This document shows, one piece after another, positions 1 through 64,000 of a DNA stretch of 64,000 nt (the stretch's first letter is position 1; every line of letters begins with the position of its first letter). The notes under the pieces are model-generated. The model did not search any database, was not told where the DNA came from, and was given only the letters and a program-made list of their open reading frames with translations. Position numbers and translations under genes: made by a program. Origin of the DNA: Prosopocoilus inquinatus (taxonomy: Eukaryota > Arthropoda > Insecta > Coleoptera > Lucanidae). The stretch spans positions 7,192,001-7,256,000 of the forward strand of contig CM069876.1 of NCBI GenBank assembly GCA_036172665.1, written 5' to 3'.

Positions 1-89
1 CATGTGTGAATATTTTACCTGCCAAACATCTGCTGACTTTGTTAGAACAAAAATATTTGTAGAGCGTTGAGTCATCAGAGCAATTTGCA

Positions 90-1188
90 GTACCTGTTTC
101 TTTAGGTCCTGGAAAGTGTGTCGATAACAATACTTTAAGCGTATCCTGAGAGTCTTCGGTATACGCTCCGCTGGGCTTCTTAAGGAGTCCAGCCAGGAGT
201 TTAGCCAGTACCTTTTGGATTCGCGCTGTCGAGGCGAGTTCACCTATCCCTTCACAGAAACGTTTCCAGGCCCTTCTTTTCGATTTCCTCAATTCTTTGT
301 TGTACTTTGTTAGGGCTGTTTTGTAGTCCTCCCATTTTCCTATTCTTTTCGACCTATTAAATTCTTTCCTAGCCTCTGTTTTGAGTCTACTTAGTTCTGC
401 ATTTCACCAAGGGACTCTCTACAATCTCTACAGGTTATTCTCTCCCTTAGCGGGCAGCTTTTATTGTAAACAGCCAGTCTACTCTGACTTAAGTGTCGTG
501 AGGCAGCTTCTAACTCCTCTGTCGTGGCGACGTCGTATTGGAGACCTTCTAGATCAACTTTTAGTGTCTCCTAACAAAGGCGCCAATTCATCGATCTGGG
601 CGCTATGTACTGCACCACTTCCATTTCTGAGGTTTTTAGATCAAACGCAATTAGGGCGTGATCAGAAAACGATGGTTCGTCCATCCCGTGCCAATTTTCA
701 ATAAATTGTGTCATAAGCGGAGTAATGAGACTGAGGTCGAGGACCTCTTGTTGTATCGCGTTTATGAAGGTCGGTTTATTACCTCGATTTATGGTGTCTA
801 TATCGTTAGACATTCTAGCAAGTTCGTACCTCTTTGATTTGTATCTGTGCAGCTCCAAAGTTCATTGTACGCATTGGCGTCGCAGCTCGGAATTAATTTT
901 TTTTCCCAACTGTCACCAATTTATGAGGCGCTTCACTTCCTCTGGTGGTGCATTACTTTCTTCACCAGGAAGATACATTGAGGCCACAACGATCAACTTC
1001 TTGCCTTCCTTAGTGGGCAGTCTTAATAAAGCTGCTACCAGATCCCTAGTACAAAATTCTTTAATAGGAACGTATATCATGCTTTTCCTGACCACCAACG
1101 TTGCTCTTGAGTTGTCCAGTTTGCTATCGTAGACAAGTTGTAGTAGCGCAATGCTAATTTGCTTCTTGATAAGAATGTTGTGTTGCAA
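90..1188 (-). pseudogene. LINE (R1/Jockey-like) ORF2 fragment: endonuclease and linker
   Basis: This is a decayed non-LTR retrotransposon fragment read on the minus strand. The segment at 913-1188 resembles the start of an APE-type endonuclease (motifs VVASMYLPGEE and CTRDLVAALLRLP). The segment at 571-858 carries the end of the domain with the typical SDHALIAFDL motif, in which the His is the expected catalytic residue. From about 400 down to 100 the next stretch reads as the basic linker between endonuclease and reverse transcriptase (WKRFCEGIGELASTARIQKV, then EDSQDTLKVLLSTHFPGPKE). The pieces lie in different frames, so the copy is dead. The reverse transcriptase is missing or lies outside the window. 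Family recognition is from memory of the protein class, with no search run. Confidence 0.75.
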
Positions 1189-1224
1189 ATTAATTTTTCA
1201 CATAAACTTCAATTTTGTCACTGA

Positions 1225-1475
1225 TTTTTAGAAGTGTTGCAAAATGATGATGTAACTTTAAATAGAACATTCTTCGCTGATGAGGACTGGTTTCATAGAA
1301 ATGGGTACATCAATTCACAAAGCATGCGAATTTGAAGGTAACATAGACTCAATTCGTTACTGAAATGAAATTTTACAACCATTCTTCCAACAACTACATG
1401 ATGACGAATTACAAGAAGGATATTTTCAACAAGATGGTGCAACAGCTCACTACTCTCGACCACAACTTATTTGAC
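1225..1475 (+). pseudogene. Mariner/Tc-type (DUF4817-group) transposase relic
   Basis: Two short protein-like stretches of a DDE transposase are visible. The first, near 1273-1325, reads FFADEDWFHRNGYIN and matches the FFSDEAWFHLSGYLN region of the better copy at 10035-10772. The second, near 1380-1475, reads GYFQQDGATAHYSRPQ, the classic second-Asp motif of mariner-like transposases. Stops and frameshifts separate them and both termini of the gene are absent. It is a relic with no coding capacity. Confidence 0.6.
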
Positions 1476-1568
1476 CAGATTTTTATTTAGACACTAAACT
1501 TGTTAGTAATCTAGACAAACCTACTGTCTTCCATGGCCAACCTTTAACAAAAAATTATTTGGGTATAA

Positions 1569-1965
1569 TGTTACGAATTTGGGGTTCACAAATTATAGTC
1601 GTTAAATTTCAGAACACTTTAATTTCAAGCTGTCGCTTTACACAATTAACAACACAATTGTAATGAGCTTTTCTATCAACTAACACTTTTACAAAATGTA
1701 CTTTCTATTTATTCGAGGTACGAATCCTTCACTCGCTAACTTCATAACTAACTACTTCTGACGGATCGTACGGCTTATATAGCAGAGCCCTCTATTGCCC
1801 GAACATGCTAGAATGATCGAGTAGTTTCCGGTCATGTTCTGTGACGCAAGGTGGCGTACTGATGCTAAAAATAGATCTGTTTGCGCGTGACGGATGCAAC
1901 AATAAGGTAGGAGGACCATTTTTTTAACTAGATTAAATTCTGCAGTACAAAATAAAATATTCAAT
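1569..1965. mobile_element. Possible solo LTR of a gypsy-type retrotransposon
   Basis: The stretch starts with TGTTACGAATTTGGGG, a common start for insect gypsy-group LTRs. It holds a TATA-like motif (GGCTTATATAGCAGAGCCC, about 1773-1791), and it is more GC-balanced than its surroundings. I could not find a convincing CA end or a flanking target duplication, and no internal coding region lies next to it. The right end given is approximate. It could also be an unrelated promoter-like repeat. Confidence 0.3.
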
Positions 1966-3150
1966 TTGACCTATTTATTAGATTCTTATCAAAGTGTAGC
2001 CAATGAAGCGTTTGATTTTGAACGTGATATGATTGTAGAAGAAGTGAAGACTTGAACAGTCGATATAATAATCCTGTCATATCCGATGACTTCATGAAAC
2101 GTCTATAAAAATTTATTATTAATAAGCGGGTATTCACCATTATTCATTCAATTCATTGCAGCACATTAAGCAGTATAAGCATGAAGTCGACGTTACAAGT
2201 AGATGCGCCTAATATATTATCACTGCATCACTGCAGCAACACAAGAACGGTTTCTAGGTAGGCATTATTTCTTCAGATACAGGCGCCAGTGTAGCTTCTA
2301 TTGCCGGTCGATGGCTTCGCCTGTGCATTGCATACAAACCACTCACCTCAACATTGTTCTTTTAAAAGTGAATGTCCGTTACTACTTATCGACTATAAGC
2401 AATTTAAACTATAACAGATGCCAAGTCTTGCTGGATGAGAACAAAGTTATTCGCTTGAATAGCAAGAATAACTGCTGGCTGGAATGGTGAGCGCCTTTAA
2501 AAGGGCTGCTTAATAATATAACATTAAGACAGGCTAATAATTTCCAAATTAAGCTAAGTAAATAACTATCAAGTAAGCAAATGTATAATCATTTTTAATT
2601 TGACTAAATATGTGTTAGTAAAGCAAGTGGTTCGCAGTAAAGGAAAAAAAAATGCGACCACAAGCTCAAGACGATTTTACTCGAGCACTTAACAGATAGT
2701 TGTTACGCTTAAATACCGAACATTAAGAAGATTAATTTTAATTTGAAAACGTGCGTGCATATACAACCATCGACAAGATAATAGAAACCAGTACTTTTTA
2801 AAGAATCCAGCCAATAATTAAGATGTATTAAAATCTTAGTTCACTCACAATAATTTGAAAAAATTAGCAGCTTGTCTAGGTATTTTTCAGTTTTAAAGAA
2901 ATACCTATTGTTCTTATAACTATTAAACCATTATTAAAATTAATTTTACAAATAACAAAAGAAAAAGGTGATTTGGTAAAACAACGGCATTTGCTGTTTA
3001 ATAATTTCTATTTTATACAGTTTGTATAAATGATTCATAGGGTCAGGAACCTCTAAAAAATAAAAAAAAAATAATGTTGGCTAGATTTTGTTTTGTTTTA
3101 ATATAATAGGCAAAAAATACTATCTGAGGACGGAGTTGCATTAAACATTC
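1966..3150. other. AT-rich stretch without recognisable gene
   Basis: I see no convincing coding sequence, tRNA or terminal repeat here. The only long open frame (2203-2490, plus) shows no domain and an irregular composition. Short A- and T-runs dominate after 2700. Confidence 0.5.
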
Positions 3151-3358
3151 ACTCACCATTGGTTAGGTCTCTCATTCCTAATGTTCTTTCTTTCTTTCTC
3201 GCTTCCCTGACCGCAAAAGGCGCGGAGGGTAAACGTCTTGGCTTCGGAGCATCGCATTCCAATTCCATAAGGACCATGCAAATTATTAGTAACCCTTTAT
3301 GAATATCTATTCAGTAAAATGGAACACTTCACTTACCGGGGCCGTTTTTCGGCCCCAC

Positions 3359-4010
3359 CTACTCCAGCGGCGAATCTAGAAGCTGTAGCTCCCTCACAAT
3401 GATATTGGATATTGAGGAAGTCATCCTCGCACGTTGACTTCTTATCTTCGCATGCATTAACCCCACATTCACCTGTGGATATGAAACCCACCCCTCCCAA
3501 TGGATATTAGCATACGTTGCCTCCAAAGCATACATTCTCAGGATCAGTTGATGTCATGGACTGCATGAGTGTTAAGCACCATTCCGTTCCGGTCCAATGA
3601 CATCATCATGTTAGACCTTTCTGGATAGCTCAATGCTATCACTTGGTCAGGAATGCAATTTAACTGAATTCCCACTCACAATGAATGCAGAATACAGCTA
3701 AATACTTTGCCCATATCGTGCTCTTCATCGGTGCTGCTTGCACACCGCGACAAGAACCCCGATACCGTATGCTGGTGCACGGTACCATCCTCTGGCCAAC
3801 GCCCAGGATCGCGTCCCGGATCCCGGGATTCTGCCACCAGAATACCTCCGTATAACTCATGACTCATGACCCTCAAACCGCATTGCCAATCGTGAGAATG
3901 TACCGCCCTAACACTTCTTCCAGAACATACCATCTCAGGTCATATTCAGCAGGCACCCTCTAGTTCATGCCCTGCAACACATCGCAGCCACCACATACAA
4001 CACATCTCTA
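3359..4010 (-). pseudogene. Broken protein relic of unknown family, possibly an endogenous viral or transposon protein
   Basis: A GC-richer block contains protein-like runs in different minus-strand frames. The most distal run (about 3359-3545) includes HWEGWVSYPQVNVGL and ends at a TAG (3359-3361). The next one upstream (about 3553-3660) includes DQVIALSYPERSNMMMSLD. Farther upstream (3660-3860 and around 3915-3950) are runs with MKSTIWAKYLAVFC and YDLRWYVLEEVLGRYIL. Frameshifts and stops break it, so nothing intact is made. The regular mix of residues, unlike random AT-rich translation, argues for a real ancestral gene of at least 200 residues. I cannot name the family: a viral structural protein captured in the genome or a retroelement protein are both possible. 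Confidence 0.45.
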
Positions 4011-4289
4011 ACAAACCATCGCCTCCTCCCGGCTAATATTTCGTGGACAGTCCTTATCAAATATCCACTATATATTTTAATCACCTTCGCGAACCCCACT
4101 TACGTTCACCGTCCGCGTCAACCCTCGGGAGACTGGCGTATCTCTCTCGATTCTTTGCTGCATAGACTAAACACGCCTCTATATCATATTACCAAACTAA
4201 TAACGTAAACAAATATGCACGTGCTTCACAGATATTTCGAGAATGCATAAACTTTCTTAAATTCTAAACTTGTAAAATATTCAACTACA

Positions 4290-4672
4290 ACACTAATATT
4301 TGTCTAATATTAATAATAGTGTACACTATTAAAGCGCTTTTGATTGGCGTGCACTATGTGCACTGAATGTATCTCTTAACCTCATGGAATCTGTTCAATT
4401 CGGGAAAGAATACATGCACGTCATATACAGAACTCGTGTATTTCAAGTGGTTGCACTACGTTAGTCAACACTATTATTAATTTTGTATTTGAACTTGATT
4501 TAATGATGCATTTCCGATACATAAAAATTCGCATATTGTTGATTAGCATAGCGCAACCACCTGAAATGGACGAGTTCCGTACATGACGTGCATATATTCT
4601 TTCTTGAATTGAACTACAGATGAAGATACACTTAGTGCACTTCATTCGAAAGCGATATTAGACTTCATACCT
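4290..4672. mobile_element. Foldback (hairpin) MITE
   Basis: Two arms of about 150-170 bp are inverted copies of each other. The left arm holds GAAAGAATACATGCACGTCA (about 4405-4424). The reverse complement of the right arm (around 4580-4605) reads GAAAGAATATATGCACGTCA. Pairing continues outward through GTGCACT and AAAGCG and inward through GGTTGCACTACGTTAGTCAA, leaving a short loop near 4490-4530. Arm identity is roughly 85-90% by eye. No coding capacity is present. A minus-strand open frame over the region (4421-4645) is a by-product of the palindrome. Confidence 0.75.
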
Positions 4673-4921
4673 CATGTCATGTGTCACTTTGCATTTCTGA
4701 CTTCAACAAACTTGTTTACGCTTTTTATGCTAGTTTCAGTAGATCTAAACTAACAAAACAGTTTTTTTAAAACTATACCATTGGGATAACATCAATTTAA
4801 ACAAGTTGTAAACTTTGCATTTGACACTGTCGAGTTACGCAACTTTCCTTTTAGTAATAAATAATAACTGTCTATACCAATACTCACGTTAGGTCAAGAT
4901 ATATTCACTGTGATGTCTTAT

Positions 4922-5790
4922 TATCGCAATGAAACATTAATTGATGGTGAATGAACTTGGCTCAATGCAAGCTTGTAAGAATGACTACCTTGTAAATTTT
5001 CGCGATGTTCAAATTCGCGATGGTTCTCAGTTAAATCACATTCGCGATTAGAGCTGTTGCAAACCGTATGTATTCGTTACTGAGTAACGGGTACAACATG
5101 AGACTCGAAGTACCGATTCGTTACTTGTCAAAAAATTTCGTTACTCGTATGATCATACCGTACGATTTCGCTCACGTTTGGATACGAAAGAGTGCGACCT
5201 CCCGATCAGTTAGTAATTTAGTAATTTCAGTTAGAAGTTGCTTACGTTTTTAATAGATTGTTTATCAACTGTTTATACTTACTGCATACGTATGCATTTT
5301 TAGTAAGTAGTAATTTTATTTTGAGTATTTTTTAATAAACTAAATTATAATAAAAGTAATTTTATTATGTATTACAATTTTAAGTTGACAATTATATTCA
5401 CGCATGTTATCCGATTATTTAATTATGCTGTAGTAACGAAAGTAACGAGTAACGAATACTTTGTAACGGGTACCGAAATCTAAACTAACGAATACATGCG
5501 AGTACAAACTTTTTCGTTACTTTTGCAGCACTATTCGCGATTTGATTAATAGATTTCTAAGAACTGGCAGTGTAAAGAAAACTGGAAGACCTTCAGATTT
5601 AGATAATACCTATTGTTGATGATTTTAAGAGGACCGGATGGCTTGAACAAAACCCCCAAAAATCACTGTCCACATTATCTCTGCAAAGTGGAGTTTCTGT
5701 AAGTACTTTAACGTCACAAGATACCAGTTTCGAAGTAATTTTAATGGTGACAGAATATTCTTTAGTAATGAGGCTTTGTTACCATTAAGA
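4922..5790 (+). pseudogene. DUF4817-type mariner-like transposase relic, interrupted by a MITE
   Basis: Before the inserted MITE the frame reads NFRDVQIRDGSQLNHIRD (up to 5049). After it the frame continues as LINRFLRTGSVKKTGRPSD (5542-5600), which is the first helix-turn-helix of DUF4817-fused transposases (compare LKFRETGSLGRKTG in the 10 kb copy). Further on, NPQKSLSTLSLQSGVSVSTL (about 5655-5715) matches the second helix-turn-helix, and IFFSNEALLP (about 5757-5785) matches the first catalytic motif with Asp changed to Asn. Removing one target-duplication copy restores the frame across the MITE, so the transposase was there first. Other stops and frameshifts make it inactive. Confidence 0.7.
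5050..5532. mobile_element. hAT-like MITE with 10-bp flanking duplication
   Basis: The 483-bp element has imperfect terminal inverted repeats: AGAGCTGTTGCAAA on the left, and AGTGCTGCAAAA as the reverse complement of the right end. The flanking direct repeat ATTCGCGATT occurs at 5040-5049 and 5533-5542. The interior is rich in GTTACT/AGTAACG repeats, such as TTCGTTACTGAGTAACGGGT and AGTAACGAGTAACGAATAC. No transposase is present; the open frame at 5068-5253 looks incidental. A hAT assignment is an inference from the terminus. The expected duplication for hAT is 8 bp, so the extra 2 bp may be chance or part of the ends. Confidence 0.7.
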
Positions 5791-7130
5791 AAAATAATTA
5801 CCATAAAACATGGTTGGGCCAATTTATGTTACAAAAACAAAACAACCACCAACCCGTCTTGTGACTTACCCCCGAAATACCTGCTCGATCGGTAAGAACA
5901 TGATTTGAAATATGATGGTATACACGTTTTAAATAGGGGCTACCCTTTACTTGCTCGCAGTTTAATGACGATATAATTATCTTTCAAGGTAAACCGGAAG
6001 TAGGTGCATCAGAGCCTTTTGTTATTAATTTTTTTCGCAACTTCCTACGACTTCTAATTTTCGAAGAAAAGTGGTGGAACGGATGATCTGAAACAGCTTG
6101 TATATTATTATTATTGCAATTTTTTATTTATTTTGATTCAAAATTACTACGAGTGAAATTTAAATTGTTTCATTTTAGTATATAAATATTCCCAGTAGAT
6201 AAGAGTGGACAGGAAACACTATAGCCTAAACAAGTAAAACCGTGCTACCCGTAGAACCGTCGAATGTCCTCCCTTCCTCGCTGAGCTAAGTTAATTTAAA
6301 AAAATTGTTACAGTTTCCCTTGGTTTAGGAAACCTATTTTACGTCTGCGAGCTAATCGACGAGAGGTGTAAGTTTTTAATATTCATAAAGAATCAGGCAT
6401 TGCAGTTGAAGAGAATACTAAATTAATGGGTGTCCAACCTATGGTTCAACCATGCGGTTGTTGTTGCCATAACAGTTCAAACCCCTAGAAACCCTTCCAG
6501 AGTAACATGAATGTGTGTGTGTGTGTGTGTTTGTATAAGCTGTAAAAACCAGCCCCGATGCCCAAAAAATCGAAGACCCTCCAGGATACTACAGAGACTC
6601 TGTTGCTCCGTTCTACCTAGTACAGTATAGTAGTATAGTAATTGTTGTCTTACATGTCATGTTCTTTTCCAAAATTTCTTTACCTTACTTTTTCACTTTC
6701 TTGTATTAATTTAAATTAGTTGTAGCATTGTAGCACACGAACGAATTTTATTTGTTGTGTAGTTTTTCGTAGCTTTTCGCCTTCAAAAGAGTAACTAAAT
6801 AGTCATTTTAACAGTCATTTAATCCGAAAGTTATGACGCTCTTTCATTAGTTAAAAAGCATCGTGGTGGCAGCAAAAGTCTCTTTTTCAAAATTCTTGCT
6901 AATTCATTTAAAGCACTCTACCTGCTTAAATAGAAAATTACAGGTAAGGGCAACCTTTACTGTTCAAAGTTCAGGAAGGCCATACCTACATTAATATATT
7001 GTCGGCAGCTCTTACAACAATTGAGGACATGGGTAGGGTTTTTCTTCATTATTCAGCAACCTCGATCATTCAGTGACCCCGCCCCCGCGCAAAAATATTT
7101 CTTACTAAAGTGGCTATTATATCGGGCATG
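5791..7130. other. Non-coding stretch with a GT microsatellite
   Basis: No gene is recognisable. A (GT)n run of about 19 bases sits at 6512-6530. The rest is AT-rich, with no inverted repeat I could detect. Confidence 0.5.
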
Positions 7131-7132
7131 CG

Positions 7133-7260
7133 AGTGCGAGTGGCGCAGTGGACTTATAAAGTCGAGTCACTTGTCGGCTTGGGTTCGAATCCCACCAGGG
7201 CCATGGATGTTTGTGTTGTCCGGATTATGACCCAGCGTATCAAAGTAAATACAGGGTGTA
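7133..7260 (+). mobile_element. tRNA-derived SINE or tRNA-like pol III head
   Basis: A perfect-looking A box, TGGCGCAGTGG (7141-7151), is followed 30 bases later by a perfect B box, GGTTCGAATCC (7182-7192), inside the T-arm-like TGGGTTCGAATCCCA. The spacing suits an internal pol III promoter. I could not pair a proper acceptor stem and the sequence runs on into non-tRNA sequence, so a SINE head is more likely than a functional tRNA gene. The 3' limit is a guess. Confidence 0.6.
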
Positions 7261-8135
7261 CTTTTACTGTGTGTTAATTTTCTTCACGTGCAACGGGTTA
7301 AAACCAGCCAAGAAAAGCTGTTGATGTTTTCCCCAACATCAATTTTTGGGCGAAAACACACACAAAGAAAAGCACATCAACGCGAAACGTGTTGTTGCAC
7401 CGAGAAGAACGAGGACAATTCTGTTCTGACAAAATCGCTTCGCGCAGGCGAACGGAAAGAGATGGGGTTAAAACAAGAAGAGATAGGGTGCCTCCGCCAA
7501 CCGTGACAGAATCTTACGTCAACGAGGACCAATGGGCTTAAAGACCAGGGTTCAATTTCTGTGTAGCTAACGTGGGAAAGAAATCGCTGATTTCACAATA
7601 TGATGCAATAATGCGTAAATCAAAAAGGCTAAATAAAGAATCTATGCGACCGGAGAATTTAACTTTCGCAACCCAAACTTTTCCTTATCCTAACTTTTAC
7701 AGGAAAACGAATAACACGGGGAAATACTTTAAAAGCAAATCGACGGAGCGCAAAGAATTCGCCGGGCGGTCTGTGAAAATTATTTCACGGGGAACAATAT
7801 ACAGGGTGATTCGGGGTCGGACAGAAATTGAACGGTAACACGCTTATTAATTATTTTATTTAAAATTTTAATTCACTGAGCGAAGTAATATGTTTTACGA
7901 TATCAACTATCGACGAATAAGTTTAAAATTTATGCACCAATTAGGTAAGCGCGTTAAAAAAGTTCTTCCTTCACACTTTTACGTAAATAAACTTTTACTG
8001 TAACCTCGCTACTAGCTATGAAAATATTACTACTTATGTTCTATGGAAAAAAGTAAATTTTTATGTGAGAAATTACAATTTGTTTGTACCTCGCTTTTAA
8101 TTTGTTCGGCGATTAATTAAATTAGTAATAAATAA
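7261..8135. other. Non-coding stretch with two transposon-terminus-like motifs
   Basis: TACAGGGTGTAC (about 7249-7260) and TACAGGGTGATTC (about 7799-7811) resemble Tc1/mariner-type termini in the same orientation, with no inverted partner found nearby. A small perfect hairpin, TTGATGTT-loop-AACATCAA, lies near 7320-7341. Open frames at 7288-7506 and 7572-7838 are basic and low in complexity and show no domain. I do not call them genes. Confidence 0.4.
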
Positions 8136-8138
8136 TAT

Positions 8139-9130
8139 AAATAATTAGTAAAGGAGTTCCACAAGGATCTATCCTTCGGCCACTGTTATTTCTGATCTAT
8201 GTCAATGACTTAGAACAAATGATGCCTTCCGTATCATTGTGCCAATATACTGATGATACCTCATGTGTCATAACGAGTAACTCCGAGTCCTTATGTGCTG
8301 AACTTGCCTCCTCAGCCATTAACGTCATGTCCAATTGGTCTGAACTGAATCATCTTTTAATTAATTTTAATAAAACTGTAGCACTGCAATTTAAAAATGG
8401 TCCGCTGTCTTCTAATATCTTAATCAAAGTTAATGCCAAATCATTTCCAGTGTCCGACAACGTAAAATTCTTGGGTTTATACATAGATGGTTCCCTTAAG
8501 TTTAATGTCCACATCGAGTCTGTTCGAGATTATCAAAATATTGCTACGTATTACGGAACCTTAGACATTGTGTTTCAATCGACGTTTTACTAATGTACTA
8601 CAGTGCCTATGTTCAGTCCACTCTATCCTACGCTTTAATATTTTGGGGAGGCTCTTCTCATGTTCCGCAAGCGTTTGTTATGCAAAAATTCATTATTAGA
8701 ACAATGCTAAGTAGGAAGCCTTCTGAACCCTGCAAACCACTGTTTAAATCACTCCGTCTTTTACCCTTACCTTGTCTGTACATCTATAACCTTGCGTTTT
8801 TCGCCAAAACAAATCTCAATTTATTTGCAAAAAATAAGGATCAATACAATCCCAACTTATCATTAAAAACTAGAAATTTTAATAATTTATCAATCCCTAG
8901 GCATAACACCAGCCTTTATGAACGAAGTGTATATTACCGAGCATTAAAAACTTACAACCGCCTGCCCTCATCAATACGATCCAAGAATAATTTACCAGGA
9001 TTTAAACGTGAACTAAATTGTTTCTATTGGATAGCTGTTTTTACGATTTCAAATATTTTATTTAACTACACGACCAAATGACAATGCCCATATCACGATG
9101 AGATCATTGGTTAATAATAATAATAAAAAA
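8139..9130 (+). pseudogene. 5'-truncated LINE ORF2 (reverse transcriptase C-terminal part) with (TAA)n tail
   Basis: A Jockey/CR1-group non-LTR retrotransposon copy that starts within the reverse transcriptase. KGVPQGSILRPLLFLIYVND (8145-8210) is followed by the catalytic box as YTDDT, where YADDT or FADDT is expected. The VKFLGLYIDGSLKFNVHI region follows, and the frame breaks at a stop near 8591. The next frame (8593-9081) continues with the thumb and C-terminal part (LIFWGGSSHVPQAFVMQK, HNTSLYERSVYYRALKTYNR). The element ends in an AT-rich 3' region with TAATAATAATAATAAAAA at about 9112-9130, the usual tail of this group. One frameshift or stop plus the truncation make it dead, but the sequence is still well preserved. 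Confidence 0.85.
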
Positions 9131-9597
9131 AAATTACGAACCGCAGCTTCTTGAATTGCACTAGATTTTAATTTTAAAATACTTAAACTTGTAATTACTT
9201 GCAGTGAAGTTAATGTGAATTGTAAACGTTTTGACCGATCAGCTGTAATCGGAGCGGCTGATATACGTCACTCGTACTCAAGAGCAAGTAACGCACTAAC
9301 CCTGGCCTACTCCGGCTGCGGGTCTTAATGGAAGCAGCGGGCGCGTTCCACTTTTACTTATGCCAGCAGTTTTCAAACGGTTTAGTGAAAACCTGCCACT
9401 GTATTTTTCGGGAAAACTATTAAATTTATGTTAAGAACATATGATTCAATCGTTGCCATTTATGGTGATGTATTACAGGTTTAAATATTTGCACATTTGC
9501 ATAGAAAAAGAACACCCTGTAATCTGGAATGGTGATGCCCATACGACAATAATGTGTAGATTGCTGCGCAAAGCAAAAAGAAAGAAAGGCTATTATA
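9131..9597. other. Non-coding stretch
   Basis: No gene or complete repeat is recognised. GAACACCCTGTAATCTGG at about 9510-9527 resembles a right-hand Tc1/mariner-type terminus but has no partner that I can see. Confidence 0.4.
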
Positions 9598-9668
9598 TCA
9601 TGATTCGTGGCACATAATACCGTGCCTTCAATTGAATTCCTTATTAAAGTAAGCTGTGATTTTTTATG
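9598..9668 (+). mobile_element. SINE body fragment
   Basis: TACCGTGCCTTCAATTGA and the following CCTTATTAAAGTAAGCTGTGATTTTTT match the body of the SINE at 10862-11012 in opposite orientation. The tRNA-like head is missing. Together with that copy it flanks the transposase relic at 9755-10772 as an inverted pair about 70 bp long. Confidence 0.55.
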
Positions 9669-9754
9669 AAGTTGGCGACACAATTCTAGAGAAAACAGTT
9701 GTCATTAACTGTCAGTACTGATCATAACATCAAATAAAAACACAACATTAAAGT

Positions 9755-10772
9755 TTAAAGTAGATGCTCAAAATGCTCTCCTTCAGCTTGAATACATAAG
9801 CGTACTCTGCGTTTTATGTTTTCAAACCCGTCTGCTAAGTGTTCGGGGGTTATGTTAGCACACACATCTGTAATGCCCGCACGAAGTTCTTCGATTGTGT
9901 GACGCGTAGTTCTAAAAACTGTGTTTCTCATGAGCGGAAAAATGAAGTCATCCATAATTGTGAGATCCGGAGACCTTGCAGGAAAATTCACAATTCGATT
10001 ATTGAAAAACTGCTGCGGGAAAGTCATTGTTTGATTAATAATTAGAACCTCTTATTAATTCATATTTATTCATAATTAACTCATTTCGGTATCTTTCAGC
10101 AGTTACTGAGTCGTTAAAAGATATTGGTCCGATGATACGCCTTCTTGACACTGCTAGCCAAACACCAATTTTTATTGGATGTAATGGAGTTTCCACAAAT
10201 TCATGGGGATTTTCTGCTGACCATAGTCTCATATTCTGTTTATTTAAATACCCTGAGAGATGAAACCAGGCCTCATCGGAAAAGAAACACTTGTCAAGAA
10301 TGTCGTCGTTGTTTAAGTTATCAAGAAACCACTGACAATATTCTGTTCTTCTGTGAAAATCTACTGGCCTGAGTTCGTGGACTGCTTGAATCTTATATGG
10401 ATAAAGCTTTAAGTCTTTTTTAAGAATAGTGTGACATGATCCCACTGATAGCTGAACTTCTTGTGAAAGTTTCGCAATAGATTTCTTGGGAGAGTGTTCC
10501 ATTCGATCCCGAACATCTTCAATGCAGACTGCAGTCCTTTTCTTAGCTGCTCCGCTCCCTGTTTTGCGACCAAGTGATCCTGTTTCACGAAATTTAAGAA
10601 CACAAGCATGGATATGTTTAACTAGCTGTTTACAAGTAATAGCAAAATTAGGAAACTGCTGTCGAAACTTCTGTACACACTGATTAATTGAATAAACTAA
10701 CTGTCCATTTTCTATTCTACCGGTTTGAAAATCACTTTCAACAATAAATATTTGCTGCTGTAATTCTAACAT
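9755..10772 (-). pseudogene. DUF4817-type mariner-like transposase, middle catalytic region deleted
   Basis: The N-terminal frame (10772 down to 10035, 245 residues) has the DUF4817-like helix-turn-helix (KFRETGSLGRKTGSG, residues 60-74), a second helix-turn-helix (SPKKSIAKLSQEVQLSVG, 94-111) and the first catalytic motif FFSDEAWFHLSGYLN (Asp166). It then runs through VWLAVSRRRIIGPISF and stops soon after ERYRNELI. The C-terminal frame (10027 down to 9755) has FNNRIVNFPARSPDLTIMDD with the third acidic residue. The stretch between them, which in relatives carries the FQQDGA motif with the second Asp, is absent, and the frame shifts there. It cannot encode an active enzyme. The N-terminal 245 codons are otherwise open, which suggests a fairly recent loss. 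Confidence 0.8.
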
Positions 10773-10861
10773 TTTGAATTAATTGAAAACACAAAGTGTC
10801 AATTTGACATTTGTTTAATTAAATAATTGAACAGCTATCAGTGCTGCAAATCTTAGGAGAA

Positions 10862-11012
10862 AAAAAAACAGTGAAATCATAGCCCACTTTAATGAGGAAC
10901 TCAATTGAAGGCACGGTATTTTAACAGGTTCAGAAGGAACTAGGTGGGATTCGAACCCAGCAAACGTCAGCAAGTAGCCAGTGGAGTTACCGATGAACCT
11001 AGTTAATACCAC
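10862..11012 (-). mobile_element. tRNA-derived SINE copy
   Basis: On the minus strand an A-box-like TAGGTTCATCGG (rc of 10990-11001) is followed by the B box GGTTCGAATCC (rc of 10947-10957). Next comes a body containing ACCGTGCCTTCAATTGA, ending in a T run (rc of the A run at about 10860-10869) that could serve as pol III terminator. The arrangement head-body-T-run in about 150 bp is that of a short SINE. A second, headless copy in opposite orientation is at 9598-9668. Confidence 0.6.
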
Positions 11013-12479
11013 CTTCAGCAAATCTTACTTGTTCTTAATTTCCTGTATTGCTTTAACTGATTGGTGTTTGTACTTAAAATTCTGAGAAGGTTTTTTTTTT
11101 ATAATAATAAATACGTGAAGCTTACTTATTATAAATTTCTTAAAAAGAAAAACAATGTAAGTCAATTACAAAACAAAAATAAAAATTACAATCCGATACA
11201 GATTTAACTCCTAACTTTTTTTTTAAGGAATGCGGTGCAAATACCGCAAATCGCACAAAAATATTTCAAAATTACGCCTTATTGTCCGTTCGTAATAAAA
11301 CACTGACGACTGCCAATTACAATCGTTAAGTAGAGGCACTTTAATTAAAACAAATGAAATCTGCCGTAGTTGGAATATGAGCAGTATTTCTTTTTACGTC
11401 GAACCCTGTAAATAACGCCCGATGCACTTCCACGAACGGCAAGATGAGGCGCTCGACTACATCCCGGTCTAATAAAACGTATATGACTTCCTAGACGTGC
11501 ACCGGTGTTGAATGTCGATATCAAACTTCAGCAGCAACTCACCCAGACGTGTGCTATGTAAATATGAATGTTACATAACAGTATGATTGTCGGCACGTAC
11601 GCTGAATACTGAAGTGCAATTTACACATATACTGGTTGAAAGGCAATTCGAAGTTTTGCAGCATTCGTCCTCATGCCGAATTGTATTAGAAAAAGGCAAA
11701 TGAAATTATAACACTAATATCAAATATCATGGAGAACCTAACTAGAGTGAATGAAATTTCACTTTAAATATGAAACCTTGGAAATTTTAATTGGACGAAG
11801 CTATTTAAAAAGTAGTTTCTTGACTGTTGAAAAAAAAATGTAATAAGGTAATCTACGTTCAACCGAGCTGCATAACATGGATCTGAAAGTAACCAATTAC
11901 GAGAAAAAAGGGCAAATCAAATAATATAATAATATTCCATTTTACCGTTAACAATTCCGAAAATCTGATTGATCCTGTCAATAAAGAAACAATTACTAAT
12001 ACATTTTAAAAGGTACGAAGCAGCAGCGAAATGATTAGGATTAACAGTAAACGAAAAAGAAACCAAGTAAAGGGTACTTAGGTGTAAAGAATAATTAACA
12101 GGAAAAGTTAAAGTAGAATAGTACATGAATCGAAGTGATTGAGTAATTTGAATTCCTACTTAGGTGAAGCATTATGATCAGAAAAGAAGAAAAACGAAAA
12201 TCATAAAGAAGGAGGTAGGACAGCAGGATCATCAGGCATTTGTACAATCGGGTAGCACATGATTCTGGATAAGGGTACGATTAAGAAGTCGAAAACTTAG
12301 AATAATTTACGAAGGAGCGCAGAAGCAAAAAGTATAGCGAAAAAGAAGAGATAGTGAAGTCAATCAGGTAAAACAGCGATGCTCTAACCCGAAAAGTGCT
12401 CTATCCACTCTGAATCTTTTGGGAGAATCTTTATTTCATTCACAGGGAAGCGTTTGGCAAATAAATACAAATGATAAAA
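11013..12479. other. Non-coding stretch
   Basis: No coding sequence or repeat structure could be supported. The minus-strand open frame at 11917-12126 has a biased hydrophobic composition and no recognisable domain. Between 12170 and 12370 the plus strand is rich in purines. Confidence 0.45.
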
Positions 12480-12492
12480 ATCATTACTCTGA

Positions 12493-12692
12493 CTAAAATA
12501 GTAAAGGAGACCGTGGTTTAAGAGATAATTGAAATTAACCTCCGACCACAATAATTTTTATATCCGTAGATACGTATTTCGGCAGCTAAGCTGCCATCTT
12601 CAGTACGCTACCAACTTAAAAGATGCAGCTTAGCTGCCGAAATACGTATCTACGAATATAAAAATTATTGTGGGCGAAAGTTAATTTCAATT
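12493..12692 (-). mobile_element. Mini Penelope-like terminal element with inverted hammerhead arms
   Basis: A 200-bp insert is flanked by a 13-bp direct repeat, ATCATTACTCTGA (12480-12492 and 12693-12705). Its two arms are near-perfect inverted copies: both carry GGCAGC...GCTGCCGAAATACGTATCTACG and end with TTAATTTCAATTAT/ATAATTGAAATTAA. The left arm (minus strand) contains a whole hammerhead core. The right arm (plus strand) lacks the CUGA part. A target duplication longer than 10 bp, inverted termini and a hammerhead are together typical of Penelope-like elements that inserted only their pseudo-LTR ends. No ORF is present. Confidence 0.6.
12560..12612 (-). ncRNA. Hammerhead ribozyme (type I, palindromic stem III)
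   Basis: Read on the minus strand, the core is CUGAAGA (rc 12597-12603), which fits CUGANGA. One U follows, then stem II GGCAGC-UUA-GCUGCC (rc 12581-12595; six perfect pairs), then GAAA (rc 12577-12580). Stem III is the self-complementary AUACGUAU (rc 12570-12577), followed by C as the cleavage-site nucleotide. Stem I is UACG (rc 12565-12568) paired with CGUA (rc 12604-12607), directly next to the core. All universally conserved residues are present; the single unpaired U before stem II is a variant. A loopless stem III would favour cleavage as a dimer. Activity is inferred, not shown. Confidence 0.7.
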
Positions 12693-12959
12693 ATCATTAC
12701 TCTGAGATCTTCCTCAGTTAGTAAAGTTTATTATGCCATCAAATTTCAATATTTTATTAAAAATTAAATTTAACATTTACTAAAAGGTTGCAAAGCAGAA
12801 ACTAATAAGCCAGAGTTTGTAGGTCATGTACAAGTCATAAACCAAGCTTGTAGACGTTATGACCAATCTTAGGAAATTTGTATGGATATTCACGGTCATT
12901 TCGTTTCCTGAATGCAACGCGCACTCTCGTCGTCAGTACATGAGCACTGGGCTATTAAT

Positions 12960-13250
12960 GCGATGAATACGCGCTAACAAACGCAAAGCATGGGTTCGTG
13001 ACGTGCCGCTTATGAGAATGATATTGAGTTCCATACCTTCATCCGATATTTGGTTATGGCTCCGCAAATATGCGAAATGTAGACACGACTTCTATGCTTA
13101 ACAGAGCAGTACAGTCATGTGCATTTTAAGTTCTACCTTACACAAGATGTCTGTGAGCCCTGTAGCGCAAGCTATGAAGGGTTAAGTTCACGAGCAGAAA
13201 GCATACTTTAGTTGCAGAAAGAAGGACTGGACAGATACAGCTTCAGATTG
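12960..13250 (+). pseudogene. Possible PIF/Harbinger nuclease N-terminal relic
   Basis: One frame reads NKRKAWVRDVPLMR (about 12977-13018) and the adjacent frame reads ENDIEFHTFIRYLVMAPQ (about 13014-13070). This order, a WVR motif followed by an acidic stretch and FxxFxRxxxxxF/P, resembles the start of Harbinger-type nucleases. Stops follow at once and no DDE motif is seen. The family call is tentative. Confidence 0.35.
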
Positions 13251-14150
13251 GAAGAAATTATAGAACATCAACAAAGAAATTAACTTTAAAGGCTTTTAGA
13301 GGTAGATCTTAAACAATTATACTGTTATTGTGACTATTACGGTATTGAAACCTATTTTTATTTCAGCATCCTGTTTTGTCAAGGATACTAAATGACAAAA
13401 TAATTGTAGTGCAGCGATAGAAAAATATAACGCGTACAAATTATATTCCGATAATTACTTGCAAATAAAATAAGTAATGCGAGACGACCTTAAACAGAAC
13501 CGCGAAGTTTCGTGTCGTGGGCAAAGATTAGATAATAAGGAAAAAGCCTTGATCCTAACGAATCAGATTAAGAAAAGAAGTTCCTCCCTCTAAAAAGTTA
13601 CACGTCGTAATGCACATAAATACTTAAACACACGTTGCAGGATTCCAGTTATTAGTGATAAAACACCTAAATAGAAACCTCCCCTAGAGTAAATGCCAAA
13701 ACAATGTAAATTAATTTACTATTTATAAATAAATGTATTTTTGTTGTACTTTGCTCTAAATGGTTCTAAACACACCGTAGCAACAGTAAAGGAGAATGAT
13801 GCTAATTTTCTCGAGTCAATGCATTGACGTCAATCTACGATAAAAATAGTATTCCGCTCCGATTATTCGAAATTGAACTATTGAATATATCTCTTATCAT
13901 GTCAAATAAGCGTTTAGTGGTGTTTAGTGAAATATAATCTGGTTTGTACTACTTTGCTTGGTACTTTACTTGGTACTTTTCGTATTTAACTGGCAACCGT
14001 CCCTTTTACTTTGGTGTATTAAAATAACAGTTTGAATATCAGAACCTTGTAAATTATTAAAACCAATATTTTTTACAAGCAATAAAATAGTATAGATGAT
14101 GCTGCGTTGATAAACGCAAGACAGAAAATCCCAAATTAATATAAAGGTGT
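13251..14150. other. Non-coding stretch
   Basis: AT-rich sequence without recognisable genes. Short direct repeats such as ACTTTGCTTGGTACTTTACT occur at about 13950-13975. Confidence 0.4.
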
Positions 14151-14988
14151 TCGAATATTGGCGTCCCTAATTTATTATTTTACAACAAAATTCCATATGG
14201 GTTTCCTTTTAAATATTCTTCAAGAAGAATTTGCCTGTGCACTTTGAGAATTTTTTATTTGCTCAGTTTCAAGATAACTTAAAATTTCACGAAAACTGAC
14301 ACTTATTTATTTATTTCAAACAACAAAAAAATAAATAAAACTGATATTTGACATGGACTATTAAAGAAACCAGAGATAAATGAGATAAATGCAAGCACAG
14401 ATATGACAAACGTTTCAAGTAAATTAGCTTGATATTTTGGACATTTTCAATTTCGGATTCCTATGCGAGATATTCTGGATACAACTTGTTAAAGTATACG
14501 TTGAATTGCTCACAGCTGACTTGCGAAAAGTATATTTAAAACCGTAATTCGTGGATTTATCATGGAGCACGATAAACTATTCAGTCTTGTTATAATTTTT
14601 AATATCGGCCGATGTATTGACTAAAATATCGGCCATGATTTACCAAAATATCGGCTGACAGATATATCGGCCCAGACCCATATCGGTGCATCTCTAACAC
14701 CAAACTATCAGCGCGGCCTTGATCAGTGAATGTTAAAATAATATATTACTGGAAAAACTGTTTCTATTAATCTTTCTCAAACACGATTTGATTTATTAGT
14801 TCCGATTTGATAATTGATCAAATGATAGTTTGGTATAAATGGAAATTAGTTACATTTTAAAATATCTTGAAACTGAGCAAAAGAAAAATTTTCATATCGA
14901 ACAGCACAGAAAGATTACCCTTGAAGAGTACTTTAAAAAACCTAAATGGAATTTTGCTGTAAAATAATTAGGAAAGTCAATATTCAAG
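14151..14988. mobile_element. Inverted-repeat element with a nested hAT end
   Basis: Arms of about 135 bp (14151-14290 and 14850-14988) are inverted copies. The left arm has TATTTTACAACAAAATTCCAT and TTGCTCAGTTTCAAGATA; the right arm, reverse-complemented, has TATTTTACAGCAAAATTCCAT and TTGCTCAGTTTCAAGATA. The interior contains a separate transposon end (14560-14696). A further short inverted pair, ACCAAACTATCA and TGATAGTTTGGT, occurs at about 14700 and 14823. There is no coding sequence. Confidence 0.65.
14595..14696 (-). mobile_element. Isolated hAT terminus
   Basis: Reverse-complemented, the end reads TAGAGATGCACCGATATGGG, a widespread hAT-type terminal sequence. It is followed inward by repeats of the subterminal motif CCGATAT (about 14610, 14650, 14665 and 14685). 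The opposite end of the element is not visible in the neighbourhood, so this is a solo end within the inverted-repeat element. Confidence 0.6.
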
Positions 14989-16034
14989 CATATGCTCCGT
15001 GCATTACACTGTTGAGTATCTTTTGTTTTAAGTATTCCTAATTATAAATAAAGGGTTTTAAATTGCTCTTCCTATGAAAATGTTCAATAGATTAAAATCC
15101 GATGAACGAACTGGCCAGCCTACTGATTCATAACGACCGATACATTTATTTGGAGAATGTTCGTTGAAAACATTTCTTACCAGTATTGTAAAATTAAAAT
15201 GGGACAGCGTAACCATCTTGTTAAAAAATCGTCCGTTAAAGAGGGCAACAAAAAATTTTAGATCACATTTAAATAAGACTGTTGATTGGCATTTTGAAAT
15301 TTGGATTATTTCTTGACCAAAAGCTTTGGTAGTATCTTTTTCATTATGAACATTCTTTATCTTCTTAATATCGTGCAGACTACCTGATCTTTCTAATTTT
15401 TGAAAAATCTTTCTAATTTTTGAAAAAGAATTGCGTAAAACGCTTATGGAGGGAGAACTTTGCGCATTCGGAATTGTTGTATTAAATTATAAGTAATAAA
15501 TAAATTCTTTGTTGAACGGCTAACATTGTTTCAGCAAAAAAAAAATTAATTACTTAGTTTAGTAACGTTTATTTTGATATCAAAGTTGTTAAACAATTGT
15601 TCGATCAAGAAAAAAATTTTATAAAGGAATATATTTTTCTCTGAAGTTGTAAATCCTCTTTTTCAGTTCATCTGGGGACACAGTGTGTGCATTTATATTT
15701 CCTTATTTTGTAGAAATAATGAATCAAGCCATTTTTAATTAATATTCGTTTGTAACAGAAATGTATTCTTAATTTTATATGTTTCAACGCCCCCTCCCCT
15801 TTTATTGATTACTAGTCTTGCATTTTGTATACGGTACAAGATAATTTTTCTTTAGCGAGTTGCCGAAAGCTGAGCAGAAAAAATCAGTGTCATTCAAAGA
15901 TTTGATGGAATGGGACGAATTAAAAATATTTTGTGGTGAAGAAGTCATTCAAATTATACAATTATGGGTAATCTACATCGTTTTTGTCCCCTCAACTGTT
16001 TGGCGGAAAATTTAAATGATGCCGTCCAGTCCCG
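14989..16034. other. Non-coding stretch
   Basis: No gene supported. A short tandem duplication, TTTCTAATTTTTGAAAAA, occurs twice at about 15391-15427. Otherwise AT-rich. Confidence 0.4.
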
Positions 16035-16150
16035 TTACAAGCTTGCTGCACATCGCCTAGATTGCAGTGGGGCTCTCAAGCCCATTTTGGTCCTAATTGG
16101 GGCTTCATCAGCAGAAGAGTAGCTCGAGAAACTCCATAGCAGTTCTGATG
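16035..16150 (-). repeat. Degenerate hammerhead-bearing repeat (same family as 21.6-22.2 kb)
   Basis: On the minus strand this copy keeps the stem I strand CTCGAGCTACTCTTCTG and an intact CUGAUGA (rc 16105-16111), followed by AGCCCC of stem II. The GAAA and palindromic stem III of its relatives are replaced by diverged sequence (ACCAAAATGGGCTTGAGAGC), so it should not cleave. The open frame through it (16035-16274) parallels the frames through the 21.6 kb copies, and I regard it as a by-product of the shared repeat. Confidence 0.55.
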
Positions 16151-16484
16151 ACTCGCCTGATTTATGCACTATTGTCAAAGTTTTTTTCTTCTTTGCAGAA
16201 GAGTTTCCTCGGCGCCGCACAGTGGAACGATCTAATGTAATGCTTTGGATATCGGTCAGAAACTCAAGTATCAAATTCAGAAAATCTTTTCATACATATT
16301 TGTTACTTATGTTGGTACGTTAAAGCATCTTTAACTTTTTTTTAATTTCTTTAAAAAATAAGCCTCATAAAATAGCTGAAAAATAATGTCTTCTTTAAAT
16401 CAGAAAAAAATTCAAATTTGAATTTCTTCGTTGGTGTTTTTCTAAATTGCAACAAACTTTGTACTGAAAAAAGAGTGTCTAATG

Positions 16485-16598
16485 CCCGTTTGCACCACTT
16501 TCACTTAAAACTTTAAGTCCCACTTAAATGGTTAAGTGACACTTTTTCCATAATAGAAAGTGTCACTTAACCACTTAAATGTGCCGTTTAGCAGGAAA
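16485..16598. mobile_element. Palindromic MITE
   Basis: Inverted arms around a short loop: CACTTAAATGGTTAAGTGAC followed by ACTTT on the left, with its complement AAAGTGTCACTTAACC and ACTTAAATGTG on the right. Outer ends are CCCGTTTGCACCAC and, less clearly, GTGCCGTTTAGCAGG. This fits a small hairpin MITE. Confidence 0.55.
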
Positions 16599-17930
16599 AT
16601 AAAAATTATTAATGTTAATCTATTATTGACAGTTTCGTAAAACTCTTGCAATATCGCGCTGTATAATGTGCTACATTAATACACTACGACACTAAGTTTC
16701 AAGCTGATACAATCAGATTTTGCGACTTCCTGCGACCTTACAAGATATTTAAATTTTTATGAATAGAGAGTGTTAAATCTAAGACGGTTCTCTTCATATC
16801 TCTTTAGTTAGTCATTTTACAAAAAATGGTTTCAAACAAAAGTTTCATTACATCATATAAGGTACATTTTAAAATAAGTTTGCTGTATACAGAGTGTTCC
16901 ATTTAGTCTGGACGTTATATCACTTCGTTATTTTAAATGGAAGACCCTATATGTTTTTATATTTTCGGATTCCGGGCTCAATTTTAATGTGACTTTATGT
17001 ACCACACATAGGGCCTAATGTAAACCGTTTACGCGTTATTCAACTTTTTAAAACATATCACTGTTGCAGTACTTTAAACAAATGCAAATATCTTCCAAAC
17101 AAATGACGCTAAGGACTTGTGTTTTTTGCAAAAGATTCGTCTTGAAATGCTTTTTCACTTACACTGTTAAGAAAAATGTCAAGTAACAAGGTCTTACAAG
17201 CAATTTAAAGTATATTTATTATTTTTTAAATGTATATTTCTTGTATGTAACTAAAGTACATCGAACATATCAAGAGAAATTTTACAATTTTTTTACGATA
17301 TAAACCTGTGTTTTTTGAAATCTGAAGTATTATTTTTCAAACAGGTAACAGGTAAACATTAGAAATGTCTGTCACGTTGCAATTAAAAGTCACAATAACA
17401 CGAACAAATTAAACTATCTAACAGAAAAGTACAATTCATTTAGTAGGTCATGATAAAAATAGACCCTGAGAAACGTCAAAATTAAAATTTTGTCTTTCAG
17501 TTTGTCGACGGTTTCAATCTTTCGAAGATTCAAATTCAAGATTCGCTGTCCTCTGTGTTCTTTTAATTTTTCATTATAATTATTCAGCATTTTCATTGTT
17601 TTCCGTTCTTATTGATCTGGTAAGATTCATTACTTATGTTTGAAAGCTTGCGGTGTTTGTAAACGAGAATTTTAATTTCCATTACAATTCGTTTGTTTAT
17701 TTTTAAATATTCGAACTGTGGTTACATTATTTTTACGTTGCTTCTTTTCTTGTATAGGAAGGTAGACTTTTGTTGTGTATTCCTTTAATATTTTTAAAAT
17801 TTTTTCTTTTTGTTCTGTTAATTTTCTTGTTGGCCTACACTTCTTTGATACCATTTTGTATTTTTTTGTGTATCATTATAATTGCATTAAATTTTATAAG
17901 AATATCTCAAATATAAAGAGGAGGATATGT
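16599..17930. other. Non-coding stretch with dispersed repeat
   Basis: TATACAGAGTGTTCCATTTA (about 16890-16909) looks like a TA-flanked mariner-type terminus. The block at 17036-17170 (CAAATGCAAATATCTTCC, then GCAAAAGATTCGTCTTGAAA) recurs at 38020-38180, so both belong to one dispersed repeat family. Open frames at 17414-17596 and 17672-17854 are Lys/Asn-rich with no domain. Confidence 0.45.
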
Positions 17931-17934
17931 TAGT

Positions 17935-18110
17935 GCTCAATTAAATAAATTAATACAAGGAAGCAAACACTAAGAGGAAGACAGGAAAATTCTGCGTTTA
18001 CAAAGAATTCTTGCCGCGAAACCGAGAGAGGCCCGGGTTCATATCCCGTAAGTGACAGAATTTTTCTGTCTTCCTGTTTCCTACCTCGTATTAATTTATT
18101 TTATTAGAAT
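17935..18110. mobile_element. Head-to-head pair of tRNA-derived SINE copies
   Basis: The left half (17941-17994) is the antisense body ending in AAGACAGGAAAATTCTG. The right half (18056-18105) is the sense body CAGAATTTTTCTGTCTTCC with GTATTAATTTATTTTA. Between them lies a B-box-like GGGTTCATATCCCG (18035-18048), placing a tRNA-like head in the middle. A single copy of the same family, minus strand, is at 58649-58770 with a better B box. The inverted pair would form a strong RNA hairpin. Confidence 0.6.
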
Positions 18111-18157
18111 AAATTATAACCAAATAACCTAATCATGATGGGTGGGAAAATATGGAA

Positions 18158-18670
18158 CGTACTTTCTCAGAATAGTTCATCTATGCGTTGTTATATCGGG
18201 TTTTCAATTTGAAAGGGTTGTGATTCTTATTTTTTTTTATTTTTGAGGATATAAATTCGGTTAAATCAGCTAATTTCAATGTTGACGCTGAATTTAATTT
18301 AATTTATAATCGAAAAACATAATAATATATAGGATGTTCACTTAAAAAAAAAATTAAGTTTAGTTCATATATCTCGTTTATCCGACCATCAACTGTTTTT
18401 CTGTGAGCACACAAAGAAACTTTGAATTAGTCCCTTTAAGTTTTGTGTTAAGTATTTTTTCCTAAAATCAAAAATAAAAAAGTTAAAGGGGGAAGAAATT
18501 CTCACGTAGTCACCCTGTACTTTCTCAAAATAGTTCATCTATGCGTTGCTGTATTGGGTGTTCGATTTCGAAGGGTTACCATTGTAAAGTTTTTTTTATT
18601 TTTGAAGATAAAAATTAGGTTAAATTAGGAAAGATTCTCTAATTTCCATGTTGATTCTGAATTTGTAAAC
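18158..18670. repeat. Imperfect direct repeat, ~360-bp period
   Basis: The block from 18160 (TACTTTCTCAGAATAGTTCA, then CTATGCGTTGTTATATCGGG and GAAAGGGTTGTG) recurs at 18518 (TACTTTCTCAAAATAGTTCA, CTATGCGTTGCTGTATTGGG, GAAGGGTTACCA). The second copy is partial. Between them, ATAGGATGTTCACTTAAAAA (about 18330) and CACCCTGTAC (about 18510) resemble inverted transposon ends, which may mark an element of about 190 bp that accounts for part of the spacing. Confidence 0.5.
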
Positions 18671-18930
18671 AATTGCATTTCTAGTCAAAACATTTGTACG
18701 ATCTTATTTTTTATTTTTTTACCAGTATAGTATTTTGTATTTCATTCGGTAGAGATTTCTTTTTCTTTTTAAAACGATGCCAACATTTCTTAATGACTTA
18801 CAACATAATTAATTAATGACAGAAAAATATTTTTTAATTAGTAAGCCATGTTCATAATGAAACATTATCTCTATATCCACTGCATATTCACAGATTCCTC
18901 ATTCTGAGGAATAAATTCTGTGAGAGTCTT

Positions 18931-19062
18931 AGGTCCAGTTTTACAAATGCGGCTCAACTTTGAGCTGAGGTTTAAACCATTAGCAACGATTATTTCAACA
19001 ATTGTTGTGAAGGATTTAAGCTTCGGCTCAAAATTAAACCGTCATTGTAAAACTGGGCTTTA
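18931..19062. mobile_element. Palindromic MITE
   Basis: Left end AGGTCCAGTTTTACAAATGC and right end, reverse-complemented, AAGCCCAGTTTTACAATGAC. The arms continue inward (GGCTCAACTTTGAGCTGAGG against GGTTTAATTTTGAGCCGAAG) to a loop near 18990-19010. There is no coding sequence. Confidence 0.55.
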
Positions 19063-21595
19063 GTAATGGCGAAAAGTACCAATCTTTTGATTTCGCTGGG
19101 ACTAATCATTTTGTAGCAAAAAAGTGTGAGACCTATTGTGGGACATGCTGTATATTACTGCATTAACGTTTATATGTTACAAATTCTAGCTAATTTGCGC
19201 TAATATGCGAATTTAAAATGATTTTAGTTTCATTTTCCTTTCATAATCCTTCTCTAATAACGCAGAACTTAACGTAACAAAACACGAGAAGTCTTTTGTT
19301 ATTTTGGTTATGAAGCGATGAATGAATCGTAATTTAATTTTCACCGTCTGTTGTAAATGGTATTGGTATTATCTATACAAATTTTCATAAAAATCTGTAC
19401 ACCTATGTAGCTATAGTAGCCATGTCCAGTAGCTCCCATTAGATCGTTCCACTGTGCACCGCTGCTGTCAATTATTTATCATCTGATTTAAATAAATTTC
19501 TTTACGTCGGTATGGATGACTTTTTAAAATTCAGATTCAAATATTCCGCCCGAAGGATCACAGAAATTAATTATTCCCTTGACATTTTTCAGTCACGTTA
19601 GAAAATGCTTTCTCCAGATGCGATTTGAGATATCTATTAACGTTAAAATTTATTGCTATACGCACCGGAAATAACACTTAGTTCACGAACATTAATAATA
19701 AATTTATGCAGCACTGTCTGTTATTATAAATGAGACTCCATTAAAACAAACCGACGTCATAAAGCATAACGACATCAGATACAAATCAGACGTTTTAGTA
19801 ATAAACTTAAACGAATTATTAATTTTCGACCCATTTGATACTCGTTGCGTATCTTTTCGCCGTAAATCCTCCATAGGATCGACGCTAATGAATATATGCA
19901 TTACATGCACACATCTGTCCAGAACTCGGTCATTAACTCGTTCAAATTTAATTTACTTTAAATAAAAACCGTTAAGATAATCAATTATTAATTACAGCTT
20001 TAATCAGTGTTTACGGTTGGACATTTTGGTTTTTGCATCTCTCATAATCACCACTGCAATGTGATGGCATGAAGATATAAAGATTTAAAAGATGCGTGAA
20101 AAGAAATTGTTTTTCAATCTACATATTCATGTATTCCCAATACAATGTTAGTGGATGTTAAGAATTTACAGTTTTATGTATACTTTACTTTCTATCCGGA
20201 AACTTAAAACAATTTGGTGCTTCAAATTTTGTGTTACTAACCTCTGCTATCTTATTATCAACGAGCTCGATAAATATTGAAAAAGGAAACAGGAAATTCT
20301 TTGAGGACAAATAACGGAAATATATTCTTCTTTAAAGTTCATTAACAGTTGCATGCGTCAATACTAGCAATAACTACAATAACAAAAAAGTAGATAGAAA
20401 AGTACTATCTTGAAGAGTCATAGATGATTATATTTTAGACGGACAAGGAGTTTCGACTGATATTAATCATTTGGTAGAGACGTGTAATTTTTTTTAGTAA
20501 AAGAATGTTCTTCAATTTTATGTTTTGTTTAAAACTAACGCAACAAACGTAAATGTTTTGATAGATTTATTACGTATCTAACTTTCAATGATTCAATATA
20601 TTTTGTAATCTACCCAACAAGCGAACAGTTACAAAGAGCATAAACGCAATAGATCTTGGCATTTAATCCAAGCAAAGAACCGGAACCAAAAGTCAGATCT
20701 TATTGTGACACCACACCATAAAAATAAATAACAGACTTTATTGCTGAAAGTTGTAACAGGCACATTGTGCAACACAAAATTAATGCTACAGTGCAAAAGT
20801 TAATCGCCATTAGAAGGAAACACAGCGACACCGAGCGTTTCTTCTGTCATTCCCAGCAGATCACGCTACTACTCACCAAATGCAGACTTCCTCGAGATTG
20901 GCATTACTGTTACATTTCTCGGTTATATTCAGGAAACGTGATCATGATCTATTGTAATCAGTAATTATAAGTGATCTATAGAGGTAGCAGAGTCACGGTT
21001 CAACCCAACACGGGAAGAGGTCATCGTTTATTTTCTTGTTTCAGTTACATGATTAATGGCATTTCTACGAATGTATTCATGTCTTGTGCAATGTATGCTT
21101 CGATTCGTGAGAAAACATGATTTATCAAAATAAACGTCCGACTGTCCGGACACGTAACGATGAAGTGCACGGAGTTTTCAGGAATCCAGAGCCATGAACT
21201 TACCATCTTTAAAATAAAATGCAAGTAATAAAACAAAAGCGAGAAACAAAAAAATATAAGTATTTTATATTTTCATTGTATGGACTCAATTGGAGTCTTT
21301 TGGAAAAAAAGCATTCAAATGTAAACTACAATTCAAATTAACCTCAATTTTTGCATTTAAAAAATTACAGTACGAGTATACAGGATAGCCCAAGTGAACG
21401 TATTTCTTCCTTAACGCGAAAACTGCTTAAAACAGGTAAACATGTTTTGTACTAAAGTTTCCTAATTGTGTATTCTCCATCTTGTAAAACATTTTATTAC
21501 ATTTTCAAATTTCTCGTCGAATATATGGTGAAAATATATGTTTTTTGATCAAATCGATGCTAAAACAACCTATACAGACATATCTTGTATAGTGC
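19063..21595. other. Long non-coding stretch
   Basis: No gene, RNA gene or complete repeat could be supported over 2.5 kb. Open frames at 19704-19910, 20767-20964 and 21045-21236 are short and featureless. Confidence 0.4.
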
Positions 21596-21633
21596 TTATT
21601 TTAGAAAAATTTTGTGCAAATCGTTTTTTATTG

Positions 21634-21720
21634 CAGTGAGAATCTCGAGCAGCCTCTGGACAGCTGTTTCAGCCCTGCTTGGGGCTTCTTCAGCAGAAAC
21701 GTAGCTCGACATTCCCACTG
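21634..21720 (-). ncRNA. Hammerhead ribozyme copy 1 (long stem I)
   Basis: Minus-strand fold. Core CUGAAGA (rc 21687-21693). Stem II is AGCCC paired with GGGCU around CAAGCA. GAAA follows (rc 21667-21670). Stem III is the palindrome ACAGCUGU (rc 21660-21667), with GUC as cleavage site (rc 21659-21661). Stem I has CAGAGG (rc 21653-21658) against UUUCUG (rc 21694-21699), an internal loop, then GCUCGA (rc 21645-21650) against UCGAGC (rc 21704-21709). It extends to AUUCU/GGAAU and CACUG/CAGUG at the outer edge. Every conserved core residue is present, and four separate helices support the same fold. The palindromic stem III suggests dimeric cleavage, known for hammerheads in Penelope-like elements. 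Activity is inferred. Confidence 0.85.
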
Positions 21721-21943
21721 CAGACCAAAAACGACTTGCACAATTTATTCGCAAATGCGATGTAAGAATGATGAATATATAAAATAGCGACATCTTACTA
21801 TCGCTTTTTGACCTAACATTGCAGTAGGATAGACAAATTGAAGCGGGATTTGCTCCTAATGAGTCCCCCATGCAAGGCGGCCATGCTTGCTGTCAAAGCA
21901 ATGAAAGATTTTAGAAAAAATTTGTGCAAATCGATTTTGATTG

Positions 21944-22030
21944 CAGTGAGAATCTCGAGCAGCCTCTGGACAGCTGTTTCAGCCCTGCTTGGGGCTTCTT
22001 CAGCAGAAACGTAGCTCGACATTCCCACTG
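21944..22030 (-). ncRNA. Hammerhead ribozyme copy 2
   Basis: Identical in the core and all helices to copy 1, shifted by 310 bp. CUGAAGA is the reverse complement of 21997-22003, GAAA that of 21977-21980 and the GUC site that of 21969-21971. The presence of two intact ribozymes in direct orientation means a minus-strand transcript across both could release a 310-nt unit. Confidence 0.85.
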
Positions 22031-22293
22031 CAGACCAAAAACGACTTGCACAATTTATTCGCAAATGCGATGTAAGAATGATGAATATATAAAATAGCGA
22101 CATCTTACTATCGCTTTTTGACCTAACATGGCCTTGCATGGGGGACTCATTAGGAGCAAATCCCGCTTCAATTTGTCTATCCTACTGCAATGTTAGGTCA
22201 AAAAGCGATAGTAAGATGTCGCTATTTTATATGCTTATTTTACGTAGAAAATTGTTGTTACATACGTATTGTCATGTTAGACCTACGTCCAAT

Positions 22294-22402
22294 TTCTTCA
22301 CTTATTGATAAATTTATCTGCCAGGTAATATCCGCGGAAACTATTATGGACACAATGGTTTCCAAGGGTAATACATGGCAGATAAATTTATCAGATAGTG
22401 AA
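22294..22402. mobile_element. Small palindromic MITE
   Basis: TTCACTTATTGATAAATTTA followed by TCTGCCAGGTAAT on the left pairs with its inverted copy TTCACTATCTGATAAATTTA followed by TCTGCCATGTATTAC on the right. A single similar arm (CACCTGCGGATAAATCTATC then TGCCAGG) lies at about 23018-23050, so the family is present more than once in this window. Confidence 0.55.
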
Positions 22403-22489
22403 TAAACCGTGCCCTAGACCTACAAAATAACTATTAGAACAGGTTGTCAGAAATATGATGTATTATTTGGGACAAGTCAAATTAAATAA

Positions 22490-22880
22490 CTAGGAGGCCA
22501 TAACCTTGAAATCTCCATCGACTTTGACCTGAATCAAAAAGATTTCGTAGAACTATTCGAGGAGGAATCAGATGGTAAAGACATCTCAGATAAACGGCCA
22601 CGCATTCCAGACATCCGGCACAAGCCACTTGAAGAAGCTGCCGACCTGTCAGTGAAGGTTTGGTCTTCGTCCTCAAATATTGTCCTGGAGTCTTCAATGT
22701 TCTGGACGATGAAGAGTTCAAACAAGCCATCAAAGAACTTCCCCGCAGCGTCTTGAAGAACCGAAAAAAATGAGAGACGTTTCTCCCTAAACCTTCCAAA
22801 TTGAAACAACCTTCGAATCTCAAAGATGCAGGCTTTGCGCCTGGGGCTGGTGTCATGTCTCAAATTGTAGATACTAAGTT
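22490..22880 (+). pseudogene. Frameshifted coding relic of unknown function
   Basis: The plus strand holds two protein-like runs in different frames. First is IDFDLNQKDFVELFEEESDG (about 22510-22572), continuing to RIPDIRHKPLEEAADL (about 22600-22650). Then, in another frame, comes FVLKYCPGVFNVLDDEEFKQ and AIKELPRSVLKNRKK (about 22664-22770). The acidic-then-basic composition and even codon structure suggest a decayed gene. I do not recognise the family; a retrotransposon gag-like or captured viral protein is possible. Minus-strand open frames over the same bases (22482-22856, 22534-22863) are shadows. Confidence 0.4.
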
Positions 22881-23912
22881 TATTTATGGTGGGTTTATAC
22901 AGTAACTAGACTAACAACTAACGCGTAAGAATGAATCTTTTAGGGCCGTTTTCTCACTCATTGGTTAACTTTAATCTTCAGTTTATTCCCGTTAACTGTT
23001 TGTGTAAGGCCCGACTTCCTCACCTGCGGATAAATCTATCTGCCAGGTAGTATTCATCGCACACAAAATAACCTTCTCTGTTGAATTAGGTTAAGGAACA
23101 CAAGAGATTCTGTATAAAAAATGAATTACGACTCAATGAAATATCAAAAGCTGTAAAAACGTTAAAAATGAAAATATGCATAATGTGATGAAGTGATTTT
23201 TCTAATTACATGGAAACCAAAATTACCAAACGATACAAATTAGGCAAGTAACCCGTAGTCTTCGAATGTATGGGTTGTCGAATCACCCTGAATATAACAA
23301 TATCTTTTTAATAATTTAACTTTTTTTCTCTCTATTTAAGAAGAACAAGCTCTCAAACTCCAAATCCTCAACGGGCTGGTACACTTATTACAATTCTTTT
23401 TAATAAAACATCTGAAACCATTTTTGACAATTTATGTGTTTTTATCAACCTCGTTTTCGTTTGTACTGCAGCGATAATTTAGAGGTAAAGCGAGCACACT
23501 CCTTTTCACAATATTTGGAACTCATAAAATACTTAACGGATAAATTCGGGAAAGTTTAATTTGCAGTTTTCAATGCAGTTTTGCTGAGGATAACACCGCA
23601 GCGATAGAAATGCGTATGTAGGTATTTGTATTTAAAAAAGAAGTTGTGATTAGAGAAGAATTTACATTTGTTAAAACAATAGGTTTCAGTATTGTTCAAT
23701 GAGTAAGATACAGAAAGAAACATTCCGTGTAATTTTCTGTTCTGTTTAAGAAAAATCGAAATCCTTGACGGACTGGCTCAATTTTTTTTCTTTTTAAATA
23801 ATTTAAATGATTTTTATCAACCATGAGTCGTTTGTAATGTAACGACAATTCAGAGATTAAAGATAATTATTTATTGTGCGCAATCAAGGAGGAATTTCAA
23901 CTAATTGCTGTA
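22881..23912. other. Non-coding stretch
   Basis: No gene supported. It contains the single MITE arm near 23018-23050 and GAATCACCCTGAATATAA (about 23280-23298), another possible isolated transposon end. Confidence 0.4.
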
Positions 23913-25414
23913 CAGTGTGGTCCATTTTTGATTGTTTTACAGGATTTCTCAGTTATTTATAGGAATAGAACACTGTTTTCGCGACCCAATGCTACTTTTT
24001 CAAGAAAAACTCAGTGGAGAAAACAAAAGTTAGCTATCTCCATTCGTTTGGGAAATGGCCGAAAACGAATTTTTTCGAAAAATTATTTTTCACAATATCT
24101 CATCTGTTTGACAAGATATTTTGAAAATTCAAAAACTGTTTTATTCAGAAATTAATGTAGATTTCGCTGACGTTACTGTCTTTTGTAAAAACTGCGCCAG
24201 TTCTGTGAAACGGACTATAACTTTCTAATTTTAAATGGAAACCGTAGTTGGCTATGACACAAATAAATTGCTTGTTTAATGAGGTTTTCAAAAATATAAA
24301 GTTTGATATAATTATTTTTTCAAATAATAAAGATACTTATTATTTTTTATTTTCCGGTAGCTAACAAGCCATCCATGACACCAAAAACAAAAAATATAGT
24401 TCAATTGTTTTCCCCAAAAATCAATTATTATTAAGTAAAACGGTTAATTTAATTCAATAAATAAATAGCTTCATATATCTATCAGAGACTGACATAAAAT
24501 CACAAGAACGTAAAAATGGATTAACTCCATTTGAACATTTCTTTAATTATTAATGTGAATAGTTAAGAGATTTTTATAAATTTTCAATTGCATAAGTTAG
24601 TGCATTTCTTTAAGAAATAATTGAATTGTCTTATATTTCCTAAGTTTAATAATGCTTTCAAGAACTTTTGTATATTAATAAATGTAAGCGCGGATAGAAG
24701 TGAAATAAACATATCTAAGAATTTTTGATAATATAAAATTTAAGATTTAATAATTTAAAAGGAACATATAACATATAATTCTTCAAAACTGCATTAACAG
24801 TTAATCCATATTTACATTACTTGTAGTTTTATGAGTTCTCTAATAGCATTAGATATTTATTTTGTTAAATTTAATTACCTGTATTATTTATTCTAATAAT
24901 AGATTTTTGAGGAAAAAAACTGAATTTTCTTTTGTTTTTATTGTCATAGATAGCGTGATAAGTACTGCAAAATAATGAAAATTGATATCTTTGTTATTTA
25001 TAAAAATAATTATATCAAACTTTATATTTTTGAAAACCTCATTAAATAAGCAATTTATTTGTGTCATAGCCAACTACGATTTCTATTTAAAATTAGAAAG
25101 TTATAGTCTGTTTCGCAAAACTGGCGCAGTTTTTACAAAAGAAAACAACGTCAGCGAAATTTACATTAATTTCTGAATAAAACAGTTTTTGAATTTTCAA
25201 AATATCTTGTCAAACAGCTGAGATATTGTAAAAAATAATTTGTCAGAAAAATTCGTTTTCGGTCGATATTTCCCGAGCGAATGGAGATAGCTAACTTTTG
25301 TTTTCTCCACTGAGTTTTTCTTGAAAAAGTAGCATTGAGTCGCGAAAACGGTTTTCTTCTATTCCTATAAATAACTGAGAAACCTGGTAAAACCATCAAA
25401 AATTGTCCACTCTG
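23913..25414. mobile_element. 1.5-kb foldback element with TA target duplication
   Basis: TA dinucleotides flank both ends (23911-23912, 25415-25416). The termini are CAGTGTGGTCCATTTTTGAT and, reverse-complemented, CAGAGTGGACAATTTTTGAT. The inverted arms run for about 400 bp each (23913-24320 and 25005-25414) with high identity, for example TTTTTCAAGAAAAACTCAGT in both. About 690 bp of AT-rich sequence separates them. TA duplication and the CAG terminus fit the Tc1/mariner superfamily. No transposase is present, so it must be moved in trans. Two matching open frames (23874-24155 plus and 25166-25399 minus) are the two arms read in opposite directions and give nearly the same peptide. Confidence 0.8.
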
Positions 25415-25429
25415 TACAGCGCATATTAC

Positions 25430-25520
25430 TATTGATTATTGTTTTATAATGTGGTTTATACACCGCAAAATAATATATAAACAATAATTTGTCTGTATTA
25501 GGGAAAAATATTTGTTACAG
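25430..25520 (+). repeat. Dispersed repeat, second copy at 29990-30085
   Basis: ATGTGGTTTATACACCGCAA and ATAATTTGTCTGTATTAGGG here match ATGTGGTTTAAACACAGTAA and AGTAATTTGTCTGAATTAGG at 30015-30075 in the same orientation. The family is unknown. The shared part is about 85 bp. Confidence 0.5.
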
Positions 25521-25610
25521 AGGGCCAAGATGGCGAAGCCAATCGGAAAAAGTGACGTAGGAATATTCAAAGAAAAGGGACGAATTAGAAGTCAGGATTT
25601 CAAAACGATG

Positions 25611-26032
25611 ATCTGAAACCATTTCCAGTGGGTTGTGTGACGTTGCCGTGCCTACGTACTAACCTCCGGCAATATCTATGAAGGCGCTGTTGCTGAAACC
25701 GTTCGATATATTTAGACTGCAACAACAGCCTTCTGGAGGAACTAATCGAAAAACAGATTGATCCATTCGGAGGCGCTGTTGCCGAGACCGCTTGATAAAT
25801 TTAGACTGTAGCAACAGCCTTCTCGACCAACTAATCGAAGCACAGGTTGCTCCGTTCCTTGGAAATAGGTGAAATCGAAACCTCAATGACAACGAGTATC
25901 CATGAACAAAAAATAAAAATAATTAAATCTGAAACCATTTCCGGTGGGCTGTTTGACGTTGCTACGTCTACAAACCGCAAGCGTCTAAGAAGGCGCTGTT
26001 GCCGAAACCGGATCGATAAATTGAGACTGGAG
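25611..26032 (+). repeat. Degenerate tandem repeat with internal hairpins
   Basis: A unit of about 90 bp, starting GGCGCTGTTGCTGAAACCG and ending in an ACAGCCTTCT box plus CTAATCGAA, occurs at 25682 and 25771, and partly at 25991. A longer period is marked by TCTGAAACCATTTCC at 25612 and 25928. Each unit contains AAGGCGCTGTTGC and its inverted partner GCAACAACAGCCTT. No coding role is apparent. Confidence 0.6.
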
Positions 26033-26198
26033 GATTGTGATATTTATTATTAACTGTTACAGATTTCTTGATTCTCTTTGTTTTAGAGCCGGTACTGTGT
26101 CTTCCTAATTAATAAAAATTACAAAAAAATAAATTAAAACCACCAAGAAACTAAAATAATTTATTCTTATACTTTTTATAGAAAATTAATTTTCCAAG

Positions 26199-26319
26199 TT
26201 GATTAAAATTTAAAGAAAATTAACTGTTTTACATTTCTGAAAGTTTTAATTAAGGCTGTTGATTAAAATTTAAAGAAAATTAAGTGTTTTACATTTCTGC
26301 TGAAAGTTTCAATTAAGGC
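26199..26319 (+). repeat. Two-copy tandem repeat, ~60 bp
   Basis: GTTGATTAAAATTTAAAGAA with the following AATTAACTGTTTTACATTTC occurs at 26199 and again at 26258. The second copy has a 3-bp insertion (CTG) and a few substitutions. Confidence 0.7.
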
Positions 26320-26555
26320 GAGTGTACTTTGTAAAAATAAAGAGAGTCAATTTTAATTAAATCTACTAAGAATATAGGTCCGGTCCGCAATTTTATTTTA
26401 ATATCTCATTTATCTCAAGGTAGTAGCTATTGCATTGTTTACTTTTTTAATACTTGAGGTAATAAGAAATTAAATCTAAAAACAAAAAGTAAAAGTAAAA
26501 GATTACTTTTCTCATAAACTAAAGATTTGTATCAACAATAACCATTGTATACATG

Positions 26556-27250
26556 ATAATAATAATAATAATAATAAATTTATTGGACCATTTCAAAGAA
26601 AAAAAAAAATTACAGTAATGAAATAGATGATAGGAATCCAATGGGACTGGCATCAGTTTACTACAACAAATGCAGCAAACTGTTCTACCTGCCAACCCGA
26701 ACTTAACTAAACTGAACTAAGTTATATCTATAAATATAAGTACAATATATGAAATTTTGATAACACATAGCAGACCTATAAATGGAAGGACAATCTTAGT
26801 TTCATAAAGTAATATTAAAAATTGTGTTATATATTTTACGTTAAACATCTCATGTTAACGCTCGTCTAGTCAACAGGTACAGCTTCAGATGTCTCTTAAA
26901 TTGTTTAGGAGGTAATTGTTTTAGAGTACAATCGAGGCTATTTAAACAGTACGCTACGTTATAAGTAAATGATCTCTTGAACAGTGTTGTTTTGTGTTTA
27001 GGAACATCAATGAAATCTTTACGTCTTATATTTATACTATGTATATCGAATATACTATGTATATCTGTGCGATGAATATACATATGTATATTAGTTTCTT
27101 GAGATGTTTATCGCTGAAAAATTTCGGTCATTTTTGCCTAATTCATAAACTCTCCAATATAACAAAGAAGGCAGTTTAGATATTTTCTTATAAAGAACTT
27201 TAATGGAGTACTTCGTAATACACCACAATACAGTAGAATGTTTAATAAAT
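26556..27250 (-). pseudogene. LINE 3' end (ORF2 C-terminal part) with (TAA)n tail
   Basis: The minus-strand frame at 26850-27083 gives DVPKHKTTLFKRSFTYNVAY and LPPKQFKRHLKLYLL, the terminal region of Jockey/CR1-group ORF2 proteins. Upstream, in other frames, FFIRKYLNCLL (about 27190-27225) fits the preceding segment. The (AAT)n run at 26556-26577 marks the 3' tail. Only the last part of the element remains. Confidence 0.6.
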
Positions 27251-27987
27251 AAAACATTCTCCAAGATATATTAGTGCGTCTGTTAATATTTACTGCAGTA
27301 CATGCGTTTATTATGAATAAGCATTACGAAAAAACAACGTTCTTCAAATATCATTACATAAAAAAGCAAAATAAATTCCTGCAAGCCTGATCAATTCAGC
27401 AGCTTCCATTCGTCGAGGTCGTGTCTCCATAAATTATTAACCTTACAAAATTCCAACATGCGGTAAAGCATATGCAAGTCTGCACTGATGTTTCACGTCT
27501 ATAAATAATAGATGCTACAGTTAGAAGAGCCATTACGTTCGTTACGAAACAATAAATTATATTCTTGGTTCACTGACAGAGCCACTTCGTTCTTACAAGA
27601 CATTTACGTAGGCAATTATATTTACACGTATGACTGCATGCACAGATAACGATTACATCATTACTTTTGTAAATCAATCAAAATGTTGTTTGCTAGAACG
27701 TCGACGATCTAATTTACGTTCAAGAATTATTGGAAGAAAGGCCTAGCAACATGAAAGCAATAAAAAAAGAAACAAAACATCACTTGAAGTAATTGGAATA
27801 GAAGGTATGATTTGTACAGAAGGTACTATCATAGTGACAATTATTAGAATAAGAAAGTAAGAAAACAATAGACGAAGTTTACGCTAATGACGTAAGAACT
27901 GCTAATGACTTATTGATTTACTGTTTTACAATTCCAAAATCAGTTGTACAGTTAATAACTTCGAACACGCGACTTAAATTTCGTAGA
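27251..27987. other. Non-coding stretch
   Basis: No coding sequence or repeat structure identified. Confidence 0.4.
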
Positions 27988-29557
27988 CATGGGCTTACCC
28001 AAGGTGGGACAAATAGGGCAGTTACCCACCCCGGTTCACGGGAAATAAAAAAAACATTTTTCTTTTGGTTTGGTTTGGTTGTTGACTAGAACACAAACAG
28101 GGAAAGCTCAAACAAACGGGAACAATCGAAAAAAGGATGCGTAATGGTGGAAAAGAGACGAAAAGAAAAGGATAAATGAAAGGGGCAGAGTATCAGGAAG
28201 GGCGAGGTGAGAAAAACTGGAGAAAGCAAATGAATAAAACATCAGAGGAAAGTGTAAAGAAAAGAAAGTCGAAAGAAGAAAGATAGAAAGAAGGGATATA
28301 ATTGTTTTGAAAACGCAAAAAAAGAAAGGTGGAAAAGACCAAGCAAGAAAAGATCAAGGAGAGAAAACGATGAGCGAAAGAGAATGTGCGATCCAAAAGT
28401 AAAGCTCTTGTTAATAAATAACGTTCTGAAAATCAATTCTTAAAGATGGAAGAGGTTAAAAGAAGAAATATTAGATAGGTCCTCCATGATATTTGCAGTC
28501 ATTAGTAATTAATAATAATCTGAAAAGAAAAGAAAAAAATTAACAAATTGCAGTTGAAAATTTTTCAAATTATTATTAATTAAGACACAAATACTTATTA
28601 TATCTTCTTCAAAAAACGAAATTCTAGAAATTCCTCGGTCTGCTTTCAAATTGGCTAATTAGCTTGGGCTCGCTTAAGTTTTGTTTGGTTTGGCTGCCTT
28701 TGAAATATTTTTAAATTTTATAAAACATTGGATAAACTTTTTTAATTTTTAATATTTCTTGCTTCAGTCCCATGTTTCTTTTTTTCGAATTTTATTTAAA
28801 AAAAATTTAATTGTTCATGTTCTATAATAATTATAATTTCCGACATTTTCTGTATATTGTAAATCCTTTACAATTTCATTTTTAAAACATTTAAATTTTT
28901 CATCTTGTCTTTCAAGCTTCAATCCTCAGTTTTTTTATTTCCCTAACATTTTTAGCTTTTATTTCTATATCTAATTCCTTACTTTTTCATCATTTGTAAA
29001 ATTCTTTTCTTAGGCTAGGCTGAATTACATTCAGTTTAGTTGGGTTGACCTTGAAACCTTTTTATTGTTTCCAATTCTGTGTGTTTAAAAAGACAAAGAA
29101 AGAAGATGACGGAGGTAAAGAAAAAGATCAAAATAGTCGACTTTCTTGAGTTGGATAACCAAACAAACAATGTAATATTACCTACTATTATTCAGAGTAC
29201 AGAAATAAAGATGTTTGTTTTCTTTTTAACGCTGCTCGATCGTTATTTCTATGAGAATAAAAAATGACATTCGGTCAATTAAAAAAAAACCTTCCACGTA
29301 TTTTATGTCACAATATAGACAATATGATGACATTATGATATGACTTATGACACTTCTTGTGAAGAGAACAAATGAGTTGAATTTGTAGTACTGAAGAAGA
29401 CTGAAACATTTGAGTCAAAAGGTGACTTACAATAAGATCTGTTGTAAATCATGTAGAAACATAGTACGTTGGCATAACTAGAAATTTGAAAATGACGTCT
29501 TCGACGTCTTTTATCTAATTTTGCCCTCCGGTAAACAAGATCCTGGCTACGCCCATG
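27988..29557 (+). mobile_element. Non-autonomous hAT-like element, copy 1
   Basis: Left terminus CATGGGCTTACCCAAGGTGG; right terminus reverse-complemented CATGGGCGTAGCCAGGATCT. The interior has a purine-rich block (28100-28450) and repeated GGTTGGCTT/GGGTTGACC motifs (28660-29060). The element at 57392-59030 is the same family in inverted orientation, with matching termini and interior. No transposase is seen. Open frames at 28193-28436 follow the purine/pyrimidine bias. The hAT assignment rests on the GGGCGTAGCC terminus and on the 8-bp duplication of copy 2. The duplication here is not recognisable. Confidence 0.65.
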
Positions 29558-30427
29558 TTAAATGAAGAATCAATTTGTTACTGAAAAGGTACCAAGAGAA
29601 TAATAATAAAGGCCATCGTTGGAAGATATATAGTTCGTTTCGTTTGGTGGGACAATCGGTATGTTTTAAGTAAAAATAAAATTAGACTAAAATAGAAGCA
29701 AGAATTTTTACTGCAAAATATGTATTACTCCTATTTATTATAAATTATTACTCTTTATTTGGAGCGTTAGGTATTTCTTGCATTTATTAAGATTTCAAAT
29801 ATAGTAAAAATGCTAACTTAACAATTCAGTTTTAACAACAAGCTGTAAAAGCGCTTATAACTCTAAGTAATAACATATTTATACCTTCATTTGTACATTT
29901 GTACCTTCTTTGAGTAGAATAGCGTTCGTGGTCGCTTTTCATATTTATAAAAAAATTTATAATCCCTTCTTAAGAGTGTATAAAAACAGTATTACAGTTT
30001 TTATTATTATTTTACAATGTGGTTTAAACACAGTAAAATGATAAATATACAGTAATTTGTCTGAATTAGGGAAACATATTTATTCTTCACCATTACAAAG
30101 AGCTTCTATAACTGAAGTAGAGTAGACGATTATCGAACTAAAACGTCAAACGAAAGTAATATACATTTAATTGTTCTAATAATAATATATTAAAAATCAA
30201 GTTTCATAAGATATTTTATTTTAGCACGCGAGCGTTAAGTAGACAAGTGCGCTAATGTTTTCTACACTACTTTTCTATTTCGGTTCTTCGATGAGAAACA
30301 AGTTACTAATTGGCGCTTGAAATAATTTCTAATGACGATTTGGAGGTTATATTTATAATTGCATATTTTATGAGCTACAGAGTGTTTTTGTAAAGTTTAA
30401 AATTTTTGAATTTTTTTAATTTCAAAC
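29558..30427. other. Non-coding stretch with dispersed repeats
   Basis: It contains the second copy of the 25.4-kb repeat (about 29990-30085). A block at about 30240-30390 (GACAAGTGCGCTAATGTTTT, CGCTTGAAATAATTTCTAAT) recurs at 37825-37985. No gene is supported. Confidence 0.5.
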
Positions 30428-31541
30428 ATGTAATAATAATTTTATTCGCCCAGTAGATCAAACAAGGGACATCGGACAGGTCAAACTTACGTATCTAACT
30501 TAGATAATATTTACAAATTGTACATATACATTACCTTACATTAACCTAATCTAGGTAATCAGCCACCCTTAACTATCAAGTACTGTTTTAGTTTGACTTT
30601 GAAGTGGACTAACGTCGCATGCTGCTGTCTCTTAGGGAAGTTTATTGTACACTGCAATACACGAGTAATGGGATGATCGTTCAAATAGGGAAGTGTTGTG
30701 AGACAGGGGTCTCAGGGTTGTGCAACGTCTAGTAGGATAATGGTGGTACAAGTTATTCTTTTCAAATTTCTCCACATTTTTCCTTGCAAATTTTGCACAC
30801 TTGTAAATATAAATACCGATAACGGTGAGTATCCCTTGACTTATAATGGCAGGTCTGCAGGATTGTCTTTGTGGGATCCGAAATATCAGACGCAGAAGCC
30901 TTTTTTTAGTACACGATATAACAGGGAGGTATAATGTGTGGAAATGCCATTGCATCGCACACCTGGAGTAACCCTGCAGTCTCAAATGCAGTTCGCTGTT
31001 TCAGGATAGCATAACAAGTTTTGTTGAGTTTGTTGCAGGCTTGGTCCACGTGAGTATCCCACGATAGTTGGAGTGACGATGTCGGGAGCTTTACTTTTAT
31101 AAAAATACAAGATCCTAGTTTAGTCAGATTCAGGACTAAACTATTTTTATGACACCATTCGGATACCTGATTGTCAGCTTTCAATACAAGAGTATGTAAG
31201 CTATCTGAACTCGGCGTTGAGACCGCCACAGAGATGACGTCAGCAAAAATAGTAACAAAAGCGTCGGCCAGATGTTCCTGCAAGTCGTTGATGAACATAA
31301 AAAGCAGCGGCCCCAGTACCGAGCCCTGAACAATCCCATTTCAATATCGTAATGCTGAGACCGCTCCCCATAACATTCAACAAATAATTTCCTGTTAGAT
31401 AGAAATGATATTATCCACGATAAGATGATGTCGCGATTTTCCATGCTCTCTAACTTATCCGATACAAATTCTACGTTTACGGTATCAAATGTCAAATCAA
31501 AGAAAAGGGTTGCAACGTGATGGTTACTATCAAGTTATTAT

Positions 31542-33723
31542 TAGAGACCGGATTTATAAGTTTTTACAAGTTTTTTACTCTAACATACCTAAACTTGGCG
31601 TTTTGTATTTATATGTTTGTTGATTAGAGAAGCCCAAAAATGGTAGTTTTATTTCGCATATAACTTAATATTTTAGACTTTTAGCGCATATTTATTTATT
31701 TATCCATATATTGATATAAATAACATTATAATTCCATATACGGTCAATATTCAAGTCTGCAGCTTTTCCAAGAAGTAATTTATTCTCCTCAACGTCTGGC
31801 CACTTTATTTTACGATTTCCCGGAATGTGATTTTCTGGGAATCTGTAACGACTTGCACTTGCATTTTGCACTTATGTTTTGCATTTCAGTTTGAGATAAG
31901 AACTCCGTGAATGTGTGTGACTAGTGACTAGTGTATTTATCAACGCGAATTAGTTGTTATTTTCTTATTTAATTTAAAGACGAAATAAATTCAGTGCTTA
32001 TCTTTTCAAAATGCCGAAAGTAGCATCCTCTCGATCCGAGCTATTGAAAAAATGGATTAAAGCATCTAAACATCTAACTACAGATGGAAAACTTATTTTT
32101 TGCAATGCATGCTCAAAACAGGTAGATACCTTACAAATTCTCTTAAAAATCACATTTTCATTTTGACAATATTTTAAGGTGTCGTCAGACCAAAAGTACC
32201 AGATTGATCAACATTTGGCTACAAACCTCCATAAGGAGTCGGAGAAAAGATGTGTGTCTAACTTTAAGCAGTCTTTTATTTCTTCAACAGCCAGTAACTC
32301 ACAGGGCAGTGACACAGGAAATGAATTCTTTTTAGACTTGTGCAGTGCTATGGCAGAGTCAAACATTCCTTGGCATAAACTTGAACAAGCAAGTTTTCGA
32401 ACTTTTTTGGAAAAATATTGCAATCGTCATATTCCAAATGAATCGACTTTGCGGAAAAACTATCTAAGTATATGCTACCAGCAACGGATGAAGAAAATAA
32501 GAGAGAAGCTTAGCGACAACAATATTTATATAGTAGTTGATGAAACGACAGATGCCTGCGGTCGTTATGTAGCAAATATGTTAGCAGGAGTATTAAGCAA
32601 CACAGTTGCACCAATATCTTATTTGGTAAATAGTGCAGTTTTGGAAAAAACAAATCATTCAACGATCGCACGTTTTATTAACGACAGCTTGACACTTTTA
32701 TATGCACCTAATCAAGTTAAATCGGAAAATATATTACTAATGGTGTCTGATGCAGCAGCCTACATGATAAAAGCAGGACAGGCTTTACAGGTGTTTTACC
32801 CAAATCTGATGCACTTCACTTGTATGGCTCACACAATGAATAGGCTCGCTGAATTGGTGCGACCAGAATACCCAACAGTAAATAAGTTGATCAATAACGG
32901 AAAAAAGGCGTTTCTTAAAGCCCCACTGCGTATACAACACTATAAAGAATTAGCTGCTGACCTGCCATTACCACCAGAACCAATAATTACGAGATGGGGT
33001 ACGTGGCTTGAAGCAGCAAATTGTTACGCAGATAACTTTAAACAATTAAAGGAAATTTTCTTAGAATTGGATGATTCCAATTCAGCGGCTTTAAGAATTT
33101 GTAAGGAATGCATGTCGAACACAAACATCGGGAATCAATTAGCATTCATTAAAACTCATTTTTCGGTTTTAATATTCACCATTAAAAAGTTGGAATCATC
33201 CCAGACGGCTCTATTAGATTCGTTTGAAGTGGTCGATGATGCAATTGAAAGTGTAAAATCAATTCCAGGGGAGATAGGAGAGAAGTTAATGGCAAAATTA
33301 GACAAGGTTCTATTACGTAATCCTGACTACAATAAAATGAGGAAAATCTGTTTAGTTTTAAAAGGTCAAAGTGAAGAGGATTTGGACATGGACCCCAAAG
33401 ATGTAGCATCCATGAAATTTGCGCCCATTACTTCATGCGATGTCGAGCGTTCGTTTTCCTCTTATAAAAATATTTTGACAGACATACGACAAAATTTTAC
33501 CCCAAATAATTTAAATCAACTGTTGATTATATTTTGTAATCCTACTATTTAAGTGTTAAGTGTTAAAATTACTTATATGAAACAATTTATGTTTTTATTA
33601 TTCTAAAGTATGTATAAGTAAAATAAAATTTTTATCGCATATAATATCCATATTTTGATCCATTTTAATCGCATAAAAAAAACTTATTTTCCACTTTTTT
33701 AGCACATATAAATCCGGACTTTA
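31542..33723 (+). mobile_element. Complete hAT transposon with 8-bp target duplication
   Basis: A 2,182-bp element inserted into the LINE above. The target duplication GTTATTAT is exact at 31534-31541 and 33724-33731. Termini are TAGAGACCGGATTTATA and, reverse-complemented, TAAAGTCCGGATTTATA. Subterminal copies of a GCATATAA-like motif occur on both sides (about 31656, 31686, 33637, 33670 and 33704) and may bind the transposase. The single gene inside is open throughout. Intact ends, exact duplication and an uninterrupted gene suggest a recent, possibly autonomous insertion. Confidence 0.9.
32011..33552 (+). CDS. hAT transposase, two exons (32011-32121, 32179-33552)
   Basis: A cut-and-paste DDE transposase that would bind the element's own ends in the nucleus. 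Exon 1 starts at ATG 32011 and encodes 37 residues. A 57-bp intron (GT at 32122, AG at 32177-32178) joins in frame to exon 2, which ends at TAA 33550-33552. The total is about 494 residues, a little shorter than the 550-700 common for hAT. A BED-like zinc finger spans the splice (Cys31, Cys34, His49, His55). The RNase H-like core shows IVVDETTDA (Asp158), LLMVSDAAAY (Asp228), CMAH (252-255), RW (309-310) and the dimerisation-region motif CDVERSFSSY (Glu460). All three catalytic acidic residues are therefore present. Without the intron, exon 2 has no good start and the finger would be lost. Confidence 0.88.
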
Positions 33724-35054
33724 GTTATTATGTATGAATTTAGTAAACTCGTAGGCTGCCGTTTCTATGGACCTGTTTGCCCGGAAGGCGTGTTGGTGAT
33801 TTGTTATCAGGTTTATATCTTTCAGCATAACTCAGTAAACGATTGTACATGATGCGTTCAAAGATTTCGGAGAAGACACTCTTAATACCGAGATAAGTCT
33901 ATAGTTAGCCATACCTCCGGGATCACCCCTTTTGCGGAGGGGAACTACCTTAACTAGTTTGATCTTGTTTGGAAACAAACCTTCATTCACGGAAGTATTC
34001 ATTATCATAGCAAGTTCTTCTGACATCAAGTCACTCACAACTATAATAAGTTTTACAGGCACATCATCAGTACCGGCACATTTTTTCTTATTCAGTTTGT
34101 CGATTATATCCAAAATCTCACGTTTATCAATAGGTGGGAATGCCATTGATTGTGGTACGAGGTTCGGCTTGGTGCATGAATGCGACAAATTTCCACCGAG
34201 GTGTTCATGTAGTTGGGTTGATGCCACTTCAGAAAAATATTTCCCGAAAAGATCAGCAACTGTTGGAGGATTTGTGGTCCCAGTTGAAGGATCGACAGGC
34301 CCACTGTCTGGACTGGATTTTTCAGTAGGATCCTATTGGTTTTTTTATTTATTATTTAGGTTTTCATTAATTATTTTCCAAATTTGTCAGGTTTTGTTAG
34401 GGGCACCATTAATCCTATTACTATGGTATGTAGATTTAGTTTTTGCCATTAAAGATCTATATCGTTTCTTGTCTCTTTTATATACTTCTTGGGCGTCTCT
34501 AGTTCCCATTTGTTTGGAGATCCAGGAGAGTTTTTTTACTTCCTCACTTGCGGTTGATATTTCGTCGGTTAGCCATCGTACTTTCGCACTACTGGTCGTC
34601 GTATTTACTACCATTGCTTTTATTGGACAACATACAGAGAAACAACAATACAGGGTCACCAAAAAATTGTTGAACGCTGAATTAGTGTCCTGATTGGTAT
34701 GATCTGACCATTCAATTTCTTTGTATTAAGTTTCTTAGGTCTTTTACATTATTGTTTGAGAATATTCCTTTGGTTATTTTATTGTTGCTATGTGCCCAAT
34801 GGTAGTTTGATTGGGATTGAAAGCGTCGGAAGTATAAGTGTAGGTAGGTCAGCCACAATATAATCTATTGCAGTTGTCGAAGTTTTGTTATTTATATTAG
34901 TGAATATCCTTATAGGGGCAATTAAATTTCTTCTTAGATTTTAAATCATGTATGTTGAATTTAAAGATACTTTAACCTAAAAAAAATGCATTTTTTTCCC
35001 TACTGTTAAAGTGACTTTAAATTAAAGCCTCCTTAAAGTCTGATGATGAAAACG

Positions 35055-35978
35055 GTCTTTAGTGAGAGTATCAATGTAGTAGTCTGTCTACTGTTGGTAA
35101 AAGTTGCAATGAGTCGTATAATAAACAGCTTTGACAAACTGTTGGCATTGCAGCTTTTTATAGATTTTATAATTGCTTCGGCATCGTTTCTATAAGCGAC
35201 CATATTTTTATTTATATATTTCTTTTTACTCTTGATAGGATGCAACAGACATTGTTTTAAAGCACACACAGAATAATCCAATTGTTATCATTTTGCATAA
35301 AAAATTATAAATTGATGTCCATAATAAATTACTTATTAAATTCAATTATCTATGACAAGGTAATTAAAGTAAAAAGAATAATATTTATGTGAATTAAATT
35401 TGTGCAGTTCACGTGGTTTTAAAAGTATGGAAACAACTTCTACGATGAATTTTAATTCGAATGAAAAAGAAAGTCGTCGATGTCTTCTAACAATTTCAAT
35501 ATTTTATATATTGAAGACTAAATTAGGTTATATATTTAAGAAGATATTTTGTGACCTAATAAAATGAAACTCCACTATTGATAACTGTATCCAGCGAAAT
35601 AATTTTGTAGAATATGTAGAAAAGAACTATACAGTAATTAGACAACAAAATAGTTACTATAAACCTACTTTATAAGAATTGTATAAGAGTAATATTAACA
35701 TGACTGTCCATTCCTTTATAACGTATTTATTAAACAGATTTGTTACACTTCCAGAAACGCTTATACAGCACGAAAAATAGTGTTGACATTACTTTATAAG
35801 CTGCTTTTTAGACGTCATTATATTATTTTTCTACTAGCGTCCATTTTGGGCATTTATGTGCTTTATTAATATCGACAAAATGTTTACAGGCCCAAATAAT
35901 AAAGGTTTAAGGTTCTACAGACATGTTGTATAAACATTTATAAGAATTTAATAAATCACTTTTCGTTACTTGGGAATC
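35055..35978 (+). repeat. Diverged ~0.9-kb duplication, copy 1
   Basis: This block matches 40768-41277 plus 42823-43196 in the same orientation. Examples are AGTGAGAGTAT, AAAAAATTATAAATTGATGT, AACAAAATAGTTACTATAAA and AAACATTTATAAGAATTTAA. It represents the state without the Penelope-like insertion. It could be a segmental duplication about 5.7 kb apart or two copies of an unrecognised repeat. No termini or coding sequence are evident; the open frame at 35033-35281 is not conserved as protein. Confidence 0.75.
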
Positions 35979-38225
35979 TTTTACTACTACGCTCCGAATT
36001 GATTATTAGATAAAACATATTTGAAATAATTATTACTCAGAAGAACCTACCTAAGTTTTCATATTTTCGACGGAATACCAACAACCGTTTAACAATATCA
36101 GTTTTTATTTGATCCAACGCATCGTAACTAACACTGCGCCACATTATTTATAACAAATATTTCACGGAAAAACTGGAACACTACTAACAGTTCTTTCATT
36201 CATTCATTCATATTATATAGAAAACCAGAATCCCTTCTCTAAAGTGATTATAAATACGTATGCACAATCGATATGTTCTCGCAACTGTTTCTTTGTTGCG
36301 CCTTTTTTCGTTTTACATGTTCATTTCAGTGTTTGAATGGATAGTCCATCACTATCGCCAGCGATTTTTAAGCAGAGTTTTAAAGTAAAGTAGAATTTTG
36401 GAAACCTAAATTCCATAAATAATGTTTTGCTTAAATTAAATTAGTTCGTAACTAAAATAAATATTTTTTTTTCGACTGTTAGATACAATAAGTACAATAT
36501 CGTCTTAAATATCATCAGCATATCATTGACATGTGCGCCGCTTTGCCATTTCAGGAAATAATCAAATCAAGGAAAATAAATTAGAACACGGTTAATTCTG
36601 ATTAGGTATGCAAGCAACTATGTACTTTATATAAGTATGGGAAGTATAACAGAGAGAGAGAGACAGAGAGAGAGAGAGAAGAGAGAGAGAGCATTAAATG
36701 GCAAGTAAATTACAGCAGTGCCTCATTCAATAACTATAAAATTACTAATGTCTTTGAAGGTTGATTAAAGGCAGCCTGTTACATCAAATGATCTGATCAC
36801 GTAGAAACTGTAAATGCAATTATCATTTTTCCATCGCTTTCATAACGACGCTAACAGATACCTTGTCTCTCTAATAAAAGAAAATGAACGCACAATGATG
36901 CAAGAAAAATTATAATAAGATGCATGAATGAACGCTCGAAACGATGTTGTTGTAACTTTTACGGTTTATGCGAAAGTAAATCAACTTTTAAATTACTTAA
37001 AAAAAACGAAATTAATTGTTGAAGGAGTTAGAATTTAGAAAATTACGATTTTGCCTGTGCCTTTAAGGAGCGGTATTTCAGTCATGGATTAATTTTAAGC
37101 TTCGTTTTATTCTCTTATTTACAATTGTTTCTATAGAAATAAACCAAAGCTTAAAATTAATCCACGACTGAAATACAAACAATAGTTTCCGTGGCTATAA
37201 CTGAAGGTTAAAATTAATTTGTAATCAAATAATAAATATAATAAAATCCGGCCCGTTAGTAAATAAAAGAAACTTGTAGCCATCGCACGCATACAGGAAC
37301 GAATGAGTATTGATCTCTTTATGACAAATGTGAAAGTGGCATTAATTAATTTATGATACTGCTTTAAAATAATTACATTCATTACTTACAAGTGCATGTT
37401 TCTAGAAAGACTGGCGGTTGCGTTTGAAGTTCAGATGGCGGCAACTTCTGTACAAGTAATAAATTAATTAATTAATCTTAATATGTATCCGTAAACAATG
37501 TATCAGTTCTTTCCACTTACTTAAATTTGTCATAAAGGAAACTTATCCAGGATTCTAATTAATAAAGCATTATGTTTATGAAATACTTATTATAAACGAT
37601 AAATGTTAATTCAGTTATGAAAAAGAGACACTGATGAAAAGTCAATGTAAAATTACCAAAAACGCAACACAAGAAATAAATTAATTGAAGCACTATCTTG
37701 TCCGATGAAAATGTCACATCAAGTTTATCTTAAATGAGATACAGCGTGGACACCGAGAAATAATGACTGCTTAAGAGTAAAGTGCCCTTACTTTACAAGA
37801 TACAATAACAATAAGTCGTGGGCAAATGGACAAGTGCACTAGTGTTTTCTACACTATTGTTTTAATTTTAGTTCTTCGATGAAAAAAAAAAAAAAGTTAC
37901 TAGTTTGCGCTTGAAGTAATTTCCAATGACGAATTGGAAGTTATGTATACAATTACATATTTCTGAAGCGTACAGAGTGTTCTAATTTTCTCTAATTTTA
38001 ACCGTTTTTGCGTTATTCACGCGATTATTATATACTATACTGTATTATATTATTACATCGTTCTTGTAGTACCTCAAACAAATGCAAATATCTTCCGAAC
38101 AATTGACGTTATGGACTTGTGGTTTTTTTGCAAAAGTTTCGTCTTGAAACGCTTTTTCAGTTACACTATAAAGAAAAAATTATAGCAAACTTGAGAATAT
38201 TCAAACTACGATAATTATTTTTTTT
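35979..38225. other. Non-coding stretch with microsatellite and small hairpin
   Basis: A (GA)n microsatellite is at 36650-36691. A hairpin MITE-like palindrome is at 37073-37175 (GTATTTCAGTCATGGATTAA against its inverted copy). The block at 37825-38180 combines two dispersed repeats also seen at 30240-30390 and 17036-17170. No gene is supported. Confidence 0.55.
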
Positions 38226-40745
38226 AGTGGAATGCAATGTAACTTTTATCAGGTGAATTTTGATGTAGATCATGATACCTCCACCATTTCTGTCTATTCG
38301 GCATTTGTAATGTTGCAATTAGATTGCATCGTGCTTTCTTTATCTTTAACGTTTATTTCTGTCAGGGTTATTAAATCCAAATATTTAATGCAGTTTGATA
38401 TGAAGGTTATGAATTCATCAAACTGTGTTGTCAATGATCTGATATTTATATGAAGAAAATTAAAGTTTGGTTCTGTGGATAATTGGATCCTTAGGTCGTT
38501 TATTTCCATGAAAATGTTACTTAAGGTTTGTTCCTCGTTTATAATATCCCAAGAATTTTCCTTCATGCTGACCAAAAATACCAGAATCGGGAAAAGAAAA
38601 GATAGAAAGTGAATTTACTTAATTTTGTTGATATCTGTTTCCGTTGTGATTTGAATTATTTTGGAATTTTCACTCTTTCGAATGAGTATCTTCCCGTGTG
38701 ATGTCCACACGAATTTCCAACCGTATGATCTGGCTTTAGTTCTTACTTGTCACAGAAGATTTTTGCTATAGTTGGACAACTATTCGTTGATGTAATTTTT
38801 TGAGTTGACGTTATTCGTGAAAATTGTATGATTGGTTATCGGGATGGCTTTTCTCTTTTCTAGGAACTTATTTCTTATTTTTCATGAATTGAATTCTATA
38901 ATTATTGGCCGTGTCTTTTTACTTTTAGCAATTATCGACCTATCTCTCTGATTCCAGTTATATCCAAAATAATTGAAACGGCAATGAAAAACAGAATATG
39001 TTCTTTCTTTGAATCTTTTAATTTATATAGCATTCATCAACACGGTTTTCGGAAAAATCATTCCACCGTTACTGCAATAAATTCGCTAATCGAATATATA
39101 GTTGATGCATTTGAAAACAGAGAGAATGCATTTTCTGTGTTTTGTGATCTCACAAAAGCATTTGACTGCATTCCACACGAGATCTTAATTTCTAAACTAG
39201 AATATTACAATTTTGATGTATCCAGTATAAAATTAATAAAATCATATCTAACGAATAGAAGACAGTTTGCTCGCTATCGTGGCGAATGCTCAAATACAGT
39301 AAATACTACGTTTGGTGTTCCCCAAGGATGTGTACTTGGTCCTACTTTGTTCTTACTGTATATAAATAATATTGATAAATGTCTACCTAACGAAAAGATA
39401 TTATTGTTTGCGGATGATACAACATTACTAACTCGTGATGCTGATTTGATAAAAGGAACTGATAATTTTATGAATGCCGTAATTCAAATTAAAAACTGGT
39501 TTACAAATAATAAGCTCAGCTTGAATGAAAGCAAAACACAGTTTATGCTGTTCTCTCTAAGAGATACAAATAACATTAAGACAACAAATTTCACAAATAC
39601 AAAATGTATCAAATATTTGGGTGTATATTTAGATTCTACTTTACAATGGGGTGAACATATTAATTCTCTGGCTAATAAACTTGCTACGGTTACTTATCTT
39701 TTACGAAACTTAGTTAAATCTGTTCCCTTGAGTACCGTAATAGCGGTTTATTACGGTATTTTTCACTCCGCCATGTCATATGCTGTAATGGTATGGGGAC
39801 ATTGTCCAGATGCTAAAAGAATTTTTCTGCTTCAAAAAAAAGCTATTCGCATAATAGACGGCATTGGATATAGAGACAGTTGCAAACCTTCCTTTAAAAA
39901 ACTTAATATCTTAACGTTTCCTTCATTATATATACTTGAATGTTTGATTTACATAAAATTGAATGCCAGTAATTACAATGATCATTTGTCCATTCACAAC
40001 CACAATACTAGACACAATTCTGACATAGTACTGCCACAACACAGATTAAATAAATTTCGGAATTGAACTAATTATTTTGCAATAAAATTCTTCAATATTC
40101 TGCCTGCCGAAATAAGAGCAACTCCATTTCTGAAGTTTAAAAATATCATTAAAAATTATTTAATAAAAAATACTTTCTACTCGATTGAAGAATTTCTCCA
40201 GCATACTTACACTGCCTAGAATACTTTTTTATACAATATGCTGTATTATTTTTTATTTTTATTCTATATGTTTTGACCTATGATATACCTTGTGTTTATA
40301 TCATCAATAAAGCATTATTATTATTATTATCATTATCATTACTTTTAATCCGTTTTGATGGCGTCCTCTGTCAGTATATCTTCTGTCTGAATGTCTATTG
40401 TTAAATTATTTGCTATTTTATAAACTATGTTTTCTACGTTTTCTTCTTCTTGCTCCTCTACTCCTACAATCTCTATGCTCCAATTCCTCAACTCTTTTTT
40501 GTAAGGAATTTATTTTTCGATCTTTCTCTTTGTTTAAGTGGGTAAGTTCCTCTATTTTGGTTGCGTACGTCTGTAATTGCTTTTTAAACTCTTCTTGGTT
40601 TTTTTCGACGTTGAGAATGACGTTTCTTAATTCACGGATTGCTGCCAAGACAACAGCTTCTTCTTCTTGAGAATCTTCATCCTCTGTTTTTTCCTCTTTG
40701 TTTAGCCTACAGGATGCGCATCGCCAAGTTTCTTTTCTATTTTAT
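38225..40745 (-). pseudogene. LINE with ORF1 (zinc finger, coiled coil, FP-like domain) and start of ORF2, split by another LINE
   Basis: Read on the minus strand. ORF1 begins near 40745 with a zinc-finger-like WRCASCR and continues into a coiled coil (40648-40418, heptad-like IRELRNVILNVEKNQEEFKK). After the inserted LINE it resumes at about 38918 (KTRPIIIEF) and ends with a domain resembling baculovirus FP25K-type LINE ORF1 (SYGWKFVWTSHGKILIRKSE, about 38740-38680). ORF2 starts near 38575 with the endonuclease N-terminus (NFLHINIRSLTTQFDEFITF; LDLITLTEINV), then shifts frame at RNGGGIMIYIKIHL near 38260. Truncated at both ends and frameshifted. Confidence 0.75.
38928..40338 (+). pseudogene. 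5'-truncated LINE inserted in the LINE above, ORF2 almost intact
   Basis: A 9-bp target duplication, TTACTTTTA, flanks it (38919-38927 and 40339-40347). The copy starts inside the reverse transcriptase (NYRPISLIPVISKIIE) and continues through QHGFRKNHSTVTAINSLIEY, FCDLTKAFDCIPHEIL, FGVPQGCVLGPTLFLLYINN and the catalytic box LLFADDTTLL, with both Asp present. It ends with FNILPAEIRATPFLKFKNI and a (TTA)n tail at about 40315-40338. Over this length the frame is broken by one TGA only (40064-40066), after LNKFRN. No endonuclease remains, so it cannot move by itself, but it is the best preserved reverse transcriptase on the plus strand. Confidence 0.88.
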
Positions 40746-40767
40746 AAATGCATTACATAACAGTAAG

Positions 40768-41277
40768 TCTTAGTGAGAGTATTAACATGGTAATTTACTC
40801 TTATAAAGGTTGCAATGTGTCACACAATAAATAGCTTTAAGAAACTGTTGGTATTGTAGCTTTTGATAGGTTTTATAATTGCTTATGGCCTTCTACATCA
40901 TCGTTTCCGTTGGCGGCCATATTTTCCTCTTGATAGGATGCGGCAGCCATAGCTTTAAAGTACGTATACGTAGAATAATTCAGATATTATTATTTTACAT
41001 AAAAAATTATAAATTGATGTGCATAATGAATTAGTTATGAGATTCAATTATCTATGAATCAATAACAAGCTAATTAATATAAAAATAATAATAATTCTTA
41101 CAATAAATATTTATGTGCAATAAATTTGTGTATTTCACGTGGCGCGTAAAGTTTTCAGAAGCATCGAAACAGCTTTGAAGATGAATTTTGATTTGCATGA
41201 AAAACTAAAATTCATTATTTCATATTTAAGAAGAAACTTGTGACCTTAATAAAAGGAAACTCTACTATTTGTAATTG
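40768..41277 (+). repeat. Diverged duplication, copy 2, left part
   Basis: Matches 35055 to about 35580. The Penelope-like element is inserted at its right-hand edge, and the remainder of the copy continues at 42823-43196. The 15 bp TACTATTTGTAATTG at 41263-41277 is the left target duplication. Confidence 0.75.
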
Positions 41278-41344
41278 AAGAAAGCGTAAATGCCGAAGGA
41301 CACTAAAACAAGCACGTGTAGTATTGGCTATATTTTGCTCATCC

Positions 41345-41400
41345 GTGTAGTAAATTGATAACTGATGACATGTTTCGGTTGAATAACCATTATCGAATCT
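41345..41400 (-). ncRNA. Hammerhead relic in left pseudo-LTR
   Basis: On the minus strand GGUU-AUUC-AACC forms stem II, followed by GAAA and the palindrome ACAUGU with UC as the former cleavage site. The expected CUGANGA upstream reads UCGAUAA, three departures including the essential G, so activity is unlikely. The arrangement matches the intact ribozymes at 12.6 and 21.7 kb. Confidence 0.5.
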
Positions 41401-41653
41401 AAAATACAAGATTGGCACTCAAAAACAAGTAATAAATAGTAACATAAGTTAACAAACCATAAACGAGAGACCACGCAATATGTGGCCATTTTTACTTAAC
41501 AAATGACAAAGTAAGAACTTAACCTAGTGAAAGTTACTAACAAGTGGTAAGTTACTAAACAGTACCAACATGAAATAAATGAAACAAAATTGCGGAGAAC
41601 AAAGTTAAAAACAATCTTTTTCGTCACGTTTTTACAGAGCGTTCTCGATCCCT

Positions 41654-42328
41654 ATGAAATTGGAGGATTTCGTGAATGAGATTAATATTATTCGCCAAAT
41701 AGCTTTCAGTAATAAATTCCCTGACGAAGTTATTTCTCGTCTTTTTCATAAAATCCGTAATAAATTAATCAATAGATCTGTCTTTCCTACCCTGGTTGAG
41801 GATCCCACTGATCCTGATATAAAATATGTTTCTCTACTTTACATCGGAGTCGTTTCTGACAAACTTAAGTCCATTCTAAATAAATTGGAAGGTGTACAAG
41901 TAACCTTTTCGAATGATTATAACTTGATCTCAATTCTGACCAATTCCAAAGATGAGATCGCTTGTATGAATAAAAGTGGAGTTTACTCCATCACTTGTAT
42001 ACACTCCAATTGTAACTCTGTTTATATTGGTCAAACCGGTCGTAATTTAGCCACTCGGGTCAAAGAACACTTGTCCTCAGCTAGATTAGGAAAGACGGAT
42101 TCTAACTTTGCACTTCACCTTTTAGATTCAGGACTCTATCCAGATCCTAATTTTAATGTCAAATTATTACACCAGTTACCTAAAGGTTTAAAGCTTAACA
42201 TAGCTGAATCTTTACAAATTTTCCTTTCTAAAATTGACAATACTGTCAACCTCTTGAATGATCAAATCACTTTCCCTCATTTTAACTTTTTTGAATCTAT
42301 AAATTGGAACCATTCTTTGATAAAATAA
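41654..42328 (+). CDS. Penelope-like element GIY-YIG endonuclease (C-terminal part of polyprotein)
   Basis: A 224-residue open frame. Residues 1-100 look like the linker that follows the reverse transcriptase in Penelope-like proteins (KYVSLLYIGVVSDKLKSIL). The endonuclease follows: GVY (109-111) and YIG (124-126) with QTGR, Arg135 in TRVKEH, and Glu185 in NIAESL as the likely metal ligand. Cys115, Cys120, His139 and His155 fit the CCHH zinc motif known before and within such endonucleases. The domain would nick target DNA for insertion. The frame is open to a normal stop at 42326-42328, so this part looks undamaged. The ATG at 41654 is probably an internal Met of a once larger protein, since the left pseudo-LTR ends just before it. 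Confidence 0.88.
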   Translation: MKLEDFVNEINIIRQIAFSNKFPDEVISRLFHKIRNKLINRSVFPTLVEDPTDPDIKYVSLLYIGVVSDKLKSILNKLEGVQVTFSNDYNLISILTNSKDEIACMNKSGVYSITCIHSNCNSVYIGQTGRNLATRVKEHLSSARLGKTDSNFALHLLDSGLYPDPNFNVKLLHQLPKGLKLNIAESLQIFLSKIDNTVNLLNDQITFPHFNFFESINWNHSLIK

Positions 42329-42639
42329 CCTCCTTTGTTTAACTCGTTGTTTATTGTTTAATGTTAACTTGTTCTTGGTTATTTACTCCTTATGAGTAAC
42401 TTTTTTACCATCAGTCTTCACCGTAATTGTTTTTAACTTTGTTCTCCGCAATTTTGTTTCATTTATTTCATGTTGGTACTGTTTAGTAACTTACCACTTG
42501 TTAGTAAGTTTCACTAGGTGAAGTTCTTACTTTGTCATTTGTTAAGTAAAAATGGCCACATATTGCGTGGTCTCTCGTTTATGGTTTGTTAACTTATTTT
42601 ACTATTTATTACTTGTTTTTGAGTGCCAATCTTGTATTT

Positions 42640-42695
42640 TAGATTGGATAATGGTTATTCAACCGAAACATGTCATCAGTTATCAATTTACTACA
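42640..42695 (+). ncRNA. Hammerhead relic in right pseudo-LTR
   Basis: Same features as in the left arm: stem II GGUU/AACC, GAAACAUGUC with a palindromic stem III, and the core upstream as UGGAUAA instead of CUGANGA. The two arms differ from each other in this core, which suggests independent decay of an ancestral ribozyme. Confidence 0.5.
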
Positions 42696-42822
42696 CGGAT
42701 GAGCAAAATATAGCTAAGACTACACGTGCTTGTTTTAGTGACCTTCGGCATTTACGCTTCCTTCAATTTTGATTGTCACTAATATTATGGATAATCCACT
42801 TTTTTTTTACTATTTGTAATTG

Positions 42823-43196
42823 TTACACAACAAAATAGTTTTTTAGAATATGTATAAAAAAAGTCCACAGTAATTAGGAAACAAAATAGTTACTATAAAC
42901 CTATTTTATAAGAGTAATATTAACACGACCGCCCATTGCTTTATAACGTATTTATGAAATAGATTTGTAATACTTCCAGAAACGTTTATACAGCACAAAA
43001 TGTAGTGCTGACATTACTCTACAAGCAACTTTTTAGATGCTTCTACATCATTATTTTGCGTTATTACTTGTGCCCATATTGGACACTTGCGTACTTATAT
43101 CGAGAAATTGTCTAATAATAAAGCTTTAAGTTTTAAAGATTTGCTGCATAAACATTTATAAGAATTTAATAAGGCAGTTTTGGTTATTTGCGAATG
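42823..43196 (+). repeat. Diverged duplication, copy 2, right part
   Basis: Continues the match with 35600-35978 after the Penelope-like insertion (AACAAAATAGTTACTATAAA, CTTTATAACGTATTTAT, AAACATTTATAAGAATTTAA). Confidence 0.75.
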
Positions 43197-44734
43197 TTCG
43201 CAAATTATATTTTTCTATAATTTACAGTTTTTTTGACTAATTTATTTTCAGCATTCGTATGTCATTTACAATTAATTCCAGATACGGCCCTGCTATTGAC
43301 CGCGTGAATCACTTGTACCTTTCATTACGTGGTGAAAAATTCCACGCGTAAGTTAATTCACTGTGACAAATTGCGGCTTACATTGTGTTCTACCCTATCA
43401 ACAGTTTATAATTAATTGCTACGTTTCAGTTTTCTGAAGCCAATTCATTTCATTATGCGTAAAATGCGAGCAACTAAACATTAAAACATGTACATGTTTA
43501 GTAACTCGTGTCGTCTTACTTTTCAGATTGAAACAGAAACTTATTCATTATATATGAGCGGACAGTGTTTGTGAAATCAGTTTAAAAAATCGAATTATTA
43601 TGATACTGTTACGTATTCGGCAATTTATTTTATATGTATGTATCTTTACAGCGCTTTGACAAAACTTTTGGCGAACTCGAGCATTTTAGATTTACTAAAA
43701 TACTAACATAGTAATTTTATGCTTACTTAAAATTTCTTTTAATAATTCTGCCTAGTTTTAAACATTCTTCTAATTATTTCCTGTGTAATATATTTTTTTA
43801 GCTTTCTTCACAATTAGTTCTTTCTACACAACTATCCGTTTCTTTTAAATCAACATATTTTCTAAGTATTAATTAATTTTCCCATGCAATCTAATCAGTT
43901 AAACAATGTGGTCATTTCTTGAATAATGCATGCATTCACTTTATGACGTGGTGAGCTTACATCATTCACCATTACCAATGCCTAAACGTAACGACGACTA
44001 CTAAAACAACCGTTTGTAGAGGTATTAAAATGTACAGTATTCGCCAAAATAAACAGTACCGAAAATGAAAATTCTATTCATTTCACATCTTTAATCGTAT
44101 TCAAAATGGTTCTTCAACTGATATTATGCGGAAATGGTCATCATGGAGTAAGTTCCAGCGACATGTAATTACATCTGCAAATGTTCAACAAAACTGTGCG
44201 GGCGATTCTGAGTAGCCTAAAATTCACTGCTATATACCAGAGGGACCAACTTCAGTGTATACAGGATCGACATTTTGTCTTAAAAATGCGTTGCGATCTA
44301 CTTACTAAAATTTAGACATTTTCAAAACTCATTCTTTTAGAAACGCTAATACAATGTCACCTACTAAATATTAAATACTGAATGCTAAAGGAACTATGAC
44401 CATTTTTTTCTATGACTCACAATTAGATACACTACGTTTGGTGTTGAAATCAAAATCGTCTGCTGTCCGCCATGATCGACCAAAAATCACTTCGCGATCG
44501 ACTTGTTGGCAATTCTTGCTATAAACGAGGTTTACAAATTGAGTACCTAATGAGACTAGCAACGTAGCGTTCGATTTGGCAACACTTGGGACGCGAGACT
44601 TGGAGGGACGGCGGGTGAACATGTGATACGCCTTCAGTACAAATGTGAACTCGCTAAATTCATTTGGTTGTCCGTAGCGATTTTTTCGAGAAACTGTTTT
44701 TCTAGCGCTAAACTTTAGCACTTCTACGGATTCC
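43197..44734. other. Non-coding stretch
   Basis: No gene supported. The open frame at 44410-44721 on the minus strand has no recognisable domain. Confidence 0.4.
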
Positions 44735-45190
44735 AGGAGAGACCAGAATTTCCGGTGGTTTAAGGCATTTTAAGAAGGAAGAGAGTCGATTAAAGATGAA
44801 CCTCGTAGCCGAAGGCCTTCCTTCACCTTCAAGAACCGATGAAAATGTCGACAGAATCCGGGATCTTAGAATGACCGCGAAGAGATGAATTTAACTCACA
44901 CCACCGCTCATCAGATTTTGACCAATAAATTGCGGATGAGAAAAATCTGCGCACAAATGGTTCAAAAAAACTTTCACAGGACCAAAAGGACATCAGAAGG
45001 TGGGAAAGATGCTTTGACCGTTTGGAAGCGATTGAAAATGATTTCTATTTTCTGGAACGTGTCATTACCGGTGACGAAACCTGGGTGTTTGAGTACAACC
45101 CGGAAACCAGGTGCCATAGCGTGGAATGACACTCTTCAACCTCTCCAAGGTCCGAAAAAGCTAAGAAAAAGTCTTATGATGACTACATAA
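44735..45190 (+). pseudogene. Mariner (DD34D-type) transposase relic
   Basis: Frames in succession give FRWFKAF and GRESIKDEPRS (about 44750-44805), NLTHTTAHQILTNKLRMRK (44888-44945) with CAQMVQKNF, and then RVITGDETWVFEYNPETRCH (about 45058-45117). This is the order found in animal mariner transposases: HTH, WVPHEL-equivalent region, first catalytic Asp. The remaining two Asp motifs are absent. Multiple frameshifts make it a relic. Confidence 0.75.
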
Positions 45191-45194
45191 AAAA

Positions 45195-47166
45195 TGCTGG
45201 TTATCCTTCCAGAGTTCCGTCGCAAATGGTTGCAGAAAATACTTTCAGCACATCAAGAAATAAATATGATGCCCGATGATTTCAATGAAAACTTCACCAG
45301 TGTTGCTGAAAACATTATTGGAGATTTGCCGGATAGTAAATAAGATACCCTTTTCAGAAATTAGGCCAACGAGTTACGTAAAAATTTTGAATTAAAAGAA
45401 ATGTCCAAAAATGAAACGAGAGATTTAATTTTCAACTTGAAGAATAGTGCTACCAAAGATATTTATAGAATTAATACCAAAATAATAAAGGCAATTACGC
45501 ATCAAATAGTTAGTCCTTTAACTAGACCACATAACTGCTGCATAAGGGAAAATGTTTTTCCATGAGCCTTGAAAATTAGTCGTGTAATTTCTATTCACAA
45601 AAAGGGCCCCACGGAAGACCCGAGCAACTACGTTCTATCTCCATTGTTCCGTATTGGGCCAAGATTTTGGAAAAAGCAATGAAGGAAAGGCCATCTGGAA
45701 ACCAATAGTATATTAGCGGTATCACAGTACGATTTCCGAAAATCTCTTTCTACAACGGATACAATCAATAATTTGGTTTCGATTATAAACAATGCCTTCA
45801 AGCAGTGCGCACATGCATCAGCTGTTTTATGTGACCTGACTCGAGCATTTGAGTGTTTTATTTGATATTCTTGCTCAAAAATTAAAATTGATGGATTTTC
45901 AGAGAGTGCCTGTTGTCTACTGAACTCTTATTTGCGAGGAAGAAGACGGTAACGATAGATAATGTTAAATCATGTTGTCGTGAAATTTTCCATGGTGTAC
46001 CTCAAAGCTCGGTCTTGGGATCCATACTGTTTCTATTTTACATGAATGATCTCCCAAGCGCAGTTCCAGGAAAATCTCGCCTGACTGAAATCATTTGCCC
46101 CGGGAATAACGTACAGGGAAAAAAGTCAACAAATTATTTATCATCCGACTCGCGTTAATAAATGTGCATGCATAAACCCCTAATCCTCTTTGCGGACGAT
46201 ACGACGACAGTAAATATTGGTGAAGATTTAGATAAACTAAGTAATAGAATGGTAGCTGCTAAATTAGATCTTGAAGAATGGTTTGTTCTCAACAACCTAA
46301 AACTAAACGAAAATAAAACAGAGAAATTATTATTTACGTTAAAAAAAGTTGATACTGAAATAACGTCAAATGAAAACTTAGAATTTTTAGGGATCCATTG
46401 ACTCTAAACTAATCTGGGACAATCATACTAATCACGTAGCGACAAAGATGGCATCGAATACGTATCTATTAGGAAATCTAGCTGGGGTGGTTTCGGAAAG
46501 AGTTTTGGTAACTATTTATCATGGATTAATCCAATGTAGAATGCCTTATGCTCTACTGATTTGGGGACGTGCATCTTCAGTTCATAGAGTCTTTTCGCTA
46601 CAGAGGCGAGCTATTATAGTAATAGAATTAAAGCTGGGCTTCCCTATAGGGATGATTGTAAGTCTGCCTTTATTCATCTATTCCAACTTTTCCGTGTCTT
46701 CATATGTATATGGCAATATCTATTGTATGTTAAACATAATATGGCGGACTATCAAACCCATGAAAGATAAGTATAATCATGGCTTTTGAAACGAAAAAGT
46801 AATATTTTATTGATCAGCTGCAAATTAAGGAAACATGTTCTGGGATGAACTAATATATACACTTGACGATGCCGATATCTCTTTGAGGTCTACGGTTAGA
46901 TAATACTAATACTAATACTAATACTACTAAGGCCCTAAAATTTTTAATCTATTACCTGTAGAAATAATAAACTTACCTTTTAACCGCTTTATAAAATGCT
47001 TAAAAGAAAAATTTTTAACTAAAGCATTCTACAGCATAGAGGAAATTGTGAACAATAGGTTTATAGGAGTCAATTGTGTGAAGGCCTTATTATATTTACT
47101 TTATTTCACTTGTGTAAAAAATTTATGATAAATTTCCTAACACGAATAAAATATTATTATTAATAT
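45195..47166 (+). pseudogene. LINE ORF2 copy with (ATT)n tail
   Basis: After the mariner relic, LINE protein appears: the reverse transcriptase start (FTSVAENIIGDLPDS at 45294-45340; IFNLKNSATKDIYRINTKII), then FHGVPQSSVLGSILFLFYMN (45987-46046). A foreign-looking stretch of about 85 bp (46080-46165) precedes the catalytic box ILFADDTTTVNIGEDL (46180-46230). LDLEEWFVLNNLKLNENKTE follows. Later frames contain the thumb, and INLPFNRFIKCLKEKFL (about 46967-47020) forms the C-terminal end. The tail ATATTATTATTAATAT closes it at 47166. Many stops and shifts show greater age than the LINEs at 39 and 54 kb. TAATAC repeats at 46903-46927 interrupt it. Confidence 0.78.
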
Positions 47167-49190
47167 AAGAATGAGCAAGTGATAGATTAAATGCAAAGTA
47201 TTTCAGCGCTCCGAGGGGGTACGAAACAGGCATTTTACATACAGTGATATTATTTTATTATGCAACATATCCCTATGTTGCTTTTTAAAATAATCATATC
47301 AAAGCATGACAACCATACGCAACTAATACCGCTAATTCAAATAATTTAAATGTCTAGCACAATTTGAAATGAAACTTTCGATGCAAATTCAAGATCAATT
47401 CATGTTTAATCCTTTTCCAAACAAATAAATGCACGTATCAACAAGATGCTTATTGACTTCACGGTAATACGTGTCAAGTGTCATGAAACGACCATCGTGA
47501 CAAACTGAGAATAAATATGGAGTAAACAACCATGATTGTTATGTTGGTTGCCTAGATTTACAATACTTTGACATGATTGATAACGTTGCAGAATAAAATA
47601 AAAGCACTGTACATTTTATTAAAAACTTTGTCAACGAAAATTGTGCACAATCTAAAATTATTTTCAACTATACGCGTCAGTGGCGTATCGTCAAACTACC
47701 AACTGCGTTAACTATTTGAGTGAGTTGCTTTCAGGATGAATTTTTCTAAAACTGAAAGGATTAATATGATTTACCTTTCGAAGGAGTGGTCATTATTGAT
47801 GGTGTCTCATTGCTAAAAATAATTTCGCCCAAAATGTCAAGTTAAAGGGTACTAACTATTTTGTTTGTAGTAATGAAATTTGAAGTAATTTATACAAAAA
47901 ATGATTAATAAAATCATCATTATTATAAGCTAACTTAATGAATAATGATCTCTATCTTGACGATATGTCTGTAAGCTCCTACGGGTAGATTTTGAATAGA
48001 TATTTCTAGAAATTTGATAGAAAATAACAAGTGCGAATTGTAAATGTCAGTTAAAACTGCAAAACTGTATTATGCAACACATTCCTGAATGGAATGGGAA
48101 TGTCGCACAGCGAATTACTGTAATTTCTGATTAATTAGTTAACAATAACTCATACTTTTTAAATTGAAATGTATTAAATGTGGTATCCATTCATCTAATA
48201 ATACATATGACGTTCCATTTAAACTAACCGAAGCAATTTGACATTTCTTGAAACGAGCCCTATTTTCGTTAATGGCAACATTCAGCTATTAATATCAAAT
48301 ATATTATTAATTTACTTTATTTTGGTACTGTATGTACAAATCAGGTTTTCTTACGCATGGTTGTGAACAAACATTGTTTAAAGAGCTAACAGGGTATTTC
48401 GTCCGCAACGCGGACACAATCAGCGCTAATCTATAACGAAATACATGTTGGCTTTTAAAACAGTGCACCCAAAGGTAAGGTGAGGAGATCTAATGTCTGC
48501 AATGTACTTGTATATGACAGACATAAAAATGTTATGAATGAAATCGTTTCTATTATTGGGTAGCAACTTTTAAACTTTCTCTGTTTTAATGAGTAATGGT
48601 AAATAAGAACGACATTGATCTGTACGTTTATACAAAAGAAATGAGAGCATACGAGGAAGTTCTCAAGAACAACCTTGTAAATGAGAATGGACTGCTGCTT
48701 AAGATTTGCTGGATGCGGTCCTGCTCAGCAGTACACAGAAATTACAAGAGCAAAGGTACAACAACACACATGCAAACACACAAACAAAGTCCTTGAGAAA
48801 CAACGATGTAAACGAGAACGGGCTGCCCAAGATTTCCAGCACGTATGCAGTCACGTATCCGCGAATTCACTTTCCGGTTGCCATGCTGAAGGCCGCAAGC
48901 ATTCGCAGCAGAGCGTTCAACTTTCAGGGTAATCGGGACAAGTTCGTAATTGAATTTATGCAAATGCTAATTCAATAATGCCAAAAGTAATCCACCCCAA
49001 AAATAAAGCTGGTGAGGTCAAGATTAACATAGAAGTTATGGCTTTGATCCGCCGCGTTTCCGAACTTGTAATTACAAATTTAATTTGCGGAAACGAGAGC
49101 AAAAGCTCTTTCCTACAAGCGATTTGTACGTTTTTATCAGATAAACAGTAATTACAAAATACAACCCTGTACTTATACTAACCAAAGTTT
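47167..49190. other. Long non-coding stretch with a weak exon candidate
   Basis: No gene is supported. Overlapping open frames at 48596-48978 end near a possible splice donor (CTTTCAGGGTAATC, about 48920), but the peptides show no domain or composition that would persuade me they are real. Confidence 0.4.
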
Positions 49191-50071
49191 ACCGATGAGA
49201 AGATAGCAATAAAATTCTAGCAATAAAATTATGAAATTTCAAAACGCTGCCACCGCTAAAATAACGATCACAGATCAATAATATTTAATCTATTACAAAG
49301 AGTATAATGCGTCGATTCCCCTCATATGAAGAAACTGAAAAAATATTTGATATTAAGTTAACTATGACTATTTAAACCAGCATAAGTCATTATTCATATA
49401 TCGCACCAAAACAATTGCTTTCACTGAAAATTTTCACACAGTCAAAAAGTAAACATACATATCTATTTAATAATGCCTTTAGAAAGTTTTAGCCGGTTGA
49501 TTGGAAGTAATTAGAAATTAATTAAAAGTGACGCTCGGACCAATGAAACAGTACCAATTATTACAAAGTAATAAGTTGTGACATTGGCAAGAGTAAAACA
49601 ATATTAACTTTACATTGTCCGTTCTGAATTATTTTGTACTTAAAAATCGAAATTTGTACAAACAGTAAATATTTCATGGCTATTACGAAAAGTATTGATT
49701 TTATAAGTACGAATTTAAACGGGTCCAAACCAAAAAGTAGAAGTAATTCTTGCAATTTTCGATCTGCTTATTCTAAATTAGGGTTATGAGAAATGTATTA
49801 TGAAGAAATGAAAAACAATAACACGATATCTTAAATAAAAAAGGTCTGGCACAGAAACGTGAAAAATCGTTTCAAATTTTCTTGTGCATGCAACAGGTAA
49901 GAACACAAGAGCAAATTTTATTCTATTGAATATTTTTTATAAACATAAATGAATAAGCTAACCTTTCAGATGAGTTAACTGAGAAATATCCATTAGCTGC
50001 TTCAGATCTTTAGCAAAACTGAGAAAACCGGAAATCTTTTTTTCTGAAGTATTAGAAGAATTTTCATAAGA

Positions 50072-50118
50072 TGCATTTTCTGGCCCAGAACATGCATCTT
50101 ATGAAAATCCCTTTTATT
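50072..50118. repeat. Short perfect inverted repeat inside the foldback
   Basis: ATTTTCATAAGATGCAT pairs with ATGCATCTTATGAAAAT across a 14-base loop, next to the inner edge of the left arm. Confidence 0.7.
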
Positions 50119-50325
50119 AAAAGATTTTTACAAAACTCAGACAAAAACACCTTTTATAATAAACAAATAAACCAAAATTAATGTTTTCAAATACATACAC
50201 GGTTTTCAAATATTTTGTTCTTGAAACACAGCCATCTTAATGAATTTGTAAAAAATCAAAATATCTTCTTTATTTATTAATTTCCGATAAAATGATAAAG
50301 AATAATTTTAATTCAGAATTTTATT

Positions 50326-50480
50326 CTCTATCGATTGGTCAAATAATATACAGGGTGTTCTATTAAAAAAAAAAGTGTTCTTTTCCCTTTATTTCATAAA
50401 TGCTCTCTATCGATTGGTCAAATAATATACAGGGTGTTCTATTAAAAAAAAGTGTTCTTTTCCCTTTATTTCATAAATGC
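50326..50480 (+). repeat. Tandem duplication, 79-bp unit, with a transposon-like end
   Basis: Two adjacent units contain CTCTATCGATTGGTCAAATA, TACAGGGTGTTCTATTAAAA and TTCTTTTCCCTTTATTTCAT. They differ mainly in the length of the A run. The CAGGGTGTTC motif after TA is like the termini of Tc1/mariner-type elements, so the duplication may have carried an element end. Confidence 0.75.
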
Positions 50481-51924
50481 GATGTTCAATTGTTTTTTTT
50501 TTAATGCGTCGTTGCAATCAGGACGAAAGATACTACTAGTTTGCTAATTTAATGGTATCTGTAACTTTAATAATAAAATAGTTTGCAATAGTGCCGAGTT
50601 CTTTTTGAACAGTCTGTATACAGTGACAGCTAAAACGTTCGCAGCACATGGGAAATTTTTTTATTATTGATTTGTTGTGTGGCTAAAAATAGCACTTATT
50701 TAGGGTACGAAAATTACAAAAAAAAATTGTAATTTGGAATTGTTGGGCAAACTAGACAAAATTTTAGTAGGATTCGACAAGTATTTACAAAATGTGTTTC
50801 TTGGTTACCAAAGATTATTCTCTTCGGCCTAAAACTTCAGAAAAAAAGAAGATTTCCGGTTTTCTCAGTTTTGCTAAAGATCTGAAGCAGCTAATGGATA
50901 TTTGTCAGTTAACTCATCCGAATGGTTAGCTTATTCATTTATGTTTATAAAAAATATTCAATAGAATAAAATTTGCTCTTGTGTTCTTACCTGTTACATG
51001 CACAAGAAAATTTGAAACGATTTTTCACGTTTCTGTGCCAGACCTTTTTTACTTAAGATATCGTGTTATTGTTTTTCATTTCTTCATAATACATTTCTCA
51101 TAACCCTAATTTAGAATAAGCAGATCGAAAATTGCAAGAATTACTTCTATTTTTTGGTTTGGACCCGTTTAAATTCGTACTTATAAAATCCATACTTTTC
51201 GTAATAGCCATGAAATATTTACTGTTTGTACAAATTTCGATTTTTTAAGTACAAAATAATTCAGAAGGGATAATGTAAAGTTAATATTGTTTTACTCTTG
51301 CCAATGTCACAACTTATTACTTTGTAATAATTGGTACTGTTTCATTGGTCAGAACGTCACTTTTAATTAATTTCTAATTACTTCAAACCAACCGGCTAAA
51401 ACTCAGAGGGTGGTTTAAACGATAGATTTCGATCCATGCATTCATTATCTGCAAACAGAATTTTTATGCAAGTGTTGTGAGAAAAGTTATGAACATTTGA
51501 AATTGATACTGTTTCATTGGTCCGAGCGTCACTTTTAATTAATTTCTAATTACTTCAAATCAACCGGCTAAAACTTTCTAAAGGCATTATTAAATAGATA
51601 TGTATGTTTACTTTATGACTGTGTGAAAATTTTCAGTGAAAGCAATTGTTTTGGTGCGATATATTAATAATGACTTATGCTGGTTTAAATAGTCATAGTT
51701 AACTTAGTATCAAATATTTTTTCAGTTTCTTCATATGAGGGGAATCTACACATTATACTCTTTGTAATAGATTAAATATTGTTGATCTGTGATCGTTATT
51801 TTAGCGGTGGCAGCGTTTTGAAATTTCATAATTTTATTGCTGGAATTTTATTGCTAACTTCTCATCGGTCCAAAATTTCTAATTCGAAGAAAGTTGTTTT
51901 TAATACTTTTTATTTCAATTTGTA

Positions 51925-52359
51925 CTGAGCGATTCAACATAAGTGTCCGACCCGTCAACCACAGGTAGTACACAGAAAAACAAAACAAAAAGTCTAATAT
52001 ACATAGTTTTTGAGATAAAACGCATTGAATATTCAGGTATAAATTGGTTCATGGGCACTAGTACAGCTGTATTGCGTAGCAACAGCAATGATATCGCGTG
52101 GAACAGAACGAAACACTAGCGTTTATCTTGAAATGAAACTGTAAAACGTTTTTATTTGTGGCTTTCTGGGAAAAAAACGTGTATTACGCAATTCGTTCAT
52201 TCAAATTTAGGACTTGAGTATGTTTACGTAAGAAATGAATCATGATTTCCATTTTGGATTCAAAGGAGGTTGATTTTTGAAATGCTTCTGATGATTTATA
52301 TCTTGCAATTCAGCACTTGCATGGCCTAACGGGTCGGACACTTACTCTGAATCAACCTG
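51925..52359. mobile_element. 435-bp MITE with TA target duplication
   Basis: TA flanks both sides (51923-51924, 52360-52361). Termini are CTGAGCGATTCAACATAAGT and, reverse-complemented, CAGGTTGATTCAGAGTAAGT. Both continue with GTCCGACCCGT, giving about 31 bp of inverted repeat. No coding sequence. This fits the Tc1/mariner superfamily. Confidence 0.78.
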
Positions 52360-53610
52360 TATAAAGCACATTTAATTACTTATTCTGTTACGAAAATTTT
52401 TAGAAATTTAAAAACAAAACAAGTATTTCTTAATCTCTGATATTTCTTTTTGTAATTTTAACAAAGAAATAAAGTAGTCATATTAATTAAATCATCTTTT
52501 AAAACCTTATTCCTGTTCAATTGATTTGTGGAAGATAATTTGCTTAAACAGTTTGTAAATAAACAAAAATGTGGAAACTCTTTATTTTATTTTCAATTAC
52601 TAACAAAACTAATGAAGTTATATTTTAAAGCAATTAACTTGTCGCGTTTATTCAGTCAAATTTGAACATTTTAATTTTTCTGTTACATAAAATAAACAAA
52701 ACGCATTCTTGAAATGGATGAACACGCTCAACTTTAATCGATTGCACTCCACATCCGTTTTACAAAACGTATTCGAGTTTTGCTGACCACCAATTTTTTT
52801 TTTTTGCAGCGTCCAATCTATTCCGATCCACGTAGTTTATTTACAGTCATACGAATTGATTTGATTTGGTAGGAATTACCGTTCCGGCCCGACTTTTCCA
52901 TATATTAAAAGCGGAATGCATCTAATCCGGATATTTTCAGTATTTAACGGGCGGCTTACGTGGTGTATTTCAATTTGTAGAGAACTTTCAGCGTTTTAAT
53001 GAGCCATAAGTTGGCTTTCCCGAGCGACATCTATTGCACGTAAATTAGGATTATAAAATGAGTTTTTATTGCACCGAAATTATATCGGTAAGCTTTTTTA
53101 TAGCTCGTATTGAGTAACCCCGGTCAAAAAAGAAAGAAAAAACCAAAGAAATAATTTAGTCGTTTCTTTTAAAAACATAGCTAATAAATGTACTATGCCC
53201 GCCAAAAAAATGTGGGACAACTCTCGACATGCATTTTTGAGTTAGTTTATATTAGTTTGAATGCAGCTTTAAGTCATTTATCTTGCTATTTAGAGGTTGT
53301 TTCTATAATAATGTAAAAACACGTCGTCATATTTACAGGACGTATTACATGTCCCAGATTTCTTTGGCGAGAATAGTACGTACACGTAATTGTCGGAAAG
53401 TGAGGACGTAAAGTAACAGAAAAAAGTATACAGTAAGTAAAGAAAAAAGCGATACAAGTACGTAAAAGATATGAAGGAAGACTTTGTACGTTCTATTATT
53501 GCGGTGACGATAGATTTATTCGATGTATGAATCGATACGTATTAAGTCATGATACCTGAACCAAAACTTATTTAACTTGTACAATCCGATCTATTCAGTC
53601 TTCAGAAAAT
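52360..53610. other. Non-coding stretch
   Basis: AT-rich sequence with no supported gene or repeat. Confidence 0.4.
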
Positions 53611-53917
53611 AAATCGGTCTAATTTTTGACCACAAACGAGCATAATGTCAAAAATTTACGTGCGACAATTGACCAAGAGCTATCATTAAAAAAACATGTT
53701 TTCAATAGGTGCATTGCACACATTTTTAATTTAAAATCTTATAAACACATGTTCAAAATGAACATACCACTCTCACTTTTTGATATAATTGTTTGTTGAA
53801 TATAATTATGTGCGGTAATACATAGTATCATTATAGTATGTTATGATAATAATTAATGCAATATGTTATGTATGTAAAATGAAGAAACTGTTCAGTTAAT
53901 AAAGTTGTTACTCATTG
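53611..53917 (+). pseudogene. Possible LINE fragment (reverse transcriptase thumb region)
   Basis: The frame from about 53650 reads KNLRATIDQELSLKKHVFNR, followed by HIFNLKSYKHMFKMNIPLSL. The spacing resembles the LGVxxDxxLSWxxHV region of LINE reverse transcriptases. Only some 50 residues are visible. It runs into the (ATA)n array, which could be its tail or that of the adjacent minus-strand LINE. Confidence 0.4.
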
Positions 53918-53959
<42 letters not shown>

Positions 53960-55905
53960 TATTTTCGTTCTGTAATACATAAAAGTGTAGAACATGTCAA
54001 AAGTATAAATAATATATAACATTTAAGAAACAAAGTATGACAATTACAATTACAAAAAAAAAGCATCACAAAACAATAGCGGTTTTGAAAAAGTCATTCA
54101 GAGAATAAAACGCATGTCGATATAGATGTCGTTCAATTATTTTTCTAAATTGGTTGTAAGGTAAATCTCTAATTTCCCGAGGAATAAAGTTATATATTTT
54201 TATTAACTGAAATACAACATTTCTTTGTATTTTGGCAAGATGGGTTTGGGGTGCATTAAGGTAAGTATTTGCTACGCCGCGAGTATTATGGCAGTGATCC
54301 AATTTATATTTTTCCAGAAATAGTTCATAATATGTCTTTGCAAAAAGAGAACATTCGAGAATGTAGAGTCCGTGTAACGTATGTATTTTTCTAGTTTTGA
54401 AAGTATCACAACAAGATTGTCTTGCACTTAATTTAAAAATACTCCTAACACATCGTTTTCGTAATATAAAAATTCTCTCCTTTTCTGTTGTGTTCCCCCA
54501 GAATATTATTCCATATTTTAACCTGGAGTTAACGTACGCATGATAAGCACAGAGAGCAGCCGATTCATTCACAGATGTTGCTAACATACGCAATGCATAA
54601 TTTAATTAACTTATTTTTGAAGCTAAATAGTCTACATGTGGTTTCCAATTCAAGTTCGAGTCCAACTTCAACCCAAGGAATAGAACTTCGTCAGGTGTGG
54701 TAAGTATTTCGTTTTTATATAAGATTGCAATGCTTTTAATGCTTGTTGTTGAAAACTGTATGATGTTTGTTTTTTCTATATTTAATTTCAGGTTATTAGT
54801 GGTAAACCAGTCTTCCATTGCACCGAGTGAATTACTTATGTTTTGATGTAACGATGTTGTATTGGAGGATTTTATTACTACAGAAGTATCATCTGCAAAG
54901 AGAGCAGTGTAATTGCTTTGAATTTCTGGTAAATCATTTATATACACCAGGAAAAGTAACGGACCCAGTACAGAACCTTGTGGAACACCTTTGTTTATGT
55001 ATCCCCACGACGAGTGTAGTTGTTGGCCTTCACTGCTTACTGCGACGCACTGTCTTCTTTTTTGTAAGTATGATTTTAAAAGTTCTAAAATTGTTCCCCG
55101 AAATGCCATTCTTTCTAGTTTCAACAGTAGTATCTGGTGATCAACACTATCGAATGCTTTGGATAGATCCATGAACATTCCTACTACAAGATCTCCTTCA
55201 TTGATAGCCTCCAGTATTTGAGAAATGATTTGATACATTGTTGTTGCAGTTGAACGGCCCTTCTGATAACCACTTTGTTGACAAGTTAATATTTTGTGAG
55301 CAGATAGAAAACTTTCCATTCTAGTATGCATTATTTTCTCAAATATTTTTGACAAATTAGATAGTAGTGCTATTGGTCAATAATTAAAAATTTTTTGTCT
55401 ATCGCCTTTTTTGTAAATTGGTTTTATAATTGTTTCCTTTAATTTATTTGGAAAGACACCTCTCTCAAATGACATATTTATAATGTGTGCTAGAGGTTCA
55501 GCTATAAAAGTTGCAATTTGTTTTAATAGGGAAACAGGTATATCATCAGAACCAACCGAAGTTGTATTTTTCAAATTTTTTATAATATGAAATACTTCTG
55601 CAGCATTGGTTGGTTCAAAAAAACAGGAATGATTCTGTAATTTTATCAGCTTTTCGTCAATTTTCTTTCCACTGTTAATATTTTCACATATATTCAGTAA
55701 GTAATTATTTATATAGTCCAAAACATTGTTAACATCTTCTGTAGTACCATTTGTGTCAATCTCATTTTAGAATAGGCTGTTTTTGCTGAGTCTCGGTTTT
55801 TGTAATTTGGTGTATAATCTGCCAAGTGGCTTTCATTTTATTTTTTGAGTTAATAAGATATTCTAAGTTGTTGTTAATTGATGGACTTTTAGTGCCATTA
55901 AAGAA
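53918..55905 (-). pseudogene. LINE ORF2 copy, one frame with three stops
   Basis: The (TTA)n tail is at 53918-53959. One minus-strand frame from about 55790 to 54066 reads through the whole reverse transcriptase: FHIIKNLKNTTSVGSDDIPV, PIALLSNLSKIFEKIM, QQSGYQKGRSTATTMYQIIS, MDLSKAFDSVDHQILLLKLE, KGVPQGSVLGPLLFLVYIND and the catalytic box ALFADDTSVV (both Asp present). The thumb follows with LGLKLDSNLNWKPHVDYLAS, and the frame ends with FYSLNDFFKTAIVL. In-frame stops are a TAA near 55763, a TGA just after IFNY (55374-55376, where Arg CGA is expected, a likely CpG decay) and a TAA at 54606-54608. The endonuclease is missing by 5' truncation. This is a comparatively young dead copy. Confidence 0.88.
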
Positions 55906-55935
55906 TATCTCTCAACAGGTTATCGGTCCAGAATA
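55906..55935 (+). promoter_or_regulatory. Possible copia primer-binding site and LTR edge
   Basis: CTCTCAACAGGTTATCGGTCCAG resembles the LTR end plus primer-binding site of copia elements, which prime on an internal half of initiator tRNA-Met (GGTTATGGGCCCAG type), with mismatches. The rest of the LTR is replaced by the LINE to the left, and the gag relic starts about 110 bp to the right, as expected. Confidence 0.4.
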
Positions 55936-56035
55936 GTGCTTAAAAAGTGTTCAGAATAGTGAGTGCTCATAAAAAACTAGAACTATAAAAATTTTAAAAA
56001 TTGACTGACAGACTAAAAGTTTTTTTCGTGAAAAA

Positions 56036-56890
56036 TGGCTGCCAAAAATGAATTTATGGATCTCTTCCAAGTGGAAATTCTGTCGGGAAATAATAATTAC
56101 GCCAGGTGAAAATTCGACTTGTTTGTTCTGCTTAAAGCTACCTCTCTGCAAGATATGGTTTTGGGGAAAAAAAACATCACTGAAAACGATTCAGAAGAAA
56201 AGAGAAAAAATGCATACTGCAAGACGTCGTCAGAAATGTTTAAAAAACTTAGTTCTTTGTACGAGTCGGACGTCACTCAATAAAAAAACTCATCCTTAAG
56301 AAAAAAATATGAATTTGATTCATCTGAAGGATTGGCCGCGAATCTCAGTTAAATATAAAACATTGTATTTAGAGTTAACAACATCGAGAAGAAAATTGAT
56401 AACGAAATGATTATGTCAAAAATTTTGAAAGTTTTACCTGATAAATATGCACATTTCAGAAGTGCATGGGATTCTACTCCAGGTGAAGCGAAGACCGTAG
56501 AAAACTTAATGTCCAGACTATTTAATGAAGAAACACGAAGCAATTCTGACACGAATTCAACGACGTCTTCTACATTTAAAAGAAAAGAACAAAAAAATGA
56601 AATGTTTCAATGTAAATCTAATTGGAAGGCATGTAGAACAGCGATCACAAGAAGACCTACTAAACTTAAAAAGAACATTAAGATACGTAAATGGATCTAC
56701 AAATCTTGGTATTGCTTGCCTACGAAAAGGTGACAAAAATGAAAGTATTGTAGCTTATTGTGATGTCGACTGTGCTGGCGACACTGAAACTCGGAAGAGC
56801 ACAACCGGATTTGTCAAAATATATTATAATGGAGGACCAATCAGTTGGATTTCCAGGAAACAACCAATCCAAAAAATCAAAAGAAAATAT
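56036..56890 (+). pseudogene. Copia-type polyprotein relic: gag joined to RNase H by an internal deletion
   Basis: The gag part begins at ATG 56036 (MAAKNEFMDLFQVEILSGNN), has a stop after NNYAR, and continues with LLKATSLQDMVLG. After a broken stretch comes KILKVLPDKYAHFRSAWDST (56422-56480) and TVENLMSRLFNEETRSNSD, the standard copia gag middle. At about 56620 the sequence changes to the end of the RNase H (LKRTLRYVNGSTNLGIACLR, then YCDVDCAGDTETRKSTTGFV and GGPISWISRKQ; 56660-56870). Protease, integrase and reverse transcriptase are all missing, so a large deletion fused the two ends of the pol region. The shortened copy is non-functional. Confidence 0.82.
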
Positions 56891-57391
56891 TAAAAATTCC
56901 GAAGAAATAAAGGATGGATTTTAAGATCGACCCACGACCCAAATCTCCACTCGAGCTAGGAATTTCCGCGTATAACTACGCACTTTTCTTGCTACACTTC
57001 ATCCATGTCGTAAGTTTTCCAGGTAAGTAAAAAGAGTAGGTAGCAGTGGAGAAGTCGATGCGATAAAAAAGAAGCATAAGCTAGTGCTCTGAAGCAGTAG
57101 GTTGTATTCATCTAAATCGTAGGTTCTCACAGTGGGCGGTAGCATCCACCAGTAGGCGCAGAAGCGTTCTAAGGGGGCGGTAGCGAGTTCACGGGCAATC
57201 GGGGGGGCCTTCTTCCCGAATTAATATAAAATAAAATGGAAAATCAAATAGAACAAAAGTCGATTTAATGATAATGTTTTTCGATCATACACTTCACAAT
57301 AATTACATACGGACTACGTTTCATTAAAATAGGTATGGTTTTCTATTTTGTACTGTATTGTTTCCAAGATGAAATACGCCTTGGTCACTAT
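56891..57391. other. Non-coding stretch with a hAT-like end
   Basis: TAGGTTCTCACAGTGGGCGG (57119-57138), with the following GTAGCATCCACCAGTAGG, resembles the GGTTCTCAAACTGGG-type terminus of Charlie-like hAT elements. It is locally GC-rich up to about 57215. No partner end is seen. Confidence 0.45.
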
Positions 57392-57855
57392 CACGGGCGT
57401 AGCCAAGATCTTGTTTAGGAGAGGGCATGATTAGATCAAATCTTATCACAATAAAAAATGACAAAAATTGAGAATTTTAAGGAAATTCGAAAAAAAAACT
57501 GTAGGAGATCGAAAGAGATTATGATAAAAATTAAATATTTTGAAAATGGAGAAAGTATAAATCGTTAAGAATTGAAGCACAAATAAAAATAAAAACTCAA
57601 GGTCAACCTAAACAAACTGAACCTAAGTGAAGCCAACTCAAGGACACGATTTTACAATGGATAAAAACGTAAGAAATGATCAAAAATCGAAAATTAAAGG
57701 AGATTGGAACAAGAAATCTTAAAAATTATAAATAAGAAAAAATAAAAAAATTAAAATCAAACTTAAATATCTTTAAAAATAAAGAAAATATATTTAAAGG
57801 TCAACCGAATTAAATCGAAATTAAGTGAACCCAACCTAACTAAATCGAAACTAAC

Positions 57856-57987
57856 AGCGTTTCCCACTGGTCGCACTTTCTTGCACTCAGTGCGCACCGA
57901 GTGTACCTCCATCTCGGTTGAGCTTTACATAATAAAACGAGATAGAGATACACAACGTGCACAATGGTGCAGCTAGCGAGAAACGCT
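57856..57987. mobile_element. Small nested MITE
   Basis: Ends AGCGTTTCCCACTGG and, reverse-complemented, AGCGTTTCTCGCTAG enclose 132 bp with internal near-palindromes (TGCACTCAGTGCGCA). The open frame across it (57840-58031, minus) is incidental. Confidence 0.5.
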
Positions 57988-58648
57988 ATAAGCGATTCCG
58001 ACCTTGCTGAACTAAGCCCAAATGAACCCAACTTCCTTTTATCATAGAACCTGAAACATTAAAAACGTTGCAAGGTCAAACCAAATCAACTAAACTGAAC
58101 CTAAGTGAATCCAATTTTAAAAATTTTAAAGAAATTCGAAAAAACTAAAAAACTGAAATATAAAACCCTAGAAATTGTTTCAACCCAACCCAACTAATTG
58201 AAGCTGGCTGAAGAAAATAAAATAAAATATAAGAAATTATTAAAAATGAAACAAAAAAAAATATAAAAAATTTTGAAAAAATAAAAAAATTTAAAATACT
58301 AGAAGAAGAAGCCCAACTAATCTAATAACTTATTTAACTCTAGGAAAGAGATTTGAATGTAGGTGGAAGAATTTCTACAATTTCGTTTCTTGAAGACGTT
58401 GCCAGTGTAACACTTTTTGTATCTTGTTTAAATGTCTTCCACCTTTAAGAATTGTTTTCAGAAGAGCTGGTACAATAGCTTTTCTTTTGACCTTTGCTGT
58501 TGGATCGCATATCTTCTTTCGCCCATCTTTTCCCTCCTTGATTTATTCTTGCTTCCATTTCTTCTTCTAAGTTTTTAAAACAATTATATACGTTTGTTTT
58601 CTTTCTCTTATGGATTCTATTTATCTTAAATTTAAGGAGAAGAATATC

Positions 58649-58770
58649 GTAGTGCTGAATTAAATAAATTCATACAAAGAAGGAAACACTAACAAGACGA
58701 CAGAAAAATTCTATCGCCTTCGGGATTTGAACCCGCGTCTCTCGGATATCACGCGATACCCGATTCCTTG
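58649..58770 (-). mobile_element. tRNA-derived SINE copy
   Basis: Minus strand: a B box GGGTTCAAATCCCG (rc 58721-58734) is preceded by a tRNA-like stretch (GGTATCGCGTGATATCC) and followed by GATAGAATTTTTCTGTCG and the body ending TGAATTTATTTAATTC. The body matches the paired copies at 17935-18110. Confidence 0.6.
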
Positions 58771-59403
58771 TATTATTTTTTTTTATCTTGTTTTGTCTTT
58801 CTTTTCTTTTCACTTTCCTTTCCGTATCTTTTCCACCATCACCTCATTTTTCTCATTTTTTTTTCGATTGTATACATATGTTTCAGTTTTTCTTTGGTCT
58901 TCCAGTCAACAACTCAACTTATTTTTTATTTGGCAAAGTATCTACAGATAGATAATTGAAATAGTTTCTTGTCGCTCCGTGAGCTAGAGGTGGGAAACTG
59001 CCCCATTTTCCCACCTTAGCTACGCACATGGCCACTACTTTTTCAATGATTTAACTTGTATTACGTGTAATGTAATGTAATATTATGTATAAAGTATCAC
59101 TATGCATACACTTGCTAATTAATTGTTACAGTGGCGTGGGGAGGCGTCAAACAATTTTTTTGTCTTGCAAAGCTGGCGGCGCGACGATGCCAAAAATGAT
59201 CTAAATCGAAGCAACTTTTCCTGCTACATTTTCTTTCAAAGCATTTACTTCTATTTTTTACTTTAAGCTTTAAGCGATTGCTTCACTTTTATTCATCAGA
59301 CCCAATTAGTCAACGTTACACAACTTTCTACATCGCACTCAAACGCATTTATTATTACAGTAATTTAAACATTACCTTTCAGAGTTGATTCTCGAAAGTG
59401 TAA

Positions 59404-60194
59404 AGCCACGTACAGACTTGCAACTGTGCCAAGTAATGAGCGAACCGCGGTCTTAAAAGACGTTCGTGGCACAGTATACACATCAATCAGTAGGGACAGC
59501 TTGGGCTTTTCGCTCTTACCGTTTCTGAGAGCGCATGTGCGAAATGAGCGGGCATTCATCAAGCGGCCGAGCGTGGCGCAACGGTCAATAGTTGATGGCC
59601 TCGTTCAGGTAACCACAGGAGCTGAGTTACTAATTCAACATAGCTATTGAACAGGCATGCTTTTGGAGAGCCAAGCTTCAGCAGCTAGTATTCTCACACT
59701 AACCCTTTAAGAACACGAGTTGTTAACTTTCAATATGCTGAGTCTGCATCAGGGTCTGCATTCAGGCACGGGTGATCACCTGAACATGGCCAAAAAACGG
59801 ACGTTCCGCCAGAATTCCGGCACACATTCAATATGGCCCTCAATTACCGATCAGCTGTTTTGGTGGATAAGTAACCATTAGATTATCTTATTGTATTTTA
59901 TCATGTTTCGACTATTTTGAGCTCACTTGTAATTTTTCTAATAAAACAAGCTTTTGTTTTTTTAAAATAAGAAATATATCTTACGAAATAAATAAGTTTT
60001 ACAAGTAGCGACATCTGGTAGCATTAGAATGACTGCCCGCCTACTTGAGTTCGGAAAATTGTAGTATGAACTTCAAAGATGCCGACAGAAGCTGTCCCTA
60101 CTGATTGATGTCTATACTGTGTTCGCGGTAACACTCGCGACGCGGTTAGTTACGCGGTTCGTTACTTGGCGCAGTTACAAGTCTGTACGTGGCT
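59404..60194. mobile_element. 791-bp MITE with TAA target duplication
   Basis: TAA is present on both sides (59401-59403, 60195-60197). Inverted termini of about 95-110 bp begin AGCCACGTACAGACTTG on both ends and include ATCAATCAGTAGGGACAGCT. A 3-bp TWA duplication fits PIF/Harbinger-type elements; piggyBac (TTAA) is less likely because only three bases match on both sides. No transposase. The open frames at 59365-59562 and 59426-59650 lie in the terminal repeat. Confidence 0.75.
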
Positions 60195-62180
60195 TAAGAA
60201 TATAATAACTTTTTTTTTAATGTAATTTCATGAAAACGTTTTAATTAATGGATTCCACTGACCGTGCTCTTTACTTACCAAAAAAAAAAAATTGCAACTC
60301 ATTAATTTTATGCATGTGTAAGCATTGGTAGATATGTTTTTCAGTTTCAACTGAAGTTATTTATATCTCACTATTAATATTCATGAATCACGATTTAGCG
60401 TTTTTTTAAATTTACATCACGATCAGAGATTTTATGATGTTTTATATTTGTATAATTGAATAAAAAAGTTAGTTTACGGTATGAAATAATGTAGTCTGCG
60501 GCCTTGAAAATTAATAATTAGTTATTATTACGCTTTAGTCAAGTCCGTGCTCCCGATACGTAATCAACAAGAGGAAAGACTTAAATTTATCTGAAGACCA
60601 CCCATACATTAAATTAACCGATACAAGTGAACACATGCCTCTAGCACAAACAATAATAACTCACGCAGAAAAAAGGCGTAACGTGCTCGCACGTACTTCT
60701 ACAATCGTTATTGTTGAAAAATGGAATAAAACGGACGACTTGCGCTGGCTCAATTAATTTAAATAAATTAACATTTAGATTAAGCAGGAGATTTACGTAC
60801 GCGATAGTTCCGCGCGAACCGTCACTTACAATTTAGTGCAATTGTGCACCGTTCAATTGTAAAAAAGTCTCACACAAAAGAGGTACTTTCCGTTAGAACA
60901 TTATAATTAAACCTGGAATTTATGTGTTAAACAAACAGTATAACCTGAGCAAGCCGGATTTTACTCACAACAATAGAAAGAAGTAATTATTTCAGAGCCT
61001 TTGTGTGTTAAAAGTATCAGTATTTTTCTTAACAATCTACATAATACTTGGCAAAAAAATTTGGTTCACAAACTCAAAAGAAAACTATTAGAGTCATTAA
61101 AAGCAGTGTCCGTAATATAAAATTAATAACAGGTATTTCAATAGAACGAAATAAACAACAATATAAAATAGATTGCTAAATGTTAGTGGAAGGTAAAAAA
61201 GTGATGCCAAATTAAACGACCGACGATGATTGGGCTAATCTCAAACAGATTTATCGTTACAAATAAAAAGATCATGAATATCACGCGGTAATTTTTTCCG
61301 GCCGATATTCAAGCGTCTCGTCTGAACAAAAGAAATTTCGACATAAAAATCTGATTGTGAATTAGGTGAGGTCCTCTTTTATTTCTTAAATTTAATTAAG
61401 AAAAATGCCAGGTGTTCATGTTTATGACTATGAGTACAAGGCCAGCAATTACTTATTTATTACCTTGGTCATTTACTCACAAATTTATCGAATTTTTTCT
61501 GAAATATTCAATCATCAACTAAAAATTCATTCATTATACTAAATATGGAAAAAAATATGCACCTGGAGAAAAAGTAAAATTATTTCCAAGACAAGGGCAT
61601 TTTTTAAATTCCTCTGCTCATTCCCCTGGGTTTACGCATTTTCACGTGGAATAAATCTAAATCTAAGCCGGGGGGGCTTGAAATTTTAATCAAGGAAACT
61701 GTCATCACCAGCTACTTTGTATGATAACGAAGTGAATCTCACTTACATCCGCACCATTTATTTAAGCTAACATGATTTACGGCCTACGCGTTATCGCAAA
61801 TTTAAACACATAGGTGAGTTTAAGGGGGGGAGGCAAAAATATGCGCGGTATTCATTCCGGTAACCAACCCCAAATGCTACTACCTAAAATGACAATGAGA
61901 AATCGTGTAATGTAAGACAAAAAAGAGTCAATTTCAGTTTAATAAAAACCGAAAATTTTCACCTTGAATCGAATGTAAAGTTACTCCCATTATGTGTTTT
62001 ACGTGTAGTAAAAAAATCAGTAATGAATGACTTTTGTTTTACTTACTCATGGTCAGGTGAAACTGTTGACTTACCTGCAAAAAAAAAATATTATTACTAA
62101 TAAATAAATATATAATATGTCACACAAATAAGTACAATTTTAACTGACAATAAAACTCGTCAAGAGTAACAGCTTTTCTA
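60195..62180. other. Long non-coding stretch
   Basis: No gene, RNA gene or repeat structure could be supported. AT-rich, with a short G run at about 61825-61832. Confidence 0.4.
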
Positions 62181-62560
62181 AATTTTTTTTTTGTGAACCT
62201 AGTTACCGGGTTGAAATTATTTAAAAATTGGCTAAAAGTATCACTGTCCGCCACTGGAGATTATACAACATTACTGTGCTGTAACTGTTGCCTAGTAACG
62301 AATCGTGAACAAACCTTACACAATGTCAAAAGTCTGTCGTATAATATTAATGGATCCGGGTCGACATTTAACACTATCCAAAACAGACTCCTCAATGTCT
62401 GCAACTGTCATTGTCGAACACTGCAGCCTTAAAGGATCCATGTTCTCGGAGTTGCTGCGCCACTCTGACAAATGTACGAACATTCGGAATGCGACGATTC
62501 AAGAACCGTTCCAGGTAAATGCATTACCCTGGCTTTTACCATAAATTAATACAATAGCAA
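62181..62560 (+). other. Weak host-exon candidate
   Basis: Two overlapping open frames (62193-62432, 62305-62544) lie in a block less AT-rich than its surroundings. The second begins MSKVCRIILMDPGRHL and runs to CCGTTCCAG followed by GTAAAT (about 62517), a plausible splice donor. I recognise no domain, and the window offers no matching neighbouring exon. It could equally be part of an unknown repeat. Confidence 0.25.
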
Positions 62561-64000
62561 TGCATTTATAGGCAAATTTGACAAACGACCATTTCTAAGT
62601 AACTTAAGAAAATTCTTAAGAACCTGTGATTAGATCAGTACTAGACGACTCGTTAATTTATGGGAGGGAAAATTAAAAAAAAATTTACGATTTGGAAAAA
62701 ATGATTTCTAAAATAGTTTCAAAAACAGAATAGTCTGAGATAAGTAAAAAAGAAAGGAAAGTGAAAAAAGAAAGAAAAAACCAAGAGGATTAATTTTTGG
62801 AGGAAATGCTAAAAGAACTACATTTTAAGAGCATGAATTCTGTTAATCCAAGCCGTAAATTTGTAATTTGCCAAGATTTCAAAACAACTGAAATACTTTG
62901 AGAACGTTCAAAGGACGATGTTCTGAAAAGAACTTTGTACTCTTTATATCTCGGAACACTTAAAACTGCAGAAAATAAGAAACTTCAAGAACAATGTACT
63001 CGAAACGTAACGACTTAAAAAAAAATAACTGTGCTGGGAAACGCCAGAAAAATCCAAAAAATTGTGCTACAAAAAACAATTTCAAATGAATAAAATCGAA
63101 CGAACACAAATGATTAAGAGGTGTTTCAAAGAAATTTCAAACACATGTTGTAGCGCCATCTGTTAATCCGCAGCAGCAATTAACTCGTATCTTCTAATTA
63201 CGACAGTTTTAAAACAGCTGAAAACAAATTTGTTTCAGAACGTTCAAGAACAATGTTCTTAAAACAATTTTGAATTAAAAAAAAAAAAAACATTTGTGGC
63301 GCCGTCTATAGCCATGAATCGTGTCGTAATTTTGTCGTCTTTCTTTGGAGGAGGGGAGCAATTTCAAGGCCACTGAAAATAGCTAAAGAAAAAATTAAAA
63401 ATAATGTCTCCAAAAAAGAAAAAAACAGTTTCGATTAAACAAAGTTGAACAGAAATGATAAAAAATGGTTTTTCAAAGTATTTTTAAACATAAACAGCGT
63501 TAATCTACAGCCGCAATTACTTTTGTTACCCTAAAATTCTGGAAGACAGTTTCAAAAAGCTTTCAAAACAAATTACTATCAAGAATATAGAAGAGATTCA
63601 AAGCGCAAAAAAAAATAATAAAAAAATTGCGGACCCATCTATTAGTATAAGTCGTAACTTTGTTTTGTTTATTTGTGGGGAAGCTGGGAAACGCCAGAAA
63701 AAATTCATAAAATTGGGCTACAAAAAACAGTTTCGAATAAATAAAATCGAACCAACACAAATTAATAGGTAAGAGACCTTTCAAAGAAATTTCAAACACT
63801 CAGACAACGATTTGGAAATCGATTTCTGGCTTTCCACCTAAAAACCAGGGCGTTACTAACAAAGAAATCGAAATTCAACATTGTACAGACTGCTAAAAGA
63901 TAAAAAGGTTAATTGGTTTTCTAAGATTAATTATTATAGCATGGGAATAACACTCTGTCTTCTCTCAAACTGTCATCTTTTTCCGCACCATTATTTGCAC
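62561..64000. repeat. Diverged tandem repeat, ~320-bp period, and flanking non-coding sequence
   Basis: From about 62860 to 63810, blocks recur: GCTGGGAAACGCCAGAAAAA at 63036 and 63683; TTTCAAAGAAATTTCAAACA at 63123 and 63779; a GCGCCATCTGTTAAT-like box at about 63152, 63300 and 63630; and CAGAACGTTCAAGAACAATG-like sequence at 62900 and 63237. The spacing suggests about three aged units. The open frame at 63563-63799 (minus) is a by-product. The last 190 bp show nothing. Confidence 0.5.

Follow-up and report, generated by a model that had tools for sequence, protein, structure and literature searches.

Head-to-head arms, two fixed ends and 12-bp target-site duplications in a hammerhead retrozyme of Prosopocoilus inquinatus suggest copying of RNA circles by Penelope-like-type machinery

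The window, a stretch of 64,000 nucleotides of the Prosopocoilus inquinatus genome, contains a small element of a known kind, a non-LTR retrozyme of the metazoan type, composed of the parts given below. Unit coordinates, s1 to s310/312, are counted from the first base 3' of the predicted cut.

21593-21603: left target-site duplication TGCTTATTTTA, identical to the 11 bp at the right end
21604-22231: whole element, between the 11-bp duplications
21604-22129, RNA sense on the minus strand: arm I, 1.7 ribozyme units
21636-21735, minus strand: hammerhead B including its long stem I, approximate limits taken from folds
21659-21693, minus strand: hammerhead B core, stem II and stem III, with predicted cleavage 3' of 21659
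21659-21968, minus strand: predicted unit-length RNA of 310 nt, between the two cleavage sites given by the hammerhead rule
21969-22003, minus strand: hammerhead A core, stem II and stem III, with predicted cleavage 3' of 21969
22130: head-to-head junction of the arms, a single base that matches neither
22131-22231, RNA sense on the plus strand: arm II, about 101 nt
22232-22242: right target-site duplication TGCTTATTTTA

The original prediction of two minus-strand hammerheads in a 310-nt direct repeat with an inverted end proved real: segments 21598-21822 and 21908-22132 are 98% identical at a spacing of 310, and the inverted arm, 22131-22232, is 100% complementary to 21777-21878 over 102 nt. 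The inverted copy had been placed at 22130-22232, but the element itself spans 21604-22231, and 22232 onward is duplication. The arms amount to 1.69 and 0.32 units. The outer end of arm I lies at about s55-61, the putative reverse-transcription start site I, with unit similarity extending to 21598 and hence into the left duplication, while that of arm II lies at about s192, the putative start site II. The GC content of the element is 43%. That no ORF is attached was nearly right, as a mechanical frame of 108 aa (21813-22139, minus strand) spans the arm junction and is the sole frame in 21593-22242, but it has no Pfam match at E values up to 1. An origin of units A and B from two different RNAs was considered and dropped: against the L013 unit (by eye), A has two differences of its own and B has one, so that they look like later changes.

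Both window copies (21659-21693 and 21969-22003) carry the exact core CTGAAGA-(AGCCC/GGGCT)-GAAA-CAGCTG-TC, and in both the predicted cut falls after GUC. The 5-bp stem II (AGCCC/GGGCU in both copies) and the long stem I stood as predicted, the latter open and with more than 40 pairs, extension included, in the circular fold, which makes the topology type I. The statement that every conserved core residue is present holds for the core, but the 10.1-11.1 pair is A-U and not G-C. A G10.1-C11.1 pair is nearly invariant in hammerheads. Compensatory changes at 10.1-11.1 are reported for Dolichopoda in part of the text of PMC2837043. The bare core pattern is weak, at least two matches occurring in 15 of 100 shuffles; the full fold is strong (z = -6.5, with an equally good fold in 0/200 shuffles), and the circular fold of the unit has z = -7.5 against 100 shuffles. 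The Rfam check that had been proposed gave a divided answer: no family matched at gathering score across the window, and the best hammerhead match of a 1101-nt query was HH9 (15.5 bits, E 1.5), but a 106-nt query aligned end to end with RF00163 Hammerhead_1 (23.8 bits, E 4e-4), under the gathering score of 34. Matches to microRNA families (E up to 10) are plain hairpins and were taken as chance.

The palindromic stem III that had been described is present (ACAGCUGU, 8 nt), but it has no loop, so that a single ribozyme cannot form it fully. In the single-strand fold, G2.1-C3-U4-G5 pairs with CAGC of stem III at probabilities of 0.79-1.00, and the core of a lone ribozyme is thus predicted to be blocked, at -50.5 kcal/mol versus -45.6 for the open form. 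Two strands folded without constraint form a double hammerhead with both cores free at -104.9, twice the single fold being -101.0. Within one transcript that carries two ribozymes the free fold (-213.2) is better than the double hammerhead (-209.4 kcal/mol), which stands 3.8 kcal/mol above it and 6.0 below two open single forms, all these energies taking no account of loop-loop contacts or magnesium. A weak or palindromic helix III favouring dimers is described for axolotl retrozymes in sections of PMC7229834. We suggest that the blocked single form would fit a stable RNA circle, and both self-cleavage and circular RNA are predicted for this retrozyme from its folds.

Other units that keep the core, for which a genome search had been advised, are many, and the refutation proposed at the outset, a lack of further copies with the core, is not borne out. 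The search space was the beetle's own genome (650 Mb, 173 contigs), where the unit query gave 1637 first-look candidates and a second query in another register 1785. Because only the 40 best candidates were scored per query, the loci read here are the best-scoring, young copies; among the matches listed for the first query, the full-length ones are 97-100% identical. The first sample comprised 46 insertion groups from the window and loci L008-L050, leaving out L014, L016 and L022, which are nested in other loci or repeat these (L001-L007 correspond to the window or overlap with L033 and L034); 43 were kept after removal of the L020 group at a locus edge and of L034 and L050, duplicates of L033 and L019. 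The second sample, from the shifted query, consisted of L110-L119, 10 of the 25 stretches sought, with 10 groups, one of them at an edge. A duplication of at least 9 bp flanks 33 of the 43 groups of the first sample and 5 of the 9 testable groups of the second, i.e., 38/52, and 95 of the 101 cores found by pattern in the 33 duplication-flanked insertions of the first sample are exact. These numbers support the suggestion that the element is a small non-autonomous ribozyme retroelement. As separate observations, L033 and L034 represent one insertion that appears on both C13 and C11 with near-identical flanks, through segmental duplication or as an assembly duplicate, and the right flanks of L032 and L048 have TTTTACGTTGACTTGACTTGGTTTC in common, so that these two insertions may lie within one repeat or may themselves be related.

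The ends of these insertions are strikingly regular, end counts being restricted to groups with a duplication. Site I was defined as s50-65 and site II as s191-198 of the unit. In the first sample (n = 33), 29 insertions have one end at each site (s50-65 and s192-198), three combine site II with another end and one is II/II, and all five duplication-flanked groups of the second sample are I/II (s53-56 and s191-198). Head-to-head arms, one from site I and the other from site II, are thus the build of 34/38 insertions, and the inverted copy, originally seen as a hairpin end on a tandem array, would instead be a second cDNA arm, present in most duplication-flanked insertions. The exceptions are L013 (site II and a truncated end, with a single arm), L042 (site II, the other end at s58 and too short for scoring), L048 (site II, the other end at s49 plus 10 unmatched bases, complex) and L047 (II/II, complex). 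A random choice of site per end would give at least 34 I/II among the 35 insertions with both ends classified with P = 1e-9. The register of the first query begins at site I, which biases the sample towards insertions whose site-I arms are long; I/I insertions would profit equally, however, and the shifted query gave the same result.

The duplications of the first sample measure 12 bp in 23 cases, 13 in four, 14 in three, and 11 (the window), 9 and 17 bp in one each, and those of the second 12, 12, 12, 13 and 18 bp, so that 26/38 are of 12 bp overall. Flanks of the same insertion share at least 12 bp in 31/33 cases versus 1 of 1056 mismatched flank pairs, of which 22 share at least 9 bp. The groups without duplication are L008, L024, L027, L028, L029, one of three in L031, L032, L033, L040 and L043 in the first sample (10/43) and L116 (I/I), L118 (s55 and s202), L117 and L119 (one end unmatched in each) in the second (4/9); among them L028 looks II/II, and several have one end elsewhere. 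An untemplated GTT at site II ends was also considered and dropped, as G occupies that place in 102 of 111 internal copies and the A of the window is the minority form.

In 26/33 insertions the arms reach the element ends to within 4 nt, the antisense arm starting at the left and the sense arm finishing at the right. The arms overlap by 1-5 nt in 20/33; the other overlaps are -1 (window), 0 (L011 and L030), 7 (L039), 10 (L012), 12 (one L031), 13 (L015) and 46 nt (L037), while L013, L019, L042, L045 and L047 show a long overlap or gap because they are complex, have only one arm or include a very short one. The position of the junction differs among insertions (by eye), the 33 elements have 33 different lengths, and arms range from 0.1 to 10 units, those of L038 counting 6.7 and 10 (2102 + 3106 nt). 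The targets are poor in GC (16% in the duplications, 30% in the flanks). Pooling of the 46 half-sites from 23 insertions with 12-bp duplications gave the half-site T(34) A(32) T(26) N ^ G(31) T(33) T(32), with P values of 5e-16 for G and 3e-7 and 1e-6 for the two T; the full GTT is present on both sides of 3/23 targets and on at least one side of 13/23. The pooled motif is symmetric, as would be expected for a two-strand cut by a dimer.

Variants common to the arms bear on the template. We compared 161 unit copies (matches of at least 30 nt at 88% or more) from the 33 insertions, of which 29 are simple, with at most one strand switch, 24 of these having copies in both arms. The simple insertions hold 77 private variants covered by at least two copies, besides 8 covered by just one copy. 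Four of the 77 are found in all copies of both arms (L038 16/16, L045 5/5, L046 4/4 and L049 4/4 copies), 72 are confined to one copy (56 with at least three copies covering the site, 16 with two) and one is partly shared (L038, 2/15 copies); none of the 77 occurs in two or more copies that all belong to one arm. Copies diverge by 0.54% within an arm, by 0.50% across the arms of one insertion and by 1.63% across insertions. At seven informative sites, 165 of 183 cells are uniform and 18 mixed, nine of the latter in the complex loci L010, L047 and L048, versus a mean of 76.5 and a lowest value of 64 mixed cells in 500 permutations. Such uniformity is expected if both cDNAs copy one circle, and equally if they copy a perfectly uniform linear multimer.

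A parallel is offered by Penelope-like elements, one of which lies in the same window:

41263-41277 and 42808-42822: 15-bp duplications TACTATTTGTAATTG of this element
41278-42807, plus strand: 5'-truncated Penelope-like element with inverted pseudo-LTR arms
41654-42328, plus strand: its GIY-YIG endonuclease frame, C-terminal part (Pfam PF01541, E 2.3e-6; 10 relatives)
42771-42807: its tail, at one end only

A query of the genome with the pseudo-LTR gave 127 candidates, 40 of them scored. Of the 43 matches, 21 stop at query positions 476-478, with the tail (478 being the last position of the query), 18 at 437-444 (tailless) and four elsewhere (459, 351, 351 and 145). The distinct inverted pairs, that of the window included, have one end of each kind in 8/8 cases, and their duplications measure 13, 13, 12, 11, 12, 10, 12 and 15 bp; a ninth pair was not counted, its flanks being those of another pair, and a complex C6 locus at 27.858 Mb was left out. 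In portions of the published accounts, the Penelope-like protein of the anole is described as cutting the two strands and initiating at two internal sites of the RNA (PMC11167929), and the structure typical of Penelope is illustrated by an inverted pLTR together with a 9-bp duplication (PMC3846280). The shared inverted arms, one start site per end and duplications of about 12 bp point to Penelope-type machinery for the retrozyme. The eight distinct insertions of the sampled Penelope-like family have no clear GTT target motif in their flanks (by eye), and for that reason this family is probably not the helper, though another family may be.

The two fixed ends, the duplications, the two arms, the shared private variants and the target motif are read directly from the genomic copies, and it is likely, in our judgement, that they belong to a non-autonomous retrozyme whose hammerhead-cut RNA circles are copied from two fixed sites by a Penelope-like-type enzyme, the arms being joined head-to-head. 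A multimeric transcript would be cut by its own hammerheads, best when two of them pair as a double hammerhead, and the resulting RNAs of 310-312 nt would presumably be closed into circles. A putative Penelope-like-type helper would then nick both target strands, 12 bp apart, in AT-rich DNA at the half-site TATN^GTT, so that both 3' ends could serve as primers on a common circle, with reverse transcription starting at site I from one of them and at site II from the other. Each cDNA would cover between 0.1 and 10 turns of the circle before the two were joined head-to-head, often at a few shared bases. In general terms, we lean towards the reading that every insertion consists of two target-primed cDNAs, with fixed starts on a single ribozyme-made circle and up to ten turns, fused over a 12-bp staggered cut; on this view metazoan retrozymes would parasitise Penelope-like machinery, with the circle as the true transposition intermediate.

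Inverted copies may also arise by LINE-type target-primed reverse transcription with twin priming, in which the retrozyme RNA is copied by the enzyme of a LINE and its 5' part becomes inverted at a second priming event. The RVT_1 frames of the window, presumably LINE-like, and the fact that copies with 5' inversions are one of the three structural classes of L1 and trans-mobilised retrocopies, as stated in part of PMC2912911, speak for this possibility. Nevertheless, in 34/38 duplication-flanked insertions the second start falls at one and the same place, site II, the duplication is of 12 bp in 26/38 with a symmetric pooled target motif, and it is a Penelope-like family of the same genome that matches instead, which leaves twin priming unlikely. 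Twin priming should invert at variable sites. A LINE-mobilised SINE has a constant 3' end and a variable 5' end, whereas in 34/38 duplication-flanked insertions of this family both ends are constant and the inner junction varies. A linear multimeric transcript, both arms copying parts of one long repeat RNA, is a template that we regard as doubtful, although such transcripts must precede cleavage and a homogeneous source array would also give uniform units, because the arms reach 10 units (L038, 2102 + 3106 nt), all four private variants carried by a majority of copies occur in every unit of each arm, and single-copy changes of a source array should recur in some daughter units, as only 1/77 private variants did.

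Movement of a DNA copy with two fixed ends by a DNA transposon or integrase would accommodate these ends, the near-constant 12-bp duplication and the symmetric target motif, but cut-and-paste would keep lengths, arms and junctions unchanged, whereas 33 elements have 33 lengths with varied arms and junctions, and the ends are not mutual inverted repeats but two different points of one RNA unit, so that we consider it very improbable. Hardly any credence can be given to an ordinary satellite DNA, its tandem and inverted copies produced by recombination or slippage after one insertion: there are indeed tandem units, complex loci with several switches (L010, L019, L047 and L048) and 14/52 tested groups without duplication, but the insertions are separate, each with its own duplication (at least 12 bp shared in 31/33 versus 1/1056 mismatched pairs) and with the same two ends.

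Compared with the metazoan non-LTR retrozymes (Cervera and de la Peña 2020, PMC7229834, parts of whose text are drawn on here), the family is similar in its type I hammerhead, below the Rfam gathering score, in a unit of 310-312 nt (about 310 nt in the window, 170-400 in print), in its non-coding units in direct tandem copies, with only the 108-aa frame that has no Pfam match, in its low GC (43%, under the 45-50% of retrozymes), and in duplications longer than 4 bp (38/52 groups, 26/38 of them at 12 bp). Set against the retrozymes of those sections, head-to-head arms, two start sites, a 12-bp duplication and a symmetric motif are features found only here, and a word search of the main text of PMC7229834 did not find 'inverted' or 'head-to-head'. 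Plant LTR retrozymes, as presented in portions of PMC7761336 and PMC11722881, are likewise non-coding and hammerhead-processed with circular RNA (predicted here), but have a type III hammerhead, LTRs, PBS, PPT and a 4-bp duplication, in contrast to the type I hammerhead and mostly 12-bp duplications of this family. The Dolichopoda pDo500 repeat also combines a hammerhead with an insect repeat, with single and double forms discussed, but is described as satellite DNA in the sections of PMC2837043 concerned, from whose main text the words 'inverted' and 'dispersed' were absent in a word search. Penelope-like elements share, in the portions of PMC3846280 and PMC11167929 drawn on, inverted arms, short duplications, AT-rich targets and a one-ended tail that stems from a second start site, and that of the anole carries a hammerhead as the retrozyme does (PMC11167929). 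The retrozyme has inverted arms with one of two start sites per end, but no reading frame with RT and GIY-YIG (only the 108-aa frame); it is protein-less, its start sites lie about 137 nt apart and not about 34-41, and its rolling arms are longer. The resemblance is one of mechanism only, and the retrozyme is not a Penelope-like element. The model in print, in the passages of PMC7229834 concerned, has circular RNAs as template and LINEs or Penelope-like elements as possible movers, the case for the latter being shared type I hammerheads, tandem copies and co-occurrence (repeated in part of PMC11722881).

What is new is the insertion anatomy, in which the inverted end is the rule, non-LTR retrozymes being already known; no earlier report of this rule was found in literature listings, with subscription papers and supplements outside their scope. 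The copies yield testable sequence rules (a start site per end, a 12-bp duplication, TATN^GTT half-sites and variants common to the arms) that are searchable in any animal genome with retrozymes and name two RNA positions at which cDNA is expected to start. If true, the circle would be a transposition intermediate readable from genomic copies alone, and two cDNA strands from one small RNA circle would show how ribozyme elements jump.

The window also holds an older relative:

16042-16174, minus strand: decayed hammerhead relative, with CTGATGA kept, GAAA changed to AAAA, and stem III and cleavage site lost

This copy belongs to a set of older relatives, with 816 genomic candidates, 40 of them scored. 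By a parser that took the best-pairing solution and so leans toward structure, five of its 39 relatives read as complete hammerheads, and the other 34 do not and look decayed. The core is CTGATGA in 5/5 of those parsed, with G10.1-C11.1 in 5/5 where the window family has A-U, stem II is GGCCC/GGGCC in 3/5, stem III is the palindrome ATAGCGCTAT in 3/5, and the predicted cut follows ATA in 4/5 and GTA in 1/5. Paired changes in stems II and III therefore separate the older family from that of the window, and stem III is palindromic in both. Another type I hammerhead with a canonical core (CTGATGAG..CGAAAC) and the palindromic stem III ACGTACGT is seen at L046:25-60. Hammerhead-like motifs occur in Penelope-like elements too: the pseudo-LTRs of the window (42640-42680 and 41360-41400) contain GGTTATTCAACCGAAACATGTC, with a palindromic ACATGT, in which CTGATGA reads TxGATAA, and C3->U with G8->A could jointly keep the 3-8 pair (by eye). 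A second Penelope-like family, at L028:140-1110, has head-to-head endonuclease fragments that meet near 500-545 and a hammerhead-like motif near 1070-1105, and a third, at L049:700-1915, was recognised by similarity to relatives with RT and GIY-YIG and adjoins a retrozyme copy. Pattern scans of viral_contigs found nothing. Other mobile-element frames of the window lie at 10035-10772, 32179-33552, 38984-40066 and 54606-55355; those at 38984-40066 and 54606-55355 are Pfam RVT_1 reverse transcriptases, which we take to be LINE-like, a DUF659 frame is presumably hAT-like and one further frame, without Pfam match, presumably mariner-like. Finally, a 56-nt imperfect hairpin and a further GATAAATTTATCTGCCAGGTA-like stretch, at 22289-22406 and 23011-23053, are perhaps the ends of another small element.
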